Below, piece by piece: positions 1 to 41,259 of a DNA stretch of 41,259 nucleotides. The notes below the pieces were generated by a model. The model had not been told where the DNA came from, searched no databases, and was given only the letters and a program-made list of their open reading frames with translations. The DNA is from Candidatus Dormiibacterota bacterium (GTDB lineage: Bacteria; Chloroflexota; Dormibacteria; Aeolococcales; Aeolococcaceae), in NCBI GenBank assembly GCA_036495095.1, contig DASXNK010000004.1:1-41259 (forward strand). The letters run 5' to 3'. Within the stretch, counting starts at the first letter, position 1; each line of letters begins with the position of its first letter. The translations under genes were made by a program, and so were the position numbers.

Positions 1-1008
1 CCGGGGAGCGAGGAGGTGGACGGCCTCCACGTCGAGGCTCTCCTCCGCGTACCAGCCCCCGGGGTCGCAGTGGGTGCCCGCCTGGGGGCTGGTGAGCGGC
101 CGCGCCGGGATCTCGGTGAGCTGGTCGCGGCCGAGGGGCACCAACCCGCGGCTCCGTGAGTAGCGGTCGACGTCGGCGCGGATGGTGGGGCTGGCGTAGG
201 CGTCGGTGACCGCCACCGTCTGGCCGCGCCCGTCGAGGCCGTCCCGCTCGGCATCGGCGAGGCCGTAGACGGTGCGCAGCTGCACCGCGCTGTAGCCGCA
301 GGGCACGTAGGGCGGCACCGTCCCGTAGGCGGGAGGCAGCTCGGTGGCGAGGCGCTCGCCCCACCAGGCGCTGCACGGTGGTGCATTCACGAATCCTGCG
401 GGTGCCGCCGGCCCGGCGATGGCGTGGTCGGGGCGGACCGCGGCGCCGCCCTCGTCGAGGCCGCTGACCGCCACGACGCCGTGCAGGGCCGGCATCGACG
501 GCGCCACCGTGGGCCCGCGGAGCACCCGGTCGCCGACGCGATAGCCGGCGAGGCCGGTGCCGAAGGCGGCCGCGACCCGCGCGGCGGTGCCCTCGGCGGC
601 GACGTAGTGCCGGTTGGCGGGGATGTCGACGACCCGCAGCCCCTGGCCCCGAAGCCAGGCGGCCACCGCCTCGACGTCGGCGGCGGCCGGGGCGAAGCGC
701 TCGCGGAACTCGCCGGCGCCGAGGTGACGGCCGTAGCGCGGGCTGCGCGGGTCGGAGACCGCCTCGGCGAGCCGCAGCGCCTCCTCGGGGTTGCGCCACG
801 ACATGTAGACGGCGAGGTCGACCAGCTCCGAGCCCGGCACCGGCGCCTCCCGCTGCGCCGGCACCGCCCACTCCGGGACGCTGCCCGCCAGGCTCACCCG
901 GACCTCGGCCGAGGCCACCGAGCGGTGCCCGGCCAGGCTGGTGAGCACGGCGGCTGCGGGGCTGAGCGCGAGCAGGCCCAGCCCGGCCAGGCGACGCCGA
1001 CCGATCAT
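1..1008 (-). CDS. S53 (sedolisin/kumamolisin) serine-carboxyl peptidase, 3' end outside window
   Basis: Secreted acid-type endopeptidase precursor of MEROPS family S53. The frame opens at an ATG at 1008 and stays open to base 1, giving 336 residues with the C-terminus missing. Residues 1-35 look like a signal peptide (RRR, then a hydrophobic Leu/Ala stretch). Residues about 45-185 match the pro-kumamolisin activation domain (SDPRSPRYGRHLGAGEF). The catalytic domain starts near 240 (Y-x-x-x-Q-L-R-x-x-Y-G-L). The Glu and Asp of the Ser-Glu-Asp triad are E322 and D326 in AEESLDVEAVH; the Ser part lies beyond the window. It sits 85 bases downstream of a second S53 gene on the same strand, so the two may be co-transcribed. 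The family call is firm; the substrate is unknown. Confidence 0.9.
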   Translation of the reverse strand, partial: MIGRRRLAGLGLLALSPAAAVLTSLAGHRSVASAEVRVSLAGSVPEWAVPAQREAPVPGSELVDLAVYMSWRNPEEALRLAEAVSDPRSPRYGRHLGAGEFRERFAPAAADVEAVAAWLRGQGLRVVDIPANRHYVAAEGTAARVAAAFGTGLAGYRVGDRVLRGPTVAPSMPALHGVVAVSGLDEGGAAVRPDHAIAGPAAPAGFVNAPPCSAWWGERLATELPPAYGTVPPYVPCGYSAVQLRTVYGLADAERDGLDGRGQTVAVTDAYASPTIRADVDRYSRSRGLVPLGRDQLTEIPARPLTSPQAGTHCDPGGWYAEESLDVEAVHLLAPR

Positions 1009-1093
1009 CCACCACCGCCTTGGAGTGCCACCGCCGAGGGGGCTGCAGGATGGCGGTGCCACGGCGCCGCTGTCAACGCGCCGCCGTGGCCGG

Positions 1094-2809
1094 CTACGCC
1101 GCGGCCACGAAGGCGGCGATGTCGGGGGTGCCGCGGCCGGTGCAGTAGTCCCACCCCGGGGTGGCGGCGTGGAGCACCTGCGAGCCGGCGACGATGTCGT
1201 TGAAGGCGGCGGCGGGCACCCGGTAGATGACCTGGTCGGCGAACCCCAGCCCGCCACCATGGGCCTGCTGGGCGCGCGCCCAGACCCCGAGCCAGGCGGG
1301 CGCGCTGGCGCTGGTGCCGCCGTAGATCATCTCCCTGCCGTCGACCACCACCGAGTAGCCGCTCAGGGGATCGGCGTCGAGGCTCACGTCGGGGGTGCCG
1401 CGGCCCACCCCCAGGAAGCTGCCCCCGGCGCCCGACTGGTAGGCGCCGGGCCGCTCCACCTGCGAGATGCCGCCGCCACCGGCCTTCCACGCGACCTCCC
1501 TCACCGCCCCGGGCTGGCCGGTGATGGTGGTGCCGCCGACGCTCACCGCGGCGCTACTGGACGCCGGGTACAGGGGGCCGGGCAGCCCCGCGGGGATGCC
1601 GTTGACGCCCACCACCGCGGGGCAGAACGAGCCGCTGTCGCCGCTCGCGGCGAAGAGGCTCTGCCCCTGGGTGACCGCCTGGAGCATCAGCGGGTCGAGG
1701 GCGTCGACGACGCCGGTCAGGTAGGCGACGCTCTCGCAGGCGCCGAACGAGGCGCTCGCCTGGGGGGCGCGGTCGTCGGTCACCCAGCGCGCCATCATCG
1801 AGGCGACGTCGCCGCTGCTCAGCGAGGTGGTGTCGTAGACCAGCAGGTCGGTGACGTCCGGCGCCATCCCGGTCGAGACCTGGGTGTCGAGGTCCCACTC
1901 CGGTGAGCCGGCGAGGTCGGTGGAGGGCGTGCCCACCGGCACGGTGGTCCAGCGCACCCGGGGCAGGCCGCGGCGGCTCTCGAAGAGGGCGAGGTCGCTG
2001 CGGGCGTGGCTCACGTCGCCGGCGGCGAGCACGGCGACGGTCTGGCCGGCGCCGCGCACCGCCGGGGGCGCGTCGTAGAAGCGCCAGAGGTCGGCCGGCC
2101 CGTGGCGGGAGAGGTGCACCGACGGTGGCGGCGGCGGCACCCCGTCGGGGATGGGCGGCGGCTCCGCGGGCCGGCGCAGGGTGGGCTCGAGACGGCCGAG
2201 GTCGCCGAGGCCGAGCACCGCCCGCACCCGGCCGGCGAGGCCGTCGGGGAGCCGGGCGTCGCGGTCGGGCGCGACGTAGTCGAGGCCGGGCGCGTGGTAG
2301 GCGTGGAGCCGCACCCCGAGGGCGGCCTCGACCACCGGGCTGGGCGCGCTGAGGCGCACCAGGGTGCGGGCGGCGGAGACCGACGTCACCGCGAGCCCGG
2401 TCCGCCGCGCCCACTCCGCGACCGCCGCCACCGAGGCCGGCTCGGCGCCGAAGCGCGTCGCGAACTCGCCGGCGGCGAGGAAGCGGTGGTGGGCCGGGTC
2501 GGCGGGGCGGCCGAGCGCGGCGGCCAGGGCCGCGGCCCCGGCGGGGTCGCGGAGGGGCAGCACCAGGGTGAGGTCGAGCCGTCGCGGGGCGATCGTCCCC
2601 CGGTCGACCGCGCCGGCGACGCGCAGCTGCTGGAGGCCGGGCACCACCGGCGCGGCCGGCGGAGCCGCCGCCCGGGCGGTGGGGACGGCGGCGGTGAGCA
2701 CCAGCGCGGCGGCGAGGCCGCGCAGGACATGGCGGCCTGCGCGCACGGCGGTCCTCTGGGTGGGCGGGAGCGTTGGTGGGGCGGGGTGTCCCGACATCAT
2801 CGTCGGCAC
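1094..2809 (-). CDS. S53 (sedolisin) family peptidase with activation domain
   Basis: Full-length secreted S53 peptidase of 571 residues. Residues about 20-48 form a signal peptide (R-rich start, hydrophobic core, AxA-like end). Residues about 75-205 are a pro-kumamolisin activation domain. The catalytic domain follows a proline-rich linker (residues 215-230). The triad is visible as E304 and D308 (PEWDLD) and S500 in GGTSASAP; the oxyanion Asp is D391 in SGDSGS. The start is the ATG at 2809; a second ATG lies three codons in, so the exact start is not certain. The next gene on the same strand is another S53 peptidase with a different prodomain sequence, suggesting duplication followed by divergence. 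Family members usually self-process at acidic pH; that is family knowledge, not seen here. Confidence 0.93.
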   Translation of the reverse strand: MPTMMSGHPAPPTLPPTQRTAVRAGRHVLRGLAAALVLTAAVPTARAAAPPAAPVVPGLQQLRVAGAVDRGTIAPRRLDLTLVLPLRDPAGAAALAAALGRPADPAHHRFLAAGEFATRFGAEPASVAAVAEWARRTGLAVTSVSAARTLVRLSAPSPVVEAALGVRLHAYHAPGLDYVAPDRDARLPDGLAGRVRAVLGLGDLGRLEPTLRRPAEPPPIPDGVPPPPPSVHLSRHGPADLWRFYDAPPAVRGAGQTVAVLAAGDVSHARSDLALFESRRGLPRVRWTTVPVGTPSTDLAGSPEWDLDTQVSTGMAPDVTDLLVYDTTSLSSGDVASMMARWVTDDRAPQASASFGACESVAYLTGVVDALDPLMLQAVTQGQSLFAASGDSGSFCPAVVGVNGIPAGLPGPLYPASSSAAVSVGGTTITGQPGAVREVAWKAGGGGISQVERPGAYQSGAGGSFLGVGRGTPDVSLDADPLSGYSVVVDGREMIYGGTSASAPAWLGVWARAQQAHGGGLGFADQVIYRVPAAAFNDIVAGSQVLHAATPGWDYCTGRGTPDIAAFVAAA

Positions 2810-2874
2810 TCGGCGCGGGTGTCCACCGCGAACGCAGGGAATCGGGCGCTCGACCCCTCGCGCGCACGGCCCCG

Positions 2875-3228
2875 GTGAGCGACACTGTGGGCACCGTGAG
2901 ATCCGGCGCTCCTCCCCCCGGTGCCACCAGGCCGCAGCGACCGCTGCGCCGCTATCGGGAGAGCGTCTGCTTCCTGGTCGCCCTCGGCCTCTACCTGGTG
3001 GCGTGGTCGGCGGTCCGCGGTGGCTACGCCGGCTCTCCCCACGGCTACCGGCTGCTGGGGGCGCTCGGGTTCGCAGAGGGGGTCTCGCTGGCGCTGCTGT
3101 TCTGGCTCCAGCAGACCCGGCTCATCCGCACCCCCATCCCCTGGATCTCGATCGCCTGGCGGACGCTGCCGGTGTGGGCCGCGATCGAGGTGATCATCGG
3201 CGTCGCCCTGGCCCGCGCCCAGGGTTAG
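2875..3228 (+). CDS. Small three-helix membrane protein, unknown function
   Basis: I do not recognise this family. From the GTG at 2875 the product has 117 residues: a basic Pro/Arg-rich start, then three hydrophobic stretches at about residues 28-47, 57-77 and 89-112 that could each cross the membrane, with positive residues (RRYRE, TRL) between them. The frame is open upstream to an ATG at 2773, but that start would overlap the divergent protease gene, so the GTG is preferred. The stop overlaps the stop of the convergent epimerase by three bases. The coding call rests on the sustained membrane-like pattern and on filling the gap exactly. Confidence 0.6.
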   Translation: MSDTVGTVRSGAPPPGATRPQRPLRRYRESVCFLVALGLYLVAWSAVRGGYAGSPHGYRLLGALGFAEGVSLALLFWLQQTRLIRTPIPWISIAWRTLPVWAAIEVIIGVALARAQG

Positions 3229-4181
3229 GCTCGCGCCGGCTCCAGCCCGAACCAGGCGGCGGTGGCGGCGAGGCCGTCCTCCACCGCGGTCCGGGGCTCC
3301 CAGCCCAGCCAGCGACGTGCCCGCGCGCCGTCGAGGCTCACCCGCGCCACCTCACCGGCACGGGCGGGGGCGGATTCCACGCCGCCACCGCCGCCGCCAC
3401 GGTCGAGCAGGATCTCCACCACCCGGCGGACGCTGGTCTGCTCGCCGGTGCCGACGTTGACGAAGCCGGAGCGGCGGGCTGCGAGGGCGGCGAGATTGGC
3501 GGCGACCACGTCGAGGACGAAGACGAAGTCGCGGGTCTGCTCGCCGCTCCCCACCACCAGAGGCGGGCGGCGGGCGCGGAGGCGGTGGCAGGTGATCGCC
3601 ACCACCCCGGCCTCGCCGGTGCCGTCCTGGCGGGGGCCGTACACGTTGCCGTAGCGCAGCGACAGCCCCTCGACCCCGTGGCGCTGGCGGGCGGCGGCGA
3701 GGTAGCCCTCCTCGGCGAGCTTGCCCGCCCCATATGCCGAGCGCGGCCGGGGCGCCAGCCCCTCGTGGGCGGGCAGCCGGGCGGGGTCGCCGTAGACCGC
3801 GCCTCCGGACGAGGCGCTGACGATGCGGCGCGCCCCCGCGGCGCAGGCCGCCTCGTAGAGGGCGACGGTGGCGGCGAGCACCGCCCGCACCTGGGCGGCG
3901 GGATCGCGGAGCGCGTGCGCCACCCCGCCCCGGGCGGCGAGGTGGAGCACCGCGTCGGGGGCGAAGGCACGCAGCCCCCTGGCCGCCGCCGGGCCGCCGC
4001 AGTCGGCCTCGAGCACCTCCACCCCCGGCGGCGGCGCCGCGCCGCAGGGGTGGCTGAGGTCGTCGATGACGAGCACCGAGCCGCCGCCGGCGGCGAGCGC
4101 CTCGACCGTGTGCGACCCGATGAACCCCGCCCCGCCGGTGACCGCGACCCGGACGGGAGGCCGTCTCCCGCCCGCGGCTAT
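3225..4181 (-). CDS. NAD-dependent epimerase/dehydratase (extended SDR)
   Basis: Nucleotide-sugar epimerase/dehydratase of the extended SDR family. The Rossmann motif TGGAGFIGSH, then VLVIDDLSH, the catalytic Y-x-x-x-K (SAYGAGKLAEE) and the YGNVYGPRQD substrate loop are all present, as in UDP-glucose 4-epimerase-like enzymes. The start is unusual. The first ATG/GTG/TTG in frame is the GTG at 4076, which lies after the glycine motif and would remove the NAD-binding loop. The frame runs open upstream through the motif to an ATA at 4181-4179 that overlaps the TAG stop of the upstream CoA ligase; coordinates here include that stretch (318 residues; 283 from GTG 4076). A GAGGG sequence lies about seven bases before the ATA. 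The real start codon is unresolved. Its 3' end overlaps the convergent small membrane gene by three bases. The exact sugar substrate cannot be told. Confidence 0.85.
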   Translation of the reverse strand: MAAGGRRPPVRVAVTGGAGFIGSHTVEALAAGGGSVLVIDDLSHPCGAAPPPGVEVLEADCGGPAAARGLRAFAPDAVLHLAARGGVAHALRDPAAQVRAVLAATVALYEAACAAGARRIVSASSGGAVYGDPARLPAHEGLAPRPRSAYGAGKLAEEGYLAAARQRHGVEGLSLRYGNVYGPRQDGTGEAGVVAITCHRLRARRPPLVVGSGEQTRDFVFVLDVVAANLAALAARRSGFVNVGTGEQTSVRRVVEILLDRGGGGGGVESAPARAGEVARVSLDGARARRWLGWEPRTAVEDGLAATAAWFGLEPARA

Positions 4182-5851
4182 TGCAGGCCCTCGCGCAGCC
4201 GCTGGCGCAGCTCGGTGCGGCGGATCTTGCCGCTCACCGTCTTGGGCAGCTCGCTGACGAAGTGGACCTCGCGCGGGTACTTGTAGGGGGCGGTCACGGT
4301 GCGCACGTGGTCCTGCAGCTCCCTGGCCAGCGCCGGGGTTCCCTCGACGCCGGGGACCAGGATGCAGAAGGCGGTGACGATCTGGGTGCGCTCGGGGTCC
4401 TCCCTGCCCACCACCGCCGCCTCGGCGACCGCGGGATGCTCGACCAGCGCGCTCTCCACCTCGAAGGGACCGATGCGGTACGCCGAGCTGGTGATGACGT
4501 CGTCGGCGCGACCCTCGAACCAGAGGTAGCCGTCGGCGTCCCGGCGGGCGTGGTCACCGGTGAGGTACCAGTCGCCGACGTGGCAGGCGGCGGTCGCGTC
4601 GGGGTCGTGCCAGTACTCGCGGAACATGCCGATGGGGCGGTCGGGCCGCACCCGCACCGCGATGTTCCCCTCCTCGTCGTCGGGGACGGGATTGCCCTCG
4701 TCGTCGACGATCTGCACGTCCATGCCCGGCGTGGGCTTGCCCATCGAGCCGGCGCGCACCGGCATGCACCGGTAGTTGGCGACAACGTTGACTGTTTCCG
4801 TCTGGCCGTAGCCGTCGTAGACGGTGAGGCCGCCGGTGCCGTCCTCCCACACCCGCATCACCTCGGGGTTGAGGGGCTCGCCCGCGCTCATGCAGTGGCG
4901 CAGCCCCCCGAGATCGTGACCCCGGATGTCGGTGAGCACCAGCATCCGGTAGAGCGTCGGCGGCGCGCAGAACGTGGTGATGCCGTTGCGCGCGACCACG
5001 TCGAGGATCAGGTCGGCGTCGGGCCGGCCCATGTTCATGTTCACCACCTCGACGCCGGCGGCGAACTGGCCGAACAGCTTGCCCCAGGCGGCCTTCGCCC
5101 AGCCGGTGTCGGAGATGGTCCAGTGCACGTCGTCGGCGCGCAGGTCCTGCCAGTACCGGGCGGTGATGGCGGCGTGGCCGATGGCGTAGGACTGCGGGTG
5201 CAGCACCATCTTCGGGTAGGCGACGGTGCCACTGGTGAAGTACACGAGCATGGGGTCGTCGCTCGCCGTGGGGTCGGCGGCGGTGTCGCCGTCGCCGGCG
5301 GCGGCGAGCAGGCCGGCGAGCGGGAGCCAGATGGCCGACGGGGCCTCCCCCACCACCACGTTGGTGCGCAGCGTGGGCAGCTGGTCGCGGACGGCGTCGA
5401 CCTTCGCCGCGCCGTCGGTGTCGACCACCGCCGCCACCGCGCCGGAGCGCTCGATCCGGTAGCGCACGTCGCGGCTGGTGAGCATGGTCGGGGCCGGCAT
5501 CGCGATGGCGCCGATGCGGATGGCGCCGAGCACCGCCGTGTACCACTCCGAGATCCTCGGCAGCATCACGAAGACGGGATCGCCCCTGCCGACGCCGAGC
5601 GCGGTGTACGCGTTGGCCATGCGGCGGCTCTCGCGGCAGAGGTCGGCATAGCTCTGGCGGGAGACCACCCCGCCGGCGGCGTCGAGCGAGAGCAGCGCGG
5701 GGCGGTCGGGTCCACTCGCCGCCTGACGCTCGAGCACGTCGAGCACGAAGTTGAAGCGCCGCGGCACGTCGAGCCGGAAGCGGGCGCGCTCCGCCTCGTA
5801 GTCGGTCATGTTCGGAGCCGCATCACGCCCGGGCCGCGCCGTGACCGCCAT
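4178..5851 (-). CDS. AMP-dependent acyl/acetyl-CoA synthetase
   Basis: Acyl-adenylate-forming enzyme (ANL superfamily) that converts a carboxylic acid, ATP and CoA to acyl-CoA, AMP and PPi. It has 557 residues. Motifs seen: the phosphate loop around residues 205-214 (TSGT, then YPK), GYGQTET near 335, the hinge region with YLTGDHARRD, then GRADDVI, and the C-terminal catalytic lysine K542 in VSGKIRRTEL. Overall it resembles the medium-chain acyl-CoA (ACSM) and acetyl-CoA synthetase branch. The ATG at 5851 is chosen because AAGGAGG lies eight bases before it; the frame is open far upstream but without homology. The stop TAG overlaps the possible start of the epimerase. The acid substrate is unknown. 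Confidence 0.92.
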   Translation of the reverse strand: MAVTARPGRDAAPNMTDYEAERARFRLDVPRRFNFVLDVLERQAASGPDRPALLSLDAAGGVVSRQSYADLCRESRRMANAYTALGVGRGDPVFVMLPRISEWYTAVLGAIRIGAIAMPAPTMLTSRDVRYRIERSGAVAAVVDTDGAAKVDAVRDQLPTLRTNVVVGEAPSAIWLPLAGLLAAAGDGDTAADPTASDDPMLVYFTSGTVAYPKMVLHPQSYAIGHAAITARYWQDLRADDVHWTISDTGWAKAAWGKLFGQFAAGVEVVNMNMGRPDADLILDVVARNGITTFCAPPTLYRMLVLTDIRGHDLGGLRHCMSAGEPLNPEVMRVWEDGTGGLTVYDGYGQTETVNVVANYRCMPVRAGSMGKPTPGMDVQIVDDEGNPVPDDEEGNIAVRVRPDRPIGMFREYWHDPDATAACHVGDWYLTGDHARRDADGYLWFEGRADDVITSSAYRIGPFEVESALVEHPAVAEAAVVGREDPERTQIVTAFCILVPGVEGTPALARELQDHVRTVTAPYKYPREVHFVSELPKTVSGKIRRTELRQRLREGLQ

Positions 5852-5979
5852 GCTCGATTCCTCCTTGTCTGGGGGGGCCTCCCCCAGGCCATCATCCGCG
5901 GATCTGCTCTGCGGGTGACAGCCTTCCCCCTGGCCGTTCCCCTGCAGCCGGGAGTATGCCAGCGTGCCCCGGCCGGGCT

Positions 5980-6987
5980 TCAGCCCGAGCTGTCGAGGGC
6001 GCGCAGCCGGGGCAGGACCTGCTCGGCGTAGAGCCGCAGGAAACGCGCCTGGTCGGGCCCGGGATGGTGGAACACGAGGTGGGTGAAGCCGAGCTCGAGG
6101 TAGGGGCGGATGCCGGCGATCTGCTCCTCGGGGTCGCTCGACACGATGAAGCGCGAGGCGGTGCGCTCCACCGGCAGCGCGTCGGCGAGCCGCTCCATCT
6201 CGATCGGGTCCTCGACGCCCACCTTCTCCTCGGCGGAGAGCGCCAGCGCGCCCCAGTGGCGGGTGTCCTCCATCGCCTTCTGCCGGTCGGTGTCGTACGA
6301 GACCTTCATCTCGATGGTCAGCTCGATCTCGGATGGATCGCGGCCCGCCTTGTCCAGCCCCTCGCGCACCGCCGGGATGAGGGTGTCGCGGTAGAGCTCG
6401 GGGGCCTTGCCGCTGGTGCAGATGAAGCCGTCCGCCAGCCGTCCGGCGAGGCGCGCCGCGGCCGGGCCGGAGGCGGCGACGTAGAGGCCGGGGGGCGGAT
6501 CCGGGCGGTCGTAGAGGGTGGCCATGTGGGTGCGGAAGTAGGTGCCCTCGTAGGTCACCCGCTCCTCGGTCCAGAGCCGCCTGATCAGCTCGCAGGCCTC
6601 GCGGAGCCGGGCGAAGCGCTCCTTCTGGTCCGGCCAGGTGACCCCCACGGGCACCTCGTTCATCGCCTCGCCGGTGCCCACCCCGAGGAAGACCCGGCCG
6701 GGGTCGAGGCAGCCGAGGGTGGCGGTGGCGTGGGCCACGATCGCGGGGTGGTAGCGCAGCGTCGGGGTGACCACGCTGGTGCCCAACCGCACCCGCCGGG
6801 TGCGCTCGCCGAGCGCGCCGAGCCAGGCGAAGGAGAAGGGGGCGTGGCCACCGACGTGGCGCCAGGGCTGGAAGTGATCGCTGATCACGACCGAGTCGAA
6901 CCCCACCTCCTCGGCGAGGATGCCGAAGTCGAGGAGCTCGCGCGGACCGAACTGCTCTGCGGATGCCTTGTAGCCGAGGGTGAGCAC
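5980..6987 (-). CDS. fgd: F420-dependent glucose-6-phosphate dehydrogenase
   Basis: Luciferase-like (LLM) TIM-barrel oxidoreductase that oxidises glucose 6-phosphate to 6-phosphogluconolactone and reduces coenzyme F420. The 335-residue sequence closely follows the mycobacterial Fgd1 pattern from LGYKASAEQF through SDHFQPWRH to the LVFHHPGPDQ end. The residues known to act in Fgd1 have counterparts: H38, W42 and E107 (active site), and K194, K255 and R279 (phosphate binding). The start is GTG 6987, preceded by GGAGG five bases upstream. It implies that the organism makes F420, though no F420 biosynthesis gene is in the window. It lies upstream of the CoA ligase on the same strand, separated by 128 bases. 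Confidence 0.93.
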   Translation of the reverse strand: MLTLGYKASAEQFGPRELLDFGILAEEVGFDSVVISDHFQPWRHVGGHAPFSFAWLGALGERTRRVRLGTSVVTPTLRYHPAIVAHATATLGCLDPGRVFLGVGTGEAMNEVPVGVTWPDQKERFARLREACELIRRLWTEERVTYEGTYFRTHMATLYDRPDPPPGLYVAASGPAAARLAGRLADGFICTSGKAPELYRDTLIPAVREGLDKAGRDPSEIELTIEMKVSYDTDRQKAMEDTRHWGALALSAEEKVGVEDPIEMERLADALPVERTASRFIVSSDPEEQIAGIRPYLELGFTHLVFHHPGPDQARFLRLYAEQVLPRLRALDSSG

Positions 6988-7043
6988 GTGGGCCTCCGTT
7001 CACTCGCCGACGTCACCGGGATGATGCCGGATGGGGGCGCGAC

Positions 7044-8285
7044 TCAGCCCAGCAGGCGGGCCACCGTGATCGCCGGAGGAGAGCCCGGCGCGGGGGCGGC
7101 GTGAACGTCGATCTCGGCGTCGCCGGCGGCGCACAGCCGGGTGACCAGCTCGGGCTCGTCGAGGGCGGGGTGGCGGGCGGTGTAGGCGCCGAGCACGGTG
7201 CCGTCGCTGAGCAGCAGCACGCCGACGTCGGACGCCGTGACCACCCGGACGCCGCCGGTCACCCGGCTCTCGGCGAGGTGCTCGAGGAGCGCGGGAAGGC
7301 GCACGAAGGAGGCGTGCAGGCGGCGGAACCGGGCCACCAGGTTGACCATCTGTGCCAGCGCCAGGGCCACCTCGGGAAGGTAGACGGGCACGGTCAGGTC
7401 GTGCTCCTCCTCCTGCCCGGCGAGGGGGAGGCGGAGGCTCTCCAGCCGGCGGGTGCCGTTGCGGCCGGTGGCGAGCAGGGCGACCACGTCGCCGCGGTGG
7501 AGGATCGCCGCCTGGGCGCGCCCCCCGCCGGCGGTGACCAGGGCGCCGCTGTGCCCGCGGCCGCCGAGCTCGCGGAGCAGCGAGGGGCCGTCGACGTAGC
7601 TCGAGTGCAGCGGGCCGAAGAGCCGCGCGCCGTCGGGCATGGGGCAGGGACGGATGATCGCCGCCAGCGCCAGCGGCCAGCCCGGCGGCAGCTCTGCGGC
7701 CCCGGGCCGCGCCTCCGCCTGGGGGACTCCTCCCCCACCCCCCTCCTCGACATCCGGGACGGCGACGAGGTGGACCCGGGCCGCGGTGACCGGGCGCGGT
7801 GCGGGCGCGGTCGCCACCGCCACCGCGGCGCCGCCCTCGACCACCAGGGCGCGCCCGCCCACCGGCTCGGCGGGGGCGCGGCGGCCGCTGGCCTCCTCGA
7901 TCCACTGGGCGGGGATCGAGCGCAGCTCGGCGGCCACGAACCCGGCCACCGAGACCGGCCGCGCCGCCGGCGCCCCCATCGCAACCGCCGCCGGCAGCTC
8001 CAGCCGCGGCGGCGGCAGAACGGGCAGGTGCAGGTCGGGGGGCGCCGGCTCGGGGGGCGCGGCCGGCGGGGTGGGCGGGACCGGGACCGCGGGTGGCTCG
8101 GGCGCCACGATGGCGGACGGCGCCGCGGTGGGGGCCGGGGCGGTGGATCCGCCGGTGGTCGGTGGGACGGAGGCCGGTGGCATCGAGCCCCGCCACGCCG
8201 CCCACCGGCGGATCCTGGGTGAGCCACGACCCCCGGCAGAGAGGGAGAGAAGAGCCGAGCGCAGGAGTTGGACGAAGGAGTGCAT
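7044..8285 (-). CDS. Uncharacterised proline-rich protein with C-terminal globular region
   Basis: I do not recognise this 413-residue protein. Residues 1-30 are basic with a short hydrophobic patch (LLRSALLSL). Residues about 36-95 are a Pro/Ala-rich, probably disordered linker. Residues about 100-200 contain short beta-like strands (GRALVVEGGAAVAVAT). Residues about 215-413 look globular, with repeated strand-turn patterns (GALVTAGGGRAQAAILHRGD; GVLLLSDGTVLGAYTARHP) separated by a helical segment (ALALAQMVNLVARFRRLHAS). The last part loosely resembles small ligand-binding or roadblock-like folds, but I cannot claim a family. The 56-base gap to fgd on the same strand allows co-transcription. 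Confidence 0.7.
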   Translation of the reverse strand: MHSFVQLLRSALLSLSAGGRGSPRIRRWAAWRGSMPPASVPPTTGGSTAPAPTAAPSAIVAPEPPAVPVPPTPPAAPPEPAPPDLHLPVLPPPRLELPAAVAMGAPAARPVSVAGFVAAELRSIPAQWIEEASGRRAPAEPVGGRALVVEGGAAVAVATAPAPRPVTAARVHLVAVPDVEEGGGGGVPQAEARPGAAELPPGWPLALAAIIRPCPMPDGARLFGPLHSSYVDGPSLLRELGGRGHSGALVTAGGGRAQAAILHRGDVVALLATGRNGTRRLESLRLPLAGQEEEHDLTVPVYLPEVALALAQMVNLVARFRRLHASFVRLPALLEHLAESRVTGGVRVVTASDVGVLLLSDGTVLGAYTARHPALDEPELVTRLCAAGDAEIDVHAAPAPGSPPAITVARLLG

Positions 8286-8408
8286 GCAGTGCCCGCCGAG
8301 GGAGTCCGGTCGACCGGGGTCGTGGCCCAGCCCCCCTACATGTTGGGGAGCCGTCGAGACCGTAGCACAACCCGTGGGGCTTTGGGGAACCCCTGTTCGT
8401 CCCGCGGG

Positions 8409-9122
8409 TCAGCCCAGCCGGGTCAGCTCGCGCACCGCGGCGGCGGCCGCGTCCAGGCTGGTCACGGAGGCGTGGGCGGCGCTCACCGGGGGGTGCGACG
8501 CCCCCGGCGCGACCCGGATCGCGCGCATCCCGAGGCTGAGCGCGGGGAGCACGTCCTTCTCCTCGATGTTGCCGATCATCACGCACTCTCCGGCCTCGCA
8601 CCCGGCCAGCGGCAGGGCGGCGAGGAACATCGCCGGGTCGGGCTTGCGCCGGCCGACGTCGACCGAGGAGACGATGCCGTCGACCAGCGACAGCAGCCCG
8701 AAGGCCTCGAGGTCGCACCGATAGGTCGCGGCGTCGCGCCAGTAGGCGTTGCTGACGATCACCGTGCGCAGCCCCAGCTCGCCGAGGGTGCGGAGCAGCC
8801 GCTCGGCACCCGCGAAGAGCTCGACGAGGCCGGCGGCGGGAGCGTTCATCGCGCTCCGCACCGCCGCCGCCGCCGCGGCGGTGAGGGGCATCCCCAGCCG
8901 CCCGGCCACCTCGAGCACCAGGCCGTCGGTGTCCTGGACGAGCTCGCCGGAGAACCCGGTCACCGCCTCCTCCAGGGCCGCGCGGAGCCGCTCGAGGAGG
9001 TCGGGAGCGGCGCCGGGCAGCACCCCGGCGAGGCGCCGGACCGCATCCCCGGGCGGAGGCGATGCGGTGGCGCGGTCGGGCCAGAGGGTGCCCCCGACGT
9101 CGACCAGCGCAGCCCGCAGCAT
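8409..9122 (-). CDS. HAD-superfamily hydrolase
   Basis: Haloacid dehalogenase-like hydrolase of 237 residues, probably a small-molecule phosphatase. Motif I is DVGGTLW near residue 8: the nucleophile Asp is present, but the second Asp of DxDGT is replaced by Gly, as in some HAD subfamilies. Motif II is the Ser of IVSNAYW, motif III the Lys of GRRKPDP, and motif IV is weak (MIGNIEEKDV instead of GD or DD). A helical cap lies between motifs I and II (residues about 25-95). The ATG at 9122 is the natural start. It is divergent from the flavoprotein gene, 69 bases away. Because the general acid and one metal ligand are altered, activity may differ from a classic phosphatase. Confidence 0.85.
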   Translation of the reverse strand: MLRAALVDVGGTLWPDRATASPPPGDAVRRLAGVLPGAAPDLLERLRAALEEAVTGFSGELVQDTDGLVLEVAGRLGMPLTAAAAAAVRSAMNAPAAGLVELFAGAERLLRTLGELGLRTVIVSNAYWRDAATYRCDLEAFGLLSLVDGIVSSVDVGRRKPDPAMFLAALPLAGCEAGECVMIGNIEEKDVLPALSLGMRAIRVAPGASHPPVSAAHASVTSLDAAAAAVRELTRLG

Positions 9123-9191
9123 CGGCCCCAGGGTAGACGGCCGGTGGGGCGCCGGTTGCGCCGCGGGAGCGGCGGGCCGTAGCGTCGCGGG

Positions 9192-10310
9192 GTGGCCGCC
9201 CTCACCCACGACGCCGTGGTCGTCGGCGCCGGCCCCGCCGGCGCGCTCGCCGCCCTCCATCTCGCCCGCCAGGGCCGCCGGGTGCTGGTCCTCGAGAAGG
9301 CGCGCCCCGGCCGCGACAAGCCCTGCGGAGGCGGGCTGACGGTGCGCTCCTGGCGCGACCTCGAGGTGCCGATCGACGACCTGGTGGTGGCCAGGGTCGG
9401 CATCGCCGACCTCCGCTGCGGTCCCCGGCGGGCGGTGCGCGTGGCCCTCGGCGCCGAGGGGGTGCTGATGGTCCGCCGCCGCGACCTCGACCGGCGCATC
9501 GGGGAGGCCGCGGAGCAGGCGGGCGCCGAGCTCCACCACCAGGAGGCGGTGACGGCCCTCGAGCCCGACGCCGGCGGGGTCGAGGTGCGCACCGGCGCCG
9601 GCCGCTACCGGGCCGCGGCGGTGCTGCTCGCCACCGGGGCGGAGGCCCCGCTGCGCTCCGCGCTCGGCCTGGCGCCCACCGCCGGCACCATGGCGGTGGC
9701 CCTGGAGCTGGAGGGACGGGCCCGAGTCGCCCCGCCGAGGGACGACGCCTTCGTCTTCGACTACGCCGTCCCCGGCGGCTACGCGTGGGCGTTCCCCAAG
9801 GTGGGCCACGAGGGCTGGTGGAACGCCGGCATCGTCACCGGCCGCACCGGCCTCGGCGGTGAGCTGCGCCCCCGGCTGGCGCGCTTTCTCGACCAGGTGG
9901 GGCTGGACTTCGAGGAGCTCTCCGCGGAGCGCGCCACCGGGCGGCGCATCCCCTTCTGGGGCGGCCGGCGGGTCCTCCACCGGGGCCGGGTGGCGCTGCT
10001 CGGCGACGCCGCCGGGCTCGCCGACCCGTTCTTCGGCGAGGGCATCGCCGAGGCGCTGGCCAGCGGCCGCCTCGGCGCCCGCGCCGCCGGCGAGGTGATC
10101 GAGGGCCGCCGCGACGACCTCGGCGACTACACCGCCGCCGTCGACGCCACCCTCCGCACCCACCTGTGGCGGATGCGCCAGGCCGCACGCCTCGTGTACG
10201 CCGCGCCGACGCTGACGCTGCGCGCCCTCGCGATGTCGTCGCACGTGCGACGCCTGGTGACGCGCGCAGCGACCGAGCGCCTCGCCCGCGGCCCGGCCAC
10301 CTCGGTGTGA
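9192..10310 (+). CDS. Geranylgeranyl reductase-like FAD-dependent oxidoreductase
   Basis: Flavoprotein of the geranylgeranyl reductase/ChlP/FixC group, 372 residues from a GTG start. FAD-binding signatures: GAGPAGALAALHLARQG at the N-terminus, the DKPCGGGL segment near residue 50 that is typical of geranylgeranyl reductases, an ATG-type middle motif (VLLATGAEA), and GDAAGLADPFFGEGIAEALASG near residue 275. Such enzymes saturate isoprenoid chains of lipids or quinones; the substrate here is not shown. The final 60 residues are Arg-rich helices. Its stop at 10310 faces a bidirectional hairpin terminator at 10365-10385. No isoprenoid gene is nearby. Confidence 0.85.
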   Translation: MAALTHDAVVVGAGPAGALAALHLARQGRRVLVLEKARPGRDKPCGGGLTVRSWRDLEVPIDDLVVARVGIADLRCGPRRAVRVALGAEGVLMVRRRDLDRRIGEAAEQAGAELHHQEAVTALEPDAGGVEVRTGAGRYRAAAVLLATGAEAPLRSALGLAPTAGTMAVALELEGRARVAPPRDDAFVFDYAVPGGYAWAFPKVGHEGWWNAGIVTGRTGLGGELRPRLARFLDQVGLDFEELSAERATGRRIPFWGGRRVLHRGRVALLGDAAGLADPFFGEGIAEALASGRLGARAAGEVIEGRRDDLGDYTAAVDATLRTHLWRMRQAARLVYAAPTLTLRALAMSSHVRRLVTRAATERLARGPATSV

Positions 10311-10353
10311 GTGCACGTGTGTGAGACGCGTGCGGGACGTGGTCCTTCCCGAG

Positions 10354-10386
10354 TAAAAAGAAAAGGGCCGGCGCTTGGCCGGCCCC
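10354..10386 (-). terminator. Rho-independent terminator, possibly bidirectional
   Basis: An 8-bp perfect GC stem (10365-10372 pairs with 10378-10385) with a five-base loop. On the minus strand it is followed directly by a run of Ts broken by one C (complement of 10364-10355), a strong intrinsic terminator. On the plus strand, after the flavoprotein gene, the following bases are only weakly T-rich. Confidence 0.85.
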
Positions 10387-10620
10387 TATTCTTCGAAAGA
10401 TCTCTTTCGACCCGACTGTCAAAGCCGGGAATCGGTCTGAGTACCGTGATGTCGGTCGCTGCCCCAGACCATCCGCGAAGGTTGACCCTTCACTCGCGTC
10501 CGCACCCGCGGTGCGGACTGGTGGTCGGGGCTCTAGGTCTCGGCCCGGCCGCGCCTCAGGCGCTGCCAGCAGGTTCGCATCATGTAGGGCGATCCCTCCG
10601 ACAATTGCCAAACTTCGTGC
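10355..10620 (-). ncRNA. Candidate structured non-coding RNA with kissing-loop potential
   Basis: This gene-free stretch between convergent gene ends looks like a free-standing RNA gene of about 265 bases on the minus strand. Read in the RNA direction it contains: a 9-bp hairpin with a three-base loop (10518-10498); a 7-bp hairpin with loop GUCAA (10493-10475); a 6-bp closing helix (10470-10465 with 10439-10434) around an inner 4-bp hairpin; a 7-bp hairpin with loop UUGAC (10429-10411); an 8-bp inverted repeat (10410-10393); and the terminator. The two loops GUCAA and UUGAC are exact complements. A promoter-like pair lies just upstream. I do not recognise it as RNase P, SRP, tmRNA or a common riboswitch; 6S RNA cannot be excluded. 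It could also be a long 3' UTR of the oxygenase gene. Confidence 0.6.
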
Positions 10621-10625
10621 TGCCT

Positions 10626-10654
10626 AGGATGCAGCAGCGGACCGCTCCCGTCAA
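10626..10654 (-). promoter_or_regulatory. Candidate promoter of the structured RNA
   Basis: On the minus strand TTGACG (10654-10649) is followed after 17 bases by CATCCT (10631-10626), which matches the -35 well and the key A2 and T6 of the -10. Transcription would begin near 10619, just before the structured segment. Prediction only. Confidence 0.45.
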
Positions 10655-10707
10655 CACCCTGTGATGTTCCGTTACACCGCAAGGAGAGTCGGCGTGTGCG
10701 GACCGCG

Positions 10708-11349
10708 TCAGCCGACCCGCTCGGGCATGCGGCTCTCCACCCAACGGCGCAGCGCGTCACCGCTCTCCCACGACGTGATCAGCGCGTACCGCGGCTCGGG
10801 TCCCGGATGCCACACGACGTGGTACAGGCGCTGCGTGTCGATGAGCAGCTGCATCCCGCGGTGCAACCGGATGCGCGACTCGGTGGCGGGATCCTCGCGG
10901 TCCTCGCGGAGCACGAAGTACGAGTCGGGGCAGTCGCTCAGCTCCAACCACGAGCGCACCACCCAGCCCTCACCGTCGGGGTTCAGCCGGTTGTTGTCGT
11001 CGAGGTGGAGCTGGCGCAGCGCCGCCTGCTCCGACTCGTACGGATTGAGCTTGATGACGCGCACGCGTCCAAAGCGCGCACCGACACTCTCGACGTAGTC
11101 GACCAGGGTCGGGCAGATGGAACGGTTCTTCGTCCACACGCCGTCCTTGTCGGGCTTGCCGTGGTCCCAGAAGCCGCCGCACTCCATCTCGCCGAGCGCC
11201 GAGGCGATGGGCGCGAAGTTGGTGTCGCCGCCGCTCTTCCAGTCCATGTAGTCGAGGTCCAGGAACTCGCTCTCCGGCACCGGCGGACCGTTGTGGTCAC
11301 GCAGCACGACGAATCCCCTCTCGGCGAGGACATCGAGCTTCTCATGCAT
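10708..11349 (-). CDS. Putative Fe(II)/2-oxoglutarate-dependent oxygenase-like protein
   Basis: A 213-residue cytosolic protein. The C-terminal half has the residue pattern of a double-stranded beta-helix 2OG oxygenase of the aspartyl/asparaginyl hydroxylase type: H115-x-D117 (QLHLDDNN), a distal His (H177 or H181 in LYHVVWHPG) and an Arg (R187 in EPRYALITSWES) that would bind 2-oxoglutarate. Function is inferred from this pattern only; the substrate is unknown. The N-terminal 80 residues are not recognised. Codon use looks slightly less GC-biased than the neighbours, and the gene sits beside the unusual RNA region, so recent acquisition is possible. The HisN-type gene ends 59 bases upstream on the same strand. 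Confidence 0.75.
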   Translation of the reverse strand: MHEKLDVLAERGFVVLRDHNGPPVPESEFLDLDYMDWKSGGDTNFAPIASALGEMECGGFWDHGKPDKDGVWTKNRSICPTLVDYVESVGARFGRVRVIKLNPYESEQAALRQLHLDDNNRLNPDGEGWVVRSWLELSDCPDSYFVLREDREDPATESRIRLHRGMQLLIDTQRLYHVVWHPGPEPRYALITSWESGDALRRWVESRMPERVG

Positions 11350-11408
11350 GGGATGTCGACCTCGTTCTGATGACGGTGAGTGGACGATCGCGCGTCAGGG
11401 TAGGACAG

Positions 11409-12179
11409 TCAGCAGGGTGTCCGGAGCGCCTCCAGCACCTCGTCGTGGAGCAGCCCGTTGCTGGCGACCGCGCTGCCGCCGTCGATGCGCGGCCGGCCCT
11501 CCAGGTCGGTGAACCGGCCCCCCGCCTCCTCGACGATCCGCAGCAGCGGAGCCAGGTCCCAGGGGGCGACCTCGGGCTCGACGGCGACCTCGACGCAGCC
11601 CTCGGCGACGAGCACGTGCGACCAGAAGTCGCCGAAGCCACGGGTGCGGGCGCAGCGCCGCGCCAGCCCCAGGAACGGCGCCTCGAGGCCGCGGACGGCG
11701 AAGCCCGGAACGCTGTCGTAGGCGAGCTGGGCCCGGTCGAGCGAGGCCACGGTCGAGACCCGCACCGGCCGCCCCGAGGCATACGCGCCGCCGCCGCGCA
11801 TCGCCCACCAGCGCGCCCCCAGCGCCGGCGCGGAGACCACCCCGACCTCGATGACGCCCTCCACCTCGAGGGCGATCAGGGTGGCGAAGACCGGAATGCC
11901 GCGGACGAAGTTCTTGGTGCCGTCGATCGGGTCGAGGAACCAGCGCCGCGCGCCGCCGCCGGCGCTGCCGTACTCCTCCCCGACCAGCGCGTCCTCGGGA
12001 CGGGCGGCCTCGATCCGGGTGCGGAGCTCGCGCTCGACGGCGCGGTCGGCCTCGGTGACCGGCGAGCCGTCCTGCTTGCGCTCCACCGCGAGGGCGGTGC
12101 GAAAGCCGGCCATGCTGATGCGGTCGGCGCGGTCGGCGAGCTCCAGCGCCAGGGCGAGGTCGGCGTCGACGGCGGCTAC
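11409..12179 (-). CDS. hisN: Inositol-monophosphatase-family phosphatase, HisN (histidinol-phosphatase) type
   Basis: Mg-dependent phosphatase of the IMPase fold, most like actinobacterial HisN, which dephosphorylates histidinol phosphate. Motifs: KQDGSPVTEADRAVE, the metal-binding VGEEYG, LDPIDGTKNFVRG, then DFWSHVLVAEG and the C-terminal WDLAPLLRIVEEAGG. The start is odd. The first canonical codon is ATG 12113 (234 residues), but the preceding 22 residues (AVDADLALALELADRADRIS) are the family's normal first helix. The frame reaches a GTA at 12179-12177 that overlaps the TAG stop of the upstream acyl-CoA reductase. Coordinates include this stretch (256 residues). A G-rich run lies about eight bases before the GTA. 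Other monophosphates (inositol) remain possible substrates. Confidence 0.87.
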   Translation of the reverse strand, partial: VAAVDADLALALELADRADRISMAGFRTALAVERKQDGSPVTEADRAVERELRTRIEAARPEDALVGEEYGSAGGGARRWFLDPIDGTKNFVRGIPVFATLIALEVEGVIEVGVVSAPALGARWWAMRGGGAYASGRPVRVSTVASLDRAQLAYDSVPGFAVRGLEAPFLGLARRCARTRGFGDFWSHVLVAEGCVEVAVEPEVAPWDLAPLLRIVEEAGGRFTDLEGRPRIDGGSAVASNGLLHDEVLEALRTPC

Positions 12180-14158
12180 AGGTGGATCCCCCGCATCAGC
12201 CGTCCCACCGCCCAGGCCTCCGGGCTGACCGTGGCCGGCTCCGCCCTGCCCCCCCCGTCCGGCCGGGGCGCGCTGTCGGGCAGCACCGCGTAGGCGGCGC
12301 TCATCAGCAGCTGGGCGAGCCCGGGGCTCACCGCGTTGGTGACCTGGCCCGCCTTGCCGAGCCGGGTCGACACCTCGGGCGGGCGGCTGATCATCGACTG
12401 CACCACCATGTCCGCGGCCTCCTCGGGGCTGATGGTGGGGAAGCTCTTGTAGATCGAGGTGGGCGCGATCATCGGGGTGCGCACCAGCGGCATGTGGATC
12501 TCGGTGATGGCGACGCCGTCGGCGGCCACCTCGGCGGCGAGGCAGCGGGAGAACCCGTCGAGGGCGGCCTTGCTGGCCACATAGGCGGCGAAGCGCGGCG
12601 GGAAGGTCTGGGCACCGATGCTGGAGATGTTGATGACCTGGCCGCGGCCGCGCTCCCGCATCCCCGGGACCACCTCGAGGATGCAGGCGACGGCGCCGAA
12701 GTAGTTGAGCTGCATGGTGCGCTCGAAGTCGTGGAAGCGGTCGAGCGAGTGCATCACCGCCCGGCGGATCGATCGGCCGGCGCTGTTCACCAGCACGTCG
12801 ACGCGGCCGTGCTCGGCGATCACGCCGCGCACCATCGCGCGGCAGCCATCGACGTCGCTGAGGTCGGTGGGGTGGACCGAGGCCCGCCCGCCCGCCGCCT
12901 CGACCTCGGCGCGCAGCTCCTCGAGCTTCTCGGCGCCGCGCGCGACCAGCGCCACGATCGCGCCGGCGGCGGCGACGCGCAGCGCCACCGCCCGGCCGAT
13001 ACCGCTGGAGGCACCGGTGATCAGCACCACCCGGTCCTGGAGAACGCGGCGCAGGTTGGCCTCGGTGGGCAGCTCGGGGTCGAGGTGCCGCTCCCACCAG
13101 TCCCAGACCCTCCAGGCGTAGGTGTGGAGCGGCGGGCAGGCGATGCCGGTGCCGCGCAGCGCCTCCTGGGCGTTGGCGGCGTCGAAGGTCGCCGGGTAGT
13201 CCATGTAGTGGAGCGCCGCCTCGGGGATCCCCAGCCGCTCCAGCACCTGCCCGCGCACCCGCCGCACCGCCGGAAGCCCGCCGATCAGCTCGAGCGCGTT
13301 CCCCGGCACCAGCCGGGTCATCCGCCGGTCGAGGCGCAGCGCGAACTCGGGCGCGTGGGCGGCGCGGCAGAAGGTGTTGAGGGTGTCGCCGAGGCTGAGC
13401 GGGGCGGGATCGACGAGGTGGAAGACCTGCCCGTCGCGGTCCGGCAGGTGGGCGATGTGGTCCATCGCGCGGGCCACGAAGTCGACGGGGACGAGGTTGA
13501 GCTCACCTCCCTCGGGGCCGGCGAATGGCACCCATTGGGGGAACGAGTCGCGCAGCCGCTGGATCAGCTTGAAGGCGTAGTAGGGGCCGTCGACCCGGTC
13601 GGCCTCGCCGGTCTCGGAGGAGCCGACGACCATCCCCGGCCGGTAGATCCGGTAGGGGACGGCGCTCTCGGTGCGGACGATCGCCTCGGCGGCGTGCTTG
13701 GTGCGGAAGTAGGGGTGATCGAGCTCCTGCCCCTCGTCGAACATCGCCTCGGTGAACCGCCCCGTGAAGCGGCCGGCGACGGCGATCGAGCTGGTGTGGT
13801 GGAGGCGGGCGGCCTCGATGGCGTTGGCGAGGGCGACGGTGTTGCGGGTGCCCTCCACGTTGGCCCGGTCGGACTCCTCCTCGCCGGCGGTGAGGTCGTA
13901 GACGGCCGCCAGGTGGAAGACCTGGGCACCGCGGAGGCCGTCCCGGTCGGCCTCGGAGATGCCGAGCCCGGGCTGGGAGATGTCGCCGGCGACCGCCCGC
14001 AGCCGGGAGCCCCCGGGGTCGAGGCGCTCGCGGAGGGCCTCGAACCTGGCCGTCGACCCGGGCCGGACCAGGACGGCGATCCCGCCCTCGCGGCGGAGCA
14101 GGAGCGGCAGCAGCTGGCGCCCGATGAACCCCGTGGCACCGGTGACGAAGTACTGCAC
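12176..14158 (-). CDS. Two-domain fatty acyl-CoA reductase (acyl-CoA to alcohol type)
   Basis: A 660-residue enzyme with two Rossmann domains. Residues 1 to about 370 form an extended-SDR fatty acyl reductase domain (FVTGATGFIGRQLLP, then YFRTKHAAE with the Y-x-x-x-K pair, then YRPGMVVGSSETG). Residues about 385-660 form a classical SDR domain (LITGASSGIGRA, NSAGRSIRR, NISSIG, YVASK). Order, length and motifs such as DRFHDFERTMQLNYFG match the Marinobacter Maqu_2220-type reductase, which reduces acyl-CoA to fatty alcohol using NADPH, and resemble mycobacterial AcrA1. The GTG start at 14158 is supported by AAGGAGGAGG shortly upstream and by alignment of the first strand. It is divergent from a thiolase gene. 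Whether this one makes alcohols or aldehydes is inference. Confidence 0.92.
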   Translation of the reverse strand: MQYFVTGATGFIGRQLLPLLLRREGGIAVLVRPGSTARFEALRERLDPGGSRLRAVAGDISQPGLGISEADRDGLRGAQVFHLAAVYDLTAGEEESDRANVEGTRNTVALANAIEAARLHHTSSIAVAGRFTGRFTEAMFDEGQELDHPYFRTKHAAEAIVRTESAVPYRIYRPGMVVGSSETGEADRVDGPYYAFKLIQRLRDSFPQWVPFAGPEGGELNLVPVDFVARAMDHIAHLPDRDGQVFHLVDPAPLSLGDTLNTFCRAAHAPEFALRLDRRMTRLVPGNALELIGGLPAVRRVRGQVLERLGIPEAALHYMDYPATFDAANAQEALRGTGIACPPLHTYAWRVWDWWERHLDPELPTEANLRRVLQDRVVLITGASSGIGRAVALRVAAAGAIVALVARGAEKLEELRAEVEAAGGRASVHPTDLSDVDGCRAMVRGVIAEHGRVDVLVNSAGRSIRRAVMHSLDRFHDFERTMQLNYFGAVACILEVVPGMRERGRGQVINISSIGAQTFPPRFAAYVASKAALDGFSRCLAAEVAADGVAITEIHMPLVRTPMIAPTSIYKSFPTISPEEAADMVVQSMISRPPEVSTRLGKAGQVTNAVSPGLAQLLMSAAYAVLPDSAPRPDGGGRAEPATVSPEAWAVGRLMRGIHL

Positions 14159-14263
14159 GGACGCCTCCTCCTTCAACCCCCCATCCGCCCCCACCCCTCG
14201 GTTCGCCCCCCCGGCAGGATACGGGGCACGGGGAAGGCGCCGTCAGGGCGGGGAGGCATACTC

Positions 14264-14292
14264 TTGACATCGGCGTCAACGCCACGCCGATC
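14264..14292 (+). promoter_or_regulatory. -35-like TTGACA and overlapping inverted repeat
   Basis: In the 157-base divergent region between the acyl-CoA reductase and thiolase genes, TTGACA (14264-14269) is a consensus -35; the -10 at 17 bases (CCGATC) is poor. The same bases form an inverted repeat TTGAC-N6-GTCAA (14264-14268 with 14275-14279), the size of a simple dimeric repressor half-site pair. It could control both genes. Confidence 0.35.
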
Positions 14293-14315
14293 CCCACCAC
14301 CGAGGTCGTCATCCC

Positions 14316-15479
14316 ATGCCCGAAGCAGTCATCGTCGCCGCCGGCCGCTCGCCCATCGGCCGGGCCATGAAGGGCTCACTCGTCGACCTGCGGCCCGACG
14401 ACCTCACCGCCCACGTGGTCTCCCGGGTGCTCGACCAGGTGCCCCAGCTGGACCGCGGCGAGATCGACGACCTCATCCTCGGCTGCGGTCTCCCCGGCGG
14501 CGAGTCGGGCTTCAACATGGGCCGGGTGGTGAGCCTGCTCGCCGGCCTCAACGTCCCCGGGACCACCATCACCCGCTACTGCTCGTCCTCGCTCCAGACC
14601 ACGCGGATGGCCTTCCACGCGATCAGGGCCGGCGAGGGCGACGTCTTCGTCAGCGCCGGGGTGGAGACCGTCAGCCGCTTCCTCAACGGCAGCTCGGACA
14701 TGCCCCAGTGCCAGAATCCGCGCCTCCAGCCGGGGAATCCCGAGGGCTACCCCGACGTCTACATCGCCATGGGCCTGACCGCGGAGAACGTCGCCGATCG
14801 CGAGGAGATCTCCCGCGAGGAGATGGACCGGTTCGCGGCGCGCAGCCAGAACCGGGCGGTGCAGTCACAGATCGACGGGTTCTTCGACCGCGAGATCATC
14901 CCGGTCCTGCGCCCCGACGGCGCCGAGGTGAGCCGCGACGACGGCCCCCGGCCCGGCACCACCGCCGAGGTGCTCGGCACCCTCCGGCCGGTCTTCCGTG
15001 AGAACGGCAGGGTCACCGCGGGCAACGCCTGCCCGCTGAACGACGGCGCCGCCGCCGTGGTGGTGATGTCCGACGTCCGCGCCCGCGAGCTGGGGATCAC
15101 GCCGCTCGCCCGCATCGTCTCGACCGGGCTGAGCGCGCTCGCGCCCGAGATCATGGGCCTGGGCCCGATCGAGGCCTCGAAGCAGGCGCTGAAGCGGGCG
15201 GGGATGACCATCGACGACGTCGACGTGGTCGAGATCAACGAGGCGTTCGCCGCCCAGGTGATCCCCTCCGCCCGGGGGATCGGGCTCGACGCCTTCGACG
15301 ACCGCCTCAACCCGTTCGGCGGCTCGATCGCCCTCGGCCACCCCTTCGGCATGACCGGGGCGCGGATCACCTGCACCCTGCTCAACGGCCTGCGCACCCT
15401 CGACAGGAGGATCGGGCTGGAGACGATGTGCGTCGGCGGCGGCATGGGGATGGCGATGATCCTGGAGCGGCTCGACTGA
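14316..15479 (+). CDS. Acetyl-CoA acyltransferase (thiolase)
   Basis: Thiolase-fold enzyme of 387 residues that either cleaves 3-ketoacyl-CoA or condenses two acetyl-CoA. Catalytic residues: nucleophile C89 (TRYCSSSLQT), H342 (ALGHPFGMTGAR) and C372 (MCVGGGMGMA); EINEAFAAQ carries the conserved Asn-Glu. N-terminal PEAVIVAAGRSPIGRA is typical. It starts at the ATG at 14316, downstream of the shared divergent region with the fatty acyl-CoA reductase, suggesting a role in fatty acid turnover. Sequence alone does not separate the degradative from the biosynthetic role. Confidence 0.93.
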   Translation: MPEAVIVAAGRSPIGRAMKGSLVDLRPDDLTAHVVSRVLDQVPQLDRGEIDDLILGCGLPGGESGFNMGRVVSLLAGLNVPGTTITRYCSSSLQTTRMAFHAIRAGEGDVFVSAGVETVSRFLNGSSDMPQCQNPRLQPGNPEGYPDVYIAMGLTAENVADREEISREEMDRFAARSQNRAVQSQIDGFFDREIIPVLRPDGAEVSRDDGPRPGTTAEVLGTLRPVFRENGRVTAGNACPLNDGAAAVVVMSDVRARELGITPLARIVSTGLSALAPEIMGLGPIEASKQALKRAGMTIDDVDVVEINEAFAAQVIPSARGIGLDAFDDRLNPFGGSIALGHPFGMTGARITCTLLNGLRTLDRRIGLETMCVGGGMGMAMILERLD

Positions 15480-15585
15480 CCCACTGCGAAACCTCTGTGT
15501 GGGCAGGGGCGTTCTGGCTTGGACTGCGCACCGCGCGGTGGCCACGGTTCTTTCCGAAATGTTCCAGGGTGTTACGGTTCCTCCC

Positions 15586-16818
15586 ATGATCTCCACGCGT
15601 CCCCGCTCTCTTCCCGCCGCCCTGCTGGCCCTGGCCGGCTCCGTCGTGCTCAGCGCCTGCTCCGGCTCGTCCGCCGCGGGCCAGGGCCAGGCGGGCGCGG
15701 GCGCGCCCAGGGCCGCCCCGCCGGTGATCGCCATCTCGCCCGGCGACGGGGACGCCTCGGTCAAGCTCGACGCCCCGGTGCGGGTGAGCAGCATGGACGG
15801 CAGGCTCGACACCGTGGTCCTCCACTCGGTCGCCGACCCCACCCCGCTGGCGGGGCAGATGTCCGCCGACCACGCCAGCTGGACCTCGAGCGCGCTCTTC
15901 GACCCGGTCACGAAGTACCTGGTCGAGGCCACCGCGAAGGGGCAGAACGGGCTGACCGGGATCGCACGCGCCGGCTTCACCACCGAGGCCACCGCCGGCC
16001 GCCTCACCGCCGCGCCCCAGCCCGCCGATGGCAGCACCGTGGGCGTCGGGATGCCGGTGATCCTCCGCTTCAACACCCCGATCCCGCCGGAGCGGCAGGC
16101 GGCGCTGATCCAGCGGGTGACGGTGCAGTCGGTCCCGGCCACGGCCGGAGCCTGGCACTGGTTCGCCCCCACCGAGCTGCACTGGCGGCCCCGGGAGTAC
16201 TGGCAGCCGGGCACGAAGGTGACCGTCACCGCCAGCCTGCGCGGCCTCGACGCCGGCAACGACGTCTGGGGCCTCGGGGACTTCGGCTACTCCTTCGTCA
16301 TCGGCGAGAAGCACGTGTCGACCATCGACACCGTCAGCCACCAGATGACGGTCACCGCCAACGACCAGGTGGTCCACACCTATCCGATCAGCGCCGGCCG
16401 GGCGAAGAACCCGACCATCAGCGGCGTGCTGGTGGTGCGCTACAAGCAGTACGACGTGCTCATGGACTCGCAGTCGATCGGCATCCCCCGGTACTCACCC
16501 GACGGCTATTACGAGCACGTCTACTGGGACACGGCGGTCTCCACGTCCGGCTACTTCGTGCACAGCGCACCCTGGTCGATGTGGGCGCAGGGCAGCTCCA
16601 ACGTGTCCCACGGCTGCGTGAACCTGAGCCCGGCGCGGGCCCAGGAGTTCTACCAGTTCAGCCAGATCGGCGACGTCGTGCAGGTGACCGGCAGCTCGCT
16701 CACCGCCGACGCCAGCGACGGCGAGGGCGACTGGCAGATCCCCTTCGATCAGTTCGCCAACACCGGCGCGGGAGCGGCCACCCCTCCGGCGAGCGCCAGG
16801 CCGGGGGGCGGGCTCTGA
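15586..16818 (+). CDS. L,D-transpeptidase lipoprotein (YkuD domain)
   Basis: Peptidoglycan cross-linking enzyme that makes 3-3 bonds between meso-diaminopimelate residues, or attaches proteins. The 410-residue product starts at ATG 15586 with a lipoprotein signal peptide (hydrophobic core then LSAC, lipidation Cys near residue 23). Residues about 45-130 and 140-245 look like two Ig-like domains of the type found before actinobacterial Ldt catalytic domains (FNTPIPPERQAA, WRPREYWQPGT). The YkuD domain follows, with HSAPW and the active-site SHGCVN near residue 345. The frame is open upstream to 15499 but without a signal sequence. The last 70 bases overlap the convergent mrfB gene. Confidence 0.92.
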   Translation: MISTRPRSLPAALLALAGSVVLSACSGSSAAGQGQAGAGAPRAAPPVIAISPGDGDASVKLDAPVRVSSMDGRLDTVVLHSVADPTPLAGQMSADHASWTSSALFDPVTKYLVEATAKGQNGLTGIARAGFTTEATAGRLTAAPQPADGSTVGVGMPVILRFNTPIPPERQAALIQRVTVQSVPATAGAWHWFAPTELHWRPREYWQPGTKVTVTASLRGLDAGNDVWGLGDFGYSFVIGEKHVSTIDTVSHQMTVTANDQVVHTYPISAGRAKNPTISGVLVVRYKQYDVLMDSQSIGIPRYSPDGYYEHVYWDTAVSTSGYFVHSAPWSMWAQGSSNVSHGCVNLSPARAQEFYQFSQIGDVVQVTGSSLTADASDGEGDWQIPFDQFANTGAGAATPPASARPGGGL

Positions 16819-18113
16819 GCCGCGAGACGGCCGCGTAACCGCCGGCAGCGCCGCTCCCAGTCGACCACCCAGCCCCCCGCGGGGGCGCCCCGCAGCGCCG
16901 ACAGCCGCCAGCCCTCGAGCCGCGAGCACAGCTCCAGCGAGCCCTCGGCGACGGCGAGCGCCTCGGCGTGGCGCTGCAGCCGTTCCAGGCTGATGGCGAG
17001 GGCGCGGGCGGCGCGGAGGTCGCTCGGCCGGCCGCGCCAGAGCCGTCCGAGGATCTCGACCGCCTCGGCCTCGGCCGCGCCTCCGCGGCGGCGCAGCCGG
17101 GCCGCCAGGGCGTGGGCGGCCTGCCGGTCCCACGGCCCCCGCTCCCCGGCGACGGTGGCGCGGAGGTGCTCCTCCACCGACTCGGCCACCCCACTGCGCT
17201 CGAGGTGGACGGCGAGCCGGTAGCGGTCGGCGGGGTGGACCGGCGCCACCATCCGGCCCTCGAGGTGGGCGGCCACCCGCGCCGCCAGCACCATCGTGGC
17301 GCAGAGGTCGAGCTGGTTGTGGACCACCACCCCCTCGAGGACGCCCCAGCCGGCGCCCCGCAGCCAGGCCTGGTAGCGGGCCGGCGCCTCGCAGCCCGGC
17401 ACCTCGCCGTGGCGCTCCAGACCGAGCAGGTCGCGCTCGGCACGGCCCAGGGTGCAGGCGCCGAGGCGGTCGCGGAAGAGGCGGCGCACCGGAACCAGCA
17501 CGTCGCAGTGCATCCCCGCCTCGAGCGCCGCGGGATCGAGGCGGTTGACCACCAGCCGTGAGCGCAGCGCGGGCACGTCGAAGCTGCGGCCGTTGTAGGA
17601 GACCAGCACCCGGCGGCCGGCCAGCCGCGCCAGAGCGGCGAGCAGGGCCGCCCGCTCCGCCCCGGGGTCGACGAGCAGGACCTGGTCGATCTCGAGGCGG
17701 TCGCCCCGGGGCACCCCGATGCCGGCGAGGAAGGCGAGCACCCCGCTCCCCCGCAGCCCGAGGGTCTCGAGGTCGAGGACCGCGGCCGACGACGCGTCCC
17801 AGAGCGGCCGGTGCGGGCCGGGGTCGCCCAGGGTGAGGCGCAGCAGCTGGGCGGCGGTGACCGGCCCGGGGGCGCCGGCGCGCTCCAGGAACGGCCCCAG
17901 GTCGACGCTCACCCGGCGCACCCAGGCGATCCCGCCGCCCGCCTCCTGGGGCTCGAAGCCCCCCTGACGAGCGCCCTCGGCGCGCCGCTCCGCGACCGTC
18001 TCGAGCTCGCGGGCGACCCGTGGCCGGGGCGCGGTGGGTGCGCCCCCGCCGCCGAGGCGGGCCAGCCGCTGGCGCAGTGCCGCCACCGCGGCGGCGCGGT
18101 CGGCGACCTCCAT
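16749..18113 (-). CDS. mrfB: MrfB-like (YprB) DEDDh exonuclease
   Basis: Ribonuclease-H-like 3'-5' exonuclease of 454 residues; in Bacillus the homologue works with the helicase MrfA in repair of mitomycin-type DNA damage. Acidic residues fit a DEDDh site: D114 and E116 (LDLETLG), D179 (SYNGRSFDVP), H265 and D269 (VHNQLDL). Residues 1-70 are a basic, poorly structured lead. Residues about 290-435 are Ala/Arg/Leu-rich helical repeats resembling TPRs (AARALAISLERLQRHAEAL). The ATG at 18113 is nine bases after the mrfA stop, so the genes form an operon. Its 3' end overlaps the convergent L,D-transpeptidase by 70 bases. The role in this organism is inferred from the gene pair. Confidence 0.88.
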   Translation of the reverse strand: MEVADRAAAVAALRQRLARLGGGGAPTAPRPRVARELETVAERRAEGARQGGFEPQEAGGGIAWVRRVSVDLGPFLERAGAPGPVTAAQLLRLTLGDPGPHRPLWDASSAAVLDLETLGLRGSGVLAFLAGIGVPRGDRLEIDQVLLVDPGAERAALLAALARLAGRRVLVSYNGRSFDVPALRSRLVVNRLDPAALEAGMHCDVLVPVRRLFRDRLGACTLGRAERDLLGLERHGEVPGCEAPARYQAWLRGAGWGVLEGVVVHNQLDLCATMVLAARVAAHLEGRMVAPVHPADRYRLAVHLERSGVAESVEEHLRATVAGERGPWDRQAAHALAARLRRRGGAAEAEAVEILGRLWRGRPSDLRAARALAISLERLQRHAEALAVAEGSLELCSRLEGWRLSALRGAPAGGWVVDWERRCRRLRGRLAAQSPPPGLALAGGVAAPAPVLAN

Positions 18114-18122
18114 CCCGGCTCT

Positions 18123-20654
18123 CTAGGCTCTCGGCGCTGGCGCGCCGAGCGGTGGGATGACAGCCTTGCCCCTGCAGCTCTCCACCGCGATGTCGATCAG
18201 CGCCCGGGTGCTGCGCCGGGCGTCGACCGAGGCGGAGGGAGGCCCCACGCAGGAGGGGCAGCCGGCGCGGCAGCCGCAGCCGTCGACCAGCCCCCGGGCG
18301 GCGGCGAGCAGGCTGGCCTGCTCGCCGAAGAGGTGCTCGGCGAAGCCGATGCCACCGGGGACGGTGTCGTAGAGGTAGACGGTCGGCCAGCCGCCGGCGA
18401 TGCCCTCGCGGCGCTCCACCGCCGGACGCCAGCCGGCCACCTGCTCGGCCGGCTCGGTCACGGCGGCGGGCTGCAGCGGCGCCACCGGGGCGCCGGTGGC
18501 CGGCGGCAGCGGCGCGCCCCGCAGCTCGGCGTGGCGGCCGAGGTCGCGGGGATCGCACATGCAGAGCAGGCAGGCGGCGTGGTGGAGGGCGGCGGCGAGC
18601 CCGCCCAGCCCGGTCTCGATGGTGGCCCGGTCGAGGCCGCCGAGCGCCGCCGGGTCGAAGGCGAGCCAGGCGGCGGAGGTGTGGAGGTCCTGCTCGGGCA
18701 GGGTGATCGGGCCGGCGCCGATGGTCTCGTGGGTGAGGAAGCGGATCTTCTTGTAGATCGCCGCCAGCCGGCTGATGCGCACCTCGCCGTGGCAGCGCCG
18801 GCAGCCGTCCCCCTCCGGGCCTCCGTGGATCTCGAGCACGGCGATCGACAGCCGGATCTCGGCCACGGTGTGGTGGTCGACGGTGACGGGGTGCACGTAC
18901 GCCCGCTTCTCCTCCCAGTCGAGCCGCTCCACGTGGTACTGGGCGCCCTGGTGGATGTAGACGGCGTCGTCGTGCACCAGCACCGGGGCGGCGAACTGGT
19001 CGACCTCGCCGACCACCCGCCCGTGGCTGCCGGGCCTGCCCCCTGCGCTTGCCGCCCACTGCCCCTGCGGCCCCTGCCCGGGGCCGTCGGGCACGGTGCT
19101 GGTGTCGATGATCACCACGTTGCCGGCGCAGGCGGTGCGCAGGCTGATCGCCTCGGCGGGGAAGGCGTCGGCGCTCCAGAGGTAGCGGCCCGCGGAGCGG
19201 TGCACCAGCCCGTCCTCGGCGAGGCAGTCGAGCAGGGCGCCGACCTCGGCGCGGCCGAAGCGCTCGCCCTCGTCGAAGGCGAGCTCGAAGGCGGCCGCCT
19301 GGACGTGGCCACCGAGCACCAGCAGGTTGTCGGGATCGATCAGGCCGGACTCCGGCGGCGCCTCGAGCAGGTACTCGGGATGGGTGACGAGGAACTGGTC
19401 GAGGGGGCTGTCGGTGGCGATCAGCACCCCCAGCGAGGTGGTCTCGCGGCGACCGGCCCGGCCCAGCTGCTGCCAGGTGCTGGCCACGCTGCCCGGGTAG
19501 CCGACCAGCACCGCCGCGTCCAGCCGGCCCACGTCGATGCCGAGCTCGAGGGCGTTGGTGCTGACCACGGCGCGGACGCTGCCGTCGCGCAGCCCCGCCT
19601 CGATGGCGCGGCGCTCGAGCGGGAGGTAGCCGCTGCGGTAGCCGCGCACCGGGCCGGGACGGCCGGGCGCGGGCGGCGGATGGAGCCGCTGCAGGTAGGT
19701 GAGCAGCACCTCGACCGAGCTGCGGCTGCGGGTGAAGACGAGGGTCTGCAGGCCGCGGCGCACCAGCTCGGTGGTCAGCCGCCGGGCCTCCAGGGTCGCC
19801 GAGCGGCGCACCCCGAGGGCGCCGTCCACGAGCGGCGGGTTCCAGAACCACAGCCGCCGCTCCGCGCGCGGGGCGCCGCTCTCGTCGACGCAGTCGACCG
19901 GCCGCTCCAGCAGCCGCTCGGCGAGCTGGCGGGGGTTGGCGATCGTCGCCGAGCAGGCGATCACCACCGGGTCGCTGCCGTAGAAGTGGCAGAGCCGGCG
20001 CAGCCGCCGGAGCACGTTGGCGAGGTGCGAGCCGAACACCCCGCGGTAGCTGTGCAGCTCGTCGATGACCACGTAGCGGAGTTGTTGAAACAGGCGCACC
20101 CAGCCGGTGTGGTGGGGAAGGACGCCGGTGTGGAGCATCTCCGGGTTGGTGACCACGATGTGGCCCGCCTGCCGGACCGCGCGGCGGACCCCCGGCGGGG
20201 TGTCGCCGTCGAAGGTGGCGGCGCGCAGGCCGGGGGGCAGGTGGGCGGCGATGTCGCCGAGCGCGGCCAGCTGGTCCTGGGCCAGCGCCTTGGTGGGGAA
20301 CAGCCAGAGCGAGCGGGCCTCGGGGTCGCGCAGCCAGGCGTCGAGGACCGGGAGGGTGTAGCAGAGCGACTTCCCCGACGCGGTGGGGGTGACCACCACC
20401 ACGTCGCGCCCCGCCAGCGCACGCTCGACCGCCTCGGCCTGGTGGGAGTAGGGCCGGTCGACGCCCCGGGCGCGCAGCGCCTCGACCAGCAGCGGGTGGA
20501 GGCCGGCGGGCCAGGGGGCGTGGCGCGGCGCGCGGGCCTCGAGCCGGGCCTCGTGGACGATGCGCCCCGACAGCGCGGGGAGGCGGCGCAGCTGGTCGAG
20601 GGCGGCGGCGACGTGGTCCGCGGGGAGGGCGGCGATGCCGGGGGCGTCGGCCAT
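18123..20654 (-). CDS. mrfA: MrfA-like (YprA) DEAD/DEAH-box helicase with DUF1998
   Basis: Superfamily 2 DNA helicase of 843 residues. Walker A is TASGKS (residues 91-96), motif II DELH (198-201), motif III CSATIANP, motif IV TLVFTRSR, motif V VVSTNALELGIDVG and motif VI QQLGRAGRR. The C-terminal DUF1998 region carries a cysteine set (CMCDPRDLG, then CGCRAGCPSC near the end) known to bind metal in Bacillus MrfA. With the adjacent exonuclease gene this forms the MrfAB excision-repair pair; MrfA translocates and the partner degrades DNA. The ATG at 20654 is 83 bases from the divergent M16 peptidase gene. Confidence 0.93.
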   Translation of the reverse strand: MADAPGIAALPADHVAAALDQLRRLPALSGRIVHEARLEARAPRHAPWPAGLHPLLVEALRARGVDRPYSHQAEAVERALAGRDVVVVTPTASGKSLCYTLPVLDAWLRDPEARSLWLFPTKALAQDQLAALGDIAAHLPPGLRAATFDGDTPPGVRRAVRQAGHIVVTNPEMLHTGVLPHHTGWVRLFQQLRYVVIDELHSYRGVFGSHLANVLRRLRRLCHFYGSDPVVIACSATIANPRQLAERLLERPVDCVDESGAPRAERRLWFWNPPLVDGALGVRRSATLEARRLTTELVRRGLQTLVFTRSRSSVEVLLTYLQRLHPPPAPGRPGPVRGYRSGYLPLERRAIEAGLRDGSVRAVVSTNALELGIDVGRLDAAVLVGYPGSVASTWQQLGRAGRRETTSLGVLIATDSPLDQFLVTHPEYLLEAPPESGLIDPDNLLVLGGHVQAAAFELAFDEGERFGRAEVGALLDCLAEDGLVHRSAGRYLWSADAFPAEAISLRTACAGNVVIIDTSTVPDGPGQGPQGQWAASAGGRPGSHGRVVGEVDQFAAPVLVHDDAVYIHQGAQYHVERLDWEEKRAYVHPVTVDHHTVAEIRLSIAVLEIHGGPEGDGCRRCHGEVRISRLAAIYKKIRFLTHETIGAGPITLPEQDLHTSAAWLAFDPAALGGLDRATIETGLGGLAAALHHAACLLCMCDPRDLGRHAELRGAPLPPATGAPVAPLQPAAVTEPAEQVAGWRPAVERREGIAGGWPTVYLYDTVPGGIGFAEHLFGEQASLLAAARGLVDGCGCRAGCPSCVGPPSASVDARRSTRALIDIAVESCRGKAVIPPLGAPAPRA

Positions 20655-20737
20655 GGGCCACTCAGCCTAGGCGAACATCAGTTCGGTCCGCAAGCCCTCC
20701 CCACCCTCACGCCGCGGAGCCGTCACACTTGTCACCC

Positions 20738-22030
20738 ATGACATCCGACGTTGCCACCCCGACGGTGACCCGGCTCCCCAACGGGGTCACCCTGCTCGAC
20801 GCCCCCATCCCCTTCAGCCGCAACGTCGGCGTCGTGCTCATCGTGCGGGCCGGCTCGCGGGATGAGTCCGCGTCCACGGCGGGTCTCGCCCACTTCCTCG
20901 AGCACCTGTTCTTCAAGGGCACCCGGCGCCGGCCGACCACGATGGACATCAGCCGCGAGGTCGACCGCCTCGGCGCCATCACCAACGCCTACACCGACAC
21001 CGAGGAGGTCGCCTACTACGCCGAGGGCCCGGCGACCACCCTGGCGCCGCTCGCCGACATCCTCACCGACATGCTCAGCCGGCCCCTCTTCGCCCCCGAG
21101 GAGGTGGAGCGCGAGCGCAACGTGGTCCTCCAGGAGCTGGCCGCCCGGCTGCTCCGCCCCACCGGCTGGATCGGAGACCGGCTGCTCAGCGTCGCCTTCG
21201 GCGGCGGCCAGCCGATGTCGTGGTCGGCGGCGGGCTATCCGTCGGTCGTCGCCGAGGTCAGCCGCGAGGCGATCGTCGACTACCATCGCTCCTTCTACTC
21301 GCCCGAGTCGATGGCGCTGGTGGTGAGCGGGGGCGCCGGCCTCGGGGTCGAGGAGGCCGCCGAGCTGCTCGCCGACGTGCCCACGGCGAGCCCGCGGCCG
21401 CGCATCCCCGCGGTCTGGGGGCAGGGTGAGCGCTACACCGCCAACATCCGGCCGCTCTCCGCCCAGGAGGAGCCACAGGTCGACCTGGCGCTGGCGCTGC
21501 CCGGCATCCCCGCCCACGACCCCGACCGGGCGAGCCTGGCGGTGATGACCCACGTGCTCGGCAGCGGCATGTCGTCCCGGCTCTTCCACACCGTCCGGGA
21601 GCGCCACGGGCTCTGCTACCGGATCTCCGCCGGCCACGAGTACTTCGAGGACGCGGGGCTGTTCACCATCTCGACCGCCACACGGCCCGCGGACGCGGCC
21701 CGGGCGGTCGAGCTGTCGGTCGCCGAGCTGCGCCGCCTCGCCGTCGAGCCGGTGGGCGAGGACGAGCTCGAGGCCGCCCGCGCCTCGATGATCGGCCGGC
21801 TGCTCCGCAGCACCGAGACCGCCGGGAGCAGCGCGCACTGGTACGCCGCCCGCTGGCGCGCCGGGCTGCCGCTGCAGACCCCCGACGACCGCGCCAGTGC
21901 GATCGCCGGCGTCGGCCCCGAGCAGGTGCAGGCGGCCGCGACGAGGATCGCCGCCGGCCTCGACCAGGTCCGCCTCGCCTTCGTCGGCCCCGATGACCAG
22001 GGCGAGGAGATCCTCGCCGCGGCGAGCTAG
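20738..22030 (+). CDS. M16 family zinc peptidase
   Basis: Pitrilysin/insulinase-family metallopeptidase of 430 residues. The inverted zinc motif is H52-x-x-E55-H56 (LAHFLEHLFFKGT), with the third ligand E133 (NVVLQEL) 77 residues after H56, the normal spacing. N-terminal TVTRLPNGVTLL and the AYTDTEEVAYYA strand are typical of single-domain, homodimeric bacterial processing peptidases. The C-terminal half (about 220-430) is the usual inactive M16 repeat with HVLGSGMSSRLFHTVRERHGLCYRISA. No signal peptide is seen, so it is cytoplasmic. The ATG at 20738 is chosen over an in-frame TTG nine bases upstream. Confidence 0.93.
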   Translation: MTSDVATPTVTRLPNGVTLLDAPIPFSRNVGVVLIVRAGSRDESASTAGLAHFLEHLFFKGTRRRPTTMDISREVDRLGAITNAYTDTEEVAYYAEGPATTLAPLADILTDMLSRPLFAPEEVERERNVVLQELAARLLRPTGWIGDRLLSVAFGGGQPMSWSAAGYPSVVAEVSREAIVDYHRSFYSPESMALVVSGGAGLGVEEAAELLADVPTASPRPRIPAVWGQGERYTANIRPLSAQEEPQVDLALALPGIPAHDPDRASLAVMTHVLGSGMSSRLFHTVRERHGLCYRISAGHEYFEDAGLFTISTATRPADAARAVELSVAELRRLAVEPVGEDELEAARASMIGRLLRSTETAGSSAHWYAARWRAGLPLQTPDDRASAIAGVGPEQVQAAATRIAAGLDQVRLAFVGPDDQGEEILAAAS

Positions 22031-22047
22031 GGACGCCCGAGGCGCCC

Positions 22048-24000
22048 TCAGGCCTCGAGGCGACCCGTCGTCTGCGCGAGCCGGACCAGGCGCCGGATGT
22101 CCTCGCGCTCGGGTGCGACCGCGACGATCTTCCGGTAGACGGCGACGGCGCCGGCGTCGTCGCCGCGTGAGCGCAGCAGCTCGGCGATGCGCTCCAGGTA
22201 GCCGGTGGCGAGGGCGACCTCTCGGTCGGCGAGGCAGACGTCGGCGAGCCGCCACAGGGGCGCCTCGTAGACGGGGTCGGCGCGCCAGCCGGCGAGGTAG
22301 CAGTTGGTCGCGGAGCGGTTCTGGCCGAGGGCCAGGCAGCGGTCGCCGCTGTCGAGGGCGAGGTCGGCGGTCTCGCGCCCGGGCAGCTCGGCGGCGACGC
22401 GCTGGAGCAGCGCGGCGGCCTCGGAGCCGCGCTTGCGGCGCAGCTGCTCCTCCACCAGCTCGCGGGCGGTGGCGACATCGGGGATCCGGTCCGGGGCGGC
22501 CTGACGGCCCCGGCGGCGCTTGCGCTCCGGCTCGGCGAGGGCGGCGGCGATCCCGGCCGCCTCCTGGGCCGCCCGCACCGCCTCCTCGCGGCGCTTCTGC
22601 GCCATCCGCTCGGTGAGCATCTGCTGGCGCGGCGACTGCCGCACGCTCCAGCCGCCGGGGGCCTGCGGGGGCAGCACCGGCACCGCGGCGGCACCATCGG
22701 CGGTGGCCGGGATCACCGGCGGCGACGGCGGCGCCGCGGGCAGGTTCCAGCGCGACGCCACCGCCACCGGCGGCGGCTGCGGAGCCACCGGCGCGGGTAC
22801 GGAGGCGGAGGCGATCGCATCGCCCACCAGCGCGGGATCGGTGAGGTGGAAGCCGTCACGCGGCGCGATCGGATAGAGGCTGGGGGCGACCGGCACCACC
22901 GGCGCCACCGCCGCCACCGGTGCCTGAGGCGCCGGCAGCGTGTAGAACGCGGGGTGGATGGTCGCCCCGGCCGTGGAGGCCGGCGCCGGCGCGCCCGCGG
23001 CGGCGGGGGGCGGGGGCGCGTCCCGGCGGAAGGTCGGCGGCACCCGCATCGCCTCGGGGTCGAGCACCCCGGGAGGCGGCAGCGCCTCCATCAGGCGGAG
23101 GCGCAGCAGCACCGCGCGCGCGGCCGACTCCTCGGCGTCCTCGATCTCGCCGAGCATCGCGGCGGCGCGAGCCTCCGCCTCGGCGGCAACCCGGGCGGCC
23201 TCGGCCTCGGCGGCGCTCCGGGCCTCGGCCTCGGCGGCGGCCCTGGCCTCGGCCACGGCGGCGGCATAGGCCTGGGCGGCGGCCGCGGCGGCGGCGTAGG
23301 CGGGGGGCGGCTCGGGGGCGGCGCCGCCGCCGAGGGCGGGCAGGTCGACCTCCAGCCCCTGGGCCATCGCCTCCTCGAGCAGGCTGCGGAGTGCCGAGAC
23401 CTCCTCGGTGGCGGCGTCGGCGAGGTCGACCAGGCGGCCGGCCTCGGCCTCGCTCCACGCCTGCTCGCGACCGGGCTCGGTCTCGGAGCGGGCGATGGCG
23501 CGCGCCACCTCGGCGGTGACGGTGTCGTCGGCGCCGACCATGCCGCCGAGGTCGAGGTCGAGAGCCGGGTCGCCACCGGCGCGCTGTGCCGCCTCCACCT
23601 CCTCGACACCGATCAGCACCTGCCCCCACCGCGCCGGCCGGGCGGGCTCGAGCGGGGCCACCGGGGCCGCCGGCGGCGAGCTGGCGGGAGCGGCGTCGAG
23701 GGCGAGGAGGAACTCGTAGATGGAGCGGCGCAGCCGCTTGCTCAACGCCCGGGCGAGGTCCGCGGAGCCGGTCTCGAGCGCGAGATGGGCCGCCTCCTCG
23801 GCGACACCCAGCAGCGAGGTCTCGTCGAGGGTGCCGCGCTGCTCGAGCGCGGTCAGCCGGTTGTCGAGCAGCGACCGCAGCCCGGGCAGCTCGGCATCAG
23901 GGCCGAGGGCGGCGATCCCCTCACGCCAGGAGCGTCGCAGGGCCGCGGCGCTCGCCGACGGGTGCTGAACAGGTTGGGAGGAACCACCCGGATGATCCAC
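22048..24000 (-). CDS. Ala/Pro-rich protein with AEAEAR coiled-coil and C-terminal TPR-like repeats
   Basis: A 650-residue protein with no recognised enzymatic domain. Residues about 15-105 are helical (ALRRSWREGIAALGPDAELPGL, LARALSKRLRRSIYEFLLAL). Residues about 235-300 are an alanine-rich charged helix with repeated AEAEAR-like units, probably coiled coil. Residues about 320-470 are Pro/Ala-rich and disordered. A basic patch (KRRRGR) follows near 525. The last 110 residues resemble tetratricopeptide repeats (LWRLADVCLADREVALATGYLERIAELLRSRGDDAGAVAVYRKIVAVAPERED). This suggests a scaffold protein. It ends 17 bases after the convergent M16 gene. The start ATG at 24000 fits, with no better alternative. 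Confidence 0.72.
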   Translation of the reverse strand: MDHPGGSSQPVQHPSASAAALRRSWREGIAALGPDAELPGLRSLLDNRLTALEQRGTLDETSLLGVAEEAAHLALETGSADLARALSKRLRRSIYEFLLALDAAPASSPPAAPVAPLEPARPARWGQVLIGVEEVEAAQRAGGDPALDLDLGGMVGADDTVTAEVARAIARSETEPGREQAWSEAEAGRLVDLADAATEEVSALRSLLEEAMAQGLEVDLPALGGGAAPEPPPAYAAAAAAAQAYAAAVAEARAAAEAEARSAAEAEAARVAAEAEARAAAMLGEIEDAEESAARAVLLRLRLMEALPPPGVLDPEAMRVPPTFRRDAPPPPAAAGAPAPASTAGATIHPAFYTLPAPQAPVAAVAPVVPVAPSLYPIAPRDGFHLTDPALVGDAIASASVPAPVAPQPPPVAVASRWNLPAAPPSPPVIPATADGAAAVPVLPPQAPGGWSVRQSPRQQMLTERMAQKRREEAVRAAQEAAGIAAALAEPERKRRRGRQAAPDRIPDVATARELVEEQLRRKRGSEAAALLQRVAAELPGRETADLALDSGDRCLALGQNRSATNCYLAGWRADPVYEAPLWRLADVCLADREVALATGYLERIAELLRSRGDDAGAVAVYRKIVAVAPEREDIRRLVRLAQTTGRLEA

Positions 24001-24079
24001 ACGACCGATTCTCCCGGCCCGCGGTGAAGTCGCCTGCGTCGAGCCGTTGACGAACCCGTGACAGGAGCGACGGGTCCGG

Positions 24080-25165
24080 CTACGCCCCCATCCGATCGAT
24101 GACCGCGTCGGCCACCTCCGAGGTGCCCACCGCGGTGGGGTCGTCGCGGTCGGGCTTCATGTCGTAGGTGACCCGCCGGCCCTCGGCGATGACCTCCGAG
24201 ATCGCCGTCTCCAGCCGCTCGGCGGCCTCCGGCTCGCCGATGTGGCGGAGCATCATCACCCCGCTGAGCATCATCGCCATCGGGTTGGTCCTGTTCAGCC
24301 CCGCGTACTTGGGGGCGCTGCCGTGGGTGGCCTCGAAGAGGGCGATCTCGTCGCCCATGTTGCCCCCGGGCGCCAGCCCCAGGCCGCCGACCAGGCCGGC
24401 GCAGAGGTCAGAGAGGATGTCGCCATAGAGGTTGGGCATCACCATGACGTCGTACAGCTCGGGCTTCTGCACCAGCTGCATCGCCATGTTGTCGACGATC
24501 CGGTCCTCGAACTCGATGTCCGGGTACTCCTGGGCGACCGTCTCGGCGACCCGCAGCCACAGCCCGTCGGTGTGCTTCATGATGTTCGCCTTGTGCACCG
24601 CGGTCACCTTCGACCGCCCCTGCTGGCGGGCCCAGCGGAAGGCGAAGTGGAAGACTCGCTCGGTGCCGTAGACGCTGATCGGCTTGATGCTGATCCCGCT
24701 GTCACGGCGGATGTCGCGCCCGGAGAGCTCGCCGATGGTGTCGATCAGGCGCAGCGCCTCGTCGCTGCCCTCGGCGAACTCGATCCCGGCGTAGAGGTCC
24801 TCGGTGTTCTCGCGGACGATGATCAGGTCGACCTCGGAGTATCGCGAGCGCACCCCCGGGTACCACTTGCAGGGACGCACCAGCGCGTAGAGGTCGAGCT
24901 CCTTGCGCAGCGCCACGTTGACGCTGCGGATGCCCTTGCCCACCGGGGTGGTCAGCGGGCCCTTGATCGCCACCCGGTTGCGGCGGATCGACTCGAGCAC
25001 GTGGTCGGGCATCGGCTGGCCGTACTGCTCGACCACCCCCAGCCCCGCGTTGTGGATCTCCCACTCGATGTCCGCCCCGGCGGCGTCGATGGCGCGGCGC
25101 GCCGCCTCGCTGACCTCCGGGCCGACACCGTCGCCGGGGATCAGCGTGATCGTGTGCCGCGTCAT
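24080..25165 (-). CDS. icd: Isocitrate dehydrogenase (isopropylmalate dehydrogenase family)
   Basis: Beta-decarboxylating dehydrogenase of 361 residues, converting isocitrate to 2-oxoglutarate in the TCA cycle. LIPGDGVGPEV opens the protein; SVNVALRKELDLYALVRPCKWYPGV carries the Ser/Asn/Arg set of isocitrate binding; VHKANIMKHTDGLW and DNMAMQLVQKPELYDVMVMPNLYGDILSD supply Lys and Asp catalytic and metal residues. In the cofactor loop HGSAPKYAG the Lys-Tyr pair is the NADP-type signature, although the short overall form resembles NAD-type enzymes. The ATG at 25165 has GGAGG upstream. It is divergent from mutY. The cofactor choice is therefore uncertain. Confidence 0.88.
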   Translation of the reverse strand: MTRHTITLIPGDGVGPEVSEAARRAIDAAGADIEWEIHNAGLGVVEQYGQPMPDHVLESIRRNRVAIKGPLTTPVGKGIRSVNVALRKELDLYALVRPCKWYPGVRSRYSEVDLIIVRENTEDLYAGIEFAEGSDEALRLIDTIGELSGRDIRRDSGISIKPISVYGTERVFHFAFRWARQQGRSKVTAVHKANIMKHTDGLWLRVAETVAQEYPDIEFEDRIVDNMAMQLVQKPELYDVMVMPNLYGDILSDLCAGLVGGLGLAPGGNMGDEIALFEATHGSAPKYAGLNRTNPMAMMLSGVMMLRHIGEPEAAERLETAISEVIAEGRRVTYDMKPDRDDPTAVGTSEVADAVIDRMGA

Positions 25166-25261
25166 CCCTGCATCCTCCAGGTACAACCCTCCTCCGCGGA
25201 CGGGGCGCCGCCGCGACGGCCGCCCAGTCTGCCAGAACACGGCGCGGCTACGATCGGCCGG

Positions 25262-26146
25262 GTGTGGAGTGACCCCCTCCCCTCCTGGTACGCGGGCCAC
25301 GGCCGCCATCACCTGCCCTGGCGCCACACCCGTGACCCCTGGGCGGTGCTGGTCAGCGAGGTGATGCTGCAGCAGACGTCGGTGGGCCGGGTGCTGGAGC
25401 GCTGGGGGCCGCTGCTGGACCGCTGGCCCGATCCGGCCAGCCTCGCCGCCACCCCGCTCGAGGAGCTGCTGCGGGCCTGGGACGGGCTCGGGTACCCCCG
25501 CCGCGCCCGCGCCCTCCACATCGCCGCGGCGCACCTCGCCGCCGGCGGCTGGCCCGAGGACGAGGCGGGGCTGCGCCGGCTGCCGGGGGTGGGTCCGTAC
25601 ACCGCCCGGGCGCTGCGCGCCCTCTGCCTCGACGCCGCCGGGCCGCCGCCCCGCGACGTCAACCTCGGACGGGTGGCGGCCCGCGCCGGGCTCGGGGTCG
25701 AGCCCCACCAGGCGTCGCCGGCGCGGCTCGACGAGGAGCTGCTCCGGTCCCGGCCGGCGGGGATGAGCGCCCGCGACCACACCCTCGCGCTCTTCGACCT
25801 CGGCGCCACCGTCTGCCGCGCCCGCGCCCCCCGCTGCAGCGCGTGCCCGGTGGCGGCGGGATGCGCCTCACGCGAGCGCCTCGAGGGCGCACCGCCGCCC
25901 CCGCCACCCCGCCGGCAGGCGGCCTGGGCGGGCAGCCACCGCCAGCTCCGCGGGGCGGTGCTGCGCGCCCTCCTCGCCGCCGAGCCGCCGGCGGGCGCCG
26001 AGGCGCTGCTCGCCCGGGTGGGCGGCGCCGCCGCCGCGGCGCGGCCGGGCGCGGTCGAGGCCGCGATCGAGGAGCTCCACCGCGAGGGGCTCATCGCCGA
26101 GCTGCCCGCGTGGATGGGGAGCGGTCCCCCGCCGACCACCCGGTAG
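25262..26146 (+). CDS. mutY: A/G-specific adenine DNA glycosylase
   Basis: Base-excision repair glycosylase that removes adenine opposite 8-oxoguanine, 294 residues. It shows the catalytic Glu in SEVMLQQTSVGRV, the helix-hairpin-helix LRRLPGVGPYTARAL, the conserved Asp in RDVNLGRVAAR, and the iron-sulfur cysteines in a C-x6-C-x2-C-x5-C pattern (CRARAPRCSACPVAAGC). The C-terminal NUDIX-like 8-oxoG recognition domain of E. coli MutY is absent; instead a Pro-rich linker leads to about 75 residues resembling a winged helix (QLRGAVLRALLAAE, then AAIEELHREGLIAEL). The start is GTG 25262; the frame is open far upstream only as shadow. The stop is one base before the next gene. Confidence 0.92.
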   Translation: MWSDPLPSWYAGHGRHHLPWRHTRDPWAVLVSEVMLQQTSVGRVLERWGPLLDRWPDPASLAATPLEELLRAWDGLGYPRRARALHIAAAHLAAGGWPEDEAGLRRLPGVGPYTARALRALCLDAAGPPPRDVNLGRVAARAGLGVEPHQASPARLDEELLRSRPAGMSARDHTLALFDLGATVCRARAPRCSACPVAAGCASRERLEGAPPPPPPRRQAAWAGSHRQLRGAVLRALLAAEPPAGAEALLARVGGAAAAARPGAVEAAIEELHREGLIAELPAWMGSGPPPTTR

Positions 26147-26147
26147 C

Positions 26148-27143
26148 ATGGCCCGCATGGCGACCTCCTCCGACTGGCTGACCGAGGCGGAGCGGTGGCT
26201 GTGGGGACGGGGGTCGTTCAGCTTCATCCCCGACCGCGACCTGCCCCAGTCCCACGGCAGCCCCGAGCGCGGCGGCGGCCCCCGGGTGATCTTCGCCGGG
26301 TTCCCATCGGACTACAGCCTCGCGTTCCTCCTCGCCCTCCTCCGCCTCGACGTCGAGCTGGTGGGCATCGTCACCAGCCCGGGGGCACACCCCGCCATCC
26401 TCGGCACCAACGCGCTGAGCCGGATCGCCGGCCACCTCTCGATCCCGCTGCTGCGCCACTGGCGGATCAACGACGAGCACGCCCGCCAGGAGATGGCCGG
26501 GCTCCAGCCCGCGCTCGGCGTCATCGCCAGCTTCGACCAGATCCTGGGGACGCGGGCGCTGGCCATCCCCGCCCACGGCTGGCTCAACATCCATCCCAGC
26601 GCGCTGCCCGCCTACCGCGGACCCGAGCCGATCTACTGGACCATCGCCGACGGCGCCGCCGAGGCGGGCATCACCCTGCACCGCGCCGTGCCCAAGTTCG
26701 ACGCCGGGCCGATCATCGCCCAGCGCCGGCTCCGTCCCGCCGCCGACGAGACCGCGGGCACCCTCACCCACCGGCTCAGCGCCCTCGGCGCCGAGGCCCT
26801 CGGCGAGGCGGTGGCGGCGATGCTCGCCGGCGACCCCGGGGTCCTGCCTGACCTCGCCGAGGGGTCGTACCGGCCCTCGGTCGGGCACCGCCACCTCAGC
26901 ACCGCCGGCTCCGCCGCCGAGGCCGAGCGGATGGTGCGCGCGGGGGTGCCCAACATGCCCGCCTGGGTGGAGGTGGAGGGCCATCCCGTCTTCGTCACCC
27001 GGGCACGCACCGTCGCCGACTGCGGGGCGGCCGCGGGCCTCCGCTATCCCGACGGCTGCCTCCAGTTGCTGGAGACCGCGGTCGCCTGCGGCTGCCACCA
27101 CGACGATCCCCACTGCCCGCACCGCGAGCGGGCCGCCGACTAG
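26148..27143 (+). CDS. Formyltransferase-like protein with Cys/His-rich tail
   Basis: A 331-residue protein with the formyltransferase fold of Fmt/PurN/ArnA. The Asn-His-Asp catalytic set appears as NIHPSALPAYRGPEPIYWTI and ITLHRAVPKFDAGPII, and the early strand as RVIFAGFPSDYSLAFL. It is not standard methionyl-tRNA formyltransferase: the N-terminal 45 residues and the C-terminal part differ. The tail carries C314, C316, H317, H318, H322, C323 and H325 in a 12-residue span and could bind a metal. An internal ATG at 26157 is an alternative start. The gene follows mutY by one base, so the two are probably translationally coupled. Substrate unknown. Confidence 0.8.
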   Translation: MARMATSSDWLTEAERWLWGRGSFSFIPDRDLPQSHGSPERGGGPRVIFAGFPSDYSLAFLLALLRLDVELVGIVTSPGAHPAILGTNALSRIAGHLSIPLLRHWRINDEHARQEMAGLQPALGVIASFDQILGTRALAIPAHGWLNIHPSALPAYRGPEPIYWTIADGAAEAGITLHRAVPKFDAGPIIAQRRLRPAADETAGTLTHRLSALGAEALGEAVAAMLAGDPGVLPDLAEGSYRPSVGHRHLSTAGSAAEAERMVRAGVPNMPAWVEVEGHPVFVTRARTVADCGAAAGLRYPDGCLQLLETAVACGCHHDDPHCPHRERAAD

Positions 27144-27144
27144 A

Positions 27145-27429
27145 TCACTCGGTCGGCGAGGGCTCGGTCGAGGCGTCCTTGCTATCCCGGTCGAGGCTGA
27201 TCCGGCGCTCGAGCATGCGCCCCATGAAGTAGCCGCGGCAGTTCGGGCAGCGGGTCCGCTCGATGTGGCCGCGGAGCTGCTGCATCAGGTGGAGGGGGGG
27301 CGCGACCGGGGTCATCAGCTTGTCGACGACGAGGCGGAACTGCATGCAGGTCAGCAGCACCTCGGGAAGCGTGCCGTCACCGAAGACGACCACCGCCAGA
27401 GGTCCGATGCCGCTGCGTTCGGAGTACAT
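27145..27429 (-). CDS. Small CPNC-containing protein, unknown function
   Basis: Not a family I recognise. From ATG 27429 it has 94 residues: a hydrophobic start (GPLAVVVFGDGTLPEVLLTCM), an amphipathic helix (LHLMQQLRGHIE), then C-P-N-C (RTRCPNCRGYF), which could hold one half of a zinc site, and an acidic tail. Upstream starts exist up to 27582 but would overlap the neighbouring SMI1/KNR4 gene, so the shorter form is preferred. The stop lies two bases after the convergent formyltransferase stop. Coding is supported by the compact fit and codon pattern. Confidence 0.6.
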   Translation of the reverse strand: MYSERSGIGPLAVVVFGDGTLPEVLLTCMQFRLVVDKLMTPVAPPLHLMQQLRGHIERTRCPNCRGYFMGRMLERRISLDRDSKDASTEPSPTE

Positions 27430-27479
27430 CACGGAGAGGAGAACGGCCCACACCGACCCGATCCTGCGGTCGCTGGTGG

Positions 27480-28037
27480 CTACCGGCCTCCCCAGGCCCC
27501 CCGCGGCCGGTGCGGAACGGCCTCGCCGTCGAGCCAGCGGACCAGCCACGCCTCCAGGGACGGAGCCTCGCGCTGCAGCCATTCGGCCGGGCGCAGGCCG
27601 AGCTCGAGGGCGCTGCCCACCCCGGAGAGCACCTCGCCTCCCCGGGCGTCGAGGCAGAACAGGACCCCGTCGCGGGCCTCGGACAGGGGCAGCACCTCGG
27701 TGGGCCAGGCCTCCATCGTGACCACCAGGCTGCGCCCGCCCGGCCGCGGGGGGTAGGGCCCGCGGGGGGGCCGGAGCATGCCCTCGTAGACGCCGACGAG
27801 GTCGTCGCCCTCGGGGTCACGCCGGCCGCTGCCGATGCCGTAGAGCGGCACCGGGCCGACCCCGCCGTTGGCCACCTCGAGGTGGAGACGGCGGAGGCCG
27901 GCGGGAAGGGAGAAGCCGAGCCGCGCCTCCGCCTGCTCGATCTCGGTCACCGTGGCGCGAGGCGGGATCGGAGTGCCAGCGGTGAGGCAGCGCTGCCGGA
28001 CGCGCGCCAGAACATCGGCAATGTCGACGATCGCCAT
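27480..28037 (-). CDS. SMI1/KNR4 family protein
   Basis: A 185-residue protein of the SMI1/KNR4 (SUKH) superfamily. The diagnostic segment is VTEIEQAEARLGFSLPAGLRRLHLEVANGGVGP at residues about 29-62, followed by YGIGSG, then short strands (RSLVVTMEAW, GVLFCLDARGG) and a final helix (EAWLVRWLDGEA). Many relatives are immunity proteins to contact-dependent toxins, while others have housekeeping roles. No toxin gene is adjacent, so an immunity role is not supported here. The ATG at 28037 is followed by MAIVDIADVLARVRQRC. It precedes the CPNC protein on the same strand, 50 bases away. Confidence 0.82.
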   Translation of the reverse strand: MAIVDIADVLARVRQRCLTAGTPIPPRATVTEIEQAEARLGFSLPAGLRRLHLEVANGGVGPVPLYGIGSGRRDPEGDDLVGVYEGMLRPPRGPYPPRPGGRSLVVTMEAWPTEVLPLSEARDGVLFCLDARGGEVLSGVGSALELGLRPAEWLQREAPSLEAWLVRWLDGEAVPHRPRGAWGGR

Positions 28038-28093
28038 GGCCGTCCATGCTGCCTGAACGACGGGTCGGTCTGCAGGCCCGACCCGGCCGGCGC

Positions 28094-29968
<1,875 letters not shown>

Positions 29969-30916
29969 CTATTCGGTTGTCGATGGAGAAGGATACTCCG
30001 GCCGTGCGCCCCGGCCCACCGACGCGGCCAGCTCCTCGATGGCGGTCAGGCAGCGCCCCGGGTGGGAGAGCGGCAGCAGGTGGTCGGCCCCGGCGACCAC
30101 CTCGAGGGTGACCTGGGGATGGCCGGCGGCGAGCTCCTCGAGCAGGCCGAGGTCGGGGAGCGGGTCGGTGCCGCCGATGAGCAGACGCACCGGCACGCCG
30201 GCCTCGACCAGCCAGGCGGGCCGGGCGGTCGCGCCCACCAGCTCGGCGAAGCTCTGCGAGTACGACTCCCAGGTGTGGCGGACGCCGTCGAGGGCCACCG
30301 CCAGAGGCAGCTCGGGCCGGTAGGTGGTGGCCACCCGGCGAGCCAGCCAGGGACGGCGCATGCACATCGCCCGGCAGAGGTGGCGCGAGTACCGGGTGTC
30401 GGTGCAGAAGGTGCGCTCGGTCCAGGTCAGCGCCCGCCGGGTGGCGGCGCGGGCGCCGGCCGGGCCGCGGTAGAGCGGCGGCGAGACCAGCAGCAGGGCG
30501 CCGACCAGCCCGGGGTGGGAACGGGCGAGGGCGAGCGCGACCAGCGCGCCGAAGCTGTGCCCCGCCACCACCGCGGGGGCGTCGTCGACCCCGGCCGCCG
30601 CCACCGTCGCGGCCACCGCAGCGGCGTGCGCCTCGAGGCTGTACCCGGTGGGCGGCCAGGGTGAGGCGCCGAAGCCGAGCAGGTCGGGGACAAGCAGCCG
30701 GTGGCGAGCTCCGAGGCGGTCGAAGGCGCTTCCCCAGAGCCGCCCCGAGGCGGCGAGCCCGTGGAGCAGCAGCACCGGCGTTCCGGCCGCGCCGGCCCGC
30801 CGCGCCACCAGCGGGCCGCAGTGCCGGGCGGGCAGCGGCTCCTCCCAGCCGAACGCCGCCCGGCGCCGCAGCGCCGCCGCCCGCCCCGACCGCCAGCCCG
30901 TGGTCACGTCCCGCAC
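29969..30916 (-). CDS. Alpha/beta-fold hydrolase
   Basis: Cytosolic serine hydrolase of 315 residues. Features: LLLHGLAASGRLWGSAFDRL (oxyanion region), the nucleophile elbow AGHSFGALVAL, the acid loop LLIGGTDPLPD, and the catalytic His in AGADHLLPLSHP. The insert with TFCTDTRYSRHLCRAMCMRRPWLARR (cap region) is basic and Cys-containing. The start is GTG 30916. The stop sits directly before the TPP aptamer of thiC, so a transcript from here would run into the riboswitch. The substrate is unknown, and a role in thiamine metabolism is not indicated by sequence. Confidence 0.85.
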   Translation of the reverse strand: MRDVTTGWRSGRAAALRRRAAFGWEEPLPARHCGPLVARRAGAAGTPVLLLHGLAASGRLWGSAFDRLGARHRLLVPDLLGFGASPWPPTGYSLEAHAAAVAATVAAAGVDDAPAVVAGHSFGALVALALARSHPGLVGALLLVSPPLYRGPAGARAATRRALTWTERTFCTDTRYSRHLCRAMCMRRPWLARRVATTYRPELPLAVALDGVRHTWESYSQSFAELVGATARPAWLVEAGVPVRLLIGGTDPLPDLGLLEELAAGHPQVTLEVVAGADHLLPLSHPGRCLTAIEELAASVGRGARPEYPSPSTTE

Positions 30917-31001
30917 GCTACCCGCAGGCGGCGGCCGGGCGCCGACCTGCGATCATCGACCCGCGGGCCGCTGCGGGCCGGGCGAGCAAGGGGGATGAGG
31001 C

Positions 31002-32189
31002 ATGGACTTCGAGCTGAGCGGCGAGGATGCCGCCTTCCGCGACGAGGTGCGCGGCTGGCTCTCCGATCACCGCGAGCAGATCGCGCACACCCGGGCGGTC
31101 GACTGGGAGGCGGGCGGCGAGGCGTTCGAGCGCTACCGCAGCTGGGAGCGGGCCCTCTTCGACGCCGGGCTCGGCGCCGTCGCCTGGCCCGAGGAGTACG
31201 GCGGCCGCGGCGCCTCGATGGTGCAGCAGGCGATCTTCAACGAGGAGTACATCCTGGCCGGCGCCCCCGACCGGATCAACCGGCTGGGGATGGGCCTGCT
31301 CGGTCCCACGCTGATGGTCTACGGGACCGCGGAGCAGAGGTCCCGCCACCTGCCCCGCATCCTCGCCTGCGACGAGATCTGGTGCCAGGGCTACAGCGAG
31401 CCCGACGCCGGCAGCGACCTCGCCTCGCTGCGCACCCGGGCGGTGCGCGAGGGCGACGAGTTCGTGGTCGACGGGCAGAAGACCTGGACCTCGCTGGGCC
31501 GTTTCGGCGACTGGATCTTCACCCTGGTGCGCACTGATCCAGCCGCGCCCAAGCACCGCGGCATCACATTCCTGCTCGTCGACATGCACAGTCCCGGGGT
31601 CGAGGTGCGGCCGCTGGTGCAGATCGACGGCAGCGCGCGCTTCGCCGAGGTGTTCTTCACCGGCGTGCGGGTCCCCGCCGCCAACGTGGTGGGGCGGGTG
31701 GACGACGGGTGGGCGGTGGCGATGACCCTGCTCGGCTTCGAGCGTGGCGGCGGCCTCTACGGCCCCGCGCTCTTCCACCGCATCCTCCGCGACGTGATCG
31801 ACCTGTCGCGCCGCGAGCCCCGTGGTGATGGGGTCGCCGCCGACGACCCCGACGTGCGCCGCCGGGTCGCCCAGTCGTACATCGAGACCCGCGTCTACGA
31901 GCTCACCGTGCAGCGCGCGCTCACCCGGCTGGCGCGTGGCGAGGCGCCCGGTCCCGAGGCCTCGCTCAGCAAGCTGTACTGGTCGGAGATGAAGGTGCGC
32001 CTCGACGAGCTCGCCCTCGACATCCTCGGTCCGCGCGCCGAGCTCGGCCGCGGCTCGCCCGAGGCGGAGCACGACGGCGGCTGGTACGCCGACTACCTGT
32101 ACGCGCGCGCCAGCACCATCTTCGCCGGCACCTCCGAGGTGCAGAAGAACATCGTCGCCCAGCGCGTGCTGGGCCTTCCCCGCGAGTAG
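31002..32189 (+). CDS. Acyl-CoA dehydrogenase, subunit 1 of a pair
   Basis: FAD-dependent acyl-CoA dehydrogenase of 395 residues. Seen: WPEEYGGRGAS, the FAD/substrate strand YSEPDAGSDLASLRTRA, GQKTWTSLG, the FERGGG segment in helix G, and the C-terminal AGTSEVQKNIVAQRVLGLPRE. It is followed after nine bases by a second, shorter acyl-CoA dehydrogenase, so the two may form a heteromeric enzyme as in steroid or side-chain degrading FadE pairs. The start ATG 31002 has a GGGGG run upstream. Substrate unknown; paired arrangement suggests branched or ring substrates, but this is inference. Confidence 0.92.
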   Translation: MDFELSGEDAAFRDEVRGWLSDHREQIAHTRAVDWEAGGEAFERYRSWERALFDAGLGAVAWPEEYGGRGASMVQQAIFNEEYILAGAPDRINRLGMGLLGPTLMVYGTAEQRSRHLPRILACDEIWCQGYSEPDAGSDLASLRTRAVREGDEFVVDGQKTWTSLGRFGDWIFTLVRTDPAAPKHRGITFLLVDMHSPGVEVRPLVQIDGSARFAEVFFTGVRVPAANVVGRVDDGWAVAMTLLGFERGGGLYGPALFHRILRDVIDLSRREPRGDGVAADDPDVRRRVAQSYIETRVYELTVQRALTRLARGEAPGPEASLSKLYWSEMKVRLDELALDILGPRAELGRGSPEAEHDGGWYADYLYARASTIFAGTSEVQKNIVAQRVLGLPRE

Positions 32190-32198
32190 GAACGGCGC

Positions 32199-33209
32199 AT
32201 GGACTTCGACTTCTCCCCCGAGCAGTACATGCTCCGCGACACCGTGCGCGACCTGCTCCGCCGTGAGTGCAGCCCGGCCGCGGTGCGGGGCGCCTGGGCC
32301 TCGCCGACGGGACGCTCGCCGGAGCGCTGGCGGAGGCTCGCCGACCTCGGCGTGGTCGGGCTGACCGTCCCCGAGGAGCACGGCGGCGCCGGCATGGACG
32401 AGGTCGACCTGGTGCTCATCCTCGAGGAGGCGGGGCGCGCGCTGCTCCCCGAGCCGCTGCTGGAGACCACCGCCGTGGCCGCGCCGCTGCTGGCCCGCGC
32501 CGGTTCGGACGAGCTCCGCAGCCGCTGGCTGCCGCGGATCGCGAGCGGCGAGGCCGGCGTCACCGTGGGGCTCGCCGGATCGCCGTACGTCGCCGACGCC
32601 ACCGCCGACCTGGTCATCCTCGAGCGCGAGGGGGCGCTGCACGCGGTCACCCAGGACCGGCTCACCCTGCGGCCGCTGCGCTCGATGGACGGCGCCCGCC
32701 GGCTCTTCGCGGTGACCGCCGAGCTCGGCGGCGACACCGTGCTCTCGAGCTCGCCGGAGGACGCGCGCTGGGCCTTCGACCATGCCGCCGCCGCCTCCGC
32801 CGCCGAGCTGGTCGGCGTCGCCGGCGCGATGCTCGACATGACCGTCGACCATGTGAAGCAGCGCGAGCAGTTCGGCCGGAGGATCGGGTCGTTCCAGGCG
32901 GTGCAGCACAAGCTCGCCGAGACCCTGATGCTGGTCGAGTCGGCGCGCGCCGCGGTGTACTACGCCGCCTGGGCGCTGGCCAACGACGCCCCCGACGCCA
33001 GCATCGCCGCCAGCGTCGCCAAGGCGTGTGCGAGCGACGCCGAGCGGCGCACCAACCTCGAGGCGCTGCAGCTCCACGGCGGCATCGGCTTCACCTGGGA
33101 GCACGACCTCCACCTGTGGCTGAAGCGCGGCAAGGCGCTGGAGCTGCAGCACGGCGACGCCGACCTCCACCGCCGGCGGATCGCCGACTGGATCTACGCC
33201 CCTGGGTGA
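32199..33209 (+). CDS. Acyl-CoA dehydrogenase, subunit 2 of a pair
   Basis: Second acyl-CoA dehydrogenase-like protein, 336 residues, shorter than typical (about 380). The N-terminal domain (DFDFSPEQYMLRDTVRDLLRRE, VPEEHGGAGMDEVDL) and C-terminal four-helix domain (HVKQREQFGRRIGSFQAVQHKLAE; LQLHGGIGFTWEHDLHLWLKR) are clear; the middle beta domain is reduced and the usual FAD-side GSD motif is weak (AGSPYVADATADLV). This asymmetric pattern is seen in the partner subunits of heteromeric FadE enzymes. It follows subunit 1 after nine bases. Confidence 0.9.
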   Translation: MDFDFSPEQYMLRDTVRDLLRRECSPAAVRGAWASPTGRSPERWRRLADLGVVGLTVPEEHGGAGMDEVDLVLILEEAGRALLPEPLLETTAVAAPLLARAGSDELRSRWLPRIASGEAGVTVGLAGSPYVADATADLVILEREGALHAVTQDRLTLRPLRSMDGARRLFAVTAELGGDTVLSSSPEDARWAFDHAAAASAAELVGVAGAMLDMTVDHVKQREQFGRRIGSFQAVQHKLAETLMLVESARAAVYYAAWALANDAPDASIAASVAKACASDAERRTNLEALQLHGGIGFTWEHDLHLWLKRGKALELQHGDADLHRRRIADWIYAPG

Positions 33210-33285
33210 GGGGCCTGGCCCTGCCCCGCCCCGTCGCGACCGGTACCGTACGTCCCTCCACCGGCCGCTGTCAGGAGTGCCGCAC

Positions 33286-34560
33286 ATGGGAGAGGCCCGC
33301 CCCCGGGTGGTGATCCTCGGCGCCGGCTTCGGCGGGCTCGCGGCGGCGCGGGCGCTGCGCGGGGTGCCGGTGGACGTTGTCCTCGTCGACCAGCACAACT
33401 ACCACCTCTTCCAGCCCCTCCTGTACCAGGTCGCGACCGCGCTGCTCGACCCCTCGGAGATCGCCTACCCGGTCCGCGCCGCGCTGCGCCGTCACCGCAA
33501 CGTCGACTTCCGCCTCGCCCGGGTGATCGGCGTCGACCTCGAGCGCCGGCGGCTCACCACCACCGGGGGCGAGCTCGCCTACGACCACCTGGTGGTCTCC
33601 GCGGGAGCGGTGAACAACTTCTTCGGGCTCACCTCGGTGGAGGAGCACACCCACGGCCTCAAGTCGCTGGGCGAGGCGCTGGCGGTGCGCAACCACCTGC
33701 TCACCTGCTTCGAGCGGGCGGCCTGGAGCGACGACCCGGGGACCCGCAGACGGCTCCAGACCGTGGTGCTGGTGGGCGGTGGCGCCACCGGAGTCGAGCT
33801 CGCCGGGGCGGTGAGCGAGCTCGTCCACCTGGTGCTCCGGAGGGACTTCCCCCACCTCGACCTCGAGGAGGTGCGGATCTGCATCGTCGAGGCCGGCGAC
33901 ACCGTGCTCGGCGCCTTCGCCCCCTCGTTGCAGCGCGCGGCCATCCGCACCCTGGAGCGGAAGCGGGTGAGCCTGGTCTTCGGCGCCCAGGTGGCCGGGG
34001 TCGACGAGCGCGGGGTGTCGCTCCGCGACGGCAGCCGGATCGAGGCGGCGACGGTGGTCTGGACCGCGGGGGTGAGGGGCTCTCCGGTGGGCGCCTGGCT
34101 CGGCCGGGTCGACCGCCAGGGCCGGGTCGAGCTGGGTCCGACCCTGCAGCTGCCCGGCCACCCGGACGTCTTCGTGATCGGCGACCTCGCCCGGGTGGCC
34201 GGCAGCCGCGGCGAGGCCCTCCCGCAGCTCGCCCCGGTGGCGATGCAGGAGGCGAAGCACGTGGCCCGGTCCATCGCCGGCTCGCTCCGGGGAGAGGCGC
34301 CCGCGCCCTTCCGCTATCGCGACCGGGGCACGATGGCGACGATCGGCCGGAACGCGGGGATCGCCCAGATCGGCCCGCTGCGCCTCGGCGGCTTCCTCGG
34401 GTGGGTGACCTGGCTCACCGTCCACCTGCTGCTGCTGGTCGGCTTCCGCAGCCGCGTGGTGGCGCTGCTGAACTGGGGGTGGGACTACGTGGCCTACGAC
34501 CGGCCGGTGCGCCTCATCGCCGCCCCCGCCCCGAGCGACCCCGGCGACACCGAGCTGTGA
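33286..34560 (+). CDS. ndh: Type II NADH:quinone dehydrogenase
   Basis: Non-proton-pumping respiratory NADH dehydrogenase, 424 residues. Two dinucleotide folds are visible: FAD-binding VVILGAGFGGLAAARAL near residue 10 and NADH-binding VVLVGGGATGVELAGAVSEL near 165. HNYHLFQPLLYQVATALL and FVIGDLARV are typical. The C-terminal FLGWVTWLTVHLLLLVGFRSRVVALLNWGWDY is the membrane-anchoring end. The ATG at 33286 is chosen because AGGAG lies eight bases ahead; an in-frame GTG at 33277 overlaps that site. It follows the acyl-CoA dehydrogenases and could feed their electrons to the quinone pool only indirectly. Confidence 0.92.
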   Translation: MGEARPRVVILGAGFGGLAAARALRGVPVDVVLVDQHNYHLFQPLLYQVATALLDPSEIAYPVRAALRRHRNVDFRLARVIGVDLERRRLTTTGGELAYDHLVVSAGAVNNFFGLTSVEEHTHGLKSLGEALAVRNHLLTCFERAAWSDDPGTRRRLQTVVLVGGGATGVELAGAVSELVHLVLRRDFPHLDLEEVRICIVEAGDTVLGAFAPSLQRAAIRTLERKRVSLVFGAQVAGVDERGVSLRDGSRIEAATVVWTAGVRGSPVGAWLGRVDRQGRVELGPTLQLPGHPDVFVIGDLARVAGSRGEALPQLAPVAMQEAKHVARSIAGSLRGEAPAPFRYRDRGTMATIGRNAGIAQIGPLRLGGFLGWVTWLTVHLLLLVGFRSRVVALLNWGWDYVAYDRPVRLIAAPAPSDPGDTEL

Positions 34561-34661
34561 GGCGCAGGAACCGGCGGGACGCCGCCGTTTCACCCTCGTG
34601 AGCCAGCCGTGCGCGCCCGCACACCCCCCGGAGCCGCCGTGTCGGTGACAATGGCCGCCAC

Positions 34662-35375
34662 ATGAGCACTGAGGTGACGCCTCGCCCTGCCACCGGCCCG
34701 GACACCACCGGCTTCCCGGTCGGAACGGCGGATGTCGCCTGCGTCGGCCCGATCTTCGCCCACAACATCTGGCTGCTGTTCTCGACTCCGATCGGGCCCT
34801 CGCTGCTCGGCCCCCACCCGCTGCTGCTCTCGTTCCTCCGGGGCAGCCTCCCGGCGATGATCACCACCGGCGCCGTCGCCCACCGCGGCGACTTCCCGCT
34901 GCTCCTGGCGCTGCTCGCCCCCCTCTTCATCACCTGCTTCTCGGACCCCTTCTACTACTGGGCGGGCCGGCGCTACGGGCGGAGGGTGATCACCTACATG
35001 ACCGGCCCCAGCCCGCGGGCGCAGCGGCGGATGGCGCGGGCGGAGCGGATGTTCGCGCGCTGGGGCGCGCCGATGATCTTCCTCGCCTACTTCATCCCCT
35101 TCCTGCCCCAGTGGCTCTGCCTGATGGCGGCGGGTGAGATCAAGATGCGCATCTGGGTGGTCGCCCTCGCCGACGGCCTCGGCGCGCTGTGCTTCATCCT
35201 CACCTACGTGATGCTCGGCTGGTTCATCGGCAAGCCGGCGATCGACCTCGCCAACAACATCTCCCACTACGGCCTCTACCTGACCGGCGCTCTGATCGTG
35301 GTCGTCTTCGTGATCAGCTTCCGCCGCGCCATGGCCCAGCAGGAGCAGCTGAACCGGCCCCAGGACCAGCCCTAG
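34662..35375 (+). CDS. DedA/VTT-like integral membrane protein
   Basis: A 237-residue polytopic membrane protein resembling the DedA (SNARE-associated/VTT) family, which has been linked to membrane-lipid scrambling. Five hydrophobic segments lie at about residues 28-48, 55-90 (with re-entrant features), 135-160, 165-190 and 205-226. The motif FSDPFYYWAGRRYG and the FLAYFIPFLPQWLCLMAAGE segment correspond to the conserved family regions. The N-terminal 20 residues are soluble and Thr/Pro-rich. Stop overlaps the convergent S53 gene by four bases. The exact lipid or ion role is unknown. Confidence 0.78.
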   Translation: MSTEVTPRPATGPDTTGFPVGTADVACVGPIFAHNIWLLFSTPIGPSLLGPHPLLLSFLRGSLPAMITTGAVAHRGDFPLLLALLAPLFITCFSDPFYYWAGRRYGRRVITYMTGPSPRAQRRMARAERMFARWGAPMIFLAYFIPFLPQWLCLMAAGEIKMRIWVVALADGLGALCFILTYVMLGWFIGKPAIDLANNISHYGLYLTGALIVVVFVISFRRAMAQQEQLNRPQDQP

Positions 35376-36757
35376 TCCCGACCGGAGAGGGCCCTCACCA
35401 GCCGGGAGGCGTCGACGGTTCCCAGCCCGGTGGCCAGGTCGTAGCCCCGCACCGCCGGGTAGCCCTTCACCGTGACCATCACCGGCACCGCCGCCGCACA
35501 GGCGGAGGCGCAGAAGGTGAGGCTGTTGTCGCCGCCGACCACGTCGACGATCCCGGAGGCGTCCTCGCGCGCGAGCCGGTAGAGGCGGTCGTTGAGCACG
35601 CCGAGGCGCCGCCCGGCCGCCTGGCCGGCGACCGCGACGATGCCGGCGAACAGCGGGGTGGCCTCGCTCGTGCCACCGACGAGGTGCCAGCCGCCGGCCG
35701 AGGCCTTCGGGTTGGCGAAGCTGTAGTAGAAGACGGCGGCGCCGTCGACGGCCGCGCTCATGCTGACGTCGGGCGTGCCCCGATGGTCGCCGACCACGCT
35801 GCGCACCGAGTCCTGGAAATCGGGGCGGTCGAAGATGCTCGACACCCCTCCCCCGCCGGCGCCGCCGCCGTCGTCGTTCCACACCCGGTCGGGTGAGAGC
35901 CGGTTGCCGGCGGCGTCGAGGTTCAGCCGGGTGCCTCCGACCGACGTCACCAGCGGGTCGCTGGATGGCCAGGAGTTGACCCGCATCGGGTAGCAGCAGC
36001 TCTGGTCGAGGCGGGCGTCGGTGGCCCCGTTGTCGCCGGAGGCGCCGAGCACGGTGATGCCCTGCTCGGCGGCGTTCCTGAACGCGGAGCGGAGCCCGAG
36101 CAGCGCCGCGGCCGAGGGGAAGGTCTGCTCGGTGGCGCCGAAGCTCTGCGAGATGACGTCGGCGAGGTGGTGCTCGACGACGTGGTTCTCGGCGCGGACG
36201 ATCTCGGGGAAGCCGGTGATGCCCTCGGTCTCCGACACCGGGGTGACCACCAGCAGCAGCTTCGCGCCCGGCGCCATCGCGTGGGCCCACTCGACGTCGA
36301 GGGTGGTCTCCTCCGCCCAGCCGACCATGTCCTCGTTGGCGGGGTCGAAGGCGGGCGGGGCGCCCGCCGGATGGATGACGGTGAGCTTCGGGGGATCGGG
36401 CAGGCCGAAGGCCTGGTCGAAGTGGTGGAGGTCGGCTGCGATGGTGGGCGAGCCGAAGGAGTCGACGACGGCGATGGTCCGACCCCGGCCATCCAGGCCG
36501 CGGGCGAGCAGCGGATCGAGCCCGTAGGCGTGGCGCAGCTGGGCCGGCCGGTAGCAGGACCGCTGCAGGTGGGCGCGGCACCAGGCGGTGTCCGGAGGGA
36601 AGGTGAGCGACTCCCGCGCCACGTGTCCCGTGATCGCCGGCCGTGGCGCCGTCGCCGCCCGCGCCGGCGCGCCGGCGGCGGTGTGCGCCGCCGAGGCGGC
36701 GGCGACCAGCAGCAGGGCGCCGGCACCCAGGACGGCGGCGCGAGGCCTTGGACTCAT
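35372..36757 (-). CDS. S53 (sedolisin-like) peptidase without large activation domain
   Basis: Third S53 protein of the window, 461 residues. A signal peptide covers residues 1 to about 35. Unlike the two proteases at the start of the window there is no pro-kumamolisin domain: only about 40 residues precede the catalytic domain (CYRPAQLRHAYGLDPL). The triad is E150 and D154 (EETTLDVEWAH) and S364 (GGTSEATP); the oxyanion Asp is D242 (SGDNGATD). A CC pair (residues 254-255) and CASAC near 420 suggest disulfides. The ATG at 36757 begins a typical signal sequence. A TATGAT -10 box lies upstream. Confidence 0.92.
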   Translation of the reverse strand: MSPRPRAAVLGAGALLLVAAASAAHTAAGAPARAATAPRPAITGHVARESLTFPPDTAWCRAHLQRSCYRPAQLRHAYGLDPLLARGLDGRGRTIAVVDSFGSPTIAADLHHFDQAFGLPDPPKLTVIHPAGAPPAFDPANEDMVGWAEETTLDVEWAHAMAPGAKLLLVVTPVSETEGITGFPEIVRAENHVVEHHLADVISQSFGATEQTFPSAAALLGLRSAFRNAAEQGITVLGASGDNGATDARLDQSCCYPMRVNSWPSSDPLVTSVGGTRLNLDAAGNRLSPDRVWNDDGGGAGGGGVSSIFDRPDFQDSVRSVVGDHRGTPDVSMSAAVDGAAVFYYSFANPKASAGGWHLVGGTSEATPLFAGIVAVAGQAAGRRLGVLNDRLYRLAREDASGIVDVVGGDNSLTFCASACAAAVPVMVTVKGYPAVRGYDLATGLGTVDASRLVRALSGRD

Positions 36758-36792
36758 CGCGTTCTCCGGAGGGCGGTCAAGGAACCGAACGG

Positions 36793-36823
36793 ATCATAGG
36801 GAGCCGGGCGAGGAGGGCACCAA
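36793..36823 (-). promoter_or_regulatory. Candidate promoter of the third S53 gene
   Basis: On the minus strand TTGGTG (36823-36818) and TATGAT (36798-36793) are spaced by 19 bases, about 36 bases before the protease ATG. The -10 is close to consensus in an otherwise GC-rich region; the spacing is long. Confidence 0.4.
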
Positions 36824-36847
36824 CCTGCCGCTGACGGACTCCGTTTG

Positions 36848-36853
36848 TATGAT
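36848..36853 (+). promoter_or_regulatory. -10-like TATGAT before the small acidic protein gene
   Basis: TATGAT lies 32 bases before the ATG of the 82-residue protein. The -35 region at the usual distance is weak (CTGCCG). It mirrors a TATGAT on the opposite strand, giving a divergent promoter pair. Confidence 0.35.
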
Positions 36854-36885
36854 GGTTGGGTTGTCAGCTCAACCGGGAGTGGAGT

Positions 36886-37134
36886 ATGGCCGAGCAGCCA
36901 CCCGATCCCCGCCGTGACCCGCACACACCTCCGGACCCCGGTCAGGAGGCGGCGCCCGACGCCACCACCGAGGGGGTCGATCCCCGGGTCGTGCCCGAGG
37001 GCGACGAGATCGAGCGCGTCGCCGAGTCCTCCACCGGCCCCGGCGCCGGCGAGAGCGAGCTGGTCAAGGTCACGACCCCCCGCGACGTCGACGACGAGGA
37101 CATCCCCCGCCACCCGACGCTCGGCAGCCCGTAG
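36886..37134 (+). CDS. Small acidic, disordered protein, unknown function
   Basis: An 82-residue hydrophilic protein rich in Asp, Glu, Pro and Thr with no hydrophobic core, so probably disordered. Motif-like pieces are PRVVPEGDEIERVAESSTG and VTTPRDVDDEDIPRHP. Coding is supported by GGAGT just before ATG 36886, a plausible -10 box upstream and a frame that ends cleanly. No family is recognised. Confidence 0.6.
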   Translation: MAEQPPDPRRDPHTPPDPGQEAAPDATTEGVDPRVVPEGDEIERVAESSTGPGAGESELVKVTTPRDVDDEDIPRHPTLGSP

Positions 37135-37175
37135 CCCGGCGATGTGACGGGATGGTTCGGGCCATCGACAGAGGG

Positions 37176-37204
37176 TTCACTTCGGGCCGGTGCGGTGCGA
37201 CAAT
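37176..37204 (+). promoter_or_regulatory. Candidate promoter of the zinc-ribbon-like gene
   Basis: TTCACT (37176-37181) and GACAAT (37199-37204) are separated by exactly 17 bases and lie 35 bases before the ATG at 37240, a good fit to a housekeeping sigma promoter. Confidence 0.45.
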
Positions 37205-37239
37205 CCCGCCCCCACCCCTCCGGCTCGAGGAGACCCCAC

Positions 37240-37494
37240 ATGGCAGCTCCCTCGACCCTGCCGCGCTCCGGAGAGAGCGCCGCCCCGTCCGAACCCGGCT
37301 TCGTCCGGCTCGCCTCCTGTCCGCGGTGCTCTGGCCGGCGCCGGGTGCTCGTGGAGGTGCACGGAGACCTCCGCGGCCGCTGCCTCGGCTGCGGCGCCGA
37401 GCTGACCCTTCCCCTCGCCACCGAGCGCACCCACCGCATGCGCGTGGTCGGCCGCGCCGGCCAGGGCGTGGTGGAGATCGACCCGGAGGCCTGA
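37240..37494 (+). CDS. Small zinc-ribbon-like protein
   Basis: An 84-residue protein with two Cys pairs, CPRC near residue 27 and CLGC near residue 48, spaced like a zinc ribbon (C-x2-C-x17-C-x2-C). Beta-strand-like segments (RRVLVEVHGDLRG; AELTLPLA) lie between and after the pairs. The N-terminal 20 residues are Ser/Pro-rich. The ATG at 37240 has GAGGAG eight bases before it. No specific family or partner can be named; it precedes the DUF72 gene on the same strand by 31 bases. Confidence 0.68.
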   Translation: MAAPSTLPRSGESAAPSEPGFVRLASCPRCSGRRRVLVEVHGDLRGRCLGCGAELTLPLATERTHRMRVVGRAGQGVVEIDPEA

Positions 37495-37525
37495 GCCCCG
37501 CCAACTCCAGCCCGGAGCGGCCGGG

Positions 37526-38314
37526 ATGACCGTCGCCACCGGCACCTCGGGGTGGCAGTACCGCGACTGGCGTGGGCGCTTCTACCCGGAGCGCCTGGCC
37601 CAGTCGCGCTGGCTCGAGCACTACGCGGCCCGCTTCGCCACGGTCGAGGTCAACAACGCCTTCTACCGGCTGCCCGCCGCCACCACCTTCGAGAGCTGGC
37701 GGCAGCGCACCCCCGCGGACTTCGTGATCACGGTGAAGGCGAGCCGGTACCTCACCCACGTGCGCCGGCTCCGCGACCCCGCCGAGCCGGTGGCGCTGCT
37801 GATGTCGCGGATGGAGCCGCTCGGCGACCGCCTCGGGCCCGTGCTCCTCCAGCTGCCGCCGACGATGCGCGCCGAGCCCGCACGCCTCGACGAGACCCTC
37901 GCCTGCTTCCCCGCCGGGGTGCGGGTCGCGGTGGAGATGCGCCACCGGTCGTGGTTCGTCCCCGAGGTGCGCGCCCTGCTGGAGCGGCACGGTGCCGCGC
38001 TCTGCCTCGCCGACCGGGAGTCGCGCCCGGTGACCCCGCTGTGGCGCACCGCCGACTGGGCGTATCTCCGCCTCCACGCCGGCCGCGGCCGCAACCGCCC
38101 CGGCTACGGCGACACCGCGCTGCGCTCCTGGGCGCTGCGCCTCGCCGAGCTCTGGGGACGGGACGTCGAGGGCTTCGTCTACTTCAACAACGACCAGCGC
38201 GCCTGCGCGGTGCGCGACGCCGCCCGCTTCGCCGCCCTCGCCCAACGCGCCGGCCTCGAGGTGACCCGGGTGCCGCCCGCCGCGGAGATCGCCGGGGCCT
38301 GCCGCCAGCTCTAG
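37526..38314 (+). CDS. DUF72 (YecE-like) family protein
   Basis: A 262-residue protein of the DUF72/YecE family, a TIM-barrel-like fold of unknown function. Diagnostic segments: GTSGWQYRDWRGRFYP at the start, VEVNNAFYRLP, FVITVKASRYLTH, GPVLLQLPPTM, VAVEMRHRSWF and FVYFNNDQRACAVRDA near the C-terminus. The length is normal for the family. Its stop overlaps the convergent fdhD stop by four bases. The ATG at 37526 directly precedes the first conserved strand, so the start is well supported. Confidence 0.9.
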   Translation: MTVATGTSGWQYRDWRGRFYPERLAQSRWLEHYAARFATVEVNNAFYRLPAATTFESWRQRTPADFVITVKASRYLTHVRRLRDPAEPVALLMSRMEPLGDRLGPVLLQLPPTMRAEPARLDETLACFPAGVRVAVEMRHRSWFVPEVRALLERHGAALCLADRESRPVTPLWRTADWAYLRLHAGRGRNRPGYGDTALRSWALRLAELWGRDVEGFVYFNNDQRACAVRDAARFAALAQRAGLEVTRVPPAAEIAGACRQL

Positions 38315-39138
38315 CCGGCGGCCACCTCGATCCGCTCGTGGCCGGTGTAGACGTTCATGCCGCCGTCGCGGAGGAACCCGACCAGCGTCATCCCCGCCTC
38401 CTCGGCGAGCTCGATGGCGAGGCTCGACGGCGCCGAGACCGCGGCGAGCACGGGGATGCCGGCGAGCAGCGCCTTCTGGGCGAGCTCGAAGCTGGCCCGC
38501 CCGGAGGCGAGGATGACGTGGGCGCGCAGCGGCAGCCGCCCGTCGGTGGCCGCCCAGCCGATCACCTTGTCGAAGGCGTTGTGCCGGCCCACGTCCTCGC
38601 GGACGCAGAGCAGCCGTCCCCCGGCGTCGAAGAGCGCGGCGGCGTGGAGCCCGCCGGTGCGGTCGAAGACCCGCTGCGCCTCACGGAGCCGCGCCGGCAG
38701 GGCGGCGAGCAGCTCGGCCGAGACCCGCACCGGGTCGCCGGCGACGTCCCACCGTGCCCGGGTGCGCACCGCGTCGAGGCTGGCGCGCCCGCACAGACCG
38801 CACGAGGAGCTGACGTAGAAGGCGCGGGCCCGGGCGGGGTCGAAGCCGGGGGCGGAGGCGGTGAGCTCGACCTCCAGGATGTTGTGCCGCCCGTCGGCGG
38901 CGACCTCGCAGGTGCGGATGGTGGCGATCTGCTCCGCCCCCGTGATCACCCCCTCGGTGACCAGGAAGCCGACGGCGAGGTCGAAGTCGTGGCCCGGGGT
39001 GCGCATCGTCACCGCCACCGGCACGCCGCCGGCGCGGATCTCCATCGGCTCCTCGACCACCACCGCGTCGGTGGTCCACGAGCGGCCCTGGGGGCCGAGG
39101 CGCAGCAGCCTCCGCCGGCCGCTCGCCGCAGAGGTCAT
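38311..39138 (-). CDS. fdhD: Formate dehydrogenase accessory sulfurtransferase FdhD
   Basis: Sulfurtransferase that inserts sulfur into the molybdenum cofactor of formate dehydrogenases, 275 residues. The catalytic Cys pair is C113 and C116 (SSSCGLCGRAS). Other family signatures are TMRTPGHDFDLAVGFLVTEG, CVREDVGRHNAFDKVIGW and SGRASFELAQKALLAGIP. No formate dehydrogenase lies in the window, so its client is elsewhere. The ATG at 39138 overlaps the TGA of the upstream patatin gene (TGATG), indicating translational coupling. Confidence 0.96.
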   Translation of the reverse strand: MTSAASGRRRLLRLGPQGRSWTTDAVVVEEPMEIRAGGVPVAVTMRTPGHDFDLAVGFLVTEGVITGAEQIATIRTCEVAADGRHNILEVELTASAPGFDPARARAFYVSSSCGLCGRASLDAVRTRARWDVAGDPVRVSAELLAALPARLREAQRVFDRTGGLHAAALFDAGGRLLCVREDVGRHNAFDKVIGWAATDGRLPLRAHVILASGRASFELAQKALLAGIPVLAAVSAPSSLAIELAEEAGMTLVGFLRDGGMNVYTGHERIEVAAG

Positions 39139-40160
39139 CAGCCGCCGCTCGCCTCGGCCATCCCCGGCGGCGGCAGGGCGATTCCGGCCGGTCCCGGGTG
39201 GGCTGCCTGGCCGGTGGCGCGGCGCCACAGCGGCAGCACCCGGTCCTCGATCATCCGCCAGCTCGCGACCACGCGGCGGCGCTCCTCCTCGGCGAGCGGG
39301 ACCGTCGCGGGCAGGGTCTCGCCGGCGAGCCAGGCGCGTGCCGCCTTGCGACCGAGCTCGAGCGAGCCGCCGAGGTGGGTGAAGTCGAGGACGCCGCCGA
39401 GCGCACCCACCTCGATGAGGTGCAGCGGCACCCCGGCGCCGGCGGCCGCGGCCAGCGAGCGGCGCCGCTGGTGCAGCTGGGCGACCAGGGTGGCACGGTC
39501 GATGATCGCGCCGAGCCCGACCGGGAGGTTGCTCAGCTCCGAGGTGCTGGCGTCGACGAGGAGGATGGTCCGGGCGCCGCGGCGCACCGCCTCGTTGACG
39601 CCGAAGTTGTCGATGACGCCGCCGTCGAGGAAGAGCCGGTCGTCGAGGGGCACCGGCGGCAGCACCGTGGGGATCGCCGACGACGCCCGCACCGCCGCGG
39701 CGACCGGGCCGCGGTCGAAGTAGATGAGGTCGCCGCTGAGCAGGTCGCAGGCGCCGATGGCGAGGGGGATCTGCAGATCCTCGAAGGTGAGCTTCCCCAG
39801 GGCGCGCCCGAGCAGGTGCTCGACCCGGCCGGCGGAGAGCGCCGCGCTGCGCCGCCAGGCGATCGCCCCGGCGTAGCCGAGCAGCATCCCGCGCATCATC
39901 CGGCGCACCTCGGGGTCGGTCCACCAGTACTGCAGGGCGCGGGCGTTCTCCATCTCGGGGTGCGCGGCGAGCCAGGAGCCGTTCCAGGCGCCGATCGAGG
40001 TGCCGACGATCAGATCGGGGCGCAGCCCGTGGGCGACGAGCTCGATGACGACGCCCGCCTGGGCGGCGCCGCGGGCTCCGCCACCGCTGAGGCAGAGGGC
40101 GACCGGAGCGCGCAGCGCGGCCAGCCGGGCCGCCACGACCGGAGGGGTGCCACTCATCAT
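39138..40160 (-). CDS. Patatin-like phospholipase
   Basis: Lipid acyl hydrolase of the patatin family, 340 residues. The oxyanion loop is LSGGGARGAAQ, the nucleophile elbow GTSIGAW and the catalytic Asp DGGVIDN (Ser-Asp dyad). No signal peptide is seen, so it is cytosolic or peripheral. Residues about 280-340 are an Arg-rich helical tail. The ATG at 40160 is one codon before a second ATG. It is coupled by a one-base overlap to fdhD, with no obvious functional link. Substrate unknown; lysophospholipids or storage lipids are typical. Confidence 0.92.
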   Translation of the reverse strand: MMSGTPPVVAARLAALRAPVALCLSGGGARGAAQAGVVIELVAHGLRPDLIVGTSIGAWNGSWLAAHPEMENARALQYWWTDPEVRRMMRGMLLGYAGAIAWRRSAALSAGRVEHLLGRALGKLTFEDLQIPLAIGACDLLSGDLIYFDRGPVAAAVRASSAIPTVLPPVPLDDRLFLDGGVIDNFGVNEAVRRGARTILLVDASTSELSNLPVGLGAIIDRATLVAQLHQRRRSLAAAAGAGVPLHLIEVGALGGVLDFTHLGGSLELGRKAARAWLAGETLPATVPLAEEERRRVVASWRMIEDRVLPLWRRATGQAAHPGPAGIALPPPGMAEASGG

Positions 40161-40376
40161 CGGAGCCTACACCCACCCGCTCGCAGGTCGCGTCGCACCG
40201 CGATGACACCCCCATGAGAGATGGTCGTGCCCTTCATATGAGAGCAACGCCGAAACCTCTGACTTCCTTGCCCGTACGAACCGCCAGGTGGGGCGGTCGC
40301 CACTGCACGAACGTCCGAAAGGTAGCTCGCTGGCGTCGATACGACAGCGCCGCTATCACCTGTTCAGATCGATGGC

Positions 40377-40820
40377 CTACCCCGCGACCGGCAGGTCGAC
40401 GACGGTGAAGTGGGTGACCTTGTCCACCGCCCGGCCCTCGACCCCGGCGCGGACGTGGTGCGGCCCCGCCCTCTCGAAGACCATCGTGACCGGCACCGCG
40501 ATCAGCGCCCGCTGGTCGGTGCCGACGATCGCCTGGGGGTGGCGGCCGACCAGCAGCTGACCCGAGACCTGGGCCAGCTGCTGGTTGTCGTCGTCCTCGA
40601 CGCTGATCCTCACCACCAGCGGGTCGTCGGTCTCGTTCCAGTCGACGAGGAAGCCGGCGGCGATGGCGAACTGGGAGATCGGCGGCGCCGACCCCGGCGG
40701 CGGGTTCTGCGGGACCTGGCGCTGGTGGTGGGTCCAGGCGCCGCCGAGGAGGTGGAGCTTGCTGTCCGGCGAGACTTGCGCGGCGTCGCAGAGGATGAGG
40801 AAGTCGACGGAGGTGGGCAT
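40377..40820 (-). CDS. Small conserved protein (DUF6941-like)
   Basis: A 147-residue protein with an all-beta pattern: VDFLILCDAAQ at the start, LHLLGGAW, FAIAAGFLVDWNETDD, LVVRISVEDDDNQQLAQVSGQL and HFTVVDLPVAG at the end. This resembles the DUF6941 family; I have moderate confidence in the family and know no function. The ATG at 40820 starts right before the conserved strand. The next gene on the minus strand (patatin) begins 216 bases downstream across a less GC-rich gap in which I see only a 6-bp hairpin (40280-40297) and no clear terminator. Confidence 0.75.
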   Translation of the reverse strand: MPTSVDFLILCDAAQVSPDSKLHLLGGAWTHHQRQVPQNPPPGSAPPISQFAIAAGFLVDWNETDDPLVVRISVEDDDNQQLAQVSGQLLVGRHPQAIVGTDQRALIAVPVTMVFERAGPHHVRAGVEGRAVDKVTHFTVVDLPVAG

Positions 40821-40896
40821 AGCGGGATTGTCCGGGTTTGTACCGGGGGGAGGCTGGAGCCACCCCCCGGTCGACCCCGGTCCATCGAGTCTCCGG

Positions 40897-41256
40897 CTAC
40901 CCGGGGAAGTCCGAGGCCTCGAACAGCTGGCGGATCTCCACCTCACCGTCCCGGAACGGCGCCCGGGACATCCATTCGACCGCCTCCTCCCGTGACCCCA
41001 CCTGGATCAGCCAGAACCCGGCGACCAGCTCCTTGGTCTCGGTGAAGGGTCCGTCGATCACGGTGCGCCTCTCTCCGGAGTACCGGATGCGGGCGCCCTT
41101 CGAGCTCGCCTGCAGCCCGTCCCCGGTGAGCATCACGCCCGCCTTGGTCAGCTCGTCGTTGAACGCGCCCATCTCGGCGAGCGCCTCCGGGGTGGGGAGG
41201 GCACCGCTCTCGGACTCGTCGGTCGCCTTGACGATCACCATGAACCGCATCGTCAT
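40897..41256 (-). CDS. YciI/DGPF-domain protein
   Basis: A 119-residue YCII-related (DGPF) protein. RFMVIVKATDESE opens the ferredoxin-like fold; the family signature is IDGPFTETKELVAGFWLIQVGSREEAVEWMSRAP. The short final helix-strand (EVEIRQLFEASDF) completes the fold. Relatives often sit beside ECF sigma factors; none is visible here, but the upstream side is cut off by the window edge three bases away. Two ATGs (41256 and 41250) are possible starts. Confidence 0.93.
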   Translation of the reverse strand: MTMRFMVIVKATDESESGALPTPEALAEMGAFNDELTKAGVMLTGDGLQASSKGARIRYSGERRTVIDGPFTETKELVAGFWLIQVGSREEAVEWMSRAPFRDGEVEIRQLFEASDFPG

Positions 41257-41259
41257 CTC

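Follow-up and report, generated by a model that had tools for sequence, protein, structure and literature searches.

A short, conserved gene in one order of Dormibacterota, probably for a dual-function RNA

The element between two convergent genes

The window, the whole stretch of 41,259 nucleotides that was analysed, comes from a Dormibacterota (Chloroflexota) MAG. Two genes converge within it, 9192–10310 (+) and 10708–11349 (−). Between their ends lies a minus-strand element, with a transcript predicted to extend from approximately 10618 to 10355 (~260 nt). The initial annotation described this region as a gene-free stretch between convergent gene ends, holding a structured RNA candidate. 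The setting and the structure are as described. The stretch is not gene-free, however, as a 16-codon ORF lies behind a GGAGG at 10583–10533 (−) and is conserved in relatives. In the order of the minus strand, the features are as follows, where G002 denotes a genome with an ortholog and C196 another contig of the window's own genome, with a paralog:

10649–10654 (−): −35 element TTGACG, with TTGAC(A/G) at the matching place in most aligned relatives
10626–10631 (−): −10-like element CATCCT after a 17-nt spacer, weak alone; relatives carry CATGCT, TATCTT or TATGTT
10595–10599 (−): Shine-Dalgarno (SD) sequence GGAGG, found in all members listed
10533–10583 (−): 16-codon ORF, MMRTCWQRLRRGRAET followed by the stop, which the coordinates include; a conserved peptide family with protein-level constraint
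10520–10531 (−): 5' arm of the long post-stop helix, GCCCCGACCACC, starting just past the stop codon, from the fold
10498–10518 (−): inner hairpin GTCCGCACCGCGGGTGCGGAC, from the fold; the G002 and C196 copies keep the stem with other bases
10475–10493 (−): 7-bp hairpin with loop GUCAA, from the fold; loop not conserved
10461–10474 (−): 3' arm of the long post-stop helix, GGATGGTCTGGGGC, from the fold
10411–10429 (−): tandem hairpin H1 with loop UUGAC, from the fold and the tandem-hairpin comparison among members
10393–10410 (−): tandem hairpin H2, TCGAAAGAGATCTTTCGA, from the fold and the same comparison
10355–10387 (−): intrinsic terminator, a 10-pair stem (10387–10363) and U-tract, from the terminator scan

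The −35/−10-like pair reported initially holds in part. The −35 is good, and the position and spacing of the pair are kept in relatives, where better versions occur (e.g. TTGACA-16-TATGTT); the −10 is poor and a strict consensus scan of the window copy finds no promoter. At the other end, the hairpin and U-tract were correctly read as a terminator, and the terminator scan found two terminator-like sites where 0.2 were expected. The minus strand of 10355–10654 folds with a minimum free energy of −146.3 kcal/mol, and dinucleotide-shuffled versions give −118.6 ± 5.2 kcal/mol (z −5.3, 0/200). A signal is present on the plus strand too (z −3.8), which is expected from the inverted repeats.

The hairpins with loops GUCAA and UUGAC are both where the initial annotation had placed them, and the loops are complementary in the window copy, as the proposed kissing interaction would need. 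As a conserved feature, this interaction was rejected because neither loop is present in the G002 ortholog or the C196 paralog. Here, the ortholog (83% identical) has a GAAGG-GUCC-CCUUC hairpin and an AUGA loop instead, and the paralog differs again. Both arms of the post-stop helix are found in these two copies, and family f2 has a covarying helix at the equivalent place.

The view of the element as free-standing and apparently undescribed was upheld. When the whole window was compared to Rfam, the element had no match at the gathering threshold (best E at least 0.05, below half the gathering scores), and none of 13 copies gave a credible E-value. The weak matches to SpF03, SorX and PrrB/RsmZ were far below the cut-offs and were rejected. 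No tRNA or tmRNA was found in the window, and its sole Rfam match at the gathering threshold is a TPP riboswitch at 29865–29969 (−). A literature search returned no mention of the peptide, of such an RNA or of small RNAs in Dormibacterota.

Distribution and ancestral locus

DNA searches found two further copies in the same genome, on contigs C196 and C194, for a total of three, and additional copies in both congeners. Using a relaxed peptide pattern, relatives were found in 35 of the 50 genomes of the order, covering 15 of 19 genera and two families, while the reversed control pattern had zero matches in the order. Elsewhere in the class, the same relaxed pattern produced no convincing match (60 genomes). 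Six weak matches there were discounted, the inspected ones in family f4 since they lie inside one protein gene family and the others by poor fit. Another 345 genomes of the phylum had none, nor did viral contigs. Pattern matches in f3/f4 genomes (e.g. MRTVWAVLSCRGAY) were rejected as lying inside protein-coding genes or being without context; at the syntenic place, such an ORF was not found in these families or in genera g7, g12 and g13. A degenerate pattern run over a genome collection gave Candidatus Dormiibacterota/Chloroflexi MAGs as hosts, and a match in Betaproteobacteria was set aside as due to chance. Judged from these searches, the gene has so far been found in a single order, which belongs to Dormibacterota, an uncultured soil lineage.

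The locus was compared across genomes using yebC as an anchor. In the ancestral order, thrS-infC-rplT-pheS-pheT(-MPG glycosylase) converges on the RNA gene, and tyrS-yebC-ruvC lies on the other side, divergent from it. Because the RNA gene is convergent with pheT(-MPG) and divergent from tyrS, the transcript is an independent unit that leads into no gene, in agreement with the initial opinion that it is unlikely to be a leader. In family f4, pheT-cvpA-tyrS-yebC run together without the RNA gene. The window's genus has two extra copies at unrelated loci, which are those of the window and of C196. The ancestral-type copy on C194 (L035 = G000:C194:73000-83000, ~5300–5640 (−)) is ~60 nt upstream of tyrS and co-directional with it, an arrangement that other genera do not share and which suggests a local inversion. 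Just before the C196 paralog there is a c-di-GMP-I-GGC riboswitch (L004:619–693 (+), G000 contig C196), upstream of an exported-protein-like ORF.

Constraint on the peptide and on the RNA

Across the window, C196, C194 and congener copies, the best conserved block is not the helices but the short ORF behind GGAGG. The encoded peptides are MMRTCWQRLRRGRAET in the window, MTRTIWQRLRRGRGEV on C196 and VMRTVWQRLRRGRAEG on C194. The family is basic and 14–16 residues long, with the consensus M-R-T-V-W-x-x-L-R-H-x-R-A-E. Over 28 distinct 13-codon cores, the codon-position entropy is 0.63/0.45/0.88, so that third positions are the most variable. W4, R8 and A12 are identical in 28/28 cores, with R8 encoded by AGG, CGG or CGA and A12 by GCG, GCC or GCT, and the in-frame protein-similarity score was matched by none of 200 column shuffles. 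On this comparative evidence, the ORF is constrained as protein. "Structured RNA" alone is consequently the wrong label for an RNA that carries such an ORF: the structure is there, and the initial description was incomplete in overlooking the peptide.

Two members vary in length. In G019 (L076, 226–335), the ORF is 35 aa long, with a 20-residue extension preceding the family motif GRTVWQLLRHGRAER and the stop; the C-terminal motif of this 35-aa version reads MSTVWTIPRQMRLPLQLPYCGRTVWQLLRHGRAER, again followed by the stop. In G003, the peptide has a 5-residue C-terminal tail, SRPAR. It is therefore the peptide motif that is kept, and not its distance from start or stop. The G019 ORF also has a partial internal repeat, STVW ... 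RTVW. A type I toxin, that is, a short hydrophobic membrane peptide with an antisense antitoxin, was considered and rejected since Arg makes up 5 of the 16 residues of the window peptide, which is without a hydrophobic segment.

In most members, the SD stretch GACGG is complementary to CCGUC in the T-V codons (codons 2–4). CCGTC is kept in 23 of the 25 members with GACGGAGG, compared to 2 of 8 without it. By folding energy, a 5' stem sequestering the SD is not significant (mean z −0.56).

Covariation was assessed on a 14-sequence alignment from family f2 (A1), using a structure comprising the post-stop helix, the inner hairpin, H1, H2 and the terminator, which leans toward itself because it was drawn from one member. 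Double changes were seen at 20 pairs, compared to 10.0 in shuffles, and the covariation score was 0.213, relative to 0.116 when shuffled (0/500) and 0.052–0.098 in slid controls. When the consensus structure was derived automatically from this alignment, the result was weaker, with double changes at 5 of 26 pairs and agreement confined to H1, H2 and a portion of the post-stop region. The MAFFT alignment is partly misregistered across subfamilies in the terminator and the middle region, and pair counts there are thus conservative. Homologues across the order and covarying helices, for which the initial annotation had proposed looking, are both present.

Further evidence of shared architecture comes from the two tandem hairpins directly before the terminator. 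Of 34 members, 32 have them, compared to 4.8 predicted by sequence shuffling, counts which are inflated because the members are related and so are not independent trials; the same limit applies to the shuffle counts above. The stem sequences are unrelated, and both misses, the G002 ortholog and C196, belong to the window's own subtype. The H1 loop motif UUAUCC is kept across most of family f2. The first stable helix begins 0–2 nt past the stop codon, and in single sequences its pairing is only modestly stronger than expected by chance (mean z −1.06). As the alignments stand, the RNA helices are constrained besides the ORF. Between the two families, the alignment is poor in the middle of the RNA, and much of it may therefore simply be stable 3' UTR.

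Class membership and proposed working

With 6S RNA, tmRNA, SRP, raiA and other Rfam families, the element shares the form of a free-standing structured RNA of 200–350 nt; it differs from them in having no covariance-model match and in its conserved SD and ORF. Leader-peptide attenuators (trpL, pheL/pheM, TnaC, erm and whiB7 leaders) have an SD and short ORF near the 5' end, a helix after the ORF and an intrinsic terminator. The element has the same layout, its helix following right after the ORF. Unlike them, it is without a downstream operon in the ancestral locus and in the window, is without an amino-acid run and, in one genus, has spread to unlinked loci. The dual-function sRNAs SgrS/SgrT, RNAIII/hld, SR1/SR1P and VcdRP are likewise short, stand-alone RNAs with their own promoter and terminator (predicted here), a small ORF and a structured part. 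No sequence or structural relation to them was found, the element is restricted to Dormibacterota, and its ORF is 14–16 codons long, compared to the 29 codons of VcdP in VcdRP (PMC8672173). The element would then be a new family, working most like the dual-function sRNAs.

The reading that we favour, with moderate confidence, is a small, free-standing dual-function RNA gene that encodes a functional peptide and a structured 3' domain. It draws on the conserved gene, the coding constraint, the conserved structure and the absence of a downstream gene in the ancestral locus; in the sequence comparison, the promoter elements are conserved in place, the terminator is strong, and the SD accompanies an ORF with protein-level constraint. 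A housekeeping-type promoter, indicated by the conserved TTGAC(A/G)/−10 pair, would drive an RNA of ~260 nt ending at the intrinsic terminator. Ribosomes would bind near the 5' end to make the 14–16-residue basic peptide, which would be a functional product. The rest of the RNA would fold into the helix directly after the stop, the two tandem hairpins and the terminator. This covarying 3' domain would have its own job, which may lie in trans, through base pairing or the binding of a protein, or in protecting the message. As the helix starts 0–2 nt after the stop, a terminating ribosome would cover its base. Translation of the ORF and folding of the 3' domain are therefore probably coupled, either as regulation or as mere geometry.

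In a simpler version, the transcript is a plain microprotein mRNA where the peptide is all that matters and the 3' structure serves as a stabilising 3' UTR with a terminator. The protein-level constraint fits this, and so does the contrast between the ORF and 5' UTR, which align across families, and the middle of the 3' region, whose sequence and length are free to diverge, the terminator ending anywhere from 119 to 247 nt past the stop. The covarying helices, the fixed tandem-hairpin architecture beyond the terminator and the retention of the H1 loop motif in f2 argue against it, and we regard it as rather unlikely. The opposite extreme, a purely regulatory RNA with an incidental ORF, is consistent with the strong folding and covariation, and the GACGG/CCGUC pairing available in many members means that some of the ORF sequence could be conserved for its role in the RNA. 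However, the peptide R-T-x-W-x-x-L-R-x-x-R-A-E persists where that pairing is missing (G035, G036, G040, G006 and the window copy), synonymous changes occur elsewhere, and the SD and stop are kept, making this reading very improbable indeed.

Attenuation, where ribosome behaviour on the ORF selects either the terminator or an antiterminator ahead of a regulated gene, is also improbable. The order of short ORF, helix and terminator is the classic layout, and the C194 copy does precede tyrS on the same strand. This rearranged copy is nevertheless the only one with a co-directional gene directly downstream in all contexts inspected, and an attenuator of tyrS was rejected for that reason. Downstream of the window copy, the C196 copy and almost every other member lies a convergent gene (MPG, pheT, FAD oxidoreductase), and the tyrS of other genera is divergent from the RNA. 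No amino acid forms a run in the peptide and no consistent antiterminator was identified. The reading is largely refuted by context. Somewhat less improbable, though still doubtful, is a trans-acting leader-peptide switch cut loose from its downstream gene. Here, a ribosome on the arrest-like or sensing nascent peptide RTVWxxLRxxRAE would change how a free-standing regulatory RNA folds, which would be a new kind of element.

This gene would be missed twice by annotation, as it is too short for protein calling and absent from Rfam as an RNA. It has nevertheless stayed at a single genomic position across an order of this uncultured soil lineage, with duplication in one genus. Its ORF is among the smallest with arguable protein-level constraint and is tied to a covarying RNA. 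The family offers a clean system in which to ask whether transcripts of this sort work through the peptide, the RNA or both.
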